From Xanthomonas sp. AM6 (lineage in GTDB: Bacteria; Pseudomonadota; Gammaproteobacteria; Xanthomonadales; Xanthomonadaceae), in the NCBI RefSeq assembly GCF_025665335.1, contig NZ_CP106869.1:3994501-4058500 (forward strand): a DNA stretch of 64,000 nucleotides. Reading direction: 5' to 3'. The notes beneath the pieces were generated by a model. The model was not told where the DNA came from and made no database searches. It was given only the letters and a program-made list of their open reading frames with translations. The position numbers and the translations under genes were made by a program. Shown here in pieces: positions 1 to 64,000 of this stretch; positions within the stretch are counted from its first letter, which is position 1; each line of letters opens with the position of its first letter.

Positions 1-2408
1 CGGTTCTTGCCGGCGCTGCGGTACACGCGGCCGGCCGCGCTCAGCACCGCCGGCGAATCCGGCGCCTGCGCCAGCGCGCGCTGCAGGTAGTCCTCGGCGC
101 TGTCCAGGTCGCGCAGCGCGGCGGCGGTGTTGGCCGCGGCGATCAGCGTGTCCAGGTCGTTGGGCGATTGCTGCAGCTGCTGCTGGTACAGCACCAGCGC
201 CTGGCGCTGGTCGCCGGCGCCGGCGTACAGCCGCGCCAGTGCGGCCACCGCCTTCGGGTCCTGGGTCTGTTGCGCCAGCAGCGGCGCCAGCGCGTCGTAC
301 GCCGCTTCCAGGTTGCCCAGCTCGCGCAGCGCGTCCACTTGGCGCAGCGTGTAGCCGCTGCGCAGCGCCTGGTAGCGGCGCTGCTGCTCGGCGCTCATGT
401 CGGTGTCGCGCAACTGGCGCAGGGTGGCGGCCAGTTCGGCATCCTGCTGCGCGCGCAGCAGCACGCTGGCGTACTGCAGCCGCGCCTCGGTGTTGGGATT
501 CTGCGCGACCAGGCGCTGCGCCAGGGTCAGCGCGCGCGGGTTGCTGCCGATGTCGGCATAGGCGCCGGCCATCGACGCCAGCAGCGCCGGCTGCTCCAGC
601 GCGCCGCCGAGCGCGGCCTCGGTGCGCGCCAGCAGCAACTGCGCTTCGCCGGCGCGGCCCTGCTGTTGCAGCAGCCGCGCCTGCGCGGCCTGCTGCTCGA
701 CCCAGGCGGTGTTGCGCAGCGCACTCATCTCTGCGGTGCGCGCCGCGGTCGGGATGCGTTCCAGGCTGGCGTAGGCGCTGGCCCAGTCGCCGCGCTCCTG
801 TGCCAGCAGCGCGTTGGCGTACAGCGCCTCGGGCATGTCGCCGTGCACCGCGAGCAGGCCGTCCATCACGCTGCGCGCCTGGTCCGGGCGCCCGGCCTGC
901 TGGTACAGCCGGGCCAGGTCCAGCCGCACCCACGGATCGCCGGGGCGCTCGACCATCGCCGCTTCCAGTTCGCTCTGCGCGGTGACGGTGTCGCCGGCCT
1001 CCAGCGCCTGCTTGGCGCGGGCGCGCTGCACGTTGGAACGCAGCGCGGCTTCGCCGCCGGCCTTCTCGCGCTGCGCCGGGCTGAGCCGGGCGAACAGCGC
1101 ACTGGCCTCCTCGGCGCGGCCCTGGCGGCTGTACAGGCCGATCAGGCCCTGCAGCGCGCCGGCGTCGTCGGCGCTCAGCGCCAGCGCCTGGCGGTAGCTG
1201 CGTTCGGCCGCGGCGGCGTCGCTGGCCGCCTGCAGGTCGCCGAGCAGCACGTGGCCGGCGGCTTCGCCGGGTTGCAGCTTCAGCGCCTGCTGGGCCAGGC
1301 GCAGCGCGTCGTCGCTGTCGCCGCGGCCGCGTGCGGCCTGCGCCTGTTGCAGCTGCAGCCAGTAGCGCGCGCTGTCCAGCGCCGACCGCCACTTGCCGTT
1401 GCCGGCCGCGGCCGGGCGCAGCAGCTCCTGCGCCTCGCCGAAGCGCTGCTGGCGCAGGCGGATCGAGCCCAGGCCGCCGAGCGCGTCGGCATCGCGCGGA
1501 CGCGCGCGCAGCACCTGGGTGAAGCGCTGCTCGGCCACGGCGAGGTTGCCGGCGTTGAGCGCCTTGAACGCCTCGCCGAGCTGCTCGCCGGCCGGGTCGG
1601 CGGCCTGCGCGGCGCGCTGCTGGCGCAGTTGCGCGGCCTTGTTGGCCACTTCGGCATCGTTCGGGTTGGCCGCCAGGAACGCCTGGTACAGCGGCGCATC
1701 GGCGCTGCCGGCATTGAGCCACAGCAGCGCCTGGCGCCAGGCCGCGCGCGCCGGACCGCCGACGTCGGCACGCTTGCTCATCGCGCCGAGCTGGGCGATG
1801 CCTTCGCGCCGCGACGGTTCGCGGTAGGTCAGCACCTGCGCCAGCGCCAGCGCCGCGGCGCTGTTGCTGGGCTGCGCGGCGGCCAGCCGGCGCAGGCCGT
1901 CGCGCGCGCCTTCCCAGCCCTGCGGGGTGCCGGCCAGGGCCTGGTAGTACTCCAGCGCCAGGTGCTCCGGCGGCGCCTTGCCGGCGAACAGCGCCTGGTA
2001 TTCGCGCACGGCGTCCACGTAGCGTCCGGCCGCGGCGGCGCGGCGCGCGTTGCGCAGGTTGAGGCTCTCGCCGGTGCCGCCGATCGCCTGGCTCAGGCGC
2101 TGGGTCTGCGGCGCCTGCGGATGCGCCTTCTGCAACTGCTGCAGGCGCTTGCGCGCCTCGCCCTGGCGGCCTTGCGCCAGGTCGATCTGGGCCAGGCCGA
2201 GCAGCGCGTCGGGCTGGTTCGGGTCGGCCCGCAGCAGCTTGCGCCAGGTGTCGGCGGCGAGGTCGTCGCGGCCCTGGTCGTGCCAGTAGTTGCCCTGGCT
2301 GACCAGTTGCTGGGTGGCGTTGCCGGACTGCGCGTGCGCGGTGCCGGCGAGCAGGCACAGGTCGATCATGCCGGCCAGGTACAGGGGCTTGAGGGTCATG
2401 CGGAACAT
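1..2408 (-). CDS. bcsC: BcsC, cellulose export TPR/porin subunit (partial)
   Basis: About 802 N-terminal residues are present; the gene runs off the left edge, so the C-terminal outer-membrane barrel is outside the window. A signal peptide (hydrophobic stretch ending AGTAHA) is followed by many TPR-like helical repeats with recurring A-x-x-L/Y-x-x-A-L spacing (for example around the NPNDAEVANKAAQL and RPRDADALGGLG segments). In the BcsC family the periplasmic TPR superhelix guides the glucan from BcsB to the outer-membrane pore. The start at 2408 is chosen because a GGAGAA Shine-Dalgarno lies 5-10 nt upstream; it overlaps the end of bcsZ by 13 bp, so translation is probably coupled. A second in-frame ATG lies 9 bp downstream. 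Last gene seen of the bcs operon. Confidence 0.93.
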   Translation of the reverse strand, partial: MFRMTLKPLYLAGMIDLCLLAGTAHAQSGNATQQLVSQGNYWHDQGRDDLAADTWRKLLRADPNQPDALLGLAQIDLAQGRQGEARKRLQQLQKAHPQAPQTQRLSQAIGGTGESLNLRNARRAAAAGRYVDAVREYQALFAGKAPPEHLALEYYQALAGTPQGWEGARDGLRRLAAAQPSNSAAALALAQVLTYREPSRREGIAQLGAMSKRADVGGPARAAWRQALLWLNAGSADAPLYQAFLAANPNDAEVANKAAQLRQQRAAQAADPAGEQLGEAFKALNAGNLAVAEQRFTQVLRARPRDADALGGLGSIRLRQQRFGEAQELLRPAAAGNGKWRSALDSARYWLQLQQAQAARGRGDSDDALRLAQQALKLQPGEAAGHVLLGDLQAASDAAAAERSYRQALALSADDAGALQGLIGLYSRQGRAEEASALFARLSPAQREKAGGEAALRSNVQRARAKQALEAGDTVTAQSELEAAMVERPGDPWVRLDLARLYQQAGRPDQARSVMDGLLAVHGDMPEALYANALLAQERGDWASAYASLERIPTAARTAEMSALRNTAWVEQQAAQARLLQQQGRAGEAQLLLARTEAALGGALEQPALLASMAGAYADIGSNPRALTLAQRLVAQNPNTEARLQYASVLLRAQQDAELAATLRQLRDTDMSAEQQRRYQALRSGYTLRQVDALRELGNLEAAYDALAPLLAQQTQDPKAVAALARLYAGAGDQRQALVLYQQQLQQSPNDLDTLIAAANTAAALRDLDSAEDYLQRALAQAPDSPAVLSAAGRVYRSAGKN

Positions 2409-3556
2409 TGGGTTCTCCAGGCGGGCTGCAGCAGGCCGTCTGCGGAAAAGCGATAGCGGTTGTCGAGCCAGCCGCGGCCGAACAGGATCAGCACCCGATC
2501 GTAATAGGGAAGCCTGGCCGCGGCGGCGTCGCCGGGCGCGGGAATCTGTTGCGCCTGCGCCTTCAGCAGCGCCGGCTCGCGCAGCGCGCTCAGGTACGGC
2601 AGCAGCGCGGCGGCGAAGCCGGCCGGCGCGGTGCCGCTGCCCACGCCCAGGCGGGTGTCGACCTTCTCGCTGAACTGGCCTTGCGCCTGCAGTTGCCGCA
2701 ACGGCCCGGACAGGTCGGCGAGCAACGCCTTGCGCAGCGGCTCGCCGGCGTCGAGCATGCCGGCCCACAGGTACACGCGGATCGCGTCGTAGCTGCCCAG
2801 CGCGCCCTTGTCCGGATCGGCGACGAACGCGCGGCCGTCCCAGGCGATCCAGTCCGGGGCGAAGCCGACCGGCGCGCTGTCGCGCAGCAGGCGCGCGCTG
2901 CGCTGCGCCAGCCCGGCCCACGGGCCCTTCGGATCGGCGGCGGCGAAACGGCGCAGCAACTGGATCGGCAGGTAGCTGGGATTGAGCGTCCAGCGCTGCG
3001 GCTTGACGAAGCCCTGCAGCGCCGGCAGCAGCATGCCGCCGAAGCCGGGCAGCTCGGCCAGTTCGTGGCGCCGCACCAGCGCCAGCATCTGCATGCCGGC
3101 CTGGGTGTAGCCGGGGCGCTTCCACAGGCGCCCGGCTTCCAGCAGGGTGTAGGCGATCCACAGGTCGGCATCGCTGGCGGTGTTGGCGTCGAGCACGCGC
3201 CAGCTGGCGTCGCCGGCGCGGCCCCACAGCCAGGCCGGCAGCACCTGCTGCGGGCGGCCGCCGCTGAGGTTGTGCCGGGTCCAGCCGAGCAGCCGTTCGA
3301 ACAGCACCTGGTCGTTGGCCACCAGCGCGAAGAACAGCGCATAGGACTGGCCTTCGGAGGTGCTGCGCTGGTCGGCGTTGCTGAAATCGATCACCCGCCC
3401 GCCGTCGTCGATGTGCTTGTCGACGAAGCTCGCCCACTCGCGCCACGGCGCGCACGCCGCCGCGGCGACGGCCTGCGCCGGCGGCAGCAGCGCGGCCGCG
3501 CCCGCGGCGAGCGCGCCGCCGAGCAGACGGCGGCGCTGTCGCGCGTGCGGGGTCAT
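2396..3556 (-). CDS. bcsZ: BcsZ, periplasmic endo-beta-1,4-glucanase (GH8)
   Basis: 386 residues, normal for BcsZ. Family 8 glycoside hydrolases cut amorphous beta-1,4-glucan and are needed for correct cellulose assembly. The general acid is probably Glu68 in the GH8 signature STSEGQSYALFFAL; the SDADLWIAYTLLEAG segment carries the conserved Asp, and NPSYLP and SYDAIRVYLW are further family motifs. The N-terminus has a run of arginines before a hydrophobic stretch (RQRRRLLGGALAAGAAALL), which resembles a twin-arginine signal although it is not a perfect Tat box. The ATG overlaps the bcsB stop as ATGA, so it is translationally coupled. Placed between bcsB and bcsC in the cellulose operon. Confidence 0.93.
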   Translation of the reverse strand: MTPHARQRRRLLGGALAAGAAALLPPAQAVAAAACAPWREWASFVDKHIDDGGRVIDFSNADQRSTSEGQSYALFFALVANDQVLFERLLGWTRHNLSGGRPQQVLPAWLWGRAGDASWRVLDANTASDADLWIAYTLLEAGRLWKRPGYTQAGMQMLALVRRHELAELPGFGGMLLPALQGFVKPQRWTLNPSYLPIQLLRRFAAADPKGPWAGLAQRSARLLRDSAPVGFAPDWIAWDGRAFVADPDKGALGSYDAIRVYLWAGMLDAGEPLRKALLADLSGPLRQLQAQGQFSEKVDTRLGVGSGTAPAGFAAALLPYLSALREPALLKAQAQQIPAPGDAAAARLPYYDRVLILFGRGWLDNRYRFSADGLLQPAWRTQCSA

Positions 3557-5847
3557 TGCCCTTCCCGCAACCGTTGCGCCGAGTGCCGGCGCAGCACCAC
3601 GCGCGCGGCCAGCGCCAGCAGCAGGCTCAGCAGCACCACCGCCAGGCCCAGCAGCAGCGGATGCTGCGAGAAGTACCAGCGCGCCCAGGTCGGCAGCGGC
3701 AGGTGGCCGACGTAGTAGGTCTGGTTGCCGGCCAGGCTGCGGATCTTGCCCTGCTGCAACAGCACCACGCTGCCCTGGAAATCCTTCAGCGTGGCCGGCT
3801 CGAACCAGGCCTCGAACAGCTCGCCGACGCTGGCCGGGTCCTCGGCCAGCAGCGCGACCACGCTGCGCCCTTGCTTGAGCGGCGATTCGAAGCCCATCAG
3901 CACCACGTCGCCCGGGGCCGGCTTCACCGCCACCTCGGCGGTGGTCGGCAGGTCGGTGCGGCGCGCGTCGAAGGACAGGAAGCCGGGCAGCTTGTCCATC
4001 ACCCAGTCGCTCATCGAGAAGCGCCGGCCGCTGGCGCCGTCGCCGATCGGCAGGTGCTCGCTCCAGCGCTGGAACAGCGGCTGCGAGCGCGAGGACCCGA
4101 ACACCAGCAGGTCGCTGTCGGCGTGCTGGTCCACCTCGCCGGCATGGATCAGCGTGGCGCGCAGCGCCGGGTAGCCGGTGGACGCGCCGAGCTTGCCGAG
4201 CAGGGTCAGCAGGTTGGCCACGTCCTGGTCGCTGGCCTCGTCGGGCACCACGATGGTGGATTCGGACAGGTCGGCCAGGCGCGTGAACGGGTAGCCGGCA
4301 TTGCCGAACGCGGCCAGGTTCGGCATCGCCATGTAGTGGTGGAACGAACTCAGGTCCACGCTCGAATCGGCGTCGATCGCGCCGGACACGTCGGGGAAGG
4401 TGTTCTTGCACGCCTCGGCCTGCGGCCGGTCGAAGAAGAAGTGGAAGCGCAGCTGGCTGTTGGCCGAGAACGGGCCGGTCGGCAGCAGCAGCTTCTGCTC
4501 CACCGGCATCGCGCCCTTGGCCTTGAGGTCGTGCCACCACTGCAGCGGCAGCGATTCGGCGTACGCGCGCCCGCTCAGCGGCAGCGTGGTGACGAAGGCG
4601 TCGTTGATGCTGACGTTGAGCGCGGACTTGTTCTGCGCGTCCGGCACCGTGTAGCGGTAGCGCAGGTTGACCGGGATGCCGTCGCGCTGCCACACGAACA
4701 GGTCCGGCGGCAGCTGCAGGCCGACCCGGATCAGGTCCGGGTGGTAGCCGCTGACGTTGAGCTGCGCGGTCTGCGCGACCAGCTCGGCGAAGCGCACCGG
4801 GCCGTCGCTGGAGATCCAGTTCGGCGCGTCGTAGGGCTTGCGCGGCTGCGCCTGCTTCAGCTCGCCGATCCTGGCCACGGCGCCGTTGAACGGCGTGCCC
4901 AGCGCCAGCGCGGTGGCCGCCTGCTGCAGGTCGGCGTCGTTGCGGCCGAGCACCAGCAGCAGCTTGCCGGCCGGATCGCGCGGATTGGTCAGCACCGCCA
5001 GGGTCGGGCCGGCGATCTCGCCCAGGCCGTTCTCGGCGGTGACCAGCTCCGCCGGCAGCGTGTTCGCGGTGGCGAACAGCACCGCGTTGCCGGTGGCCGG
5101 CAGCTCACCGACGGAGACGTTGAACAGCGCGCCGCGGTAACCGGCCTGCGCGCCGAACCACGAGGACACGATGCCGGCGCTGCGCAGCGTGGCCAGGCCA
5201 GGACGCTGCAGGAACACGAACGGCAACTCCAGCCGGCGCGTGTCGCGCTTGTCGTAGAACGGCACCGGCAGCAGCGCCAGGTCGTTGGCCAGCACCAGCG
5301 GCGTGGTGCTCAGCGACAGCCGCGTGGCCGGGTCGATGTTCGCCCACAGGCTGGTGTGGTCGGGGTCCTCGCATTCGCGGGTGTAGTGCCCGATCAGCTG
5401 CAGGTTGAGCTGGTTGTAGTCGCTGACCAGGCGCGGATCGATCGGCACCTCGGTCTGCTGCAGCTTGCCGGCGTTCTCGCGGCTCACCGGCAGGGTCGCC
5501 ACGGTGACGCCGTTGACGGTGACCTTCAGGTGCGACAGTTCCGGCAGCAGCGCCGGCGAGTAGCTGTAGCGCAGGTGCAGCGTCGCCGCCTCCACCACTT
5601 CGTCGGTGCGCGTGCTGAAGGCCACGCCGGCGTTGCCCTGGATGCCGCGCAGGGTGACTTCGTAGTCCATGCCGAGCTGTTTCAGCGTCGCCGACCGCTC
5701 CTGCACGCCCAGCGTCGGCGCGGCCGGCGCCGGCGCGCCGGTGTCGGCGGGCGCTGCCGGCGCAGCGGCCGGCAACGTCGGCGCCTGCGCCAGCGCCAGG
5801 CCGGACAGGAAGGTGAGGCAGCACGCGGCCAGGGCAGGTAGACGCAT
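3553..5847 (-). CDS. bcsB: BcsB, periplasmic cellulose synthase regulatory subunit
   Basis: 764 residues, the usual BcsB size. A cleavable signal peptide (MRLPALAACC to ALAQA) is followed by a Pro/Ala linker, the carbohydrate-binding and flavodoxin-like domains of the family, and a single C-terminal membrane helix (HPLLLGLAVVLLSLLLALAARVV) ending in a basic tail. In known systems this tail anchor packs against BcsA and the periplasmic part guides the nascent glucan. The open frame extends further upstream, but the start at 5847 is chosen because it yields the signal peptide and lies beyond the bcsA stop. The 41-bp gap to bcsA is strikingly pyrimidine-rich on the coding strand and shows no clear Shine-Dalgarno. 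The stop overlaps the bcsZ start (ATGA). Confidence 0.93.
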   Translation of the reverse strand: MRLPALAACCLTFLSGLALAQAPTLPAAAPAAPADTGAPAPAAPTLGVQERSATLKQLGMDYEVTLRGIQGNAGVAFSTRTDEVVEAATLHLRYSYSPALLPELSHLKVTVNGVTVATLPVSRENAGKLQQTEVPIDPRLVSDYNQLNLQLIGHYTRECEDPDHTSLWANIDPATRLSLSTTPLVLANDLALLPVPFYDKRDTRRLELPFVFLQRPGLATLRSAGIVSSWFGAQAGYRGALFNVSVGELPATGNAVLFATANTLPAELVTAENGLGEIAGPTLAVLTNPRDPAGKLLLVLGRNDADLQQAATALALGTPFNGAVARIGELKQAQPRKPYDAPNWISSDGPVRFAELVAQTAQLNVSGYHPDLIRVGLQLPPDLFVWQRDGIPVNLRYRYTVPDAQNKSALNVSINDAFVTTLPLSGRAYAESLPLQWWHDLKAKGAMPVEQKLLLPTGPFSANSQLRFHFFFDRPQAEACKNTFPDVSGAIDADSSVDLSSFHHYMAMPNLAAFGNAGYPFTRLADLSESTIVVPDEASDQDVANLLTLLGKLGASTGYPALRATLIHAGEVDQHADSDLLVFGSSRSQPLFQRWSEHLPIGDGASGRRFSMSDWVMDKLPGFLSFDARRTDLPTTAEVAVKPAPGDVVLMGFESPLKQGRSVVALLAEDPASVGELFEAWFEPATLKDFQGSVVLLQQGKIRSLAGNQTYYVGHLPLPTWARWYFSQHPLLLGLAVVLLSLLLALAARVVLRRHSAQRLREGQ

Positions 5848-5888
5848 CGAGGGCAACCGGGGAAAAGAGGAAAGAAGAGACGGGCGGC

Positions 5889-8042
5889 TCACGGCGCGGA
5901 TTCCTCGCCGGCCGGGCGCGCCGGGCGGAAGCCGCCGCGCACGCTGTCGCCGATGTGCTGGCCCAGGCGCTTGAAGCCGCGCATGCTCGCCGCGAACACC
6001 TGGCCCATCGACTTCCAGAAGTGGTCGCGGTCGTGGCGGCCCCACTGCGACACCCAGATGTCGGCGCGGGCGAACGTGCAGGCGACCAGCCAGCGCTCCT
6101 GCTCGATCGACATGGCACGGAACTGCACGCTGACATGCCCGTCGCGGTCGTGGCGCACGATCGCCGGCAGGCGCTTTTCGACATTGCGGTGCGACAGGCC
6201 CACGTCGACCAGCGTCTCCGGTTCCACCGGCGCGGTTTCGACCAGCTTCAAGGCCATGCCGCCGGTGGAGAAGTTGGCGGTGCGGCAGGCCAGCTGCTGG
6301 CCGTCGGGCAGGTACAGCGTGGCCGGGATGTCCAGCGGCACGCGGTGCGAGCGGCGCACCTGGCGCATCTCGCTGGCGGTGGCGATGGTGGCGCCGAGCA
6401 GCAGCACGTTGTAGACGGTCCACACCAGGTTGAACCAGATCGTCTGCGCCTCGCCGGTGGCGTCGGTGTAGATCAGGCGCATCGCCCCGGCGGCCAGGCC
6501 GGCCAGGTTCAGCACCAGCAGGAACAGGTAGGGCTTAGCGATCTGCCGGTCGAAATAGCTGCGCGTGACCAGGCCGCCCTTGGGGGTGACGTTGAACTTG
6601 CCGAGCTTGGGATTGAACAGCGCCACCAGCGTCGGGCGCAGGATGTACCAGGCCAGCGTGGTCTCGTAGACCTCGTTCCACAGCAGGTGGCGGAACTTGC
6701 CCTGGGTGCGCAGGTTGGTCAGGTTGGCCTGCAGGATGTGCGGCAGCGCGTAGGCCAGAATCATCAGCGCCGAGGCGTGGATCACGTGCGCGCCGAAGAA
6801 CAGGAACGCCAGCGGCGCGGTCAGGTAGATGATGCGCGGCAGCCCGTAGAAGAAATGCAGCATCGCGTTGGCGTAGCACAGCCGCTGCGACAGGCGCAGG
6901 CCCTTGCCGAACAGCGGGTTGTCCAGCCGCGCGATCTGCGCCATGCCGCGCGCCCAGCGGATGCGCTGGGCGACGTGGCCGGACAGGCTCTCGGTGGCCA
7001 GGCCGGCGGCCTGCGGCACGGTGATGTAGGCGCTGCGGTAGCCGCGCCGGTGCAGCTTCAGCGCGGTGTGCGCGTCCTCGGTGACCGTCTCCACCGCCAC
7101 CCCGCCCACCTCCTCCAGCGGCTTGCGCTTGATCACCGCGCACGAGCCGCAGAAGAACGTGGCGTCCCACTGGTCGTTGCCGTCCTGCAGCAGGCCGTAG
7201 AACAGCTCGCCCTCGTTGGGCACCTTGCCGTGGTTGCCGAGGTTGCGCTCGAACGGATCGGCCGAGAAGAAGTAGTGCGGCATCTGCACCACCGCCAGCA
7301 TGCGGTCGCGCAGGAACCAGCCCATCGCCACCTGCAGGAACGAGCGGGTCGGGATGTGGTCGCAATCGAAGATCGCCACGTATTCGCCGCTGGACTTCTT
7401 CAGCGCGGCGTTGATGTTGCCGGCCTTGGCGTGGAAGTTGTTGGTGCGGGTGAGGTAGTGGATGCCGGCCTGCGCGCAGAACGCGCGGAACTCCTCGCGG
7501 CGGCCGTCGTCGAGCAGGTAGATGTTGAGCTTGTCCGCCGGCCAGTCCATCACGCTGGCGGCCAGGATGGTGGAGCGCACCACCGACAGCGGCTCGTTGT
7601 AGGTGGGAATGAACAGGTCCACCGTCGGCCATTCGGCCTGGTCGGCGGGCAACGGCACCGGGCGCCGGTTCAGCGGCCACAGCACCTGGAAATAGCCCAG
7701 CACCAGGATGGTGAAGGCATACACCTCGGCCAGCAGCAGGCCCAGGCCCAGGCTGAGATCGACCGCGCTGCTCACCCCCACGGTCTGGGTGATGCGCCAC
7801 CAGATGTAGCGCGAGGACACCGCCAGCGACAGCGCCATCATGACCAGCACGGCGAGCCGGCTGCCGCTGCGGCGCAGCAGCATCGCCGCGGCGAACACCA
7901 CCAGCGAGAACAGCAGTTGTTGCGGCACGTCCATCGGGATGGCGACCACGAACACCAACAACAAGGCGCCCAGCGCCCACAGCGACCAGGTGGCCAGCGT
8001 GTGCATGGGTTGACCGGTACGCGATGCGGGCGCAGCGCTCAT
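5889..8042 (-). CDS. bcsA: BcsA, cellulose synthase catalytic subunit (UDP-forming, GT2 + PilZ)
   Basis: 717 residues. An inner-membrane processive GT2 that polymerises UDP-glucose into beta-1,4-glucan and translocates it. Motifs visible: LDDG at 177-180, FDCDH at 225-229 (DxD), TED at 321-323 and QRIRW at 359-363, the full D-DxD-TED-QxxRW set of active synthases. Membrane helices precede the catalytic domain and follow it from about residue 375. A C-terminal PilZ domain has QVRRSHR at 561-567 (the RxxxR motif) and NFSTGG at 590-595 (the N/DxSxxG motif), so c-di-GMP binding residues look intact. This predicts activation by c-di-GMP, as for characterised BcsA. It follows bcsP after a 96-bp gap; no bcsQ lies between them. 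Confidence 0.96.
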   Translation of the reverse strand: MSAAPASRTGQPMHTLATWSLWALGALLLVFVVAIPMDVPQQLLFSLVVFAAAMLLRRSGSRLAVLVMMALSLAVSSRYIWWRITQTVGVSSAVDLSLGLGLLLAEVYAFTILVLGYFQVLWPLNRRPVPLPADQAEWPTVDLFIPTYNEPLSVVRSTILAASVMDWPADKLNIYLLDDGRREEFRAFCAQAGIHYLTRTNNFHAKAGNINAALKKSSGEYVAIFDCDHIPTRSFLQVAMGWFLRDRMLAVVQMPHYFFSADPFERNLGNHGKVPNEGELFYGLLQDGNDQWDATFFCGSCAVIKRKPLEEVGGVAVETVTEDAHTALKLHRRGYRSAYITVPQAAGLATESLSGHVAQRIRWARGMAQIARLDNPLFGKGLRLSQRLCYANAMLHFFYGLPRIIYLTAPLAFLFFGAHVIHASALMILAYALPHILQANLTNLRTQGKFRHLLWNEVYETTLAWYILRPTLVALFNPKLGKFNVTPKGGLVTRSYFDRQIAKPYLFLLVLNLAGLAAGAMRLIYTDATGEAQTIWFNLVWTVYNVLLLGATIATASEMRQVRRSHRVPLDIPATLYLPDGQQLACRTANFSTGGMALKLVETAPVEPETLVDVGLSHRNVEKRLPAIVRHDRDGHVSVQFRAMSIEQERWLVACTFARADIWVSQWGRHDRDHFWKSMGQVFAASMRGFKRLGQHIGDSVRGGFRPARPAGEESAP

Positions 8043-8138
8043 CAGCGATTCCTAGCGAGGGAGGCGACGCGCCGCGCGCTTTCCCCTTCGCGCGACGCCA
8101 GGACTAACGATACGCGGCGCCAGCGGCGCGCGCACGCG

Positions 8139-8558
8139 TCAGCGGATCTGGAACCGCTTGAGCGGGCTGTCGGGCGTCGGCACGCGATCGCGGCCGGTGT
8201 CGAGCAGGCGCTGGAACAGATGCGTGAGCGGCGTGGCCACGCTGGCCGACGCTGGCGGCGCGACTTCCTGCACCGCCGCGGTGGCCGGCTCGGCCGCCGG
8301 CCTGGCCGCGGACAGCGCCACCACCGGGTTGGACTCGGCCGGCGCACGCACCACCGACAGCGTCGGCACGGAGGCCGGCGCAAGCTGCGGCAGCGGTTCG
8401 GCGAGAGGCGGCGCCTCGGCGGCCACCGGCTCCGGCGCGCTCAGCCGCGCCCCGGAAAAATCCTGGTAGGCGCTGGCGCCCTGGCTGCCGAGCTTGGCGA
8501 ACAGGCTGGAAATGTCGTCGGCCGCATCGGCGACGGCGTGGTCGGTCTGCTTGGACAT
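8139..8558 (-). CDS. bcsP: BcsP/BcsR-like cellulose biosynthesis accessory protein
   Basis: 139 residues. The N-terminus carries a BcsR/BcsP-type motif (DDISSLFAKLG, then AYQDF), followed by a low-complexity Pro/Ala/Glu linker and a short conserved-looking tail (LFQRLLDTGRDR ... SPLKRFQIR). BcsR and BcsP proteins are small cytosolic regulators, usually encoded just before the MinD-like ATPase bcsQ, and help place and stabilise the synthase. Here the next gene is bcsA directly, so the usual partner gene is missing from the operon. Fairly short and rapidly evolving, so the name rests on the motif plus position. Confidence 0.75.
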   Translation of the reverse strand: MSKQTDHAVADAADDISSLFAKLGSQGASAYQDFSGARLSAPEPVAAEAPPLAEPLPQLAPASVPTLSVVRAPAESNPVVALSAARPAAEPATAAVQEVAPPASASVATPLTHLFQRLLDTGRDRVPTPDSPLKRFQIR

Positions 8559-8608
8559 CGATCACCCCCTAAGATGATTTTTGCAACTGGTGAAATCGAG
8601 TACCCACG

Positions 8609-9067
8609 TCAGGCCACCCGGCACAGCACGAAACGGCGCACGTCCTCGTCGGCCACCGGCACCGCGCGGATCCCCAGACCCGCCAACATGCCGGCCTGCT
8701 CGAACCAGGCGTGGTACACCCCTTCCAGGAACCCATCGGCCCCGGCCGTCTCCCCGGCCAGGGCGATCTGCAACGGCGAGCCGACGTGGTGCAGGTCGAC
8801 CCGGTCGGCCTGCTCCTCGAAACGCACGTAGCCCCACTCGGCCCGCTCCCAGACCCGGTTGGCCGCGGCCTGGAGCTCCTCCAGCGTCGCGCAGGCGCCG
8901 AGCGGGTGTTCGGCGGCGAACCGGCGGCCGATCCGCGCCATCAGCAGCGCCATGTCCTCGGCCGCCAGCTCCGCCGCGAACTCCTGCGCCAACGCACGCA
9001 GGAAGCCGCGCCACTGCCGCGAGCAGGCCTGGGTACGGAAATGCGTCTGGGGCTCGGAAGAGCTCAT
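8609..9067 (-). CDS. bcsD: BcsD, cellulose synthase subunit D
   Basis: 152 residues from the ATG at 9067; a GTG at 9097 would add 10 residues. It matches the BcsD family: QWRGFLRALAQEFAAEL near the N-terminus, the central AAANRVWERAEWGYVRFEE block, and DGFLEGVYHAWFEQAG near the C-terminus. In Komagataeibacter BcsD forms a periplasmic cylinder that helps crystallise glucan chains, and it marks type I bcs operons. No signal peptide is visible, which is usual for this family. First gene of the operon; 50 bp separate it from bcsP. The operon promoter probably lies in the 215 bp between bcsD and the pncB stop, where I see no convincing core promoter. Confidence 0.85.
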   Translation of the reverse strand: MSSSEPQTHFRTQACSRQWRGFLRALAQEFAAELAAEDMALLMARIGRRFAAEHPLGACATLEELQAAANRVWERAEWGYVRFEEQADRVDLHHVGSPLQIALAGETAGADGFLEGVYHAWFEQAGMLAGLGIRAVPVADEDVRRFVLCRVA

Positions 9068-9281
9068 CGGATGCGGCCTGCGTTGGAAAAATGGCACGGC
9101 GGATGCCGCACGAGGGTACTCAGCAAGCTTGATGCCAATATGGCCGACCCTGCCACCAACGCGACACGTATCTCACTTTCCCAGCCCATCATAGCCAAAT
9201 GCTGCACCACAGCAAAGTGGCTGCCGGCGCGACTCGCGTCCTCGTTTCGCGGTCCCAGGCCCGACAGCGGCCGTCCACGTC

Positions 9282-10466
9282 TCAGTCCTGACGATCGGCC
9301 GCCACGTCAAAGACTTGGCGCAGATAGGCCAGGTAGGCCGGGTCGTCGCACAGGGTCTTGCCCGGCGAATCGCTGAGCTTGGCCACCGGCTGGCCGTTGC
9401 AGCGGACCATCTTGATCACGATCTGCAGCGGCGCCGGCCCCAGGTCGTTGGTCAGGTGCGTGCCGACGCCGAAGGCGAGCATGCAGCGATCGCGGAAATG
9501 CGCGTACAGCCGCATCACCTTGTCGATGTCCAGGCCGTCGCTGAACACCAGGGTCTTGCTGCGCGGGTCCACCCGGTGCTGCTGCAGGTGCGCCAGCACG
9601 CGCTCGCCCCATTCGAACGGGTCGCCGGAATCGTGGCGCATGCCGTCGAACAGCTTGCAGAAATACAGGTCGAAGTCGCGCAGGAACGCCTCCAGCCCGA
9701 CCACGTCGGACAGGGCGATGCCCAGGTCGCCGCGGTACTCGCGCGCCCACGACTCCAGCGCGGCCGCCTGCGAATCGCGCAGCCGCGGGCCCAGCGCCTG
9801 GAACGCCTGCAGGTATTCGTGGGCCATCGTGCCCAGCGGGGTCAGCCCGTAGCGCCAGGCGAAGTACACGTTGCTGGTGCCGACGAACTGCGCGCCCAGG
9901 GTCTGCTGCAGCACCGGCAGCAGCTCGCCGTGCCAGGCCCGCGAATAGCGGCGGCGGGTGCCGTAGTCGGCGATCGCGCAACCGCCGTAGCCGCCGCTGT
10001 CGCGCAGCAGCGCGATCTTGGCCTGCAGCCGGCGCAGGCCCTCGGCATGGTCGTCGCCGCCGGTGTTGCGGAACCAGACCTCGTTGATGATCGCCAGCAG
10101 CGGCACCTCGAACAGGATGGTGTGCAGCCACGGCCCGCGGATGCGCAGCTCGATCTCGCCCGGCACCGTGGCCGAGGCGTGCAGCTGCAGGTACTTGCGG
10201 TCCAGGTGGAACAGCGCCAGGAAATCGGCGAAGTCGGGCTTGATGAAACGCAGGCCGCGCAGGTAGTCCAGCTCCTCGGCGCGGAAGCGCAGCGCGCACA
10301 GCGCGTCGATCTCGGCCGAGATCTGCTCCAGGAACTGCGCCAGGTCGATGCCCGGTGTGCGGCACTTGAAGCGGTATTCCACCTGCGCGCCGGGATGCTG
10401 GTGCAGCACCGCCTGCATCATCGTGAACTTGTACAGGTCGGTGTCGAGCAGCGAATCGATGATCAT
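9282..10466 (-). CDS. pncB: Nicotinate phosphoribosyltransferase
   Basis: 394 residues from the ATG at 10466 ([20 protein letters not shown]); an in-frame ATG at 10484 would add six residues. It converts nicotinate and PRPP to nicotinate mononucleotide in the cytosolic Preiss-Handler NAD salvage pathway. Signatures include the N-terminal [21 protein letters not shown], the GTMAHE histidine that is phosphorylated in the family, [12 protein letters not shown], and the VFSDGLD phosphate-binding region. Length is standard. It separates the two polysaccharide operons but has no evident link to them. A REP-like inverted pair lies just upstream. Confidence 0.95.
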
Positions 10467-10504
10467 CGCGGCATTATGCGCCACCGCGTCAGCGGCTCGC
10501 CCTC

Positions 10505-10573
10505 GTAGGAGCGGCTTCAGCCGCGACGGGCGCCACGGCGATGCCTGTCGTGGCTGAAGCGGCTCCCGCAGGA
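10505..10573. repeat. REP-like inverted pair (GTAGGAGCGGCTTCAGCC core)
   Basis: A GTAGGAGCGGCTTCAGCCGC unit at 10505 is followed by its inverted partner from about 10547 (GTCGTGGCTGAAGCGGCTCC), making a long imperfect hairpin between pncB and the glycosidase gene. The same core recurs at 20828, 20994, 22885, 23015, 23138, 46098, 61009 and 62702. Such extragenic palindromes are common in xanthomonads and pseudomonads; here the element could act as a transcript boundary between two minus-strand genes. Confidence 0.85.
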
Positions 10574-10577
10574 AGCG

Positions 10578-11573
10578 TCAGCGCGCGGCGCCACGCGCCA
10601 GCACCGCCTGCGCCGGCTTGTGCTGCACGGTGAAATCGCTGTCGTGCGCGCCGCCCGCGTCCGGATCGGTGTACCAGCACCACAGCGCGATGCCGGCGAT
10701 GCGCCGTTCGCCGAGCACGCGCCGCCAGTCCTGCAGCACCTGCGCCTGCAAGGCGGTGTCCACCGCGGCGCTGCGCTGCTCGGGACTTTCCCAGGGCGCG
10801 GCCAGGCTGCCGCGCGCCGAGCGCAGCCCCAGTTCCGCCACCCACACCGGACGCCCGCTGCGCGCGCCTAGCGCCTGCACCCGCTCGGCCGCCGCGCGCA
10901 TCTGCGCCAGCCGCTGCGCCGGCGACGACGACAGCGCCGGGTACAGGCTGGTGCCGACGAAGTCGAAGCGGTCCCAGTAGCCGAAGCGCTCGGCCTGTTC
11001 CAGGCCGTCGGCCACGTAGCCGAGCGGGCCGCGGTAGGCCTCGCGTACCGCCGCCACCAGCGCCGGCCACTGCGGCGCGTCCTGCAGGCCGCGCAATTCG
11101 GTGCCGACGATCAAGGCCTCTGCCCGCTCTTCGGCGGCGACCTGCGCCAGCTGCAGCAGCGCGCGCCGGTAGGCGGCGAACCAGGCCGCGCGATCGGCCG
11201 GCGCGGCGTCGCCGGCCCAATGGCCCGGGATCCACAGGTGCACCTTCAGCACCGGCTGCAGGCCGGCCGCGCGCATCTGCCGCAGCCCGGCGCGCACCTG
11301 TTCCACGCTGCTGTCGCTGCCCAGCACCGGATCGTCGGACTGCGGCGTGGCCTGCCAGACGAAGGCGACCAGCAGCGCGCGTTCGGCGCCGGCGGCAGCC
11401 AGCTGCCGCAGCGAGCGCTGCGCCGCGGCGCTACCCCACGGCGCCTGCGCCGACACCTTGACGTTGGCGCCCATCCACGGCGTAGATGCCGGCGCGGGCG
11501 TGGCCGCGCCGCAGCCGCACGCGCTCATCGCGAACAGCAGGCCGGCCAGCCATCTCACGGCAATCGACGCCAT
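10578..11573 (-). CDS. Exported GH-A clan glycoside hydrolase (GH113-like)
   Basis: 331 residues. An N-terminal signal sequence with an imperfect lipobox (LLFAMSAC) suggests a periplasmic or lipid-anchored protein. The rest reads as a TIM barrel: the first strand has WMGANVKV, the probable acid/base is Glu159 in IVGTEL at the end of strand 4, and the probable nucleophile is Glu247 in PVWVAELG near strand 7. These are the paired glutamates of clan GH-A; overall it is closest in feel to GH113 endo-mannanase-like enzymes, though the substrate is not readable. Its start overlaps the end of the upstream membrane-protein gene by 19 bp. In this operon it may trim or release the polymer, the role BcsZ plays for cellulose. 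Confidence 0.75.
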   Translation of the reverse strand: MASIAVRWLAGLLFAMSACGCGAATPAPASTPWMGANVKVSAQAPWGSAAAQRSLRQLAAAGAERALLVAFVWQATPQSDDPVLGSDSSVEQVRAGLRQMRAAGLQPVLKVHLWIPGHWAGDAAPADRAAWFAAYRRALLQLAQVAAEERAEALIVGTELRGLQDAPQWPALVAAVREAYRGPLGYVADGLEQAERFGYWDRFDFVGTSLYPALSSSPAQRLAQMRAAAERVQALGARSGRPVWVAELGLRSARGSLAAPWESPEQRSAAVDTALQAQVLQDWRRVLGERRIAGIALWCWYTDPDAGGAHDSDFTVQHKPAQAVLARGAAR

Positions 11574-13069
11574 ACCCGGTAGGTCCCTTGTCGGTAGACC
11601 AGACTGTAGCCCGGCAGGCCCTGCTGCCACAGCTGCGGCAGGCGCCGGTTGACGCCGTCCAGGGCACCGGCCCGGCTCGCCGGGTCGGCCACCACCACCT
11701 GCGCCGGCATCTGCCGCGGGTCGTCCAGCGCGCGCTTGTAGCGCGGGTCGAACGGCAGGACGAGGCCTTGCGCGTCGCCACGCGCCACGATCACCGCGTA
11801 GCCGGCGCGATCGTCGAGCAGGGTCGGCAGCCGCGCTTCGGCCAGCCAGGCGCCCAGCCGCGCTTCGTCCGGATGCCGCGGCGCCACCGGCGCGCGCAGC
11901 GCCGCGGCCCAGTCGCGGGTGGTCGAGGCCGCGGTTCGGGCGATGACCCAGCCGCTGGCGATCGCGCCGAGCAGCAGCAGCGCCAATGCCAGCCAACGCA
12001 GCTCGCGGCGCACGTCGCCCAGCACCAGCGCCGTCGGCACCACCATCAGCGCCAGGAAATCCAGCGGCTGCGCGCTGAAGCGCGCCCACGCCGCCAGCGT
12101 GCCGGCGCCGATCACGGTGACGGTCGCCACCAGCACGCAGCGCCAGGTGCTGGTCAGGCGCGTGCGCCGCACCAGCAACAGCAGCGGCGTGGTGACCAGG
12201 CCGGCCAACGCCAGGTACAGCGGCGGCCACCACGGCCGCGCCAGCGCCTGCTGCAGCCACGGCTGCAGCGCGGCCTGCGCATAGCTGCCGCGGAACGCCG
12301 AATGTTGATCGCGCACGAACAGCAGCGCGTCGCCGAAGAACAGGTAGTTCAGGTACATCCAGGTCGCGACCGCGAACAGGAACGGCAGGTAGCAGACCAG
12401 GTAGAACGACAGCGGCGCGCGCCGCAGCATGCCCTGCGGCGCGATCAGGCCCAGCCACGGCGCCATCGCCACGGCCAGGAAGCAGGCGCGCTCGTCGACG
12501 AAGAACAGCAGGCACAGGCCCAGCGCCAGGCGCAGGTAGGCGAAGGCTTCCGGATCGCCGCGCAGATGGCGCAGCGCGCGGCAGGTCAGGTAGAACACCA
12601 GCAGGCCCAGGCCCTGGTTGTTGCCCGACAGCGTCGGCCACAGGAAGAACGGCTGCAGCACCAGCGCCGCGCACAGGCCCCAGGCCCAGGCGCGGCCCAG
12701 GCCGGCGGCGAGATCGCGCCACAGCAGCGTCACCAGCGCCGCGCCGGCAAGCACGTCCGCCAGGTACGGCAGCAACGGCGTGGACAGCCCCGGCACGCTG
12801 CCGATCAACAGGCCCAGGTACAGCGAGGCCTGCGCGTAGAGGAAACCGAGATACTCGGTGCGGAAGCCGGCCGCGTCGCGCAACAGCAACAGCTTGGCGT
12901 ACTGCGCCATCGCGTCGTCGCTCATGTAGCCGTGCGCGAGCAGCCGGTGGCACAGCAGCGCCAGCAGCGCGGCGGTGGCCACGAACACCGGCACGCCGCG
13001 GTAGCGGCGCGGCGTCTCAATCGTCGAGTGCGGCGCGGCGCTCTTCGGCCATGTGCTTGCTGATGCCAT
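11555..13069 (-). CDS. Polytopic membrane protein, GT-C-like
   Basis: 504 residues with about ten or more hydrophobic segments followed by a soluble C-terminal part of some 130 residues (from about TTRDWAAALRAP). After the first membrane helix it has MSDDAMAQYA (Asp51-Asp52), the position and type of the acidic pair found in GT-C glycosyltransferases that use lipid-linked sugar donors. That suggests transfer of a sugar on the periplasmic face, but no family name can be assigned with confidence. The start overlaps the preceding glycosyltransferase gene by 53 bp; a later start is possible. It is tightly coupled to the glycosidase downstream, so it belongs to the same polysaccharide operon. Confidence 0.7.
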   Translation of the reverse strand: MASASTWPKSAAPHSTIETPRRYRGVPVFVATAALLALLCHRLLAHGYMSDDAMAQYAKLLLLRDAAGFRTEYLGFLYAQASLYLGLLIGSVPGLSTPLLPYLADVLAGAALVTLLWRDLAAGLGRAWAWGLCAALVLQPFFLWPTLSGNNQGLGLLVFYLTCRALRHLRGDPEAFAYLRLALGLCLLFFVDERACFLAVAMAPWLGLIAPQGMLRRAPLSFYLVCYLPFLFAVATWMYLNYLFFGDALLFVRDQHSAFRGSYAQAALQPWLQQALARPWWPPLYLALAGLVTTPLLLLVRRTRLTSTWRCVLVATVTVIGAGTLAAWARFSAQPLDFLALMVVPTALVLGDVRRELRWLALALLLLGAIASGWVIARTAASTTRDWAAALRAPVAPRHPDEARLGAWLAEARLPTLLDDRAGYAVIVARGDAQGLVLPFDPRYKRALDDPRQMPAQVVVADPASRAGALDGVNRRLPQLWQQGLPGYSLVYRQGTYRVWRRLP

Positions 13070-14951
13070 GGGTGGTCTTTTCCCAGTAGAACGGATTGCG
13101 GATGAGCTGCCAAAGCCCCTTGTAGGCGGCGATCGATTGCAGCAGCCAGTACAGCGGCACGGTCAGCGCGTACGGCGCAAGCCGGAAGTAGTCGCGCTTG
13201 AACGCGGCCACCAGTGTCATGTAGATCAGGAAGCCGTTGCCCAGCAGCAGGTTGAGCAGGCTCAGGTACAGCAGCGCGGGCGGGAACACCGGATCGAACG
13301 CGCGCGTGCCGGTCAGCGCCCAGACGCCGTAGACCAGCCACATCGGCGGCGCGATCAAGGCGGTGAAGAAGGTGCCGCCGACGAAGAACTGGAAGCCCCA
13401 GAAGCCGCGGAAACCGACCGAGCGGTACAGCTGCAGCGGATCGCGCATGTGCACCAGCCAGGTCTGCATGTAGCCCTTGAGCCAGCGCGAGCGCTGCCGG
13501 ATCCAGTTGGGGACGCTGACGTTGGCTTCCTCGAACGTGGTCGAGTTGACCACGCTGACCCGGTAGCCCTGCTGGGTCAGGCGCACCCCCAGGTCGGCGT
13601 CCTCGGTGACGTTGTACGGGTCCCAGGCGTGGACCTTGCGCAGGATGTCCAGGCGGAAATGGTTGGAGGTGCCGCCCAGCGGGATCGGGATGCGCAGGGT
13701 TTCCAGCGCCGGCAGGTAGAAGTCGAACCACAGCGTGTATTCCAGCGTGAACATGCGCGTGAGCCAGTTCTCGTCGGCGTTGTAGTAGTTCAGCCGCGCC
13801 TGGATGCAGGCCACGTCGGCCGGCGACTTGCGGAACGCGGCGACCGCACGCTTGAGCTGGTCCGGCTCCGGCTTGTCCTCGGCGTCGTAGATGGTGAGCA
13901 TCTGCCCGCGCGCGAACTGCAGCGCGTAGTTGCACGCCTTCGGCTTGGTCTTGGGCTGCGACGGCGGCACCCGGATGATCTCGAAGAACGCCTCCAGGCC
14001 CAGCGCCTTGGCCGCCTCGATGGTCTCGATGTCGTCGGCCTCCAGCACCAGCTTCACGTCCAGCTTGGAGGTCGGGTAGTCGAGCCGGCGCAAGGCGTTG
14101 GCAAGGATCGGCAGCACGTCCGGTTCCTTGTACATCGGCACCAGCACGGTGTAGACCGGCAGGTCCTCGTCGTCGAGCGCGGCCACTTCCGCATCGGTGA
14201 CCTTGATGTCGATGCGGCGGCGCGCGCCCAGCCAGGCCAGCGTGAACTTGAGCAGGAACGTCGCCATGAAGGCGATACCGATCACGCCGTTGATCGCGAC
14301 CAGCGTCGGCACCGGCCAGATCGCCAGCGCCAGCAGCAACAGCGCCGCCAGCGTGCACAGCGACCCCACCTGCCTGCGCGTGACCACCTGCTTGGCCGAA
14401 TGCTCAGGCGCATGCTCGGCGAGCAGGTTCAGCGCGTCGTGGGTGAGCTGCGCATCGGCCTGCTGCTGCAGGCCCCACACGATGTCGAACTTGGAGGTGC
14501 CGACGAAGCGCACGTCCGCGCCGTACAGGTTGCGCGCCCAGGCGAAGGTCTCCGGGCCGGGGTCGGCCACCGCCAGCACCAGCCGGCCCTCTTCGCGGCG
14601 CCATGGCAGCACCAGGCGCTGCGCGTACTCGGCCAGCCGCTGCGGCTCGAACAGCGCCGGGTCGATCGGCTGCTGCATCAGGTTGACGAAGTTCAATCCG
14701 AAATGCGCGGACAGCACCGTATAGAAACGCAGCGCGGTGACCCCGCGCTGCGCCAGCACCACGTCGCCCAGGCGCGAACGCCAACGCGCCTGCAGCGCCA
14801 GCGCGTCCTGCAGCTGCGCCGCGTCGATGACCCCGGCCTCGACCAGCGCGGTGCCGATCGGGGTCTGCCAGCCGCGCGGCTCGGGCACGCTGCCGAGCGG
14901 GCCGATCGCGTCGCCAGTGGCGCTTGCCGCAGCGCCGTTCACCGCCGCCAC
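13017..14951 (-). CDS. Processive GT2 polysaccharide synthase with MshEN-like N-terminus (NfrB-like)
   Basis: About 644 residues. Residues 25-165 resemble the MshEN/GSPII_E N-terminal fold: PIGTALVEAGVIDAAQL, then RSRLGDVVLAQRG, then VNLMQQPIDPALFEP and VLPWRREEGRLVLAVADP. MshEN domains often bind c-di-GMP. Two membrane helices follow (about 197-240), then a GT2 domain with the complete processive motif set: EADD 304-307, DAED 356-359, TED 449-451 and RQRSRW 485-490, then three or four C-terminal helices. E. coli NfrB combines the same two modules and is a c-di-GMP-controlled exopolysaccharide synthase. Start is uncertain: GTG codons at 14951 and 14942 lie 2 and 11 nt after the upstream stop. 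First enzyme of a four-gene operon. Confidence 0.8.
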   Translation of the reverse strand: MAAVNGAAASATGDAIGPLGSVPEPRGWQTPIGTALVEAGVIDAAQLQDALALQARWRSRLGDVVLAQRGVTALRFYTVLSAHFGLNFVNLMQQPIDPALFEPQRLAEYAQRLVLPWRREEGRLVLAVADPGPETFAWARNLYGADVRFVGTSKFDIVWGLQQQADAQLTHDALNLLAEHAPEHSAKQVVTRRQVGSLCTLAALLLLALAIWPVPTLVAINGVIGIAFMATFLLKFTLAWLGARRRIDIKVTDAEVAALDDEDLPVYTVLVPMYKEPDVLPILANALRRLDYPTSKLDVKLVLEADDIETIEAAKALGLEAFFEIIRVPPSQPKTKPKACNYALQFARGQMLTIYDAEDKPEPDQLKRAVAAFRKSPADVACIQARLNYYNADENWLTRMFTLEYTLWFDFYLPALETLRIPIPLGGTSNHFRLDILRKVHAWDPYNVTEDADLGVRLTQQGYRVSVVNSTTFEEANVSVPNWIRQRSRWLKGYMQTWLVHMRDPLQLYRSVGFRGFWGFQFFVGGTFFTALIAPPMWLVYGVWALTGTRAFDPVFPPALLYLSLLNLLLGNGFLIYMTLVAAFKRDYFRLAPYALTVPLYWLLQSIAAYKGLWQLIRNPFYWEKTTHGISKHMAEERRAALDD

Positions 14952-14953
14952 CG

Positions 14954-15859
14954 CTAGAACCGCCACCAGGCGGCCACGAACGGGCCGCCGGCGCCGCCGG
15001 TGTTGCGCCCGGCCACCGGCTGCTGGTAGCCGAGCTGCACCTGGGTGCCGCCGGGCAGCGTGTGCAGCAGCGAGGCCTGCAGCTTGGTCAGGTCGTAGTT
15101 GTTGCCGCGGATCGGGGTGCCGGGCGCATAGACCGGATTGGGCCCGTTGCCGTTGCCCAGGCCCTGGATCACGTTGAGTTCGCCGATCAGCATCCAGCGC
15201 GGCGCCAATGCCAGGCCGCTGCTGATGTCCAGCCGCGCCTCGTCGGCGGAATCGCCGCCGCGCAGGCGCACCGCCGCGCCGAGGTCCACGTAGCCGTCGC
15301 GGCTGCCGGCCCGGTAGCCGCGGCCGACGCTGTAGCGCAGCTCGGCGCCGTAGTCGCCCTGCCCCAGCGCCGGGCGGTCGCGGTCGTCGGCGCCCTGCCG
15401 GCCGTAGCCGGGGAGCAGCGCCAGCACCTGCACCGCGCCCTGCCAGGGGCCGTCGCGGCCATCCGGGTCCAGGCGGTAGCGCAGGCCGATTTCCTGGTCG
15501 GCCCAGCCGGTCGTGTGCTGGTTGCCGTAGCCGCTGTCGTTGCGATAGCCGACCTTGCTGAAATAGAAGTTGCCGACCATGGTCAGGTCGGCGCTCAGCC
15601 CGTACTCGGCATAGAGGTTCAGCTGGTCCTGGCGGCTGCGCCCGGCATCGGGGAAATTCTGGCTCTGGCCGTGGCTGTTGTAGACCGCGCCGCCGTCGCT
15701 GTGGCTGGCCTTGAGGATCGCCAGCGCGGCGCCCTCGTCCTGTACCCAGGCGCCGGCGAAGCACGGTCCGGCCGTTACCGCGGCCAGGCCCAGGGCCAGT
15801 GCCGACAGCGCGCGTGCGCGCCGGCCCGGCCGCGGCCGCACGCAACCAGCATTCGCCAT
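14954..15859 (-). CDS. Outer-membrane beta-barrel protein of the exopolysaccharide operon
   Basis: 301 residues from the ATG at 15859; the frame stays open to 15922. The basic N-terminus plus hydrophobic stretch ends in a signal-peptide site (AGPCFAGA). The mature protein is full of alternating aromatic strands (LNLYAEYGL, MVGNFYFSKVG, EIGLRYRLD, YGAELRYSVG) and ends in WWRF, the C-terminal aromatic expected of an outer-membrane barrel. I cannot assign a named family. Being the first gene of an operon with a processive synthase, it is the natural candidate for the export pore, although no TPR region like that of BcsC or NfrA is present. The stop is only 2 nt from the first possible synthase start. 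Confidence 0.7.
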   Translation of the reverse strand: MANAGCVRPRPGRRARALSALALGLAAVTAGPCFAGAWVQDEGAALAILKASHSDGGAVYNSHGQSQNFPDAGRSRQDQLNLYAEYGLSADLTMVGNFYFSKVGYRNDSGYGNQHTTGWADQEIGLRYRLDPDGRDGPWQGAVQVLALLPGYGRQGADDRDRPALGQGDYGAELRYSVGRGYRAGSRDGYVDLGAAVRLRGGDSADEARLDISSGLALAPRWMLIGELNVIQGLGNGNGPNPVYAPGTPIRGNNYDLTKLQASLLHTLPGGTQVQLGYQQPVAGRNTGGAGGPFVAAWWRF

Positions 15860-16010
15860 GGAAAGGGATGCCGCACATGCGTGCGACCACGAGCGCGCAC
15901 GCTCGCCGTAGGGCTGGTTCATCGCTGTTGTTTCCTGGTGGGGGCCCCTGGAACAGGGAGCAGGAAACGATCCCGGTTCCGGAATCGCGACTGGAACGTA
16001 GCACCTTTTC

Positions 16011-16030
16011 TGCGTGCTTCACATCACGCA
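16011..16030. promoter_or_regulatory. Possible Clp/CRP-type operator
   Basis: A perfect palindrome with 6-bp arms, TGCGTG-N8-CACGCA, lies about 155 bp upstream of the outer-membrane protein start. Read on the CRP grid it is CGTGC-N6-TCACG against the consensus TGTGA-N6-TCACA: 3/5 in one half, 4/5 in the other. Xanthomonas Clp is a CRP homologue released from DNA by c-di-GMP. Site quality is moderate and the assignment is inference. Confidence 0.35.
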
Positions 16031-16093
16031 ATAAATGAACTGCTCATCACGCATACAGCCTGAGGCGGCGCATGCACCAGCCTGGTGCTGCGT

Positions 16094-16939
16094 TCAGCCG
16101 GGACGGCGCCAGCACAGCCTGGCGAAGGTCACCCAGGCATGCAGCCAGATCACCGCCCACACCGCCGCGCGCACCGGCGCGCTGCGCGCGGGCGCCTCGA
16201 ACTTGCGGAAATAGCGCCACAGCCCGCGGTGCTTGTGCCACTCCACGAACCATGGCCGCTTGCGGCTGGACACCCCGCGCACGTGCAGCACGCGCAGGCC
16301 GTTGGCCACCGCCACCGTGGCCCCGGCCTGGCGCGCGCGGCGGCACAGGTCCAGGTCCTCGGCATGCAGCCGGTAGCCGGCGTCCCAGCCGCCGATGCGG
16401 TCGAACAGCGCGCGCGGCAACAGCATCAGCGCGCCGGAGATCGCGTCCACGCGCTGCAGCGGCTGCGCCGGATCGGCCGCAACCGCCAGCCGCGAGCCGG
16501 CCAGCGGATGCCGCAGCATCGCCGCGAAGTCCGGATCGCGGCGGCGCACCGCCGCGTCGGCGCGGCCGTGCTCGTCCACCTGCTCCACGCCGAGCAGCGC
16601 ATCGCCGAGCGCGGCGACCTGCGCGCGCAGCAGCGCCAGCGTGTCGGCCTCCACCAGCAGGTCCGGATTGACGAAGGCCAGCCACGGCGCATCGCTGGCC
16701 GCCGCGCCCTGGTTGCAGGCGGTGGCGAAGCCGGGATTGTCGGGATTGGCGATGAAGCGCACCCGCCGGTCCTCCAGCGCGTGGCGCTGCACGATCGCCA
16801 GGGTGTCGTCGCGCGAGGCGTTGTCGACCACGCGGATCTGCGCGACCTGCGCCGCCGCGCGCAGCCGCTGCAGGCAGGCGTCGATGGTGCTGCCGCTCTC
16901 GTAGGTCACCACCACCACGGCCATCTGCTGTTCGCTCAT
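16094..16939 (-). CDS. Family 2 glycosyltransferase (rhamnosyltransferase-like)
   Basis: 281 residues from the ATG at 16939; the longer frame upstream looks non-coding. Typical non-processive GT2: VVVVTYESGSTIDACL, VVDNASRDDT, NPGFATACNQG, and the donor-binding FVNPDLLVEAD; a later HAEDLDLCRRARQAG segment supplies the catalytic acid. No membrane helices except a weak hydrophobic segment near the C-terminus (VWAVIWLHAWVTFARLC). Such enzymes add single sugars to O-antigen or other surface glycans. It is 155 bp from the translated part of the exopolysaccharide operon on the same strand, separated by the likely promoter region, so membership in that pathway is possible but not shown. Confidence 0.8.
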   Translation of the reverse strand: MSEQQMAVVVVTYESGSTIDACLQRLRAAAQVAQIRVVDNASRDDTLAIVQRHALEDRRVRFIANPDNPGFATACNQGAAASDAPWLAFVNPDLLVEADTLALLRAQVAALGDALLGVEQVDEHGRADAAVRRRDPDFAAMLRHPLAGSRLAVAADPAQPLQRVDAISGALMLLPRALFDRIGGWDAGYRLHAEDLDLCRRARQAGATVAVANGLRVLHVRGVSSRKRPWFVEWHKHRGLWRYFRKFEAPARSAPVRAAVWAVIWLHAWVTFARLCWRRPG

Positions 16940-17304
16940 GCGCCGATTATCCGGGCAAAGCGCTGTGCGCAGAAGGCGCCGTGCCTGCGCGGCCGGCGAA
17001 CGCGGCGCGCCTGCGCCGCCGGCAGCGCGCGCGAACGCGGTAGAATCGCCCGTCCCACGTCCTTCGCGGTGTAGATGACGGCTAGCGCCCACTACGGCGC
17101 GCTGCCGCCAGGATCGCTACGCATCGGCCGCCCCCTGCGGTGGCCGTGCATGCAGACGCCCCGGCAGCGCCGCCCTGCGACCGACCTCGCCGTCGGCCGC
17201 CGCCGCAGGACCCCGCGACACTGGTCTAGACCAACTCCCGAACGCGCCTCGACGGTCGCGCATCGCCACACCGTCGCTGCGGACCTGCGCCCAGGGCAGG
17301 CGCG
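16940..17304. other. Divergent intergenic region with no gene
   Basis: This 365-bp gap lies between the minus-strand glycosyltransferase and the plus-strand kinase. I see no credible ORF, and no TPP or cobalamin riboswitch core (no CTGAGA box, no conserved GCCACTG box in context). The one clear signal is the palindrome at 17222-17233. Confidence 0.6.
17222..17233. promoter_or_regulatory. HutC/DasR-type GntR operator
   Basis: TGGTCTAGACCA is a perfect 12-bp palindrome containing GTCTAGAC, which fits the GT-N-TA-N-AC pattern of HutC-subfamily GntR regulators (DasR, NagR and YvoA sites read TGGTCTAGACCA). It sits 72 bp before the kinase start, a suitable place for a repressor. A GntR regulator with a UTRA domain, the HutC hallmark, is encoded 4.8 kb downstream. 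That it binds here is inference. Confidence 0.55.
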
Positions 17305-18453
17305 ATGAGCGCGCACCAGATCCACGGCATGAGCCTGGCCCCGGCCACGGCGGACTGGCCGCCCCTGCGTGGCGACGAGGTGGACGCGCTGTTGCGGCGC
17401 ATGGGCCTGCCCGACGCGGTCCGCGCCCTGCGCTGGCACAGCCCGCGCCCGTTCTCCGCCGCGGCCGAGGTCGACAGCGCGGCCGGCCGCCTGTTCGTCA
17501 AGCGCCATCACCACAGCGTGCGCGATGCGCGCACCCTGGGCGAGGAACACCGCTTCATCGACCACCTGCGCGCGCGCGGGATGCCGGTGCCGGTGCTGCT
17601 GCGCGCGCCCGACGGCGCCAGCGCGGTGGCGATCGGCGACTGGACCTACGAGGTGCAGCGCGCCGCCGCGGGCGAGGACCTGTACCGCGACACCGCCTCC
17701 TGGCAGCCCTTCGCCGGCACCGCCCACGCACGCGCCGCCGGGCACGCGCTCGCGCTGCTGCACCGCGCCGCCGCCGGCTACGTGGCGGCGCCGCGCAGCA
17801 CCGCGCTGCTGGTCGCCAACCTGCGCCTGTTCGGCCGCGCCGATCCGCTGCAGGCGCTGCAGCGCGACCTGCGCGGACGGCCGGCGCTGGCGGCGTGGCT
17901 GCAACGGCACGACTGGCACGGCGACCTGCACCGGCACCTGCTGCCCTGGCACGCGCGCGCCTGGCCGCTGCTGCAATCGCCTCCGCCGCCGATGTGGACG
18001 CATGGCGACTGGCACGCCTCCAACCTGCTGTGGCGCGACCGGGGCACGGCGAGCGAGGTCAGCGCAGTGTTCGATTTCGGCCTGGCCGACCGCAGCTTCG
18101 CGCTGTTCGACCTGGCCACCGCGATCGAGCGCAACCTGGTGCCGTGGCTGGAGCTGGACGTCGGCGGCCGCGCCGCGGCCGACCTCGACCAGCTCGATGC
18201 GTTGCTGCACGGCTACGCGCAGGTGTTGCCGTTGGGCGCGGCGCAGTTGCGCCTGCTGGCCGCGCTGCTGCCGATCGCGCATGCCGACTTCGCGCTCAGC
18301 GAGATCGACTATTTCGCCGGCATCACCGGTTCCGACGCCAATGCCGACATCGCCTATCGCCGCTACCTGCTCGGCCATGCCGACTGGTTCGGCGGCGAGG
18401 AGGGCCAGCGCCTGCTGCGGCGATTGCAATGGCACGCGGAGGCGGCGCGATGA
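17305..18453 (+). CDS. Aminoglycoside-phosphotransferase-fold kinase (small-molecule kinase)
   Basis: 382 residues; an alternative ATG at 17329 would remove eight. The APH/choline-kinase fold is shown by the Brenner motif MWTHGDWHASNLLW and the following AVFDFGLADRS (metal-binding DFG). An N-terminal lobe lysine is in GRLFVKRHHH. This family phosphorylates hydroxyl groups of small molecules: thiamine (ThiK), choline, homoserine, methylthioribose, aminoglycosides. Substrate cannot be read, but the neighbours are a TonB-dependent receptor and a PnuC transporter. PnuC-type facilitators trap their substrate by phosphorylation, so a vitamin or nucleoside kinase (thiamine is a good candidate) is attractive. 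The HutC-type operator lies upstream; the receptor gene starts 143 bp after the stop. Confidence 0.75.
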   Translation: MSAHQIHGMSLAPATADWPPLRGDEVDALLRRMGLPDAVRALRWHSPRPFSAAAEVDSAAGRLFVKRHHHSVRDARTLGEEHRFIDHLRARGMPVPVLLRAPDGASAVAIGDWTYEVQRAAAGEDLYRDTASWQPFAGTAHARAAGHALALLHRAAAGYVAAPRSTALLVANLRLFGRADPLQALQRDLRGRPALAAWLQRHDWHGDLHRHLLPWHARAWPLLQSPPPPMWTHGDWHASNLLWRDRGTASEVSAVFDFGLADRSFALFDLATAIERNLVPWLELDVGGRAAADLDQLDALLHGYAQVLPLGAAQLRLLAALLPIAHADFALSEIDYFAGITGSDANADIAYRRYLLGHADWFGGEEGQRLLRRLQWHAEAAR

Positions 18454-18595
18454 GCGCGCTGCGTCCGCCCCGCGCAGTGTCCGCACGCGCCGTGCGGCGA
18501 TGCCGATGCGGCGTCGCCCCCGCTCCCCGATCCCGCCGCTGCCCATGCACAGCGGCGTCCGTCCTTTCCGTCCCGATTCCCGCCTAGAGGTCATC

Positions 18596-20758
18596 ATGTC
18601 CCATACCTTCCCCGCGCTCGCGCCGCTCGCCCTGGCGCTGGCGCTGGCCGCCACCGCCGCACCAGCGCGCGCCACCGATGCGGACACGCGCACGCCGGTC
18701 GACCTGGACGCGGTCAACGTGCAGGCCGAGCGGGCGCGCAACCGCTCCGAGCTCGGCGGCTACGGCGATGCCGCGCTGCTGGACACGCCCGCGGCGATCG
18801 GGACGATCGACCGCGCGCAACTGGACGACCGCCAGGTGCGCGTGCTCAGCGAAGTGCTGCGCGCCGACGCCTCGGTCGGCGACAGCTACGCGCCGATCGG
18901 CTACTACGAGAACTTCGTGGTGCGCGGCTATTCGCTCAATGCCGCCAACAGCTACCGCATCAACGGCCTGACCATCGCCGGCGAGCAGAACGTGGCGCTG
19001 GAGAACAAGCAGCAGGTGCAGGTGCTCAAGGGCCTGTCCGGGCTGCAATCCGGCCTCAACGAACCAGCCGGCGTCGTCGACTACCAGACCAAGCGCCCGC
19101 AGCAGGTGCGCACGCTGGTGCTCGGCAGCGACGACGAGGGCGGCCGTTATGCCGCGGCGGACCTGGGCGGCTGGTTCGGCCGCGACCGCCGGTTCGGCCT
19201 GCGCGTCAACGCCGCGCACGAGGACATCCGCAGCTACGTCGAGCATGCCGACGGCCACCGCAATTTCCTGTCGCTGGCCGCGGACTGGAACATCGACCCG
19301 CGATCGACGCTGCAGCTGGACGTGGAGTACCAGGACCGGCAGCAACGCTCGGTGCCCGGCTACCAGCTGCTCGGCGGCGAGCGCCTGCCCGGCGACGTGT
19401 CGGTGCACCGGCTGCTGGCGTACCAGCCGTGGTCCCGGCCGGTCGGCATCGATTCGCTCAATGCGCAGCTGCGCTATCGCTACCGCTTCAACGACGCCTG
19501 GAGCGCGCAGCTGGCGGCCGCCCACAGCCGCGCGGTGATCGACGACTATTCCAGCTTCGCCTGGGGCTGCTACGGCGCGGCCAGCTGCGCCGGCGACGCG
19601 ATCCCCAACTACTTCGGCCGCGAAGGCGACTACGACGTCTACGACTACCGCAGCCCCGACGACACCCGCCGCAACGATCAGGTGCAGGCGACCCTCTCCG
19701 GCAGCTTCGCCACCGGCCCGCTGCAGCACCAGCTCAACGTCGGCGTGGACTATCTGCAGCGCAGCATCGACCGCCACGGCTCGATCAACGAATGGATCGG
19801 CACCGGCAACATCGGCGCCGATCCGCCGGTCTTCGCCCAGACCGACGTCCAACTGGATCCCAAGCGGCGGCGCCTGGACAGCGCGCAGACCGCGCTGCTG
19901 GCCAGCGACCGCATCGGCATCGGCGAGGCCTGGCAGCTGCTGCTGGGCGCGCGCCAGGTGCGCTACGACGAGCGCGCCTGGGACCGCGACGGCGCGCTGA
20001 CCCGCCACACCCGCCGCTCGGAACTGCTGCCGCAGGCGGCGCTGCTGTTCAAGCCGCAGGACACGCTGTCGCTGTACGCCAGCTTCGCCAAGGGCCTGGC
20101 GCCGGGCGGCACCGCGGCATGGTTCGCCAGCAACGCCGACGCGATCCTCGCGCCGACCAGCGCCTACCAGACCGAGGCCGGCGTGAAATACGAGCGCGAC
20201 GGCCTGGCGCTGGGCGCGGCGCTGTTCGACATGCGCCAGGCCTACCAGTACGCGCAGCCGCAGGCCGACGGCAGCTTCCTGTACCTGCAGCAGGGCCGCC
20301 TGCACAACCGCGGCATCGAACTGTCGGCCGACGGCGCGATCGGCGAACGGCTGCACCTGCAGGCCAGCGTCGCCGGCATTCGCGCGCGCGCAGAGGACAC
20401 CGGCACGCCGGCCTACGAAGGCCACCAGGCATTGAACGTGCCCAGGCTGCGCGCCAGCGCCCAGGCCAGCTGGGACGTGCCCGGCGTGGCCGGCCTGGCA
20501 CTGCTGGGCGGCGCGCAATACAGCGGCGCCAAGTACGCCGACCGGATCGGCCGCACCGCCGTCGGCGGCTACACCGTCTACAACGCCGGCGCGCGCTACG
20601 CGACGCGGCTGGGCGCAGTGCCGACCACGCTGCGGCTGAGCGTGGACAACCTGGCCAACAAGCGCTACTGGCGCGACGTCGGCGACTACCAGGGCGACGA
20701 CTACCTGTTCCTGGGCGCGCCGCGCACGGCGCGGCTGGCGGTGCAGTTCGATTTCTGA
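18596..20758 (+). CDS. TonB-dependent receptor (siderophore-type)
   Basis: 720 residues from the ATG at 18596, preceded by AGAGG and giving a good signal peptide (LALALALAATAAPARA). The plug domain follows (TPAAIGTIDRAQLDDRQVR, ENFVVRGYSL, YRINGLTIAG, VQVLKGLSGLQSGLNEPAGVVDY), with the siderophore-receptor style of plug; a TonB-box-like VDLDAVNVQAER is at the mature N-terminus. The remainder is a 22-strand-type barrel ending in ARLAVQFDF with terminal Phe. Substrate is unknown. Association with a kinase and a PnuC permease argues for an organic nutrient rather than ferric siderophore. Frame and codon use match the neighbours. Confidence 0.9.
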   Translation: MSHTFPALAPLALALALAATAAPARATDADTRTPVDLDAVNVQAERARNRSELGGYGDAALLDTPAAIGTIDRAQLDDRQVRVLSEVLRADASVGDSYAPIGYYENFVVRGYSLNAANSYRINGLTIAGEQNVALENKQQVQVLKGLSGLQSGLNEPAGVVDYQTKRPQQVRTLVLGSDDEGGRYAAADLGGWFGRDRRFGLRVNAAHEDIRSYVEHADGHRNFLSLAADWNIDPRSTLQLDVEYQDRQQRSVPGYQLLGGERLPGDVSVHRLLAYQPWSRPVGIDSLNAQLRYRYRFNDAWSAQLAAAHSRAVIDDYSSFAWGCYGAASCAGDAIPNYFGREGDYDVYDYRSPDDTRRNDQVQATLSGSFATGPLQHQLNVGVDYLQRSIDRHGSINEWIGTGNIGADPPVFAQTDVQLDPKRRRLDSAQTALLASDRIGIGEAWQLLLGARQVRYDERAWDRDGALTRHTRRSELLPQAALLFKPQDTLSLYASFAKGLAPGGTAAWFASNADAILAPTSAYQTEAGVKYERDGLALGAALFDMRQAYQYAQPQADGSFLYLQQGRLHNRGIELSADGAIGERLHLQASVAGIRARAEDTGTPAYEGHQALNVPRLRASAQASWDVPGVAGLALLGGAQYSGAKYADRIGRTAVGGYTVYNAGARYATRLGAVPTTLRLSVDNLANKRYWRDVGDYQGDDYLFLGAPRTARLAVQFDF

Positions 20759-20760
20759 GG

Positions 20761-21123
20761 GCCGGGATTGGAGAGACGGGATTGGGGATTCGCAAAAGCA
20801 GGATGTCGGCGCCGAAAGCACGACCTTGTAGGAGCGGCTTCAGCCGCGACGCGTTACCGCTCCCGTGTCGCGGCTGAAGCTGCTCCCGAGAAAAGCGCCA
20901 CGCCATGCATTCACAGAGTGTCCTGATCGCTGATTCGACATTGACCGATTACCCAGCCTAGCCTTTCAACCGTCTCGCCATGCTTTCCGCCGATGTGGGA
21001 GCGGCTTCAGCCGCGACGCTTTGACGGTAAAGCGTCGCGGCTGAAGCCGCTCCTACAGAAGAGCGCAATGCGGCGAATTCGCGAACCGCTCCCAATCCCG
21101 AATCTCCACTCCCCAATCCCGGC
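20761..21123. repeat. Nested repeat block: heptamer element ends enclosing two REP-like hairpins
   Basis: GCCGGGATTG at 20761-20770 and CAATCCCGGC at 21114-21123 form the two inverted ends of a heptamer element. Between them are two REP-like inverted pairs: 20828-20889 and a nearly perfect long one at 20994-21058. About 100 bp in the middle (20890-20993) show nothing recognisable. The block fills the gap between the receptor gene and pnuC, so pnuC may not be cotranscribed with the receptor. Confidence 0.75.
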
Positions 21124-21132
21124 CTTCCAACA

Positions 21133-21711
21133 ATGTCCCCCCTCGAACTCCTCGCCGTGCTGGTCAACGTGCTCGGCGTGTGGCTGACCGCGCGCCGCGT
21201 GCGCTGGTGCTGGCCGGTCAACGTCGTCGCGGTGCTGCTCTATGCGTGGCTGTTCTACCAATGGAAGCTGTACTCGGACATGTTGCTGCAGGGCGTGTAC
21301 GTGTTCCTGCAGGGCTACGGCTGGTGGCGCTGGAGCCAGGGCCGGCTGGACCACGGCAAGGTCCATGTCGGTCCGCTGCCGCGGCGCGAAGGCGCGCTGT
21401 CGCTGCTGGCCGGCGCCGCCGGCGCGGCGCTGCTGGGCTGGCTGATGCATCGCCATACCGACGCCGCGTTGCCGTGGCTGGACGCGGCGCTGTCCGCCTT
21501 CAGCGTGGTCGCCAGTTTCTGGGCGGCGCGCAAGCGCATCGCCAACTGGGGCCTGTGGATCGTGCTCGACTGCGTCTACGTCGGCGTGTTCGTCTACAAG
21601 GGGCTGTATCCCACCGCGGCGCTGTATGCCGGCTTCGTGGTGCTGGCCGTGTACGGGCTGCGGCTGTGGCAGGCCGACCTGCGGCGCGCCACCGCGCCGC
21701 CGTTGTCGTGA
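21133..21711 (+). CDS. pnuC: PnuC-family vitamin/nucleoside permease
   Basis: 192 residues with six or seven membrane helices. PnuC signatures are clear: NVLGVWLTARR in the first helices, WPVNVVAVLLYAWLFYQWKLYSDMLLQGVYVFLQGYGWWRW in the middle with the aromatic-rich WxxW substrate motif, and the repeat ASFWAARKRIANWGLWIVLDCVYVGVFVYKG. The family transports nicotinamide riboside (PnuC), thiamine (PnuT) or riboflavin (PnuX) by facilitated diffusion with metabolic trapping. pncB lies 11 kb away, which weakly favours NAD precursors; the APH-fold kinase weakly favours thiamine. No NadR-type ribosylnicotinamide kinase is seen in the window. Substrate remains open. Confidence 0.85.
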   Translation: MSPLELLAVLVNVLGVWLTARRVRWCWPVNVVAVLLYAWLFYQWKLYSDMLLQGVYVFLQGYGWWRWSQGRLDHGKVHVGPLPRREGALSLLAGAAGAALLGWLMHRHTDAALPWLDAALSAFSVVASFWAARKRIANWGLWIVLDCVYVGVFVYKGLYPTAALYAGFVVLAVYGLRLWQADLRRATAPPLS

Positions 21712-21990
21712 ACCGGCGCATCCGCGTGCGCTGCAACCGATGCGGCATGCGCCGCTGGCGCGCCAGCCGGCGCACCCGCGGCGCCACGGGCACAACCGGT
21801 ATCGCGATGCTCGAGCATGCTCGACCCTGGCATTGGCAGTGAGCGCAGCGCCGTGGGAGTGGCCTCGGTTGCGGCCGGATTTACAGGCGGGGCCTGGCGC
21901 GACCGATGGCCCGCGACCAGCCAACGCGCCCTTCCCTTGCGTTGTCTGCAACCATAGGCAGGCAAATCGCCGCGCCGCGATGGAGAACGC

Positions 21991-22728
21991 ATGCCCACGC
22001 CATTGAATCCCGCCGCCGGTTTCGGCCAACGCATCGTCGATGCGCTGCTGGCGCGCATCGCCGCCGGCGAATGGGCCGCGGACCAGCGCCTGCCGGTGGA
22101 GCGCGAACTGGCCACGCTGTTCGGCTGCACCCGCATCACCCTGCGCGAGGCGTTGCAGCAGCTGGAATCGGAAGGGCACGTCTATCGCGAGAACCGCCGC
22201 GGCTGGTTCGTCAGCGCGCCACGCGTGCGCCACGACCCCACCAGCATCGCCGGCTTCATGCAGTACGTGGCCGCGCAGGGCGGCGTGCCGCGGACCGAGC
22301 TGCTTGGCGCGCGCCGCCAGCCGGCCGGCGCGACGCTGGCGCGGCACCTGGAACTGGACGACGCCGCGGCGGAGGTGTTCGTGCTGCAGCGCCGGCGCTG
22401 GATCGGCCGCCGCGCGGTGCTGCTGGAGACCAACGCGATCCTGGCCGCCTGGGCGCCGACCCTGCTCGACTACGACCTGGCCGCATCGCTCAGCGCGGTG
22501 CTCGGGCAGCGGCTCGGCCTGCACCAGGCGCGCAGCCGGCTGTCGATGTATCCGGCCACGCTGGGCGCCGAGCAGGCCGCGCTGCTGCAGTCCACCGCCG
22601 GCACGCCGTGCTTCCGGCTGCAGCGGGTGAGCTACGCCGCCGACGGCCGCGCGGTGGAATTCGACATCGAGTCCTGGCGCCACGACGTGCTGGAGGTGAC
22701 GGTGGAGGTGCAGGCGCCGGCTGAGTGA
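21991..22728 (+). CDS. GntR-family transcriptional regulator, HutC subfamily (UTRA domain)
   Basis: 245 residues with GGAGAA 4-9 nt before the ATG. Residues 10-75 are the winged helix-turn-helix (RIVDALLARIAAGEWAADQRLPVERELA ... TRITLREALQQLESEGHVYRENRRGWFV). Residues about 95-240 are a UTRA effector domain ending in the characteristic FRLQRVSYAADGRAVEFDIESWRHD. HutC-type regulators sense small molecules such as sugars, histidine intermediates, phosphonates or vitamins and bind GTnTAnAC palindromes; exactly such a site is at 17222-17233. It is encoded downstream of pnuC on the same strand after a 279-bp gap. I see no second copy of the palindrome in front of this gene, so autoregulation is not supported. 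Confidence 0.85.
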   Translation: MPTPLNPAAGFGQRIVDALLARIAAGEWAADQRLPVERELATLFGCTRITLREALQQLESEGHVYRENRRGWFVSAPRVRHDPTSIAGFMQYVAAQGGVPRTELLGARRQPAGATLARHLELDDAAAEVFVLQRRRWIGRRAVLLETNAILAAWAPTLLDYDLAASLSAVLGQRLGLHQARSRLSMYPATLGAEQAALLQSTAGTPCFRLQRVSYAADGRAVEFDIESWRHDVLEVTVEVQAPAE

Positions 22729-22869
22729 GGCCGGGGCGATCGCACTGGCGCGCATGGGATGCCGACGACGCTTGTCGTTCCGCTCTTTGCATGCAGGCGC
22801 GCGGCATCGGGATGCGCCGGGCTGGTTGGAAGCATCGAGGCTCGGCACGGATAGCGTGCGGAACCTGGG

Positions 22870-23165
22870 GCCAGCGCTTCGTTCGTCGCGGCTGAAGCCG
22901 CTCCTACAGGGATTTGCGACAAGTTGGACGGCGGTTCTGTGGGAAACTTGAGTGGCCGTGGGCCATCGCTTCTCGACGGTGTCCGACATCGGCAGGCTCC
23001 CTGCTTCGTTCGTCGCGACTGAAGTCGCTCCTACAGGGGCTTGCGGTAAGCCACTGCGGTTCTGTTGAAGGTTAGGTGGCCTTTGGCCGTCGGTCCTCGA
23101 CGGCGTCCGACATCGGCAGGCTCCCTGCTTCGCTCGTCGCGACCGAAGTCGCTCCTGCGGGAGCG
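22870..23165. repeat. Three imperfect tandem copies of a ~120-bp REP-containing unit
   Basis: Each unit has a REP-like core (GTCGCGGCTGAAGCCGCTCC at 22885, degenerate copies at about 23015 and 23138). The linker with GACGG(T/C)GTCCGACATCGGCA occurs at about 22976 and 23099, a spacing of about 123 bp. The block separates the GntR gene from the convergent end of the xps operon and may end both transcripts. The 22729-22869 stretch before it contains no gene. Confidence 0.75.
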
Positions 23166-23192
23166 CGGGGAATGGGCTGGTGCGGCTGCGGG

Positions 23193-24026
23193 CTAGGCGT
23201 CGAACAGCGCGCGTTGCGGGTCCGGCGGCGGCAGGTCGGCGTACAGGCGCTGCAGCTCTTCGCGGCAGGCGCGCAAGGGATCGTGCATCAGGAACCCGGC
23301 CAGGCGCGCGTGCCAGGCCGGCCAGCGCGTAGCCAGCGCGTCCATGTCGCCGTCGGCGGCGCGGCCCTCGCCGCTGCGCGCCACGTAGGCGGTTTCGCAC
23401 AGCACGTTGCGCCAGCCGAGCCCGGCCATGCGCAGCGACAGGTCGGTCAGCGCCGCGTACCAGGAGCCGTAGCTGCTCGCGTCCAGGCCGCCGGCGCGCT
23501 GCCGCGCCGCGCCGCGCAGGGCCACCGCGTGGCACACCGCCGCCGGCAGTTCCGGATGCAGCGGCGGCAGCGCCGCGCACGCGCGGGCCAGGCGCTCGCC
23601 GTCCTCGGGCACGGGATTGATCTCGCCCAGCCGCGGCCAGGCGCAGGCTTCGCCGGCGTTGCTCCACGGCGTGGCGCTGGCGATGGCGGCATCGCGCGCC
23701 AGGCAGGCGGCCAGTTGCGGCAGCCAGCCGGGCAGCGGCTGCGCGTCGGCGGCCAGCACCACCACGTCGGCATCGGCGCAGGCGCGCAGCATCTCGTCCA
23801 GGTGCGCGACCTCGCCGAGCATGCGCGGGCGTCGGGTGTAGTCGGCCTGCAGCCGGGTGCGCGCCAGCCAGGCCTCGACCACGCGCTGGCCGCGCGGCCC
23901 GGCCTGGGCGTCGTCGGCCAGCCACACGCGGGTGCCGGCCGGGGTGTGCGCCTCCAGCGCGCCCAGGCACGCGTCCAGCGCCGCGTCGTCGACGCCGACC
24001 GGCAGCAGCACGATGGGCAGCGCCAT
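23193..24026 (-). CDS. GT2-like glycosyltransferase at the end of the xps operon
   Basis: 277 residues. The N-terminus has the GT2 Rossmann-type pattern (IVLLPVGVDDAALDACLGAL, VWLADDAQAG, ADVVVLAADAQPLPGWLPQLAACL), where AADA is at the usual DxD position, then a TPWSNAGE segment. There are no membrane helices or signal peptide, so it is cytosolic. Some usual GT2 residues are degenerate, and the acceptor is unknown. The start lies 6 bp after the xpsD stop, implying it is the last gene of the secretion operon. A role in glycan synthesis on secreted or surface molecules is possible but unproven. Confidence 0.6.
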   Translation of the reverse strand: MALPIVLLPVGVDDAALDACLGALEAHTPAGTRVWLADDAQAGPRGQRVVEAWLARTRLQADYTRRPRMLGEVAHLDEMLRACADADVVVLAADAQPLPGWLPQLAACLARDAAIASATPWSNAGEACAWPRLGEINPVPEDGERLARACAALPPLHPELPAAVCHAVALRGAARQRAGGLDASSYGSWYAALTDLSLRMAGLGWRNVLCETAYVARSGEGRAADGDMDALATRWPAWHARLAGFLMHDPLRACREELQRLYADLPPPDPQRALFDA

Positions 24027-24032
24027 CCGCGC

Positions 24033-26324
24033 CTACTTCTTGCCCGACGCCGGCAGCGGCTCCATCGCCTTGAACTTCTGCCCGTACTCGTCGGTGAGAT
24101 TGCGCGCTTCCTGCGGGTTGCGCACGATGGTCGGGGTCAGCAGCACGATCACTTCGTTGCGGCGCTTTTCCTGAGATTTCTGTCCGAACAGCGCGCCGAC
24201 CACCGGCAGCTTGCTCAGCAACGGCACCCCGGAGCTGCCATCGCTGGTGCTGTCGTTGATCAGGCCGGCCAGCATGATGGTGTCGCCGCTCTGCACCGCC
24301 GCCTCGGTCTTGATCCGGCGCGTGTTGATGTCCACGTTGCAGGCGGAGCTGTTGACCACGGTGGTGCCGGAGGTGCACGCGGTCGGACGCGAACCGGGCG
24401 TGCTGACTTCCTGCACGATGTCCAGGAACACCATGCCGTCCTTGGTCACCCGCGGGCGCACCTTCAGGATCACGCCGGTGTCGATGTACTGCACCGACGA
24501 ATAGCTGGTGTCGGTGCCGATGCCGGTGTTGATCGACGTGGAGTTGATCGGGATGCGCGTGCCGACGTTGAGCGTGGCCTCGGCGTTGTTGCGCACGAAC
24601 ACCGACGGGGTCTGCAGCAGCTTGAGGTTGGTGACCTTGTCCAGCGCGCTGATCACCGCCGCGGCGTTCTTGCCGAGGAAGGTCCAGCCCAGTCCGGTGC
24701 TGCCGGTGACCTTGCCGGCGATGTCGCCCCAGATGTCGCGCCCCGCGGCGCTGGGCAGGTTGGCGCCGCCGCCGATGCCGATGTTGGTCGCGTCGGCGGC
24801 GGCGCTCACCGCGTTCTCGAAGAACCAGTTGACGCCGTACTGCAGGTCGCCGGTCAGGCTGACCTCGGCCACCTGCGCCTCGATGTGCACCTGCATCGGC
24901 ATCACGTCGAGCTTCTCGACCACGTCGCGGATCGAGCGCCACGACTGCGGCGTGGCGCGCACCAGCAGGGTGTTGGTCTCCTCCACCGCCGACACGCCGA
25001 CCTTGTCGCCCTGCACTTCCAGGGTCACGCTGCCGTTGCCGGAAGTGCGCGGCGACAGCTGCAGGCTGCCGTTGCCCAGGCCGCCACTGCTGCCGGACGA
25101 AGAACTGCTGCTGCCCGAGGAGAAGCTGTCGCTGCCGCTGCTGCCGCCCAGCCCGCTGCTCCCGCCCAGGCCGCCGTCGCCGCTGCCGTTGAAGCCGCCG
25201 CTGCCCATCTGGCTCAGCTGCGTGCCCGGCATCAGCGAGGCGCTGGAATCGCCGCGGTTGCCGCCGGCGCCGAACACCTCGGCCAGGCGGTCGGCCAGGT
25301 CCTTGGCCTTGATGTATTTCAGCTCGTAGGAGAACAGCCGGCTGCCGCCGCCGGCGCTGTCGATGCGGTCCAGCCATTCCTGGATCTGGTCCAGGTAGCG
25401 CGCCTGCGGGGTGATCACCAGCACCGCGTTGGCGTTCTCCAGCGGCATGAAGCGGAACATGCCGGCGCTGGGGGTCTTGCTGTTCTCGCCGAACACCTTT
25501 TCCAGGTCGGCGGCGACCTGCTCGGCCTTGCCCGACTGGATCGGGAACACGCCCACCGACATGCCCGACAGCCAGTCCACGTCGAAGATCTGCACCGTGC
25601 GCAGGTAGTTCTCCAGCTCGGCGCGGGTGCCGCCGAGGGTGATGACGTTGCGCGAGCCGTCGATGCCGACGATCGCGTTCGGCCGCGCGTACGGTTCCAG
25701 CACCTTCTTCATCTCGCTGGCGGAGATGAACTTCAGCGGCACCACCCGCACCTCGAAGCCGCGCGCGCTGGCCGGCGAGGCGGTGCTCGGCGCGACCGTG
25801 CCGGCCAGGGCCTGGTCGGCGGGCACGATGTTGTAGCGGCCGCCGTTGTAGACCATGCGCGCGTTGTTCCAGCCCAGCACCATCTCCAGTAGGTTCAGCG
25901 CCTGCGCCGGCGACACCGGCTTGGGCGTGGCCAGGGTCACCGTGCCCTGCACGCCCGGCGCGATCACGTAGTTCTGCCCGAGCATGTCGCCGAGGATCGC
26001 CTTGACCACCGCATGCACCGACTCGCCTTCGAAGTTGAAGGTGGCGCTGCCGCTGCTGGCGTTGCCCAGCGACGGCGCCGGCGCGGCCGCGGCGCCGGAG
26101 TTGATCATGGTGCCGCTGCCGCGGCGGATCACCGGGGCCACGCGGTCCGGCGCGCCGTCGGGATCGGCGTTGCCGGCCGGCGCGCCGGCCGTGCCGCTGG
26201 TGCTGCCGGCGGCGCCGACGTTGGGATTGATCGCGGCGCCGCGGCGGACGTCCGGCGAGGGCGTGGTGGCGCAGCCGGCCACCAGGCCGATCGCGAGGAA
26301 CAGGGAAAACAAGCGCGGCGTCAT
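24033..26324 (-). CDS. xpsD: XpsD/GspD, type II secretion secretin
   Basis: 763 residues. The signal peptide ends in a lipobox (LVAGC, Cys18), as known for XpsD. Periplasmic N0-N3 domains follow (for example FNFEGESVHAVVKAILGDMLGQNYVIAPGVQG and the repeated RVVPLKFISASEMKKVL, YELKYIKAKDLADRLAEVF). A long Ser/Gly-rich insertion lies at about residues 358-421. The C-terminal secretin domain contains VHIEAQVAEVSL, VPLLSKLPVVGALFG and NEVIVLLTPTIV. It forms the outer-membrane channel through which folded exoproteins leave. The stop is followed almost at once by the glycosyltransferase gene; the xpsN stop is 9 bp upstream. Confidence 0.97.
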   Translation of the reverse strand: MTPRLFSLFLAIGLVAGCATTPSPDVRRGAAINPNVGAAGSTSGTAGAPAGNADPDGAPDRVAPVIRRGSGTMINSGAAAAPAPSLGNASSGSATFNFEGESVHAVVKAILGDMLGQNYVIAPGVQGTVTLATPKPVSPAQALNLLEMVLGWNNARMVYNGGRYNIVPADQALAGTVAPSTASPASARGFEVRVVPLKFISASEMKKVLEPYARPNAIVGIDGSRNVITLGGTRAELENYLRTVQIFDVDWLSGMSVGVFPIQSGKAEQVAADLEKVFGENSKTPSAGMFRFMPLENANAVLVITPQARYLDQIQEWLDRIDSAGGGSRLFSYELKYIKAKDLADRLAEVFGAGGNRGDSSASLMPGTQLSQMGSGGFNGSGDGGLGGSSGLGGSSGSDSFSSGSSSSSSGSSGGLGNGSLQLSPRTSGNGSVTLEVQGDKVGVSAVEETNTLLVRATPQSWRSIRDVVEKLDVMPMQVHIEAQVAEVSLTGDLQYGVNWFFENAVSAAADATNIGIGGGANLPSAAGRDIWGDIAGKVTGSTGLGWTFLGKNAAAVISALDKVTNLKLLQTPSVFVRNNAEATLNVGTRIPINSTSINTGIGTDTSYSSVQYIDTGVILKVRPRVTKDGMVFLDIVQEVSTPGSRPTACTSGTTVVNSSACNVDINTRRIKTEAAVQSGDTIMLAGLINDSTSDGSSGVPLLSKLPVVGALFGQKSQEKRRNEVIVLLTPTIVRNPQEARNLTDEYGQKFKAMEPLPASGKK

Positions 26325-26333
26325 GCGATCACT

Positions 26334-27110
26334 CTAAGGGTTCTGGCCGGGGGGAGTGCCGTTCTGGCGTTGCTGCTGCAACTGCCGGCGGCGGGCTTCG
26401 ATACGTTCGCGGATGGCCTGCAACTGCTCCGACGACGGCGCCGGCGCGGCCGCCGGTTCGCTCGGCGTCGGCGCGACGGTCGCGGCGGACGCGGCCGGTG
26501 GGCGCGGCGCGACGGCGTTGGCGTTGGCGGGCGCATTGACCGCAGGCGCAGGCGGCGGCCCCAGCAACGGCGGCACGCCCTGCGCACGCGCGCCCTGGCC
26601 GAGCACCGTCGGCGGCTGCCCGCCCTTGCCGTCGAACACCTGCAGCTCCAGGGTCTGCGGGCCGCCGCTGCCGCTGACCACCGCCCGCCGCGGTTCCAGC
26701 GACACCAGCCGCCAACCCTTCACCGGGTCGCCGCCCTGCTGCAGGCGCAGCGATTCACCCTGCTCGGTGGTCAGCGTGGCCATCTTGAAGCTGTCGGTGA
26801 GCAGCACGCCGGTCAGACGCACGCTGGGCGCGGCGGCCTGGCCGTTGTCGGCGCTGAGGAAGAACGGGTGCGGCCGGCGGTCTTCGGCGAACACCGGGCG
26901 CGCGGCGATCTCGGCGTAGCGCGAAAACGCGCCCAGGCGCTCGCCGGCCGCCGCCGGCAACGCCGGCAGGCGCTGGGTCATGGCCGGGTCGTCGGGCAGC
27001 GGCTCGATGCGCTGGCCGAGGCCGGCCAGGCCCAGCACCCAGATCAGCAGGCCCCACAGCGCCAACGTCGCCAGCCACACGCTGCGCAGGCCGATCGCTT
27101 CAATGCGCAT
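26334..27110 (-). CDS. xpsN: XpsN, GspC-like type II secretion protein
   Basis: 258 residues from the ATG at 27110, which has a strong GGGGAGGG upstream within the end of xpsM; overlap with xpsM is 11 bp. A short cytosolic tail, one membrane helix (SVWLATLALWGLLIWVLGLAGL), then a periplasmic HR-like domain (RLTGVLLTDSFKMATLTT ... GWRLVSLEPRRAVVSG) and a Pro/Ala-rich C-terminus ending in a short Gln/Arg-rich helix. In Xanthomonas XpsN takes the place of GspC, linking inner-membrane components XpsL and XpsM to the secretin XpsD. Confidence 0.9.
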   Translation of the reverse strand: MRIEAIGLRSVWLATLALWGLLIWVLGLAGLGQRIEPLPDDPAMTQRLPALPAAAGERLGAFSRYAEIAARPVFAEDRRPHPFFLSADNGQAAAPSVRLTGVLLTDSFKMATLTTEQGESLRLQQGGDPVKGWRLVSLEPRRAVVSGSGGPQTLELQVFDGKGGQPPTVLGQGARAQGVPPLLGPPPAPAVNAPANANAVAPRPPAASAATVAPTPSEPAAAPAPSSEQLQAIRERIEARRRQLQQQRQNGTPPGQNP

Positions 27111-27882
27111 TCGTGCCCTCCCCTTGCTGCGGCGGCGTGGGCATGGCGGCATCGCCCACCGCCGGCGGCGCTGGCGCCGCCGGTTCGCTCGGCCCGGGGC
27201 CGGCGGAGGTGCCGGCCTGCAGCACCGGCGCGCCCGGCGGCGGCGCAGCGTTGCCCGGCGGCGCCATGCCCGGCGCCGCGGACGGCGCCGGCATCGCGTT
27301 CGGGCGCAGATAGCCGGCCAGTTCGAAGGCCACGTCCAGGCCGTTGCCGCTCTCGCCCGGCGACAGCTGGTAGCGCTGCGCCATCACGTTGAGATTGTCG
27401 ACGAACAGCGCCGGGGTGCCGCTCTCCAGCGCGTGCAGCACCGCCGCCAGTTCCGGGGTGCCGCAGCGCAGCCGCACCTGCACCGCGACGCGGGTGAAGC
27501 GGTCGCGGCGGTTGTCGGCGGCCAGCGGCGAACGGTTGCTGATCGCGCAGCTGCGGTTGCCGGGGCTGGCGGTGGCCACCGCGCTTTCCAGGCGCTGCAC
27601 CAGCCCGGCCGAGGCCAGCTCGGCCGAGCTCTCGCGCAGGAAGCCAGGGCGCGTGGCCAGCTCGCGTTGCGCCTGCTGCAGCCGCTGCGCCACCTGCGGC
27701 GCCTGCTGCAGCTGCATGCGCACGCGCAGGTCGCGCTGGCGCAGTTCCTGGATCTGCGTCTCGACCTCGCGCATCGGCAGCGTCCACCACGGATGCACCA
27801 GCACCAGGTAGCCCAGCCCCAGCGCGGCCAGCAGCAGGCCCAGCGCCAGCCAGCGGTCGCGCTTATCGACCTGCACCGGCAT
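27100..27882 (-). CDS. xpsM: XpsM/GspM, inner-membrane type II secretion protein
   Basis: 260 residues. Short N-terminal cytosolic segment, one membrane helix (WLALGLLLAALGLGYLVLV), a Gln/Arg/Leu-rich coiled-coil region (about 40-85), then the GspM ferredoxin-like periplasmic domain (LVQRLESAVATASPGN ... RFTRVAVQVRLRCGTPELAAVLHALESG). The C-terminal 65 residues are Pro/Ala/Gly-rich and unlikely to be folded. It stabilises XpsL and joins the platform to XpsN. The start overlaps the xpsL end by 20 bp. Confidence 0.92.
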   Translation of the reverse strand: MPVQVDKRDRWLALGLLLAALGLGYLVLVHPWWTLPMREVETQIQELRQRDLRVRMQLQQAPQVAQRLQQAQRELATRPGFLRESSAELASAGLVQRLESAVATASPGNRSCAISNRSPLAADNRRDRFTRVAVQVRLRCGTPELAAVLHALESGTPALFVDNLNVMAQRYQLSPGESGNGLDVAFELAGYLRPNAMPAPSAAPGMAPPGNAAPPPGAPVLQAGTSAGPGPSEPAAPAPPAVGDAAMPTPPQQGEGTNAH

Positions 27883-28987
27883 CGGCGGCCTCCTTGCGCT
27901 TGGTCCCAGCCAGTTCGGCGGTCAGGGTGAAACGGTCGCGGTGGCTGCCCGGGTCGGCCTGCAGCACGCCGGTCAGCGACGGCGTGCGCCACAGCGGCGA
28001 GCCTTCCAGCCGCCCGACCAGCGAGGACGCTTCGCTGCTGAGCCCGATCAGCTGCAGCTGGTCGCCCTCGATCGAGAATTTTTCCAGGTAGGTGCCCTCG
28101 GGCAGGCGCTTGCTCAGCTCGTTCCAGATCTCCAGCGCGGTCGGGCGCTCGGCGCGCAGCTGGTCGAAGAACGCCGCGCCTTCGACCAGGTCGAGCAGTT
28201 GCTGGCGTTGCGCGGCCACGCCGCGCGCGCGCTGCGCGCCGCTGTCCACCTGCGCGCGCAGCTGTTCGAGCGCGTCGCGGCGGTTGTCCAGCAGCTGCCA
28301 GCCGGCGGCGAACAGCGCCAGCAGCGCGGTCGCGGCGAGGATCGCGTTCCAGCGCCGCATCGGATCGGCGCGGCGATGGCGCTGCTCCGGCGGCAGCAGG
28401 TTGACGCCCAGCGGCGTGCCGTCGGCGCCGACGACGTCGACCCCGGCCAGGGTCGGGCGCAGCGCGCCGGCGCTGGCGTGCAGTTCGTCCAGCACCCGGC
28501 GCGGCGCCACCACCAGCTCGGCGTCGAGGTGCGCCGCGTCGCGGCGCGCGCCGACGCGCACGTCGTAGACCACCTGGTCGGCCTGGAACGGCGTCTGCCG
28601 GTCGATCTCGAACCTGACCACGTCGCGCAGGTGCTCGGCGGCGGCGGCAGGCAGGCGCAGGGTGCGCTGCAGCGCCGACTGCGCCGGCAGCAGCCACGCC
28701 CGCGGCAACGCCGCCAGCCGCGGGCCGAGCACGGCGTCCAGGTCGGCCGGCGGCAGCGGCCACGGCAACGCCAGCGGCGCGCCCAGCTCGGCGCCGAGCT
28801 GGCGCGCGACGAGCAGCTGCTCGCCTTCGCGCCACAGCAGCAGCCGCGCCTGCGACCAGCCCAACTGCAGTTGCCAGCGCGGCGGCAGCCACGCCATCAG
28901 CGAACGCTGCCACCAGGCCAGCAGGCCGCCGGCCCCGGGCGCCGTGCGCACGCCGAACTTCTCCATTGTGTCGCGCCACGCAGTCAT
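27863..28987 (-). CDS. xpsL: XpsL/GspL, type II secretion platform protein
   Basis: 374 residues from the ATG at 28987, which overlaps the xpsK stop as ATGA. The N-terminal cytosolic actin-like domain contains [38 protein letters not shown] and [16 protein letters not shown]; a membrane helix follows ([21 protein letters not shown]), then a coiled coil and a periplasmic ferredoxin-like domain ([40 protein letters not shown]). It couples the ATPase XpsE to the inner-membrane complex. Note that the pattern of PilN-like features in the C-terminal half is normal for xanthomonad XpsL. Confidence 0.92.
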
Positions 28988-29844
28988 CGAACGGTCGATC
29001 CTTCTTCCCATCGCAGCACAGTGTAGGCGGAGCCCGGCAGTGCCGACGAGCCTGGGCGCACCACCGCGCGCAGCACCCCTTCGCGCCCGGCCGCCAGCCG
29101 CGCGCGGCTCTCGATGCTGTAGGTGCCGCCGCCCCCGCCGATGGGCGCGGCCTGCGCCGGGTCGTCGCGCTCGCGTTGCGCCAGCACCTGCTGCGCGTCC
29201 AGGCCGAGCGCGGTCAGCACCGGCGCCGGCGCGAACTCCGGCGCCGGGCGCGAGATGCCGCTGTACAGGGTGAGGTTCGGCAGCAGCTTGGCGTACAGCT
29301 CCGGATCGATGCCCAGCACCAGCTGCAGTTCGGCCAGGCTCTCGAACGGCGCGTCCTTGGCGCCGTACGGGCGGCCTTCGGCGGCGTAGTCCGGATCCTC
29401 GGCGCCGCCGTTGGGCTGGCTGAGGTTGTCCGGATCGCGCCAGTCCACGATCGCCGCGGCGATGCGCTCGGCGCGCTGCGGATCGCCGCCGACCGCGCGC
29501 ACCAGCGCCGCCAGCAGCGGCGCGTCGGCCAGGTTCAGGTCGACCTTGCCGCTCTCGTCGGTGACCCGCAGGTCGATCGTGGCGTCTTCGTACTGCCAGC
29601 GGTAGCGGCGCCCGTCGGCGCGCCAGCCCGGCTGGGTCGGCGTGCCGGCGAGGCGGGTCAGCGCGTATTCCAGCCCGGCGCGGGCGCGCTCCTGCGCCGC
29701 CGCGCCGTCGCCCAGCACCTTGCCCTGCAGGCCTTCGGTGCGCGCGGTCAGCGCGAACGCGCCGATCAGCGCGGTCAGCAGCGCGATCAGCCACAGCACC
29801 AGCACCAGCGCCGCGCCGCGCGCCCGTCCCGGCGCCGCGCTCAT
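28984..29844 (-). CDS. xpsK: XpsK/GspK, minor pseudopilin
   Basis: 286 residues from the ATG at 29844 (ATGA overlap with xpsJ). The leader [10 protein letters not shown] is followed by the hydrophobic pseudopilin helix [27 protein letters not shown]; the cleavage site is G-A before ALVLVLWL, and position +5 lacks the usual Glu, as is characteristic of GspK. The large alpha domain inserted in the pilin fold includes [23 protein letters not shown] and [11 protein letters not shown], and a helix-hairpin-helix-like region. GspK caps the pseudopilus tip together with the I and J pseudopilins. Confidence 0.93.
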
Positions 29845-30491
29845 TGCCGCGCCTCCACGCCGCCGGCCTGGCGCAGCGCCACCACCAGCGGCGGCCACAC
29901 CGTGCCGTCGTCGCTGCGCAGCTCGATCGACACCAGCAGCGGCAACTGGTCGGTCTTCTCCCAGCGCTCCTGCCAGGGGCCGATGCTGCCGCGCTCCGGA
30001 TCGATGCCGCGGTAGCGGAAGCGCACCTCGCGCAGGCCGTCGGCCAACGGTTCGGGCGGACGCGGTTTTTCTTCGGTGATCTGCTTGCCGGCCTGCACCT
30101 GCACCAGCGCGATCGCCAGGCGCTGCTGGCCGCCGTCGCCGCTGACGCCGAGGTCGTGCAGATAGGGACCGCCGCGGCCCAGGTAGTCGGGCAGGTCGGC
30201 CACGAACTGCATGCGCTGCGGCTCGCCGACGAAGCGCACCGGCTGCAGGGTGCGGCTGTCGATCTCCAGCGCCATCGCCTGCGCGCCGCTCAGGCGCCGG
30301 CGCAGGAAGCCCTCGACCGCGCGCATGCGCTCGCTGCGCCCGGCGATCGCCTCGCCGCGGCCGCTGATCGCGGTGGCCGAGCGCAGCGTGGCGAAGGCCA
30401 GGGTCAGGCCGCCGACCAGCAGCACGGTGGCCAGCAGCACCTCGATCAGGGTGAAGCCGCGCGCGGCGGCGCGGCCCGGCGCACGGCTCAT
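29841..30491 (-). CDS. xpsJ: XpsJ/GspJ, minor pseudopilin
   Basis: 216 residues from the ATG at 30491, which overlaps the xpsI stop (ATGA). The prepilin leader ends [25 protein letters not shown], with Gly at -1, Phe at +1 and Glu at +5, so it is a substrate of the prepilin peptidase. The GspJ core continues with [17 protein letters not shown] and [36 protein letters not shown]. It is a component of the pseudopilus tip complex. Upstream in-frame ATG at 30539 is rejected because it would put non-leader sequence in front. Confidence 0.94.
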
Positions 30492-30904
30492 GGCGGCACC
30501 CCGTTGTCCTGCGCGCTGACCAGGCGCAGCGTCTTCCACTGCAGCGCCTGCGCCGGCGCCTCGCCCCAGCGCACCTGCAGGTTCAGTTGCAGCAGGGTCG
30601 GCGCGCCGGGGGTCATGGTCGCGTCCGGCGGCCGCCGCGCATCGACGTACGGCGCCACGTCCAGGGTCCAGCGATAGCGGCCCTGCTCGAAGCTGCCCTG
30701 CTCGCGGCCGGGCTGCAGCGGCTGCTCCACGCCCTGCGCGGCCAGCAGCGATTGCGCGTACAGCGTGGCGCGGCTGAGCTGGTCGGCGCGCTGGACCTGG
30801 CGCGCGGCGCCGGACAGCGAACCGAGCAGCAGGGTCAGCGCCAGCGCCAGCAGCGCGAACGCCACGATCACCTCGATCAGCGTGTAGCCGCGCTGCGTCT
30901 TCAT
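30488..30904 (-). CDS. xpsI: XpsI/GspI, minor pseudopilin
   Basis: 138 residues. Short leader MKTQRG followed by [21 protein letters not shown], with Gly at -1 and Glu at +5, then the small GspI domain ([38 protein letters not shown]). GspI nucleates the tip complex with J and K. The ATG overlaps the xpsH stop (ATGA). Confidence 0.93.
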
Positions 30905-31419
30905 GGCGCGGCCTGCTGCGGCGGCCGCCCGACCCTGACCTCGCCGGTCAGCCAGGCCACGTCGATGCGCCAGCTGGCCTTGCGCGCCTGCAGCTCGATG
31001 CGCCCGCCGGTGGCGGCGCCGTCCTCGAAGAACTGGATCGCGCCTTCGTCCTGCCGCCGCTGCGCCTGCCGCGCGCCGCTGAAGCGGATCGCCAGCGACG
31101 GCGGGATCTCGCCGTGGCGGCCGTTGGGCGCCTGCCAGCGGTGCGCCTGCGGATCGATCAGGAAGCGCTGCGGCTGGCCGGTGGCGATCGCCTGCGCCCG
31201 CGTGTAGCGCAGTTGCGAGGCGATCTCCTTGGCCGACGAACGCAGGCGCATGCCGTCGATGCCGCCGGTCAGCACCGATGCGGCCAGCACCGCGGCGATC
31301 GCGATCAGCCCCACCACCAGCAGCATCTCCAGCAGCGACACGCCGCCCATGCGCGCACGCGCTGCGCCGGCGCGCGCGGGCGCACCGCAGCCGAGCGCGC
31401 GGGCGTGGACGTGGATCAC
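30901..31419 (-). CDS. xpsH: XpsH/GspH, minor pseudopilin
   Basis: 172 residues. An unusually long basic leader (about 26 residues) precedes GG-VSLLEMLLVVGLIAIAAVLAA, where Glu is at +5; a later start is possible but no other ATG lies close to the cleavage site except the Met two residues before it. The GspH beta domain follows (RSSAKEIASQLRYTRAQAIATGQPQRFLIDPQAHRW). It is a minor pseudopilin located between the tip complex and the XpsG shaft. Start is 10 bp after the xpsG stop. Confidence 0.88.
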   Translation of the reverse strand: MIHVHARALGCGAPARAGAARARMGGVSLLEMLLVVGLIAIAAVLAASVLTGGIDGMRLRSSAKEIASQLRYTRAQAIATGQPQRFLIDPQAHRWQAPNGRHGEIPPSLAIRFSGARQAQRRQDEGAIQFFEDGAATGGRIELQARKASWRIDVAWLTGEVRVGRPPQQAAP

Positions 31420-31429
31420 GGCGCCGGGA

Positions 31430-31864
31430 TCACTCGTACTTGATGTCGGCGTCGTAGCTGCTGCCGCCGGGCTGGCCGTCCTTGCCCAGGCTGATCAGGT
31501 CGAACGGCTTGCCGTCGCCGGGCACCTTGTACTCGATCGGGTGGCCCCACGGATCGTTCAGTTCGCTGGCCTTGGCGTACGGCCCCAGCCAGCCGCTGAC
31601 CCCGCCCGGCGCGGTGACCAAATCGTCGAGCTTGGACGGCAGCTTGCCGGTGTCGAGCTGGTAGTTGTCGACCTTGCCGGCCATGGTCTGGATCTGCGAC
31701 TTGGCCAGGTTGGCCTTGCCGCGATCGGCGCCGCCGAGCACGCGGCTGCCGACCAGGGTCAGCACCGCGCCGATCAGCACGATGACGATGATGATCTCCA
31801 GCAGGCTCATGCCCGACTGGCGCGCGGCGGAGGGGGAACGGGTCAGGGAGCGGATAGTGCGCAT
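31430..31864 (-). CDS. xpsG: XpsG/GspG, major pseudopilin
   Basis: 144 residues. Leader MRTIRSLTRSPSAARQSG, then MSLLEIIIVIVLIGAVLTLVGSRVLGG with Glu at +5. The rest is the classic GspG core: LAKSQIQTMAGKVDNYQLDTGKLPSKLDDLV, GPYAKASELNDPWGHPIEYKVPG, and FDLISLGKDGQPGG with the calcium-binding region. It polymerises into the pseudopilus. In this genome a 733-bp non-coding stretch with 258-bp tandem repeats separates it from xpsF, so it may have its own promoter or its mRNA may be processed there. Confidence 0.96.
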   Translation of the reverse strand: MRTIRSLTRSPSAARQSGMSLLEIIIVIVLIGAVLTLVGSRVLGGADRGKANLAKSQIQTMAGKVDNYQLDTGKLPSKLDDLVTAPGGVSGWLGPYAKASELNDPWGHPIEYKVPGDGKPFDLISLGKDGQPGGSSYDADIKYE

Positions 31865-32597
31865 TGCATCGGATCCTTGCGGTGAAAAACCTTATGTAGC
31901 CGAACGCGGCGACGCTGGCGGTCGGCGCGTGCGGGTCGTGCAGCTGCGCTTCATGCGCGGAAAGCTCGGCGTGGCACAGGCCATGGTGCGGGCTGGGGAT
32001 GCCACTGTCATGTCAGCAGCCGCGGCCCTGCGTGGCCGGGCGTTCGGCGCCACATGCGCCATGGCGCGGTGCGTGGATACCGCCGGCATGGCCGTTGCCG
32101 TCCATGGCGCGACAGGGCTGCACCCGGACAGACCGGCCCGGCCATCCATGGCCGGGCGTTCGGCCATGCGCGAACCAGTGGTTCGCAAACGCATGGCCTC
32201 CTTCAATCCGGCAATTCGCTGCGCCTTGGGCTCATGCCGCCATCCCTGGCGCGGCACCACGTGCGCCGGAACCACCTGCCCGGCCATCCGTGGCCGGGCG
32301 TTCGGCGCCACATGCGCCATGGCGCGGTGCGTGGATACTGCCGGCATGGCCGTTGCCGTCCATGGCGCGACAGGGCTGCACCCAGACAGACCGGCCCGGC
32401 CATCCATGGCCGGGCGTTCGGCCATGCGCGAACCAGTGGTTCGCAAACGCATGGCCTCCTTCAATCCGGCAATTCGCTGCGCCTTGGGTTCATGCCGCCA
32501 TCCCTGGCGCGGCACCACGTGCGCCGGAACCACCTGCCCGGCCATCCGTGGCCGGGCGTTCGGCGCCACATGCGCCATGGCGCATGAGCGTGGCGCC
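31865..32597. other. 733-bp non-coding spacer inside the xps operon
   Basis: The gap between xpsF and xpsG. Other junctions in this operon are overlaps or short gaps. The part next to xpsG (31865-32030) contains no recognisable gene; the part next to xpsF is the 258-bp tandem repeat. Long frames stay open through the repeat on both strands because 258 is a multiple of three; I do not consider any of them a gene. Confidence 0.75.
32031..32583. repeat. 258-bp direct tandem repeat, 2 copies plus a partial third, hairpin-rich
   Basis: Copy 1 is 32031-32288, copy 2 is 32289-32546, and a stub of about 37 bp follows. The two full copies differ at only about three positions seen by eye, so duplication is recent or homogenised. 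Each copy holds several strong inverted repeats: CCCGGCCAT/ATGGCCGGG with a 2-nt loop, the palindrome GCGCCATGGCGC, and a large stem with arms GGCCATGCG and CGCATGGCC enclosing CGAACCA/TGGTTCG (32162-32198 and again 258 bp later). Confidence 0.92.
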
Positions 32598-33812
32598 TCA
32601 CCCAATCGCATTGGTGAGGTCGTACAGGGGGACGAGGACGGAGATGATCACCAGGCCGACCACCGAGGCCAGCACCAGGGTGATCAGCGGGACCAGCGCG
32701 GCGAGCAGGCGGTCGATCGCCTGCGCGGTTTCCTGCTCGAAGGTATCGGCGGTCTTCAGCAGCATCGTGTCCAGCGCGCCGGATTCCTCGCCGACCTGGA
32801 TCATCTGCAACGCCAGGCGCGGGAAGCGCTTGCCCTTGGACAGCGACGCCGACAGGCCGTGGCCGTTCTTGACGTCGTCGGCGGCGGCGCCGACGTCGGC
32901 GGTCAGCGCCAGGTTCGACAGCACGTTGCGCGAGATGCCCAGCGCCGCCAGCAGCGGCACGCCGTTGCGCAGCAGGGTGCCCAGGGTGCGGGTCAGCCGC
33001 GCGGTTTCCAGCCGCGCGATCAGCACGCCGATGAAGCGCTGCCTGAGCAGCCAGGCGTCGAAACCGGCGCGAAACGCCGGGTCGCGGCGCTTGCGGTCCA
33101 GCGCCAGCAGCGCCAGCCCGGGCACCACCAGCAGCAGGATCCACCAGTCGCGCACGAACAGGCCCACGCTCAGCACCGCCTGGGTGAACCACGGCAGCTG
33201 CACGTCCAGGCTCTCGTACATCTGCGCGAACTGCGGCACCACGTAGCCGAGCAGGAACAGCAGCGCGCAACCGACCACGCTGACCAGGATCGCCGGATAG
33301 ATCAGCGCGTTGATCACCCGGCCCTTCAGTTCGCGGCTGCGCTCCAGGTAGTCGGCCAGGCGCTGCAGCGTGTCGTGCAGGCTGCCGCCGGCCTCGCCGG
33401 CGCGGACCATGTTGATGTACAGGCGCGAGAACAGCCCGTGCTGGCGCTCCAGCGCGACCGACAGCGGCGCGCCGCCGCGCACCGCGTCGCGGATGTCGCC
33501 GACGGTGCGCTTGGAGCGCTCGTCCTCGGGCAACTCGAGCAGGATCGACAGCGCGCGGTCCAGCGGCTGGCCGGCGCCGAGCAGGGTCGCCAGCTGCTGG
33601 GTGAACTGCACCAGCGCCGCGCCGTCGAACGGCTTGGGCCGGAACAGGCCGCGCAGCGAGGTGCCGCCGCCCTGCGCGGCGAGCCTGGCCTCCATCGGCA
33701 TGTGCCCCTGCTCCTGCAGGCGCAGCGCCACCTCGGCGTCGCTGGCGGCCTCCATCTGGCCTTCCAGGATCTCGCCGTGCGGGTCGAGGGCCTTGTAGCG
33801 GTACAGGGGCAT
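32598..33812 (-). CDS. xpsF: XpsF/GspF, inner-membrane type II secretion platform protein
   Basis: 404 residues, standard GspF length. It begins MPLYRYKALDPHGE and has two homologous GspF cytosolic helical domains (VQFTQQLATLLGAGQPLDRALSILLE and ARLTRTLGTLLRNGVPLLAALGISRNV) with three membrane helices (YPAILVSVVGCALLFLLGYV, WWILLLVVPGLALLAL, LVPLITLVLASVVGLVIISVLVPLYDL). It is the polytopic platform protein thought to drive pseudopilus assembly with XpsE. Downstream the operon is interrupted by the tandem repeat. Confidence 0.97.
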   Translation of the reverse strand: MPLYRYKALDPHGEILEGQMEAASDAEVALRLQEQGHMPMEARLAAQGGGTSLRGLFRPKPFDGAALVQFTQQLATLLGAGQPLDRALSILLELPEDERSKRTVGDIRDAVRGGAPLSVALERQHGLFSRLYINMVRAGEAGGSLHDTLQRLADYLERSRELKGRVINALIYPAILVSVVGCALLFLLGYVVPQFAQMYESLDVQLPWFTQAVLSVGLFVRDWWILLLVVPGLALLALDRKRRDPAFRAGFDAWLLRQRFIGVLIARLETARLTRTLGTLLRNGVPLLAALGISRNVLSNLALTADVGAAADDVKNGHGLSASLSKGKRFPRLALQMIQVGEESGALDTMLLKTADTFEQETAQAIDRLLAALVPLITLVLASVVGLVIISVLVPLYDLTNAIG

Positions 33813-33825
33813 CAGGGCCGGGAAT

Positions 33826-33856
33826 CGGGAATGGGGAATGGGGAATCGGAAAGCGG
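33826..33856. repeat. Short heptamer tract (GGGAATC/GGGAATG)
   Basis: About four consecutive heptamers of the GGGAATS type lie between xpsF and xpsE, in the 124-bp gap. It is a fragment of the same repeat class found at 20761, 47787, 48464, 50354, 52570, 57376 and 57927. Confidence 0.7.
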
Positions 33857-33936
33857 GTTCCGCGCATGCCGGCGCGCTTGCCGCAGCGCCGCAGAGCCGC
33901 TGCGCATTGCCGCGCTTACGCTGCGTGCCGCGCGCA

Positions 33937-35667
33937 TCAGGTTTCCTCCGTCACGCGCAGCACTTCCTCGATCGTGGTCTGGCCGCTGAGCGCCTTGCCC
34001 AGGCCGTCCTCGTACATCGTGCGCATGCCGGCCTCGCGCGCCAGCTGTTCGATCTCGCCCATGCCGGCGTGGCGCATCACCGCGCGGCGCAGCGCGTCGT
34101 TCATCACCAGGAATTCCATGATCGTGGTGCGGCCCAGGTAGCCGGTGGGCGCGATCGCCGAGGGCCGCGGGCGGAACAGGAAGATCTCGCCCTCGGGTTG
34201 CAGTCGGCGCAGTTCGAACTTCTCGATCTCCTCCGGCGAGGCGGCATAGCGCTCGGCATGCGTCGGCTCCAGCCGCCGCACCAGGCGCTGGGCGAGGATG
34301 CCGTTGATGGTGGAGGTCAGCAGGTAGTCCTCCACGCCCATGTCGAGCAGGCGGGTGATGCCGCCGGCGGCGTTGTTGGTGTGCAGCGTGGACAGCACCA
34401 GGTGGCCGGTCAGCGCCGACTGGATCGCGATGCGCGCGGTTTCCAGGTCGCGCATTTCGCCGATCATGATTATGTCCGGGTCCTGGCGCACGATGCTGCG
34501 CAGCGCGTGCGAGAAATCCAGCCCGATCTGCGGCTTGGCCTGGATCTGGTTGATGCCCTCGATCTGGTATTCGACCGGGTCCTCGACGGTGATGATCTTG
34601 ACGTCGGCGGTGTTGAGCTGGCTCAGCGCGGTGTACAGCGTGGTGGTCTTGCCCGAGCCGGTGGGACCGGTGACCAGCAGGATGCCGTGCGGCTGCTCCA
34701 GCACCTTGCGGAACTGCGGCAGGAACGCATCGGTGAAGCCGAGCCGGTGGAAGTCGAACACCACCGTCTCGCGGTCGAGCAGGCGCATCACCACGCTCTC
34801 GCCGTGCGCGGTGGGCACGGTGCTCACGCGCAGGTCCAGTTCCTTGCCCTGCACGCGCAGCATGATGCGCCCGTCCTGCGGCAGGCGGCGTTCGGCGATG
34901 TTGAGCTTGGCCATGATCTTGACCCGGCTGATCACCGCCGCGGTCAGGTTCGCCGGCGGGCTCTCGCCGTCGATCAGCACGCCGTCGACGCGGTAGCGCA
35001 CCTTCAGCCGGTTCTCGAACGGTTCGATGTGGATGTCCGAGGCGCGCAGTTCCACCGCGCGCTGGATCACCAGATTCACCAGCCGGATCACAGGCGCCTC
35101 GGAGGCCAGGTCGCGCAGGTGCTCGATGTCGTCGGTGGCCGTGCTGTCGCCGTCGGCGGTCTCCACGATCGCGCCCATCGCGCTGCGGCCCTGGCCGAAC
35201 CAGCGCTCGATCAGGTCGTCGATCTCCGAGCGCAGGCCGACCCGCGGCAGCACCTGCAGGCCGGTGGCCAGGCGCACCGCGTCGGCGGCGTAAGCCTCGT
35301 GCGGATCGGACATCCACAGTTCCAGCGTGCCGTCGCGCTCGCTCAGCGGGCACACGTGGAACTGCTTGAGGAAGCGCAGCGACAGCGGCTGCGCCTCGGG
35401 CAGGCTCTCCGGCGCGGTGGCCGGCAGTTGCTTGGCGTCGAGCAACGGCAGGCCCAGCACGTCGGCGCTGACCTCGGCATGGTCGCGTTCGGAGACCAGG
35501 CCCAGGCGCGCCAGCAGCGACAGCAGGCCGCCGCCGGATTCGCGCTGCAGCTGGCGCGCGCGCAGCAGGTCGCCTTCCTTGAGCCGGCCCTTGGCCAGCA
35601 ACGCAGCGACGATCCGCGCCTCGGGCGTATCGGCGGCGGCAGCAGTGTCCTTGACGAGCGCGTTCAC
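33937..35667 (-). CDS. xpsE: XpsE/GspE, type II secretion ATPase
   Basis: 576 residues from a GTG at 35667, supported by GGAGGG five nt upstream. N-terminal MshEN-like domain (about 15-110: AALLAKGRLKEGDLLRARQLQ, LLSLLARLGLVSERD), then the hexameric ATPase: Walker A GPTGSGKTTT near residue 332, Asp box ITVEDPVEYQI, Walker B DIIMIGEMRD, His box LVLSTLHTNNA. The region after RLVRRLEP that normally carries the two CxxC zinc-binding pairs has no cysteines, as has been reported for Xanthomonas XpsE. It powers pseudopilus assembly. First gene of the xps operon. Confidence 0.97.
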   Translation of the reverse strand: MNALVKDTAAAADTPEARIVAALLAKGRLKEGDLLRARQLQRESGGGLLSLLARLGLVSERDHAEVSADVLGLPLLDAKQLPATAPESLPEAQPLSLRFLKQFHVCPLSERDGTLELWMSDPHEAYAADAVRLATGLQVLPRVGLRSEIDDLIERWFGQGRSAMGAIVETADGDSTATDDIEHLRDLASEAPVIRLVNLVIQRAVELRASDIHIEPFENRLKVRYRVDGVLIDGESPPANLTAAVISRVKIMAKLNIAERRLPQDGRIMLRVQGKELDLRVSTVPTAHGESVVMRLLDRETVVFDFHRLGFTDAFLPQFRKVLEQPHGILLVTGPTGSGKTTTLYTALSQLNTADVKIITVEDPVEYQIEGINQIQAKPQIGLDFSHALRSIVRQDPDIIMIGEMRDLETARIAIQSALTGHLVLSTLHTNNAAGGITRLLDMGVEDYLLTSTINGILAQRLVRRLEPTHAERYAASPEEIEKFELRRLQPEGEIFLFRPRPSAIAPTGYLGRTTIMEFLVMNDALRRAVMRHAGMGEIEQLAREAGMRTMYEDGLGKALSGQTTIEEVLRVTEET

Positions 35668-36016
35668 ACAATCCCTCCAGAGCGTGCGGCGACTTTAGCA
35701 GTTCGGCGCGACCTGCCGCCCGCCTGCGCGGCGCCGGCCGGCGCGACTGTCTACGAGGCCGTGGCAGCACTGCGTGCGGTCATCGGCATGACATGGGTGG
35801 CGCGCAGCATGGCCGGCTGCCGCGGCATCCGCACGTCGGCGTGCGCCCCGCGCTGCGTCGCGCCGGCATCGCGCGCGCCGCCGCACCGGCCGATCGGCCG
35901 CTGGCGTGCCTGCGCAGTGCGGCGATGCGTTTGCGCCGCCGTAACGCAGGAAACCCGGCCGAAGCCGGGTTTCCTGGTTGCCTCAGGCGCCGTTTCCGGC
36001 GCCGTCCGTCGCACCC
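35668..36016. other. Gap between the S8 protease end and xpsE start
   Basis: 349 bp without a credible gene. It should contain the xpsE operon promoter on the minus strand and holds the terminator at 35951-35972. I see no other clear motif. Confidence 0.5.
35951..35972. terminator. Rho-independent-like terminator after the S8 protease gene
   Basis: Perfect 9-bp stem AAACCCGGC / GCCGGGTTT with a CGAA tetraloop, 45 bp after the protease stop codon. The stem's terminal A/T bases give a short T run in either direction, so it could work both ways. Confidence 0.75.
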
Positions 36017-37909
36017 TTACTGGCGTGCGACCAGGCTGACGCCGCTGTACGCCGAGGTGCCGACCAGCTTGACGTAGTAGGTGCCGGCCTTGGGCGCGGT
36101 GAAGCGCACCGTCTCGTTGTTGCCGGGACGGGCCGACTTGGCGTCGTAGCTGCTGCTGGTGGGCTCCTTGTCGAAGCTCACGTACAGCGACACGTTGCCG
36201 CTGCCGCCGTAGGTGAGGAAGCTCAGCACCGCGCCGGCCTCGGCCTCGAAGCTGTACAGCGCCTCGTTGCCCGCCGCACCGGCCAGGCCGGCCACCGCGA
36301 CCTTGTTGGTCAGGGGCGTGGCCGGCGGCGCGCACTCTTCGGTCTGCGGGTCGCACGGCACTTCCAGCGCCTTGTCCAATGCGGCCTTGGCGTCGACGAT
36401 GCCGGTGCCGATCGGGGTGCTGGCCGGGATCGACACCGGGAACGGACGCGCGGTCTGCTTGAGCAGGGTTTCCAGCGCGGCCGGGGTCAGCGGCGCGTTG
36501 CCGGCGGCGATCACCGCGCTCTGCACCAGTGCCGCCACCGCCGCCACGTGCGGCGAGGCCATCGAGGTGCCGCCCTTGCCCAGGTAGGTGTAGGTGCCCG
36601 AGCTCGGCGTGGTCGCGCCGGACGAGCCGGCCTGCCAGATGTAGCCGCCCGGGTTGCCGTCGACGCTGCCGCCGCCGCCCGGGCCGGACAGGTCCACCGC
36701 CGCGCCGTAGTTGGAGTAGTAGGCGATGCCGCCGGTGATGCGGGTGGCGCCCACCGCGACCACGTTGGCGCAGTTGGCCGGACGGAAGTTGGCCGCATTC
36801 GAGGCCTCGTTGCCGGCCGCCACCACCACCGTGGTGCCGCGCGCCACCGCGCCGTTGATCGCTTCCTGGTACAGGGCGTCGCAGGCGCCGCCGCCGCCCA
36901 GGCTCATGTTGATGATCTCGGCCGGGTTGGCGTTGGCCGGGATGCCGGCGACGGTCCCGCCGGAGGCCCAGGTGATCGCGTCGGCGATGTCGGACAGGTA
37001 GCCGCCGCACTTGCCGAGCACGCGCACCGGCAGCACCGTGGCGTTGGGCGCGACGCCGGCCATGCCGATGCCGTTGTTGGTGGCCTCGGCGATGGTGCCG
37101 GCGACATGGCTGCCGTGCCAGGAACTGTCGTCGGCGACCGAGCCGGCATAGCACTCGTTGTCGTTCTCGACCCAGTCGCCGTAGTCCAGCGCGCCGGGCA
37201 CGCGCGCGTCGGTCGGGCGCCGCGAGGTCTCCGCATCGGAGATGAAGTCGTAGCCTTCCAACAGGTTCACCGCCACGTCCGGATGGTCCGGCAGGATGCC
37301 GGTATCGAGCACCGCGACGACCACGCCGTCGCCCTTGGACACGTCCAGCGCGGCCGGCGCGTTGACGCCGCCGGTGGGGTTGCTCAGGTGCCACTGGTAC
37401 TGCGCGTACAGCGGATCGTTGGGCACCAGCTGCGGCTGCTCCAGCTTCGCCCTGGGCAGGTCGACGGCCTGCAGCTTGACGTCCACCTGCGCGTACTTGA
37501 CCGCCGGATCGGCGGCGATTTCCGCGACCACCTTGTCCACGTCGGCCTTGCTCAGCTTGCCCGACAGGCGGATCAGGTCGGCGCCCACGCCCAGGCTGCG
37601 CACGTAGTCGGCGCGCACGCTGGCCGCGGCCGCGCGCGAGATGCCGTTGCTGCCGCCGAGGCTGGCGCGGGTCACCGCCGACTGCACCGCCGACAGCTTG
37701 GCGCTGCGGTCGCTGGCCGCGGCGCTGCCGGTCTTGTAGCGCACCACGATGCGGTTGGAAGTCAGCGCGTCGGCCGGCGCGGACTTGCTCGGCTGCTTCA
37801 CCGGCAGCGGCGACGCGGCACCGCCCGCGAACGCGCTGGAGGCGCCCAGCGACATCATCAGCATGGCGGCGGCGATGGCATTGATACGGAGATTTTGCTT
37901 GTCGATCAC
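36017..37909 (-). CDS. Secreted subtilisin-like serine protease (S8A) with PPC domain
   Basis: 630 residues. Signal peptide (MLMMSLGASSAFAGG), then an inhibitor-like propeptide (about 50-150, RIVVRYKTGS ... VKYAQVDVKLQAV). The catalytic triad is visible: Asp202 in AVLDTG, His265 in SSWHGSHVAGT, Ser449 in GGTSMASPHVA, with oxyanion Asn367 in VVAAGNE. A C-terminal beta-sandwich prepeptidase (PPC) domain (about 540-630; ALYSFEAEAGAVLSFLTYGGSGNVSLYVSF) is typical of proteases exported by type II secretion and removed afterwards. It lies directly upstream of the xps operon on the same strand and is a likely T2SS substrate and extracellular virulence or nutrition protease. Confidence 0.93.
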   Translation of the reverse strand: MIDKQNLRINAIAAAMLMMSLGASSAFAGGAASPLPVKQPSKSAPADALTSNRIVVRYKTGSAAASDRSAKLSAVQSAVTRASLGGSNGISRAAAASVRADYVRSLGVGADLIRLSGKLSKADVDKVVAEIAADPAVKYAQVDVKLQAVDLPRAKLEQPQLVPNDPLYAQYQWHLSNPTGGVNAPAALDVSKGDGVVVAVLDTGILPDHPDVAVNLLEGYDFISDAETSRRPTDARVPGALDYGDWVENDNECYAGSVADDSSWHGSHVAGTIAEATNNGIGMAGVAPNATVLPVRVLGKCGGYLSDIADAITWASGGTVAGIPANANPAEIINMSLGGGGACDALYQEAINGAVARGTTVVVAAGNEASNAANFRPANCANVVAVGATRITGGIAYYSNYGAAVDLSGPGGGGSVDGNPGGYIWQAGSSGATTPSSGTYTYLGKGGTSMASPHVAAVAALVQSAVIAAGNAPLTPAALETLLKQTARPFPVSIPASTPIGTGIVDAKAALDKALEVPCDPQTEECAPPATPLTNKVAVAGLAGAAGNEALYSFEAEAGAVLSFLTYGGSGNVSLYVSFDKEPTSSSYDAKSARPGNNETVRFTAPKAGTYYVKLVGTSAYSGVSLVARQ

Positions 37910-38034
37910 GTTGACGTCCTCTTCAAAGTTTCGTGGATCAGGCGACAGTTGCGGCCGTAAAAAACTCCTTTTTCCCGAATCCGTTGGCCGGCCCAGCCAA
38001 GGTCCTTTGGTCTGCCCCCTCAGGCCATGTCTTG

Positions 38035-38062
38035 GCGGGCGGCGGCACCTGCCGCCGCCCGC
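38035..38062. terminator. Strong GC hairpin after the adhesin gene
   Basis: A perfect 13-bp stem (GCGGGCGGCGGCA / TGCCGCCGCCCGC) with a 2-nt loop, just past the adhesin stop codon. No T-tract follows on the minus strand, so it may be a transcript-stabilising or pausing hairpin rather than a classic terminator. Confidence 0.6.
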
Positions 38063-38068
38063 GATGGC

Positions 38069-41000
38069 TCACCAGCCGAAGCCGGCGCCGATGCCGACCG
38101 AGCTGTCGTCGCCGCTGAACGCGCCGCCGATGGTCACCGTGGCGCGATCGCTGAAGGCGCGCTGGTAGCCCACCGACAGCGCCGATTCGCCGTTCTGGAA
38201 ACCGACGCCGGCGCCGACCCGGTTCTGGGTGCGGATGCCCGCGGCGCTGGTGGCCATGTTGAGCATCGCCGCGCTCATCGCGCCCTGCCGGTCGATGCGG
38301 CGGTCCTGGTCGCGCAACCGCGCATCGACGTCGCCGCGCAGCACGTCGAAGCTGTCGGCCATCGTGTTGAAGCGCGTGTCGGTGTAGGACTTGGCCGTGG
38401 CCACGCCGCTGTCGAGCTGGCTCTTGTTGACCGCGTCGGTGGCCTGGGTGCCGGCGGCGACGTTGGCGACCTGGCGCTCGTTGCCGGCGCTGCCCACCGA
38501 CACCGTGTTGGCGCGGTCGGCGACCGAGCCCTGGCCCAGCGCGACCGCCCCCTGCGCCGTGGCGCTGGCGCCCTGGCCCAGCGCGGTGCCCGAGGCCGCG
38601 CTGACGCTGGCGCCCTCGCCCATCGCCACCGCATTGGTCGCCACCGCGGCGATGTGGCTGTTGGCGCCCACCGCGGTGCTGCCGTCGGCGTTGACCTTGG
38701 CGTTGCTGCCGATCGCGGTGTCGTTGGGGCCGTGCGCATAGGCGCTGCCGCCGATCGCGGTACCGGTGACGTCGTTGGCGCGCGCCGCGGTGCCGACCGC
38801 GGTGGAACCGCCCGCCTCGACCGCGACCGCCTCGCCGACCTGCGCGGTGGACGCGGTACCGGACACGGTGGCCGACTCGGGCACCGCCTGCGCGGTACTC
38901 GCCGTCGCTGCCGGTTCGGCGACCGAGGCCACGCTGGCGATACGCGCATTGCGCGACACGGCAGCGGTGCCGCCGCGCGCATCCAGCTCGCTGACCTTGC
39001 CGTCCAGCGCCGCCAGCGCATCGCCGACGTTGCTGTAGCTGGCGCCCTGGATCACGTAGGTCGGCGCCACGAACAGGCCTTGCGCACCCAGGCCGGCACC
39101 GCCGCCCAGGAACGTGGCCATGTTGCTCAGCGACTGGTACAGCTGGCTGCCGTTGATCGCCTCGGTGCTGCCGGCGGCGACGCTGCCCGCGGTCAGGTTG
39201 ACGATGCGCCGCGTGGCCGGGCCGCCGCGGCCGTTGCCGCTGCCCAGCGACACCGTGTCGGCCTCGTAGACGCGCGAACCGGCGCCGAGCGCGACCGCGT
39301 TGTCGGCCGACACACCGGCATTGGCGCCGATCGCCACGCCGTTGCTGCCGCTGTTGCGGACGAAGCTGTTGTAGCCCAGCGCCACGCCGTTGTCGCCGAT
39401 CGCATTGGTCTGCAGGCCGACCGCGGTGCTGCGCGCGCCGCTCGCCGAACTGCCGGCGCCCGATGCGGTCGCGCCGGCGCCGCTGGCCACGCTGGCCACG
39501 CCCAGCGCCGTGCTGCGCAGGCCGCTGGCGGTGGCCCCGGCGCCGGCGGCGGTGCTGTCCGCGCCGCTGGCGCTGGCCACCCCGGTGCCCGAGCTCTGGA
39601 AGCTGGCGCTGGTTTCGCCGGCAGCCGCGGCCACCGCGTCGAGCTGGGTCTTGTTCACCGCATCGGTGCCGTTGAGCCCCGCGCCGACGTTGGTGATGCG
39701 GCGCGTGGCCGGAGCGCTGACGCCGTTGCCGCCGCCGACCGACACCACGTTGGCCTCGCTGGCGCGCGCACCTGCGCCCAGCGCGACGCTGTTGGCGCCG
39801 TTGGCCCAGGCGCTGGTGCCGAGCGCGGTGGCGTTGATGCCGCTGTAGGCGTAGGCGTCCTGGCCGATCGCGGTGCCGCCCTGCACGGTGGCCCAGGCGA
39901 ACTGGCCGACCGCGGTGGTCTGCGCCGCCGTGGCCCAGGCCGAGGCGCCGAGCGCGGTGGCGTCCTCGCCGGTGGCGCGCGCGCTGTGGCCCAGCGCCGA
40001 GGCGTAGGCGCCGGACGCGATGCTGCCCCAGCCCAGTGCCGAGGCGTTGCCGCCCGACGCCTCCGCGCCGTAGCCGAACGCGCTGGTACGGGAGCCGCTG
40101 GCGCTGCTGAACGCGCCGACCGCGGTGCTGTAGTCGGTCGCCGCCTCGCTCTTGTAGCCGTTGGCGGTGGACTGCAGGCCGCCGGCCGTGGCGCCGGCGC
40201 CGCTGGCGCTGCTGAACGCGGCGGTGGCCTGGGCCCCCGCGCCGAGCGCGGTGGCGCCGACCTCGCTGGCGGTGGTGGTGCCGTCGAGCAGCACGTTGCC
40301 GGCGTCGTCGGTGTAGTACAGCGAGCCGCCGATCGCGGTGCTGGACTCGCCGGTGGCGGTGGCGTTGTAGCCGGACGCGGTGGCGTACTGCGCGCCGGCC
40401 AGCGCGCCGCTGCCGAACGCCGAGGCGCCGGTGCCGTAGGCGTTGGACGCCTCGCCGGCGGCGGTGGCGTAGTTGCCCTCGACGTAGCTGCCGACGTCGT
40501 CGGCCGGATCCTCGCCGCCGCTGGCCTTGAACTGCTTGCCGGTGGCATCGGCCGACTGCTTGACCTCGTCCAGCTGCGCGACATTGACCGCATCGGTGGC
40601 CTCGGTCCCGGCGGCGACGTTGGTGATCTGCCGCTCGTTGCCGGCGCTGCCCACCGACACGGTGTTGGCGCGGTCGGCCTCGGACAGCGCGCCCAGCGCC
40701 ACGCTGTTGCTGGCCGAGGCATAGGCGCCGTAGCCGAAGGCGCTCGCGTCCTCGGCACTGGCGTAGGCCAGGCTGCCGATGGCGGTGCTGAAGTCGGCGG
40801 TGGCGCCGGCACCGGCGCCGAACGCGGAGGAATTGGCGCCCGAGGCTTCGGCCGGAATCAGCCCGAAGAACGAGGTGCCGCCGACGGCGACGCTTTCCTC
40901 GCCGGATGCCACGCTGGACTCGCCCAGCGCCACGCTGCCGGTGCCCGAGGCGGCCGCGCCGACGCCGACCGCGGTGCCGTAGTCGCCGCTGGCCAGCGCG

Positions 41001-44000
41001 CCGTAGCCCAGCGCCGAGGACAGGTAGCCGGTGGCTTCGCTGTAGCCGCCGAGCGCGGTGGCACCGACGTTCGAGGCGCTGCTGCGGAAACCGGTGGCGG
41101 TGGCCTGGTTGTCCGAGGCGACCGCTTCGCTGCCGCTGGCGGTGGAGTAGGTGCCGCTGGCCTGCGCGCCGGCGCCGCTGGCGGTGGCGCCGATCTCCCC
41201 GGCCAACGCGCCGTTGCCGATGGCGATGCTGTCCTGGCCCAGCGCCTGGCTGTCGCTGCCGAGCGCGACCGCGTCGCTGCCGCTGGACACCGCGTTGAAG
41301 CCGATCGCGGTGGCGCCGGCGGCCAGCGCATTGGCGCCGCCGCCCAGCGCGGTGCTGCCGTCGCCGATCGCATTGGCCGCCTCGCCCGCGGCCAGCGCGT
41401 TGTCGCCTTCCACCAGCGCGCCGGCATCGCTGGCGTCGCTGCCGCTGGCCTGGAAGTACTTGCTGGTGGCTTCCGCCGCCTGCTTGACCTCGTCCAGCTG
41501 CGCGACGTTGACCGCGTCGGTGGCCTCGGTGCCGGCGGCGACGTTGGTGATCTGGCGCTCGTTGCCGGCGCTGCCCACCGACACGCTGTAGGCGCGATCG
41601 GCCACGGCGCCCGCGCCCAGCGCCACCGTGTTGGAGGCGGTCGCCTCGCTGCCGGCGCCGATCGCCACCGCGCTTTCCGCATCGGCCAGGGTGTTGGTGC
41701 CCAGGGCGATGGTGTTGACCTGGTTGCCCAGCGCCTGGAAGCCCATCGCCACGCTGTAGTTGCCGTAGCCGAACGCGCCGCGGCCCACCGCGGTGGCGCT
41801 CAGGCCCGGCGCCCAGCTGTTGAAGCCGATCGAGGTGGCGCCGCTGCCGCTGGCCCACGCGCCGGTGCCGAACGCCGAGGCGTTGGTGCCGGTCGCCCAC
41901 GCCGAGGCGCCGAACGCCGAGGCGCCGTCGGCGGTGGCCCAGGCATAGGCGCCGCTGGCGGTGGCGTCGTCACCGCTGGCCCAGGCGTTGTCGCCCTGCG
42001 CCAGGCTGTAGTCGCCGGTCGCGCGCGCCTTGTAGCCGCCGGCGGTGCTGTGGTCGCCGGTGGCCTGCGCGCCGTAGCCGGTGGCGGTGGCCTGCGCGCC
42101 GGTGGCCTGCGCGCCGGCGCCGAGCGCGGTGGCGCTCTCGCCGGCGTTGGCGCCGATCATCTGCGCATTGCCGTCGGCATCGGTGATCGGCTGGTTGTAC
42201 TGGTCGAACGCCTGGCCCTGGCCGCCGATCGCGGTGCTGCCAACGCCGCCGGCGGTGCTGCCGTTGCCGAGCGCGACCGCATCGCTGCCGATCGCCGCGG
42301 CGCCGCTGCCGTAGGCGGCCGCGCCGTTGCCGTAGGCGTTGGCCGCATCGCCGGCGGCCACCGCGCCCTCGCCGTCGGCGTAGGCGCCGACGGTGCCGCC
42401 GCCGCTGCTGGTGAAGAATTTGGCGGTGGTGTCGGCGGTCGTGCGCACCGCATCCAGTTGCGCCACGTTGACCGCGTCGGTGGCTTCGCTGCCGGCGGCG
42501 ACGTTGGCGATCTGCCGCTCGCTGCCGGCGTCGCCGACCGAGACCGTGTTGGCGCGGCGCGCGACCGAATTGGCGCCCAGCGCCACGCTGTCGGCGGCCA
42601 GCGCCGTGCTGTAGTAGCCAATCGCGGTGCTGTTGGCGCCGCTGGCCCAGGACTCGGCGCCGAGCGCGCTGGCGAAGGCGCCCGGCGCGTAGGCGAAGTA
42701 GCCCAGCGCGGTGCTCTCCAGGCCGGAGGCCTCGCTGAGGCTGCCGTTGGCGACGCTGAAATCGCCCGAAGCGATCGCGCCGGCGCCGAATGCCGCCGCG
42801 CTCTCGCCGCTGGCCTGGGTCTGCACGAACAGGCCCAGCCCCGGAATCAGGTCGGCCGGGCCGCCGACGGCGACGCTGCTGGTGCCGGTCGCCGCGCTCT
42901 GCGTGCCGACCGCGGTGGCGTAGTCGCCGGTGGCATTGGCCACCGCGCCGAACGCCGACGCCTGCGCGCCGCTCGCATAGGCGCCCACGCCCACCGCCGA
43001 GGCGGCGAAGCCGCCCGCGTCGGCGCTGGCGCCCAGCGCGGTGCCGCCGACCCCGGCGCTGGTCGCGCCGGTGTCCACCGCCACCCCGCCGTTGGTGATC
43101 AGCGGGTCGCCGTTCTCGTCCACCGCCACGCCGCCCACGGCCACCGCCGCCGGCCCGGTGGCCTGCGCGTTGGTGCCGAACGCGGCGCTGTTCTGCCCCG
43201 ACGCCAGCGCGCCGCTGCCCACCGCGGTGGCGCCGCTGCTCAATGCGTCGGCGCCGCCGCCGAGCGCGGTGCTGCCGTCGCCGATGGCATTGGCGGCCTC
43301 GCCCGCGGCCAGCGCGTTGGCGCCTTCGACATAGGCGCCGGCATCGCTGTCGGCGCTGCCGCTGGCCTGGAAATGCTTGGCGGTGGCGTCGGCGACGCCG
43401 GCGACCGCGTCGAGCTGGTCCAGGTTCACCGCATCGGTGCCCTCGGTGCCGGCGGCGACGTTGGCGATCTGGCGTTCGTTGCCGGCGCTGCCGACCGACA
43501 CCGTGTCGGCGCGATCGGCGGTGGAACCCTGGCCGAGCGCGACGCTGCCGGTCGCCGACGCCTTGGCGCCGTAGCCCAGCGCGGTGGCGTCGTCGGCCTG
43601 CGCCCAAGAGGCGCCGCCGAGTGCGGTGCTGGAGTCGCCGTCGGCCGAACTCAGCCAGCCGATCGAGGTCGAGAACGCCCCGTTGGCCCAGGCGCCGGCG
43701 CCGAACGCCGAACCGCCCTCGCCCTGCGCCTCGGTGGCGAACAGGCCGAGCACGCTGCCGCCGACCGCAGTGCTGGATTCGCCGCTGGCCAGGCTCGATT
43801 CGCCGAGCGCCACGGCGCTGCCGCCGCTGGCGTTGGCGCCATAGCCGAACGCGGCGCCGAAATCGCCGCCGGCCTGGCTGAAGCCGCCGTTGGCGGTGCT
43901 GGCCAGGCCGCTCGCCTCGGCGGAGAAACCGGTGGCCGTGCTCTGCAGGCCGTCGGCGCGCGCGGCGCTGCCCAGCGCGGTGGAGAACGCGCCATTGCCC

Positions 44001-45049
44001 TGCGCGCCGGCGCCGAACGCGCTGGCGCCCTGCGCCGCGGCGCTGGTGGTGCCTTCCAGCAGCACCGTGCCGTCTTCGTCGACGATGGACAGCGCGCCGC
44101 CGACCGCGGTCGCCGAGGCGCCGGTCGCGGTCGCGTTGCTGCCCACCGCGGTGGCGTTGCCGCCGATGCCGGTGGCGCCGCTGCCGAGCGCGCTGCTGCC
44201 GTTGCCGATCGCGTTGGCGCCTTCGCCGGCGGCCAGCGCGTTGTCGCCTTCGACGTAGGCGCCGGCGTCGCTGTCGGCGCTGCCGCTGGACTGGAAATAC
44301 TTGGCGGTGGTGTCGGCGGTCTGCTTGACCGCGTCCAGCTGCGCCACGTTGACCGCATCGGTGGCGTCGGTGCCGGCGGCGACGTTGGTGATCTGGCGCT
44401 CGCTGCCGGCGCTGCCGACCGAAACGCTGTTGTCGCGATCGGCGAGCGCGTCGGCGCCCAGCGCCACGCTGTTCTCGCCCTGCGCCACGGCGGCATTGCC
44501 CAGCGCGGTGCTGTTGCGGCCGCTCGCGGTGGCGAAGCCGCCGATGGCGGTGGCGTAGTCGGCATCGGCGCTGGCGGCCAGGCCGACCGCCGCGGTGGCC
44601 AGGCCGTCGGCGACGCTCTCGGCGCCCAGCGCGGTCGCGCCGATGCCGCTGGCGGTGCTGTAGTAGCCCAGGGCGGTGGATTCCAAGCCGGTCGCTTCGC
44701 TGAGCACGCCGCTGGCCACGCTGCCGTCGCCGCTGGCGTTGCTGGCCGCGCCGGTGGCGGTGCTCTGCTCGCCGCTGGCGTTGCTTTCGGCGCCGACCGC
44801 GGTGGCGTAGTCGCCGCTGGCGCTGGCGCCGTCGCCGATCTGCAGCGCCTGCGCCTGCGCGGCCGAGGGCAGCATCGCGCCGCCGGCGCCCAGCGCCATG
44901 GCGATCGCGGCCGACAGCGCCAGGCCCTGCGCGCGCCCCGACCTGCCTTCGCGGACCAGCTGTCCGCGGGAATCGCCGCTGGCCAGTTCCGAGGCCACGG
45001 TCCACATTCCCAATGCCTTGTTCCAGACCTTGCGATAAATCCGATTCAT
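38069..45049 (-). CDS. Giant trimeric autotransporter adhesin (YadA/Hep_Hag type)
   Basis: 2326 residues. It starts with an ESPR extended signal peptide (MNRIYRKVWNKALGMWTVASELA). The passenger is almost entirely YadA-head heptad-like repeats (units such as ATAVGSNATATGASATAVGG) punctuated by neck modules of the form DRANTVSVGSAGNERQI-NVAAGTEATDAVNVAQLDAV. I count eight necks: five closely similar, two divergent with GPATRRI, and a last one before the anchor. The C-terminal 75 residues are the YadA beta-barrel anchor (MSAAMLNMATSAAGIRTQNR ... GAFSGDDSSVGIGAGFGW). It is exported as a trimer (type Vc) and binds host surfaces or abiotic material, like XadA of xanthomonads. Internal repetition makes copy-number change likely. 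Confidence 0.95.
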   Translation of the reverse strand: MNRIYRKVWNKALGMWTVASELASGDSRGQLVREGRSGRAQGLALSAAIAMALGAGGAMLPSAAQAQALQIGDGASASGDYATAVGAESNASGEQSTATGAASNASGDGSVASGVLSEATGLESTALGYYSTASGIGATALGAESVADGLATAAVGLAASADADYATAIGGFATASGRNSTALGNAAVAQGENSVALGADALADRDNSVSVGSAGSERQITNVAAGTDATDAVNVAQLDAVKQTADTTAKYFQSSGSADSDAGAYVEGDNALAAGEGANAIGNGSSALGSGATGIGGNATAVGSNATATGASATAVGGALSIVDEDGTVLLEGTTSAAAQGASAFGAGAQGNGAFSTALGSAARADGLQSTATGFSAEASGLASTANGGFSQAGGDFGAAFGYGANASGGSAVALGESSLASGESSTAVGGSVLGLFATEAQGEGGSAFGAGAWANGAFSTSIGWLSSADGDSSTALGGASWAQADDATALGYGAKASATGSVALGQGSTADRADTVSVGSAGNERQIANVAAGTEGTDAVNLDQLDAVAGVADATAKHFQASGSADSDAGAYVEGANALAAGEAANAIGDGSTALGGGADALSSGATAVGSGALASGQNSAAFGTNAQATGPAAVAVGGVAVDENGDPLITNGGVAVDTGATSAGVGGTALGASADAGGFAASAVGVGAYASGAQASAFGAVANATGDYATAVGTQSAATGTSSVAVGGPADLIPGLGLFVQTQASGESAAAFGAGAIASGDFSVANGSLSEASGLESTALGYFAYAPGAFASALGAESWASGANSTAIGYYSTALAADSVALGANSVARRANTVSVGDAGSERQIANVAAGSEATDAVNVAQLDAVRTTADTTAKFFTSSGGGTVGAYADGEGAVAAGDAANAYGNGAAAYGSGAAAIGSDAVALGNGSTAGGVGSTAIGGQGQAFDQYNQPITDADGNAQMIGANAGESATALGAGAQATGAQATATGYGAQATGDHSTAGGYKARATGDYSLAQGDNAWASGDDATASGAYAWATADGASAFGASAWATGTNASAFGTGAWASGSGATSIGFNSWAPGLSATAVGRGAFGYGNYSVAMGFQALGNQVNTIALGTNTLADAESAVAIGAGSEATASNTVALGAGAVADRAYSVSVGSAGNERQITNVAAGTEATDAVNVAQLDEVKQAAEATSKYFQASGSDASDAGALVEGDNALAAGEAANAIGDGSTALGGGANALAAGATAIGFNAVSSGSDAVALGSDSQALGQDSIAIGNGALAGEIGATASGAGAQASGTYSTASGSEAVASDNQATATGFRSSASNVGATALGGYSEATGYLSSALGYGALASGDYGTAVGVGAAASGTGSVALGESSVASGEESVAVGGTSFFGLIPAEASGANSSAFGAGAGATADFSTAIGSLAYASAEDASAFGYGAYASASNSVALGALSEADRANTVSVGSAGNERQITNVAAGTEATDAVNVAQLDEVKQSADATGKQFKASGGEDPADDVGSYVEGNYATAAGEASNAYGTGASAFGSGALAGAQYATASGYNATATGESSTAIGGSLYYTDDAGNVLLDGTTTASEVGATALGAGAQATAAFSSASGAGATAGGLQSTANGYKSEAATDYSTAVGAFSSASGSRTSAFGYGAEASGGNASALGWGSIASGAYASALGHSARATGEDATALGASAWATAAQTTAVGQFAWATVQGGTAIGQDAYAYSGINATALGTSAWANGANSVALGAGARASEANVVSVGGGNGVSAPATRRITNVGAGLNGTDAVNKTQLDAVAAAAGETSASFQSSGTGVASASGADSTAAGAGATASGLRSTALGVASVASGAGATASGAGSSASGARSTAVGLQTNAIGDNGVALGYNSFVRNSGSNGVAIGANAGVSADNAVALGAGSRVYEADTVSLGSGNGRGGPATRRIVNLTAGSVAAGSTEAINGSQLYQSLSNMATFLGGGAGLGAQGLFVAPTYVIQGASYSNVGDALAALDGKVSELDARGGTAAVSRNARIASVASVAEPAATASTAQAVPESATVSGTASTAQVGEAVAVEAGGSTAVGTAARANDVTGTAIGGSAYAHGPNDTAIGSNAKVNADGSTAVGANSHIAAVATNAVAMGEGASVSAASGTALGQGASATAQGAVALGQGSVADRANTVSVGSAGNERQVANVAAGTQATDAVNKSQLDSGVATAKSYTDTRFNTMADSFDVLRGDVDARLRDQDRRIDRQGAMSAAMLNMATSAAGIRTQNRVGAGVGFQNGESALSVGYQRAFSDRATVTIGGAFSGDDSSVGIGAGFGW

Positions 45050-45239
45050 CGACTGCTGCTCCTCAAGTAGGCTGGTTTTTGGTCAAAAAGCCACCCTCGC
45101 CCGGCATTCCAGCCGGCCGACCCCCTGTCGGTATTTGGCGCCGCATGCCCCCTGGAACGTCAGGGCGCGAAAGGCTTGCGCCTGTCGCCGCTCGTGTTGC
45201 GTTGATGAACCGAGACGAAATGCGGAACTGTCTCGAGTG

Positions 45240-45365
45240 TTAACCCCGTATCTTGAGTACGTCAAGTTTTTGACTTGAAACGGCACGAACAGGGATGGAA
45301 ATCCCATATTTGAAACTTAATTGTTAATTTTTAGACAAAATTCAATCAAAACAAGACATTCCGCC
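45240..45365 (-). promoter_or_regulatory. AT-rich promoter/operator region of the adhesin
   Basis: This is the most AT-rich stretch I noticed in the window. It holds inverted repeats: TCAAGT-TTTTG-ACTTGA at 45262-45278 and an overlapping CTTGA-GTACG-TCAAG at 45252-45266, allowing two mutually exclusive stems. It lies about 200-315 bp before the adhesin start on its coding strand, so a long 5' leader is implied. AT-richness suggests H-NS-like silencing as a possibility. No -35/-10 pair can be assigned with confidence. Confidence 0.45.
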
Positions 45366-45785
45366 AATTTCCCGGCACGCCACTTGCCATGTGTTGACGC
45401 ATGGTTGTAACGCTACCTGCTGCTGCGCCAAGGGTTTGACGTGCAGCGTCCGCTTGGCCGGCAGCGACCAGACGAAGGCGCTTCCGCCCCAGGGGAGCCG
45501 CTTGCGTGCCGCCGTGCACAAGCGCAATTGCGCAGGCCGCGGCCGTTGACCGGCAACGGAAGGCGTCGGCCAGGCGGCCTTCGGCAGGACCGAATCGGAT
45601 TCTTCGAACGTTTGCAGGCTGCGGCAGCGGCGTGGGCGGCCCCTGGCGACCAGGGGCGTTGGCAGCCCTGTGGCTTCGCCCGTAGCGCTGACAGTGCTCT
45701 GGCTGGAAGAGCGCGGCCGGCTTGCCGGGGGTACCGCAGGAACGCCTCCGGCTCCGACAGCTCGCCGAGGCGTTGCCCGATCCCC

Positions 45786-46046
45786 TTCATCCGCCCCTGC
45801 GGGGCACCTTCTCCCGATCCGAGAAAGGAACAACCGCGGCGGCTTTAGCCCCTCTTCCACCGGGAGAGGGGTCAGGGTGAGGATCCGGCGCGAAGCGACT
45901 CGCTGGGGTGTGAGTGCACGAACTTTCGCCCGTGCCCACACCCGCTCCTGCGAGGCCCTTTCTCCCGACGGGAGAAGGGAACAGCCGAGGTTGCCTTAGC
46001 CCCTCTCCCGCCGGGAGAGGGCTTGGGGTGAGGGTCCGGCGCGCAG
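45786..46046. repeat. Two tandem copies of a CCCCTCTCCCGCCGGGAGAGGG palindromic repeat
   Basis: Copies at about 45786-45896 and 45937-46046 share the order: C(T)TTCTCCCGA...GAGAAGGGAACA, a short spacer, TAGCCCCTCTyCC-CCGGGAGAGGG, then GGGTGAGGrTCCGGCGCG. The copies are clearly related but diverged by many substitutions. This is a common intergenic element of xanthomonads with two hairpins per unit. Confidence 0.75.
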
Positions 46047-46252
46047 CGTCTCGTGGCGTTGATGCGCGACGCCACAGCGGTTCCCGACCCCGATCCGTCG
46101 CGACCGAAGTCGCTCGCACAAGGACTGGGATCAAGCGCCGACCGACACGACCCAGCGCGCACGGCAACGGACCTTGCGCCGGACCGGCGCAAGGCGTGCT
46201 CGCCTGCAGGATGCCGCCGCGCCCGCCAGCGGCGGACGCGGCAGGCGCGCGC

Positions 46253-50305
<4,053 letters not shown>

Positions 50306-50634
50306 GTCCGGGGAACCGTGTGAGGAAACGGGCCGGCTATTGTAGCTGGAGAGCCGGGATTGGGGATGGTCAGCCTGCGGCTGCCGAAGAGCGAGCGGGA
50401 TTGGGGAATTCGCAAAAGCCGGCGCCACGGCCGGGGAATCCGCGGCCTCTCGTGGCGCTATCGCGCAGCGATCTCGGGAGACCCGGCGGCCCCGGACCGC
50501 CGTTCCGCCGGAGCCTGGCTACCGCCAGGGCCAACTGCGCGGACGAAGCCCTCCAGTCGGGAAACGGCCATGCTTCCCATCGACAGCGCAGCCGCCCTGC
50601 CAATCCCCAATCCCGACTCCCGACTCCCGGCCGC
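50306..50634. other. Intergenic stretch between dsbC and purL
   Basis: No gene seen. Most of it is a heptamer element with ends at 50354 (CCGGGATTGGGGAT) and 50630 (CGACTCCCGACTCCCGG) around a body of about 230 bp. An internal GGGGAATTCGCAAAAGC matches similar text at 20785 and 57385. Confidence 0.65.
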
Positions 50635-51441
50635 TCAGCGGCTCCCGCCCGCCCGGCCCGCCTCGGCCGCGCGCTTGTCCAGGGCCTGGCGCAGCTGCGC
50701 CGGCGGCAGGTAGCCGCCGAGCTGGGTGCCGTCCGGGGCGAAGATCGCCGGGGTGCCGTTGACGCCCAGGCGCTGGCCCAGGTTGTACTGCATGGTCACC
50801 GGGTTCTTGCAGCTGGCCGCGCCCGGCACCTTGCCGTTGGCCTTGGCGTCGGTCAGCGCCTTCTTCTTGTCGGCCGCGCACCACACCGCGACCATGTCCT
50901 TGTAGTCCTGGCTGCCCAGGCCCATGCGCGGGAACGCCAGGTATTCCACCGCGATGCCCTGCTTGTTGAGCTCGGCGATCTCGCTGTGCAGCTTGCGGCA
51001 GTAGCCGCATTCGATGTCGGTGAACACGCTGATGGTGTACTTCGGGTTGGCCGGCGCGAACACGATGCGATCGGTGCGCGGCGCCGATTCCAGCAGCTTG
51101 CGGCGGTAGCTCAGCAGGCCCTCGCTGGAGGCGAACTGCTTTTCCTGGATGTCGAACGGCTGCGCCTGGAACAGGTAGCGGCCGTCGTCGGACACGTACA
51201 GCACCTGGCCGCCGACCACCACTTCGCGGAAGCCCGGGAACGGCGCGCTGCCGATGTAGTCGGGCTTGAAGTTCGGGTCCAGCTGCAGCAGCGCCGCGCG
51301 CACCCGCTGCTCGCCCGGGGCGCCGGCAGGCGCGGCGGTGGGCTTGGCCGGCGTTGCGGCGGTGCCGGCGGGCGAGGCCGGCTGCGCGCAGGCAGAAAGG
51401 GAAGCGGCGCCCAGCAGCGCGAAAAGAGCAAAACGGAGCAT
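50635..51441 (-). CDS. dsbC: DsbC-like periplasmic disulfide isomerase
   Basis: 268 residues from the ATG at 51441. N-terminal export signal; the Cys in LGAASLSACAQP sits in a near-lipobox, so it might be a lipoprotein rather than soluble. A Pro/Ala/Thr linker precedes the DsbC dimerisation domain (VRAALLQLDPNFKPDYIGSAPFPGFREVVVGGQVLYVSDDGRYLF), then the thioredoxin domain with active site CGYC at 145-148 (VFTDIECGYCRKLH) and a cis-Pro loop in GVNGTPAIFAPDG. It reshuffles wrong disulfides in exported proteins, which is relevant to the Cys-containing secreted enzymes of this organism. Confidence 0.92.
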   Translation of the reverse strand: MLRFALFALLGAASLSACAQPASPAGTAATPAKPTAAPAGAPGEQRVRAALLQLDPNFKPDYIGSAPFPGFREVVVGGQVLYVSDDGRYLFQAQPFDIQEKQFASSEGLLSYRRKLLESAPRTDRIVFAPANPKYTISVFTDIECGYCRKLHSEIAELNKQGIAVEYLAFPRMGLGSQDYKDMVAVWCAADKKKALTDAKANGKVPGAASCKNPVTMQYNLGQRLGVNGTPAIFAPDGTQLGGYLPPAQLRQALDKRAAEAGRAGGSR

Positions 51442-51581
51442 TGGCGATCCATGAGGGCTGCGAATCGGCCGGATTGTCGCATACCCCCCGGCCTGCTCCA
51501 TGTAGACAGCCTGAGCGGGCCGCCGCGCGGGCCGGTGCCGGCGCGCAGCGCGCCGCGCCAGGCGCCCGCGGCGGCCACGCC

Positions 51582-52556
51582 TCAACCGCGCGGATGGTGC
51601 TTGCTGTGCAGCTTCTGCAGGTGTTCGCGCGCCACCAGGGTGTAGATCTGGGTGGTGGACAGCGAGCTGTGGCCGAGCAGCATCTGCAGCGCGCGCAGGT
51701 CGGCGCCGCGGTTGAGCAGGTGGGTGGCGAAGCTGTGGCGCAGGCCGTGAGGGCTGACCGAGGCCGGGTCGATGCCGGCCAGCGCCGCGTAGCGCTTGAC
51801 CAGGCCCCAGAACTGCTGCCGGCTCAGCGGGCGCCGCGCCGCGTCGATGAACATCGGCACGATGCCATCGCTGGCCGGCACCGCCTGCCCGGCCGCCAGC
51901 GCCGGCCGCGCGGTGTCCAGGTAGCGCTGCAGCCAGTGCTGCGATTCCTCGCCCAGCGGCACCAGGCGTTCCTTGCTGCCCTTGCCGGTGACCCGCAACA
52001 CGCCCTGGCGCAGGTTCACCGCGTTCGCCGGCAGGTTCACCAGCTCGCTGACGCGCAACCCGGCCGCGTACATCAGTTCGAGCATGGCGCGGTCGCGCAG
52101 GCCGGCCGGGTCGGCGTCGTCCGGCGCCGCCAGCAGCGCCTCGATCTGGCTCTCGGCCAGCGCCTTGGGCAGCGAGCGTGGCAGCTTGGGCGGGTCCAGC
52201 AGCGCGGTCGGATCGTCGCTGCGCTCGCCGCGGCGCAGGCGCAGCGCGAAGAACGCGCGCAGCGACGACAGCCAGCGCGCGTTGCTGCGCTGCGAGTAGC
52301 CCATGCGGGCGCGCCAGGCCAGGTAGTCGAACAAGGCCTGGCGGTCGGCGCCGGGCAGCCCGCCGCCGGCGCCGTCGCGCCAGCGCGCGAAGCCCTCCAG
52401 GTCGCGCCGATAGCTGTCCAGGCTCTGCCGCGCCAGGCCCTGCTCGGCCCAGGCCACGTCCAGGAACTGCTGGATCGCGGCGGCATCGGCATCGCGCAGC
52501 GGGGCCAGGTGCTGCGCCTGCTGGCGGCGTTCGGCGGGAGTGTGGAGGTCGGGCAT
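51582..52556 (-). CDS. xerD: XerD site-specific tyrosine recombinase
   Basis: 324 residues, somewhat longer than E. coli XerD at the N-terminus. All tyrosine-recombinase catalytic residues are present: Arg168 in AGLRVSEL, Lys192 in GKGSKER, His270 and Arg273 in [12 protein letters not shown], His296 in [14 protein letters not shown], Tyr305. The N-terminal SAM-like core-binding domain runs about 20-115. With XerC it resolves chromosome dimers at dif. A ten-unit heptamer tract begins 14 bp before its start codon, in the leader or promoter. No dif site was noticed in the window. Confidence 0.95.
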
Positions 52557-52569
52557 GCGGGGAGCTTAC

Positions 52570-52639
52570 GGGACTCGGGACTCGGGACTCGGGACTCGGG
52601 ATTGGGGATTGGGGATTGGGGATTGGGGATTGGGCATTG
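52570..52639. repeat. Tandem heptamer tract: 4 x GGGACTC, 5 x GGGATTG and a degenerate unit
   Basis: Perfect 7-bp periodicity over 63 bp plus a degenerate unit. It lies between the divergent xerD and RDD genes, immediately upstream of the xerD start. Unlike the other copies it has no inverted partner end, so it is a simple-sequence tract rather than a two-ended element. Confidence 0.92.
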
Positions 52640-52734
52640 GGGAAGCCTAGTGCCTGCGCGAGGTGGCGCAAGGCGGCGGCGCCGGTGGCGGGCGGCCGGT
52701 GACGTGCCGGTGGCGCTGCCGCTAAGCTGTGGCG

Positions 52735-53214
52735 ATGTCCGCCTCGTCGCCCACCGCCGTCGCTTCCCGTCCGCGCGCGCTGCTGCCGTGGCGGCTGCTG
52801 GCGCTGTTCTACGACGCCTGGCCGGTGCTGGCGCTGTGGTTCGTGATCTCGGCGCTGTTCACCCTGGGCTATACGCTCGAAGGCCATGCGCCGCGCGAGA
52901 ACATCGCCCCGTTCAGCGCGCTGCAGTGGCTGCTGTGGCTGTGCTGCTGGCTGGTGGCCGGGCTGTACGCGACGCTGAGCTGGCGCCGCGGCGGCCAGAC
53001 CCTGGGCATGCGCCCGTGGCGGCTGCGCCTGCACGGCGCCGATGGCGGCACGCCGACATGGGGCGCGCTGTGGCGGCGTTATCTAATTGGCACCCTGTCG
53101 CTGCTGCTGGGCGGGCTGGGGTTCTGGTGGGCCTTGTTCGACCGGGAACGGCTGACCTGGCACGACCGTGCCAGCGGCACGCGGCTGGTCCGGCTTCCGA
53201 AGCGACGGCCCTGA
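52735..53214 (+). CDS. RDD-family membrane protein
   Basis: 159 residues from the ATG at 52735; a GTG two codons upstream is an alternative. It has the RDD layout: RLLALFYDAWPVLALWFVISALF (first Arg and Asp of the signature), a second helix (LQWLLWLCCWLVAGLYATLSW) followed by GGQTLGMRPWRLRL, then WRRYLIGTLSLLLGGLGFWWALFD and a conserved LTWHDRASGTRLV tail. RDD proteins are inner-membrane proteins of mostly unknown function; some act in ion or osmolyte exchange. Divergent from xerD and convergent with the lptFG operon. Confidence 0.85.
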   Translation: MSASSPTAVASRPRALLPWRLLALFYDAWPVLALWFVISALFTLGYTLEGHAPRENIAPFSALQWLLWLCCWLVAGLYATLSWRRGGQTLGMRPWRLRLHGADGGTPTWGALWRRYLIGTLSLLLGGLGFWWALFDRERLTWHDRASGTRLVRLPKRRP

Positions 53215-53282
53215 CCTTGGCGCCCGAAACGCGCGGCGAATCCTATTCCGTGCCAATGCCACTGCGGCACAAGGCGCTCCGC

Positions 53283-53585
53283 TCAATCCGGACGCGCAAG
53301 GCGTACCGCGGCGCGGCGCAGCATCGCCTCCAGTCCATGGCCCGACGCATACAGCAATAGCAACAACGGCGGCACCAGCAACGAATAGCTGGCAATCCAG
53401 GACATGCCGCGCAACCAGGCGTCGGCCCCGAGCGCGTCCAGCAACAGCAACTGGGGGGTCAACGGCAGTTGCAGCAGCACGAAATGCCCTTTGTCGTCGG
53501 CACCTTGCGCGCCCCACACGCACAACGCGGTCGGCACTGCATACGACAGGCACAAGCCCACGCCGAGCAGGCTCAACCGGCGCAC
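53283..53585 (-). CDS. Small hypothetical membrane protein downstream of lptG
   Basis: 100 residues with two or three hydrophobic helices (LSLLGVGLCLSYAVPTALCV, the LLQLPLTPQLLLLDAL segment, SYSLLVPPLLLLLYASGHGL). I do not recognise a family. Its start is 4 bp after the lptG stop, so it is probably the last gene of the lptF-lptG operon. It is convergent with the RDD gene. Function unknown. Confidence 0.6.
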   Translation of the reverse strand: MRRLSLLGVGLCLSYAVPTALCVWGAQGADDKGHFVLLQLPLTPQLLLLDALGADAWLRGMSWIASYSLLVPPLLLLLYASGHGLEAMLRRAAVRLARPD

Positions 53586-53589
53586 CGGC

Positions 53590-54696
53590 TCAACCGCTGC
53601 GTTTGCGGAACAGCAGCCAGGACACGGTCAGCATCACCAGCGGCGGCAATGCGTAGGCGATGCGGTAGTCGAACTTCAGCGCGCCGGCCATGCGCCCGAA
53701 GAACAGCTGCAGCAGCCAGAACACCAGCGCGAACAGGATGCCCAGGAACAGGCGCTTGCCCATGCCGCCGCTGCGCAGCGCGCCGAACGCGAACGGGATC
53801 GCGGCAAAGCACAGCGCCAGCACGTTGAGCGGGTAGAACCAGCGGCTCCAGTACTGGTCCTCGTAGTCGCGCGCGTCCAGGCCGTTGCGGCGCCGGTACT
53901 CGATGCTGGTGCGCAGCTCGTGCGCCGACAGGTTGCGCGGCTTGGCCAGGCCCGAGGCCAGCGCGGCCGCGTCCAGCTGCGACGTCCATGGCAGGCTGTC
54001 GAACGTCTCGCGCTGCACCGCGCGCTCGGCGAAGGTGTCGCGGTAGACCTGCTTCAGGGTCCAGCCGCGGTCGCGGTGCTCGGCGGTCGCGGCATGGGTC
54101 AGCGACGCCAGCCGCCCGGTCTGGTCGAGCGTGTACAGGCGTACGTCGCGCAGTTCCAGCCAGGTGCCGCCGGCGCCTTCCAGATGCTCTTCGCCGCTTT
54201 GCGCATTGAGGAAGGTGTCGCCCTCGCGCGCCCACAGCCCGGAATAGCGGGCCATGCTCATGTTGCCGTTGTACTTGGCGTTGGCCTTGATCGCGTCGGC
54301 CTGGTTCTGCGCCCACGGCGCCAGGGTCTCGCCGCTGAACACCATCGCCACGGTCAGCACCGCCATCGTCGACGCGGCCGCCACGCTCAGCCGCCGCCGC
54401 GACAGGCCCAGCGCGCGCAGCGCGGTCAGCTCGGAGGTCGCCGCCAGTTGTCCCAGGCCCATCAGCACGCCGATCACCGCGCCGGTCGGGAACAGGGTGT
54501 AGGCGCGCCGCGGCACGGTGTAGGCGACGTAGGCCACGGCGTGGCCGAGGCTGTAGCTGCCCTTGCCGATGTCCTTGAATTCGTTGGACAAGGCCATGAT
54601 CACGTCCAGGCCCAGCAGCACCGCCCAGGTCAGCAGGACGGTGCCGAGCACGGCGCGGCCGACGTACAGGTCGTGCAGGTTCGGGCGCAGCTTCAT
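53590..54696 (-). CDS. lptG: LptG, LPS export permease
   Basis: 368 residues from the ATG at 54696, which overlaps the lptF stop as ATGA. Three helices at the N-terminal side (TVLLTWAVLLGLDVIMAL, YTLFPTGAVIGVLMGLGQLAA, AASTMAVLTVAMVFSGETL), a periplasmic jellyroll domain (about 140-270), and three C-terminal helices (WFYPLNVLALCFAAIPFAFGAL onward). The coupling-helix region with SELTALRALGLSRRRL contacts LptB. With LptF and LptB it forms the ABC transporter that extracts LPS from the inner membrane. Confidence 0.95.
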   Translation of the reverse strand: MKLRPNLHDLYVGRAVLGTVLLTWAVLLGLDVIMALSNEFKDIGKGSYSLGHAVAYVAYTVPRRAYTLFPTGAVIGVLMGLGQLAATSELTALRALGLSRRRLSVAAASTMAVLTVAMVFSGETLAPWAQNQADAIKANAKYNGNMSMARYSGLWAREGDTFLNAQSGEEHLEGAGGTWLELRDVRLYTLDQTGRLASLTHAATAEHRDRGWTLKQVYRDTFAERAVQRETFDSLPWTSQLDAAALASGLAKPRNLSAHELRTSIEYRRRNGLDARDYEDQYWSRWFYPLNVLALCFAAIPFAFGALRSGGMGKRLFLGILFALVFWLLQLFFGRMAGALKFDYRIAYALPPLVMLTVSWLLFRKRSG

Positions 54697-55778
54697 GCGG
54701 CCTGCCTCCGCGGCCGCGCCAGGTGCCCGTCGCGCAGGTAGCTCCACACCGCCAGCGCCAGCAGCGGCAGGGTCAGCCACCACAGGCCCAGCGCGCGCGG
54801 CAGCTTGTCGGTGCTCAGCCACTGGGTGCCGATGAACATCAGGTTGGTGCCGACCAGGTAGGCCAGGAACGCCAGCATGATCCGGCCGTAGCGCTGCTGC
54901 CGCGGCGAACTGCGCGACAGCGGCAGGGTCAGCAGCGCGAACGCCAGCGCCAGCAGCGGTGGGGCGATGCGCGCGTGCAGCTGCGCGTTGGCCTGCGGCC
55001 GCGGGTCGCCGATCAGCCTGGTGGTGGGCAGCAGCTCCGGATCGTCGTCCTTGCGCGCCTCGTCGCGGTCCGGCAGGGCCACGTCGTTGCTGGCGTAGCG
55101 CATCAGCCGGTAGTCCATGTCGGCGCCGGCCAGCGGGCCTTCGATGCGGTAGCCGTCCTCCAGGCGCAGGTAGCGGTCGGCCCGGCCCTCGAAGAACATC
55201 GCGCCGCGCTGCGCGGTGACCACGTCCAGGCGGCCGTCCTTCTGCCGCTGCATGAACACCTTGCCCAGCTTGGTGCCGTCGCCGGACAGGGTGCTGATGT
55301 AGACGATGCCGCCGTCGGACAGCGTGGTGAAGCGCCCGGCCTCCAGCCCCGCCATCAGCAGGCTGCGGTTGGCCTCGTCGATCAGCCGGTCGGAGGTGCG
55401 GTCGGCCCAGGGGCCCAGCCACAGCGAACACAGCCCGACCAGGGTCACCACCGGCACCACCAGCATCAGGATCGGCCGCAGCATCCGCCGCGGGCCGACG
55501 CCGATGGCGGTGATCACCGCCATCTCCGAATCGCGGTACAGCCGCGCCAGCGCCAGCAGCAGGCCCAGCATCAGCGCCAGCGGCAGGATCAGCGGCAGGT
55601 ACACCACGAACTGCAGGCCGAGCTGGGAGAACAACAGCTTGGCCGGGATGCGGCCGTCGGCGATGTTGCCCAGGACGTCGACCAGCACCCCGCCGACGCT
55701 GACCACCAGCAACACGATGAGGGTGGCAGAGAAGCTCTGGACGAAATCGCGCAGCAGGTATCGATCGAGCTTCGGCAT
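54693..55778 (-). CDS. lptF: LptF, LPS export permease
   Basis: 361 residues. Begins MPKLDRYLLRDFVQSFSATL, with helices VLLVVSVGGVLVDVLGNIA, FVVYLPLILPLALMLGLLLALARLY and MLRPILMLVVPVVTLVGLCSLWL, a coupling helix DSEMAVITAIGVGPRRML, the periplasmic jellyroll, and ALAFALLTLPLSRSSPRQQRYGRI at the start of the C-terminal helices. Partner of LptG; both are essential for LPS transport in Gram-negatives. Divergent from pepA with a 108-bp shared promoter region; no clear Shine-Dalgarno precedes the ATG. Confidence 0.95.
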   Translation of the reverse strand: MPKLDRYLLRDFVQSFSATLIVLLVVSVGGVLVDVLGNIADGRIPAKLLFSQLGLQFVVYLPLILPLALMLGLLLALARLYRDSEMAVITAIGVGPRRMLRPILMLVVPVVTLVGLCSLWLGPWADRTSDRLIDEANRSLLMAGLEAGRFTTLSDGGIVYISTLSGDGTKLGKVFMQRQKDGRLDVVTAQRGAMFFEGRADRYLRLEDGYRIEGPLAGADMDYRLMRYASNDVALPDRDEARKDDDPELLPTTRLIGDPRPQANAQLHARIAPPLLALAFALLTLPLSRSSPRQQRYGRIMLAFLAYLVGTNLMFIGTQWLSTDKLPRALGLWWLTLPLLALAVWSYLRDGHLARPRRQAA

Positions 55779-55886
55779 GGGGGTGGGTTGATTTAAACTC
55801 TCGGATTCGTTCGCGGCGGAGCCAGCCTAACCCGGCTGGACGTAAACAGCCCGCGATTGTACGGATTTGCCAACGGAATCTGATCA

Positions 55887-57374
55887 ATGGCCCTGGAATT
55901 CACCCTGAACCACGACGCCCCGGCCACCGCGGCGTTCGATTGCATCGTCGTCGGCATGTTCGCCGACAAGCGCCTGTCGCCCGCCGCCCAGGCCCTGGAT
56001 GCGGCCAGCGGCGGACGCCTGGCGGCCCTGGCCGGCCGCGGCGACGTCAGCGGCAAGACCGGCGCCACCGCGCTGCTGCACGACCTGCCCGGGGTGGCCG
56101 CACCGCGCGTGCTGGTGGTCGGCCTGGGCGAGGCCGCCAAGTTCGGCGTGCCGCAGTACCTGAAGGCGGTCGGCGACGCGGCGCGCGCGCTGAAGAGCGG
56201 GCCGGCGGCCAAGGCGCTGTTCACCCTGTCCGAACTGGAGGTCAAGGGCCGCGACCAGGCCTGGGCGATCCGCCAGGCGGTGATCGCCAGCGACCACGCC
56301 TGCTACCGCTACACCGCCACGCTGGGCAAGAAGAAGCCCGACGACGGCGGCCTGGCCAGCCTGGCCGTGCTGGGCGAAGACGCCACCGCGCTGGCCCAGG
56401 GCCAGGCCATCGCCGCCGGCGTGAAGTTCGCCCGCGAGCTGGGCAACCTGCCGCCGAACCTGTGCACCCCGGCCTACCTGGCCGAGACCGCGGCGGCGTT
56501 CGCCGAAGGCGTGGACGGCGCCGAGGCCGAGATCCTCGACGAGACGCAGATGCAGGAACTGGGCATGGGCTCGCTGCTGGCGGTGGCGCGCGGCTCGGCC
56601 AACCGCCCGCGGCTGCTGGTGCTGAAGTGGAACGGCGGCGACGAGGCCAAGCCCTACGTGCTGGTCGGCAAGGGCATCACCTTCGACACCGGCGGCGTCA
56701 ACCTGAAGACCCAGGGCGGCATCGAGGAGATGAAGTACGACATGTGCGGCGGCGCCAACGTCATCGGCACCTTCGTCGCCGCCGCGACCGCGCGCCTGCC
56801 GCTTAACCTGGTGGTGGTGGTGCCGGCGGTGGAGAACGCGATCGACGGCAACGCCTACCGCCCCTCCGACGTGATCACCAGCATGTCCGGCAAGACCATC
56901 GAGGTCGGCAACACCGACGCCGAAGGCCGCCTGATCCTGTGCGACGCGCTGACCTACGCCGAGCGCTTCAACCCCGAGGCGCTGATCGACGTGGCCACCC
57001 TCACCGGCGCCTGCATGGTCGCGCTCGGCCACCAGACCGCCGGCCTGATGAGCAAGCACGACGACCTGGCCAACGAACTGCTGGCCGCCGGCGAGCACGT
57101 GTTCGACCGCGCCTGGCGCCTGCCGCTGTGGGACGAGTACCAGGGCCTGCTCGATTCCAGCTTCGCCGACGTCTACAACATCGGCGGCCGCTGGGCCGGC
57201 GCCATCACCGCCGGCTGCTTCCTGTCGCGCTTCACCGAAGGCCAGCGCTGGGCGCACCTGGACATCGCCGGCGTGGCCAGCGACGAAGGCAAGCGCGGCA
57301 TGGCCACGGGGCGGCCGGTGGGGCTGCTTTCGCAGTGGTTGCTGGACCGCGCCGCGGCTGGCGGCGCGGCGTGA
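55887..57374 (+). CDS. pepA: PepA, leucyl aminopeptidase (M17)
   Basis: 495 residues, near E. coli PepA (503). Cytosolic dizinc hexameric exopeptidase that removes N-terminal Leu and other residues. The family signature [14 protein letters not shown] begins near residue 342; [35 protein letters not shown] carries the catalytic Lys and metal-binding Asp. PepA also binds DNA as an accessory factor for XerCD recombination and as a transcription regulator in enterobacteria; xerD lies nearby but no DNA role is evident from sequence. Followed by a heptamer element and holC. Confidence 0.97.
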
Positions 57375-57375
57375 T

Positions 57376-57490
57376 TGGGGCGTCGGGATTGGGGATTCGT
57401 GAAAAGCGCCTCCACTTTCCCGTCCCACCTCTTCGGCAGACGATCCTGATGCGCGTTTGCCAATCCCGAATCTCGAACAACGAATCCCTG
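57376..57490. repeat. Heptamer element between pepA and holC
   Basis: GGGATTGGGGATTCGTGAAAAG on the left and CCAATCCCGAATCTCGAAC...CGAATCCC on the right, inverted relative to each other. The right end runs to within a few bases of the holC start, so any extra N-terminal coding read there would be repeat-derived. Confidence 0.75.
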
Positions 57491-57495
57491 CCCTG

Positions 57496-57921
57496 ATGCC
57501 CCGCGCCGATTTCTACCTGATCGCCAAGCCGCGCTTCCTCACCGAACCGCTGCGGCTGGTCTGCGAGCTGGCGCGCAAGGCCAACGACGCCAACCTGTGG
57601 ACGCTGGTGCTGGCGCGCGACGAAGCGCAGGCCGAGGAGCTGGACGAGCTGCTGTGGGCGTTCGACGACGACGCCTACATCCCGCACCAGATCGCCGGCG
57701 CCGATGTCGACGAGGAAGAGGCGCAGGTGCTGATCGCCCCGCCCGGGGTGGAAGCGCCGTCGCGCCCGCTGGTGATCAACCTGCGCGACGACGCCTACCT
57801 CGGCGCCTGCGACCGCGTGCTGGAAGTGGTGCCGGCCGACCCGGCCGCGCGCGACCCGCTGCGCGAGCGCTGGAAACAGTACAAGGCGCTGGGCTTCGAG
57901 GTCAGCAAGTACGACATGTGA
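57496..57921 (+). CDS. holC: DNA polymerase III chi subunit
   Basis: 141 residues from the ATG at 57496. An upstream TTG at 57457 would add residues encoded by the heptamer repeat and is rejected. HolC features: [12 protein letters not shown] at the start, [48 protein letters not shown], and [10 protein letters not shown], ending [16 protein letters not shown]. Chi links SSB-coated lagging strand to the clamp loader through psi (HolD); a HolD-like gene lies at 63339. Upstream of valS, the same order as in many proteobacteria (pepA-holC-valS). Confidence 0.92.
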
Positions 57922-57926
57922 TGGAG

Positions 57927-58023
57927 CCGGGATTGGGGAGTGGGGATTCGGGATGGGTTCCCACGCCTCCTCCACCGGCACCATCCCTGCACCCCATCCC
58001 CAATCCCGAATAACGAATCCCGG
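57927..58023. repeat. Heptamer inverted-repeat element between holC and valS (97 bp)
   Basis: CCGGGATTGGGGAGTGGGGA at the left end; CCCAATCCCGAATAACGAATCCCGG at the right. Same length and arrangement as the copy inside purL at 47787-47883, with different central sequence. It fills the whole gap between the two genes and ends 7 bp before the valS ATG. Confidence 0.85.
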
Positions 58024-58030
58024 CTTTCCA

Positions 58031-60934
58031 ATGACCACCCTCGCCCCCAGCTACGACCCCAAATCCTTCGAAGCGCGCCTGTATGCGGCGTGGGAGCAGG
58101 CCGGCTACTTCAAGCCGTCCGGGCAGGGCGAGCCGTACACGGTGCTGCTGCCGCCGCCGAACGTGACCGGCACGCTGCACATGGGCCACGCCTTCCAGCA
58201 GACGCTGATGGACGCGCTGGTGCGCTACCACCGCATGCGCGGCTTCGACACGCTGTGGCAGGTCGGCAGCGACCACGCCGGTATCGCCACCGAGATGGTG
58301 GTGTCGCGCAACCTGGCGCTGGAGGGCAAGGGCGAGACCCGCGACTCGCTGGGGCGCGAGGGCTTCATCGCCAAGGTCTGGGAATGGAAGGCGCAGTCGG
58401 GCGACACCATCGAGCGGCAGATGCGCCGGCTGGGCACTTCCAGCGACTGGTCGCGCAGCACCTTCACCATGGACCCGCAGCCGTCGGCGGCGGTGGTCGA
58501 GGCGTTCGTGCGCTGGCACGAACAGGGCCTGATCTACCGCGGCCAGCGCCTGGTCAACTGGGACCCGGTGCTGAAGACCGCGATCTCCGACCTGGAAGTG
58601 GAGAACGTGGAGGAAGACGGCTTCCTGTGGTCGATCGCCTACGCGCTCGAGGACGGCGCCAGCTACGAGCACGTCGAGCGCGATGCCGACGGCAACGAAA
58701 CCCTGCGCGAGACCCGCGACTACCTGGTGGTGGCCACCACGCGCCCGGAAACGATGCTCGGCGACACCGCGGTGATGGTGCATCCGCAGGACGAACGCTA
58801 CGCGCACCTGATCGGCAGGACGGTGACGCTGCCGCTGACCGGGCGCCAGGTGCCGGTGATCGGCGACGATTACGTGGACCGCGCGTTCGGCACCGGCGTG
58901 GTCAAGGTCACGCCGGCGCACGATTTCAACGATTACCAGGTCGGCGTGCGCCACGGCCTGCCGATGATCAACCTGTTCACCCCGACCGCGGCGATCAACG
59001 ACAACGCGCCGGAACGCTACCGCGGCCTGGACCGCTACGACGCGCGCAAGGCGGTGCTGGCCGAACTGGAAGACCTCGGCATCCTGGTGGAAACCAGGCC
59101 GCACAAGCTGCAGGTGCCGCGCGGCGACCGCACCGGCCAGGTGATCGAGCCCTACCTCACCGACCAGTGGTTCGTGAAGATGGACGCGCTGGCCAAGCGC
59201 GGCCTGGAGCTGGTCGAATCCGGGCAGATCCAGTTCGTGCCGCCGAACTGGATCAACACCTATCGCCACTGGATGGAGAACATCCAGGACTGGTGCATCA
59301 GCCGCCAGCTGTGGTGGGGGCATCGCATTCCGGCGTGGTTCGACGACGCCGGCAACTGCTACGTCGGCCGCGACGAGGCCGACGCGCGCGCGAAGGGCGG
59401 CCTGCCCGCCGACGTCGCCCTGCACCAGGACAGCGACGTGCTGGAGACCTGGTTCTCCTCGCAGCTGTGGCCGTTCTCGACGATGGGCTGGCCGGACGCG
59501 CAGGCGATGGCCGAGCGCGGCTTCGACCGCTACCTGCCGTCGAGCGTGCTGGTCACCGGCTTCGACATCATCTTCTTCTGGGTGGCGCGGATGATCATGG
59601 CCACCGACAGCTTCACCGGCCAGGTGCCGTTCCGCGACGTGTACATCACCGGCCTGATCCGCGACGCGCAGGGCCAGAAGATGTCCAAGTCCAAGGGCAA
59701 CGTGCTCGATCCGCTGGACATCATCGACGGCATCGGCATCGAGGACCTGGTCGCCAAGCGCACCACCGGCCTGATGAAGCCCACCGACGCGCCGAAGATC
59801 GAGAAGGCCACGCGCAAGGAATTCCCCGGCGGCATCATCGCCCACGGCGCCGACGCGCTGCGCTTCACCATCGCCGCGCTGGCCGGCCACGGCCGCGACA
59901 TCAAGTTCGACCTGGGGCGCGCCGAGGGCTACAAGAATTTCTGCAACAAGCTGTGGAATGCCAGCCGGTTCGTGCTGATGAATACGCGCTCCGAGGATTC
60001 CGCGGACGCGACAGTGGCAAACGCGTCGCCACGCGCCCAGATGGCGAACCATGCGGACACCGCCTTGCATCTGAACGCGCGCCAGCACGTGCCCGTCACC
60101 GATGCCGAAAAGTGGATCCTGGTGCGGCTGGACAAGGTCGCCGCCGAGGCGCAGGCGCATTTCGCCGCCTACCGCTTCGACCTGCTGGCGCAGTCGCTGT
60201 ACGAGTTCGCCTGGAACGAGTTCTGCGACTGGTTCCTGGAACTGGCAAAGCCGGCCTTGAACGGCGACGACGCCGCAGCCGCCGACAGCACCCGCCACAC
60301 CCTGCTGCAGGTGCTGGAGACGCTGCTGCGCCTGCTGCACCCGCTGATCCCGTTCGTCACCGAGGAGCTGTGGCAGCAGGTGGCGCCGCGCCTGGGCATC
60401 GCCGCGCCGACCATCTCGCTGCAGCCGTATCCGCATGCCGGCGAGCTGGACGTGACCGCCTATGCCGGCGCGGAAGCCGACATCGAATGGCTCAAGGCGA
60501 TGGTCTCGGCGCTGCGCCGGGTCCGCAGCGAGCTCAACGTGCCGCCGTCCAAGCTGGTGCCGCTGCTGCTGCAGGGCGGCCAGGCCGACGACCGCACGCG
60601 GGTGGAGCGCTTCGCCTCGCAACTGACGTTCCTGCTGCGGCTGGAGGCGATCCAGTGGCTGGACACCACGCAGGACACGCCGCCGGCGGCCGCGGCGATC
60701 GTCGGCGAGCTGCGCCTGCTGGTGCCGCTGCAGGGGCTGGTCGACCTGGACGCCGAGCGCACGCGCCTGGACAAGGAGATCGCCCGGGTCGGCGCCGAGC
60801 AGGACAAGAGCGCGGCCAAGCTGGAGAAGTTCACCGACAAGGTGCCGGCGGCGGTGGTCGAGCAGGAGCGGCAGCGCCTGGCCGACTGGACCGCGCAGCT
60901 CACCGGCCTGCGCGAGCAGCGCGCCAAGCTGTAG
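58031..60934 (+). CDS. valS: Valyl-tRNA synthetase
   Basis: 967 residues from the ATG at 58031; a longer frame from 57953 would translate repeat sequence and is rejected. Class Ia synthetase charging tRNA-Val. HIGH-type motif in [10 protein letters not shown] near residue 50, editing (CP1) domain including [25 protein letters not shown] near residue 550, and a C-terminal coiled-coil arm ([35 protein letters not shown]). A low-complexity loop of about 35 residues ([20 protein letters not shown] ...) precedes [14 protein letters not shown] at the anticodon domain, longer than in E. coli ValRS. Confidence 0.97.
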
Positions 60935-61008
60935 CGCCCAGGCGGCGCGCTGCAGGCGATCGCGGCGGGCGCGGTGATGCGCGCCGGCCAGCGTTCTCAT
61001 CGACAACT

Positions 61009-61063
61009 GTAGGAGCGGCTTCAGCCGCGACAGGCACCACCGGTCATGCCCGTCGCGGCTGAT
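61009..61063. repeat. REP-like pair after valS
   Basis: GTAGGAGCGGCTTCAGCCGC at 61009 followed by a partly decayed inverted partner (CGTCGCGGCTGATGGCC, about 61051). Lies in the convergent gap between valS and the pectate lyase gene. Confidence 0.75.
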
Positions 61064-61102
61064 GGCCCAAGGCCACCCGGAGTCGCCCACAATGGCCTGA
61101 CA

Positions 61103-61129
61103 TGCCGCCGCCGCAAACTGGCGGCGGCA
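61103..61129. terminator. Terminator-like hairpin after the pectate lyase gene
   Basis: Perfect 10-bp stem TGCCGCCGCC / GGCGGCGGCA with a 7-nt loop, 8 bp beyond the pectate lyase stop. On the minus strand it is not followed by a clear T-tract. Confidence 0.65.
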
Positions 61130-61137
61130 CATTTCCC

Positions 61138-62289
61138 TCAGAGCTTGCCGGCCCCGGCCTTGGCCTTGACGTCGTTCGCCACCTGGTTCGCCGGCAGCAG
61201 CGCGTAGGTGTACGGCGGCGTCCAGCCGATGCTGTTGTTCCACGCGCAGGTCAGCGCCTGGCCGTTGAGCAGCGAGCCGAAGTCGCGGTACACGCTGCCG
61301 CCGTAATCGGCGGCGATCTTGTCGCAGCCGCTGACGCCGGCGATGTCGAAGGCGTTGTTCTCGGAGAAGATCTTCGACTCCTTGCCGACGCCGTGCGCGT
61401 AGGAGAACGGATACACCGCGTGGCCGGTGCTGCCCACGTGGTAGTTGTTGTACAGGTGCACCTGGCCGTAGCGCACCCGCGGCGCGCGCGCGGAGATGTT
61501 CTCGAACAGCGTGTTGTGGATGGTCACCTTCAGCTTGCCGCTGTCGGTGCTGGAGGCGCTGTCGCTGGAGCCGATCAGGTTGTTCTTCTCGTGCGACTTG
61601 AACGCCGAGTAGGACACGGTCACGTAGTTGGCGCCCTTCTTGATGTCCAGCGCGCCGTCGTGGTGCTGCTTGGGGCGGCCGTTGGCGGTGCCGTTCTGGT
61701 CGTCGGTGCGGCGTCCGTCGGTGAAGGTGACGTGGTCCACCCACACGTTGCTGGCGCCCTCGATGGTCAGGCCGTCGTATTCGGCGTTCCAGTTGCCGGC
61801 GCTGCCGTCGTCCGGGTCCCACACCGGCTGCGGATCCCACGGGTTCTCGATGGTGAGGTTGCGGATGATCACGTCGTTGGCCTTGACGTACAGATAGCCC
61901 TCGCGGATCTCGGCGTTGCTGCCGATGCCGATCAGCGTGGTCTTGGTCGGGATGTCCAGGCGCGCGCGGCTCTTCATGTCCGCGGTGGTGCTGTACGGCG
62001 TGCCTTCGCTGACGTCGATGATGCCGCTGACCTTGATGATGCGGCCGTTGCTGCCGACGCTGGCCTTCAGCGCGGCCTTCAGCTGCGCGGCGGTGCTGAC
62101 GCTGTAGACGTTGGCGGCCGCGGCCTTGGAGCCGCCCTTGGTGCCGCCGTTCTGCGTCGCCCAGCCGGTGCTGGCGACGTCCAGGCTGGCGTCGGCGCAG
62201 GCGCTGCCGGCCGCGCCCGCCAGACAGACCGCAAGCGCAATCGCGTGGGCGCGCGTGCGCGGGGATGCAATGAGTGACTGTGTCTTCAT
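61138..62289 (-). CDS. Secreted pectate lyase, PL1 family
   Basis: 383 residues from the ATG at 62289, which gives a signal peptide ([17 protein letters not shown]). Right-handed beta-helix PL1 enzyme that cleaves polygalacturonate by beta-elimination with calcium. Family signatures: NVWVDHVTF (WVDH at 183-186), the Ca-site region [23 protein letters not shown] with Asp211, and the catalytic arginine block [17 protein letters not shown] (Arg268-Arg273). It would be exported by Sec and then by the Xps type II system as a plant cell-wall-degrading enzyme. The frame stays open upstream to 62499, but that part lacks protein-like features. Monocistronic, convergent with valS. Confidence 0.94.
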
Positions 62290-62853
62290 CCTGGAACCTC
62301 GTAGGCATGGGTGGAGCGGTCGCACGCAGCGCGGAAAACGCAAGCGGCGCGAGCGCATTCGCTGTCCCTTCGGACAATTGCGCACCAGTCCATCGAACGG
62401 GGCAGCGCCGAAGAGGCGCGCACTGTAGGCAGCGCGTTCGGCTTGGGAAGAGACAAATGCAGCGCGCGGGGATCCAACGCTGCGATATGTGGAAGGCATC
62501 TAGCAAAAACGCGGGTGCGACGCGGCGCGCTCACCCGCTCCCGCTGCGGGACAACAACGCTGTCCCGGCGACACGTGGCGACATTGCGCAGAACCCGCGA
62601 TGCGTTGCGGAGCGACGGAAAAAGTGCAATGACCGGGAGCGGCACCTGGGCGGGTTCTGCGCCCGGATTGTCGATCGCAGCGGGCGACACCGGTACAGCG
62701 CGTCGCGACTGAAGTCGCTCCCACAACATTTCGGAGTCGGCAACATCTGCGTCGAAATGCTTTGGCGATCGGGAAAAAAGGCCGGAGGCGGACGCGGCAC
62801 GCAACGCACTTGCGATACGCCCAACGGCGCCGGCAGCGGCACGCCGTCGCGCG
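62290..62853. other. 564-bp region upstream of the pectate lyase gene
   Basis: No gene seen; frames here are short and compositionally like non-coding DNA. It must contain the pectate lyase promoter on the minus strand. A single REP-like half-unit (CGTCGCGACTGAAGTCGCTC) lies at 62701-62720. I looked for a TGTGA-N6-TCACA Clp site and did not find a good one. Confidence 0.5.
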
Positions 62854-63342
62854 TTACGACATGCCTTCGAAGAACAGCTCGATGGCCATCACCAGCGCGT
62901 CCTCGCGCCCGTTCGCCGCCGGGTAGTAGCGCGGACGGCGGCCGATCTCGTTGAAACCTTCGCTGTGGTACAGCGCGATCGCGTTGGGATTGGACGGGCG
63001 CACTTCCAGGAACACGCGGCGCGCGCCCAGGTCCGCGCCGTACTTGATCAGCGCGCGCAGCAGCAGGCGCCCGTAGCCGCGCGACTGCCGTTCCGGCGCG
63101 ACGCAGACGTTGAGGATGTGCGCCTCGTCGGCCGCCACGCTGATCACCCCGTAGCCGACAATCTGGCCCTGCTCCAGCAGCACCCAGCCCGGGTAGCCGG
63201 CCTGCAGGCAGTCGCGGAAGATGCCGCGCGTCCACGGGAACGGATAGGCGCGGCGCTCGATCTCCATCACCGTGTCGAGATCGGTCTCGCGCAACGCGCG
63301 CAGCGTCGCCCCTGGCGCGGATGCCGTGCCCAGCGCGCTCAT
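62854..63342 (-). CDS. rimI: RimI, ribosomal protein S18-alanine N-acetyltransferase
   Basis: 162 residues from the ATG at 63342, which overlaps the upstream stop as ATGA. GNAT fold: LRALRETDLDTVMEIERRAYPFPWT at the N-terminus, GYGVISVAADEAHILNVCVAPERQSRGYGRLLLRALI containing the acetyl-CoA loop (Q/RxxGxG/A as RQSRGYG), and the RimI tail VFLEVRPSNPNAIALYHSEGFNEIGRRPRYYP. It acetylates the N-terminus of S18. Order holD-rimI matches E. coli. Confidence 0.94.
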   Translation of the reverse strand: MSALGTASAPGATLRALRETDLDTVMEIERRAYPFPWTRGIFRDCLQAGYPGWVLLEQGQIVGYGVISVAADEAHILNVCVAPERQSRGYGRLLLRALIKYGADLGARRVFLEVRPSNPNAIALYHSEGFNEIGRRPRYYPAANGREDALVMAIELFFEGMS

Positions 63343-63830
63343 CGCGGCGCCTGCCTGCGCAGCGCGCGCAGCTGCGGCCACAGCGCGCGCTTGGCGGCGG
63401 CGTTGCCGCGCAACTCGGCCAGCGGCCAGGTCGCCATCAGCGTCTGCGTGGCCGGATCGTTGGGGTTGCGCCCGGAAGCGCGCAGCAAGGCGATCTGCAG
63501 CCGGTCGGGCAGGCGCAGGCCGGCGCGCCGCGCAGCCGGCACGGGCGCGCCGCGATGCGGTTCGGCAACGTCGGCCGGCGCGGCCGGCGCGCGCGCCCGC
63601 GGCGGCGGCGACACCGGCGCGGGCGTCGGTGATGGCGCGGATGCGCGCGCATGGACCGGCGCCGCGCGCTCGGCCGGCGCCGGCGCCATGCCGGCGGCGT
63701 CATCGCGCGCCTCGGGCACTGGCGCCTGCGCGACCACCGCATCGGCATCCACGCCCACGTAGAGCGTATGTCCCAACGCCTGCAGCCAACCGTGCTGCTC
63801 GGCCGACCACAATGGCGCGTCGTTGGCCAT
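63339..63830 (-). CDS. holD: Probable DNA polymerase III psi subunit (HolD-like)
   Basis: 163 residues from the ATG at 63830; the frame is open to 63875. The N-terminus WSAEQHGWLQALGHTLYV and the C-terminus PLAELRGNAAAKRALWPQL match in pattern the two conserved ends of E. coli HolD (the latter resembles LTDLRANPTARAALWQQI). Between them lies a long Pro/Ala-rich stretch (about 50-105) that is not in E. coli HolD. Position directly before rimI, with ATGA coupling, is the classic holD-rimI arrangement. Psi bridges the clamp loader and chi; holC is in the same window. Identification is by short motifs and synteny, so moderately sure. Confidence 0.7.
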   Translation of the reverse strand: MANDAPLWSAEQHGWLQALGHTLYVGVDADAVVAQAPVPEARDDAAGMAPAPAERAAPVHARASAPSPTPAPVSPPPRARAPAAPADVAEPHRGAPVPAARRAGLRLPDRLQIALLRASGRNPNDPATQTLMATWPLAELRGNAAAKRALWPQLRALRRQAPR

Positions 63831-63838
63831 CGCCTCGC

Positions 63839-64000
63839 TCACGTCGCGTCCGGCAGCTTGCGCCAGCGCCGCCACAGCCAGTAGCAGGGGCCGGACAGGG
63901 CGTACAGCACGCCGATCGCCAGCAGCGCGCGCGCCAGGTCGATGACCAGCACCGCGATCACGATGGGCGCCAGCACCAGCATCAGGAACGGCACCCGGTC
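63839..64000 (-). CDS. pssA: Probable phosphatidylserine synthase C-terminus (partial)
   Basis: The last 53 codons of a minus-strand gene that continues past the right edge. The sequence starts DRVPFLMLVLAPIVIAVLVI, has two hydrophobic helices, then GVLYALSGPCYWLWRRWRK and ends LPDAT. The RVPF start, paired helices and LYALSGP...WLWRR tail look like the C-terminus of bacterial CDP-diacylglycerol-serine O-phosphatidyltransferase. Too short for the catalytic CDP-alcohol motif to be seen, so this is a tentative call. It sits 8 bp before the holD-like start on the same strand. Confidence 0.5.
   Translation of the reverse strand, partial: DRVPFLMLVLAPIVIAVLVIDLARALLAIGVLYALSGPCYWLWRRWRKLPDAT

Follow-up and report, generated by a model that had tools for sequence, protein, structure and literature searches.

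Gene organization of the locus

Four open reading frames on the minus strand, spanning positions 15922–10578 of the window (the whole 64,000-nucleotide stretch of Xanthomonas sp. AM6 DNA analysed here), encode an outer-membrane barrel, an MshEN–GT2 synthase, a membrane protein of GT-C fold and an exported GH113 glycosidase. We refer to them as xagA to xagD, in keeping with their identification below. XagA (322 aa; 14954..15922) is a predicted outer-membrane beta-barrel of ~12 strands with the fold of the COG4313 channel, and XagB (644 aa; 13017..14951) a processive GT2 synthase with an N-terminal MshEN domain (PF13632, PF13641, PF00535, PF05157, NF053729). XagC (504 aa; 11555..13069) is a polytopic membrane protein of GT-C fold with a C-terminal soluble part, and XagD (331 aa; 10578..11573) an exported glycosidase of the GH113 family.

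A script check gave a gap of 2 nt between xagA and xagB and overlaps of 53 bp between xagB and xagC and 19 bp between xagC and xagD, which confirms the compact layout reported in a preliminary description of this DNA. That description set the operon boundary at 16030; the gene upstream of the operon ends at 16094, so this boundary extends beyond the operon on its upstream side. Predicted structures and fold searches agree on the XagA barrel, as already proposed for the first gene, and on the GT-C fold of XagC. The earlier view of a synthase-dependent exopolysaccharide system is supported.

Identification of the genes as xagABCD

The xagABC/xagABCD genes of Xanthomonas are reportedly the subject of work by Tao in 2010. 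Judged by synteny and by comparison with named loci, the four genes of the window are very probably this known biofilm-polysaccharide operon, described as xagABC or xagABCD (PMC3609779, PMC3528676, PMC3633832). The gene order in the window is GH8 (3715-2396), BcsB, BcsA, a 139-aa ORF, BcsD, PncB and then the four xag genes, xagD first. In X. citri, XAC3516 is a GH8 enzyme (PMC8245568) and the xag homologues are XAC3522–XAC3525 (PMC3609779). Five genes lie between GH8 and xagD in the window, as the XAC tags require, and the arrangement thus fits xagABCD of X. citri. The assignment of XagA–D also draws on named Xanthomonas loci of identical A-B-C-D order (XagB ~75% identical, on the arboricola/euvesicatoria side) and on Ferriphaselus R-1, whose genes have been published as cyc2, bcsB, xagB, xagC and xagD; there we recovered a cluster in which a BcsB-like gene, preceded by a 457-aa ORF containing a single CxxCH, leads into B, C and D. 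Genes resembling xagBCD had already been published (PMC4643136), and PMC3542200, PMC3826837 and PMC5003339 were also drawn upon. The preliminary statement that no described system has exactly this set is not supported, the set being xagABCD (PMC3609779, PMC3633832; xagBCD-like genes in PMC4643136).

The XagB synthase and its MshEN domain

The GT2 motifs of XagB were located by script at residues 304–307 (EADD), 356–359 (DAED), 449–451 (TED) and 486–490 (QRSRW). None of D307, D356, E450, D451, Q486, R489 and W490 varies among 45 aligned sequences (that of the window being one of them), which bears out the complete motif set that had been described for a processive GT2 enzyme.

An MshEN-like N-terminus, also part of the preliminary description, was recovered by profile search above curated cut-offs, with 41.8 bits for NF053729 (cut-off 38), the NCBI c-di-GMP motif model, and 41.7 bits for PF05157 (cut-off 23.1). 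At E 0.01, NF053729 finds 43 of the 45 XagB sequences in the alignment (the count includes the window). Full-length XagB matches the PDB chains PilF (3.8e-06) and MshE (7e-4), and phmmer with a 150-aa N-terminal piece matched no PDB chain. Compared with the tandem 24-residue motif of MshEN (PMC5013675), the ligand motif of XagB (residues 31-83, 53 residues; 14703..14861, minus strand; PIG..Q / RLG..H) is incomplete, with 10/14 canonical and 5/8 strict positions kept; the best score in 200 shuffles of XagB was 9/14. This count is gapless and undercounts domains with another spacer, an NfrB-like protein scoring 8/14 without and 12/14 with a 6-residue spacer. Three of the four motif glycines and the equivalents of Q32 and R38 are kept; P, R, F and H occupy the positions of MshE Arg9, Gly47, Leu54 and Gln61, in that order. 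The preservation of the ligand motif, named as a check in the preliminary description, is therefore only partial. In MshE, the R9A change is published to abolish c-di-GMP binding. In a literature search limited largely to papers outside subscription journals, we found none containing both XagB and MshEN.

XagD, XagC and the nature of the polymer

XagD is assigned to GH113 by profile (PF22612, 105.9 bits against a cut-off of 27, 3.2e-30), and its two catalytic glutamates, Glu159 and Glu247, are kept in 70/70 aligned sequences, in full agreement with the exported glycosidase reported as the fourth gene. A PDB search gave nine matches to XagD: seven, each with E of 2.1e-09 or better, were to beta-1,4-mannanases, and two were at chance level. 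Identity to the mannanase 4cd6 is 28% (77/272; E 3e-12). The family has 22 polar or aromatic residues with at least 95% conservation; 21 of them fall within the 4cd6 alignment, where 18 are identical. Close to where its signal peptide ends XagD has the sequence MSAC, which by the lipobox rule makes it a possible lipoprotein.

Hydrolases encoded in synthase operons, such as BcsZ, PgaB, PelA and AlgL, usually act on the polymer of their own operon. Because the solved relatives of XagD are beta-1,4-mannanases, a beta-mannan-type Xag polymer is suggested. One report describes the product of the Xag proteins as uncharacterised, refers to a beta-1,4-mannanase that takes part in biofilm dispersal, and poses as questions both the substrate of ManA and the identity of the Xag polymer (PMC3528676); perhaps the Xag polymer is also the substrate of this dispersing mannanase. 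A phosphomannose isomerase adjoins a related stalk cluster (PMC8250860). In a scan of 65 of 181 neighbouring ORFs, hand-picked from 15 loci, mannose genes were not enriched. Among the first 25 of 86 neighbour families, BcsB occurred in 10, with a single PF01050 (mannose-6-phosphate isomerase) and a single PF00483 (nucleotidyl transferase). The scan neither supports nor excludes a link to mannose. No paper was found in which xag, mannan, exopolysaccharide and c-di-GMP all occur as separate words, a search that papers writing only xagA or xagB would escape.

Active GT-C glycosyltransferases typically have a conserved acid in the first periplasmic loop. XagC of the window has DD at residues 51/52. 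An acid is present there in 27 of 40 aligned sequences and absent from 13, including four from the X. campestris group in which the segment itself is missing. The most conserved acid seen was D471 (38/40), in the C-terminal part. The GT-C fold described earlier is upheld, its SDD motif is not a feature of the family, and the lipid-linked decoration that had been proposed is unsupported, since the acid at 51/52 is found in only 27/40 sequences. Catalysis by XagC is possible in some members.

Distribution and gene order of xag clusters

Of 20 genomes surveyed in the genus, that of AM6 among them, 15 carry all of xagB, xagC and xagD, and five lack all three. In those 15, xagA is near full length. 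Two others (G006 and G001) retain nothing but small xagA remnants, at the same site, flanked by pncB and the upstream glycosyltransferase gene. The 14 other xag-bearing genomes all have A-B-C-D beside pncB, with bcsA seen in 12 of the 14 stretches. In a class sample the synthase was matched at E 1e-40 or better in 7/369 genomes (own included). In a phylum sample it was found at the same threshold in 89/398, with xagC in 20/398 and xagD in 25/398 (C and D at E 1e-5, by single-sequence searches, which miss distant xagC and xagD). Every one of the 20 genomes with xagC also carries the synthase, and the same 20 account for all but five of the 25 with xagD. The large excess of synthase genomes over those with C or D in this sample disfavours a strict four-gene unit outside the genus; the conserved unit that had been predicted holds within the genus (15/20).

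We then considered the best 80 of 565 relatives in named genomes, 59 of which had enough flank. Among these 59 loci, xagC is present in all and A, C and D together in 37. The sets with D are a BcsB-like gene with A, C and D (22), A, C and D (15, the Xanthomonas loci) and a BcsB-like gene with C and D (1); those lacking D are a BcsB-like gene with C (12), a BcsB-like gene with A and C (8), and C alone (1). A BcsB-like gene is thus found in 43 of the 44 flanked non-Xanthomonas loci among these best relatives. With held-out profiles, trained without the test loci on members chosen from earlier iterative matches, 34 of the 65 test loci yielded A, 46 yielded C and 17 yielded D, once per locus and always within 6 kb of xagB. 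Outside Xanthomonas, where the assignment of XagA rests on profiles and position, its identity is 16–39% (16–19% in Mariprofundus), except for 49% in P. saliphila.

Gene order is A-B-C-D in Xanthomonas, and BcsB-like followed by A-B-C-D in Pseudomonas saliphila and Gluconacetobacter diazotrophicus. In the gammaproteobacterial MAGs and in Mariprofundus a BcsB-like gene precedes B-C-D-A. In many alphaproteobacterial loci it is followed by B, C, a regulator gene and A, and D, where present, is convergent. Since nearly all of the flanked non-Xanthomonas loci include a BcsB-like gene, the Xanthomonas xag operon looks like a version that lacks it. In the AM6 genome itself there were only two BcsB matches, the BcsB of cellulose synthesis and a second, scoring below cut-off, to the left of the window.

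A model for Xag function and its alternatives

We propose that XagB, at the inner membrane, would polymerise a nucleotide sugar and extrude the chain, with c-di-GMP presumably acting on the enzyme post-translationally via the N-terminal MshEN domain. On the periplasmic side, XagC would assist or modify the chain; XagD would trim it, and XagA would form the exit channel in the outer membrane. Gene identity, predicted folds, conserved catalytic residues and co-inheritance are the observations on which this scheme is built, and as a whole explanation of the locus, xagABCD with an MshEN-controlled synthase seems to us probable. The polymer may be beta-1,4-mannan-like.

In X. campestris, Clp represses xag (xagA) and c-di-GMP relieves the repression. 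A weak Clp/CRP-like palindrome lies upstream of xagA in the window (16013..16028, minus strand), with 3 mismatches to TGTGA-N6-TCACA; 169 of 500 shuffles gave one as good, so that in the window alone it is not significant, and it has 1 mismatch in 5 of 28 rows examined, two of these five representing one organism. In X. oryzae pv. oryzicola, the extra biofilm of an rpfG mutant needs xagA and xagB; in the wild type, single deletions of either gene left biofilm and virulence unchanged. Operons such as xagABC have also been predicted to encode a c-di-GMP receptor (PMC4624772). The most specific form of our proposal, in which a beta-1,4-mannan-type polymer is made by XagB, trimmed by XagD and cut by ManA, and Clp and MshEN as post-translational receptor provide two tiers of control, is tentative and, taken jointly, rather improbable.

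Control might instead be only transcriptional, through Clp, with the MshEN domain of Xanthomonas XagB a structural remnant that does not bind c-di-GMP. Among the Xanthomonas rows listed the same four positions are substituted, 31/31 rows keep 5/8 strict positions (the window and duplicates, among them three pairs, included), and the MshEN domain of Xcc GspE is published to have lost binding through key-residue changes. Motifs are also more eroded in the 32 rows whose operon has a receiver and GGDEF-like gene (mean 6.2/14, for which the 5–8 reached by free motif scans of other ORFs are not a like-for-like control). Against this, the domain scores above the NCBI c-di-GMP cut-off and retains the glycines and the Q32 and R38 equivalents noted above; Pro likewise replaces one Arg (the second) in the genome's own NfrB homologue, which keeps 12/14 positions; E. 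coli NfrB binds at 1 uM, according to published data; and 10–13/14 positions are retained by Mariprofundus and most gammaproteobacterial relatives, with 14/14 in bacterium HR37. On this sequence evidence we believe that Xanthomonas XagB probably binds c-di-GMP, more weakly than MshE, and find complete loss of binding somewhat doubtful. As for the chain, the chances seem evenly divided that it is not mannan at all, XagD having a GH113 fold with another specificity. The modest identity to 4cd6, GT2 profile scores that favour no single donor and the unenriched mannose genes of the partial neighbour scan all allow this; the 18/21 family residues shared with 4cd6 and the phosphomannose isomerase beside the stalk cluster (PMC8250860) argue for mannan.

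That XagC is an active GT-C enzyme decorating the chain from an undecaprenyl-linked donor we regard as unlikely, given the patchy acid at 51/52, the segment missing from four X. campestris-group members, and an operon that itself contains neither a flippase nor a polyprenyl-phosphate glycosyltransferase. An Nfr-type identity, with xag a variant of nfrBA making a ManNAc-based polymer, is more improbable by far. Both systems do fuse a processive GT2 to MshEN, and NfrB is published as c-di-GMP-controlled and proposed to use UDP-ManNAc. However, the NfrB profile reaches only 36.8 bits with XagB (equivalog cut-off 1170) and covers residues 29-187, the MshEN part, alone; the domain order is reversed, and XagA matches the COG4313 channel. 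Moreover, ~14 kb from xagD the genome encodes an NfrB homologue together with an NfrA_C protein, from which we conclude that xag is not Nfr. The MshEN-only profile match and these separate genes led us to reject this identity. The resemblance to NfrB pointed out in the preliminary description is accordingly confined to the MshEN region and does not extend to the GT2 part.

If the model of an MshEN-controlled xagABCD is right, the locus offers candidate, testable answers to two published questions: a mannanase-type enzyme in the operon bears on the polymer and ManA, and MshEN on the synthase bears on the receptor. Alphaproteobacteria and stalk-forming iron oxidisers carry related clusters too, most of them with a BcsB-like partner, so that one answer would inform the others.

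Comparison with known systems

E. coli NfrBA shares with XagB the fusion of MshEN to a processive GT2. It differs in that MshEN is C-terminal in NfrB, the pore is NfrA, and the nfrBA-ybcH operon, as presented in the published passages, lacks GT-C and GH genes (PMC8669469, PMC8669472). The NfrB homologue of the AM6 genome, encoded outside the window, scores 633 bits to NfrB (below 1170), 1150 bits to PRK15489 (over cut-off) and 72.8 bits to the c-di-GMP motif. Three GT2 synthases, each with a domain of c-di-GMP type, are therefore encoded in the neighbourhood: one Nfr-like, Bcs with PilZ and Xag with MshEN. A BcsB-like protein is encoded with the Nfr-like pair; we considered its gene as a hidden fifth xag gene and rejected this, as it sits with the nfrB- and nfrA-like genes and is also found in the xag-less genome G006. 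It is more likely Nfr-associated than a xag partner.

The Bcs cellulose synthase resembles xag in its GT2 and operon glycosidase, and most non-Xanthomonas xag clusters add a BcsB-like partner. It is unlike xag in having PilZ rather than MshEN, a BcsC pore and a GH8 enzyme, and the bcs operon is a separate neighbour here.

The sfz/sfb stalk clusters of iron oxidisers share homologues of XagB, C and D (PMC8250860, PMC4643136), and differ in their upstream BcsB-like gene and B-C-D-A order. In Mariprofundus, a XagA-like gene follows xagD, apparently in the place of the 'unknown' sfz5. Sfz4, given as GH10 in those papers, is GH113 by Pfam here, and the T2SS-like domain of the cluster is not named as MshEN in the published text (PMC8250860; 'mshe' has 0 occurrences).

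With xagABCD of Xanthomonas there is no difference in gene content: gene set, order, neighbourhood and the link to a biofilm polysaccharide are the same. Published passages on xagABCD name neither an MshEN domain nor the families of XagA, C and D. What is new relative to published xag is the c-di-GMP-type sensor domain on the synthase, together with an enzyme of mannan-cutting type.

Loss and disruption of xag genes in Xanthomonas

Two genomes of the genus sample that lack xagBCD, G006 and G001, still carry remnants of xagA, bounded by pncB on one side and the upstream glycosyltransferase gene on the other (fetched loci L071, 8102–8257, and L072, 8514–8594, respectively). These remnants are scars of operon loss. 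In X. phaseoli pv. phaseoli, both xagA and pncB appear disrupted (L099, 6670–7861 and 13570–15949); xagA shows up as a pair of ORFs that overlap and differ in reading frame, and pncB seems to be split into two separated pieces. The xagA gene of X. fuscans 4834-R is likewise reported to be broken. The xagB gene of X. arboricola CFBP 7645 appears to consist of two overlapping ORFs (L171, 8731–10877), and is therefore broken or misassembled there.

A receiver protein in xag-like clusters

In 35 of the 121 sources scanned, the xag-like cluster contains a gene for a receiver protein bearing a GGDEF-like domain, mostly located 1.1–1.6 kb after xagB (for example L135, 12358–13341; L173, 3102–4082; L128, 12354–13379; there are others besides). 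Pfam detected both domains in six of the seven gap ORFs tried; a recognizable GGDEF motif was not found in 30 of the 35 proteins. The most eroded MshEN ligand motifs belong to clusters that have this gene.

Other elements in and near the window

An additional MshEN domain (55.8 bits; window about 35182–35457, minus strand) is encoded within an open frame of 585 aa, whose product may be an ATPase of type II secretion or of a pilus system. Between xagD and pncB is a GC-rich inverted repeat (gcttcagcc...ggctgaagc; window 10490–10570), of a kind scattered across Xanthomonas genomes.

Comparison with related clusters

To the left of the window is an NfrBA-like operon (L180, 2053–10211; AM6 contig C1, 3982552–3990710) encoding a 1062-aa BcsB-like protein, an NfrA_C TPR protein and an NfrB homologue, whose C-terminal c-di-GMP motif (72.8 bits) keeps 12 of 14 positions. 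In Xanthomonas sp. AmX2, a BcsB-like gene directly follows pncB (L096, 13596–16952), whereas most other fetched Xanthomonas loci have bcsA there. In the sfz stalk cluster of Mariprofundus ferrooxydans PV-1 (L118, 12292–14307), a XagA-like gene occupies the apparent place of sfz5 (‘unknown’), Sfz3 is XagC-like, and Sfz4 is assigned by Pfam to GH113, not GH10.
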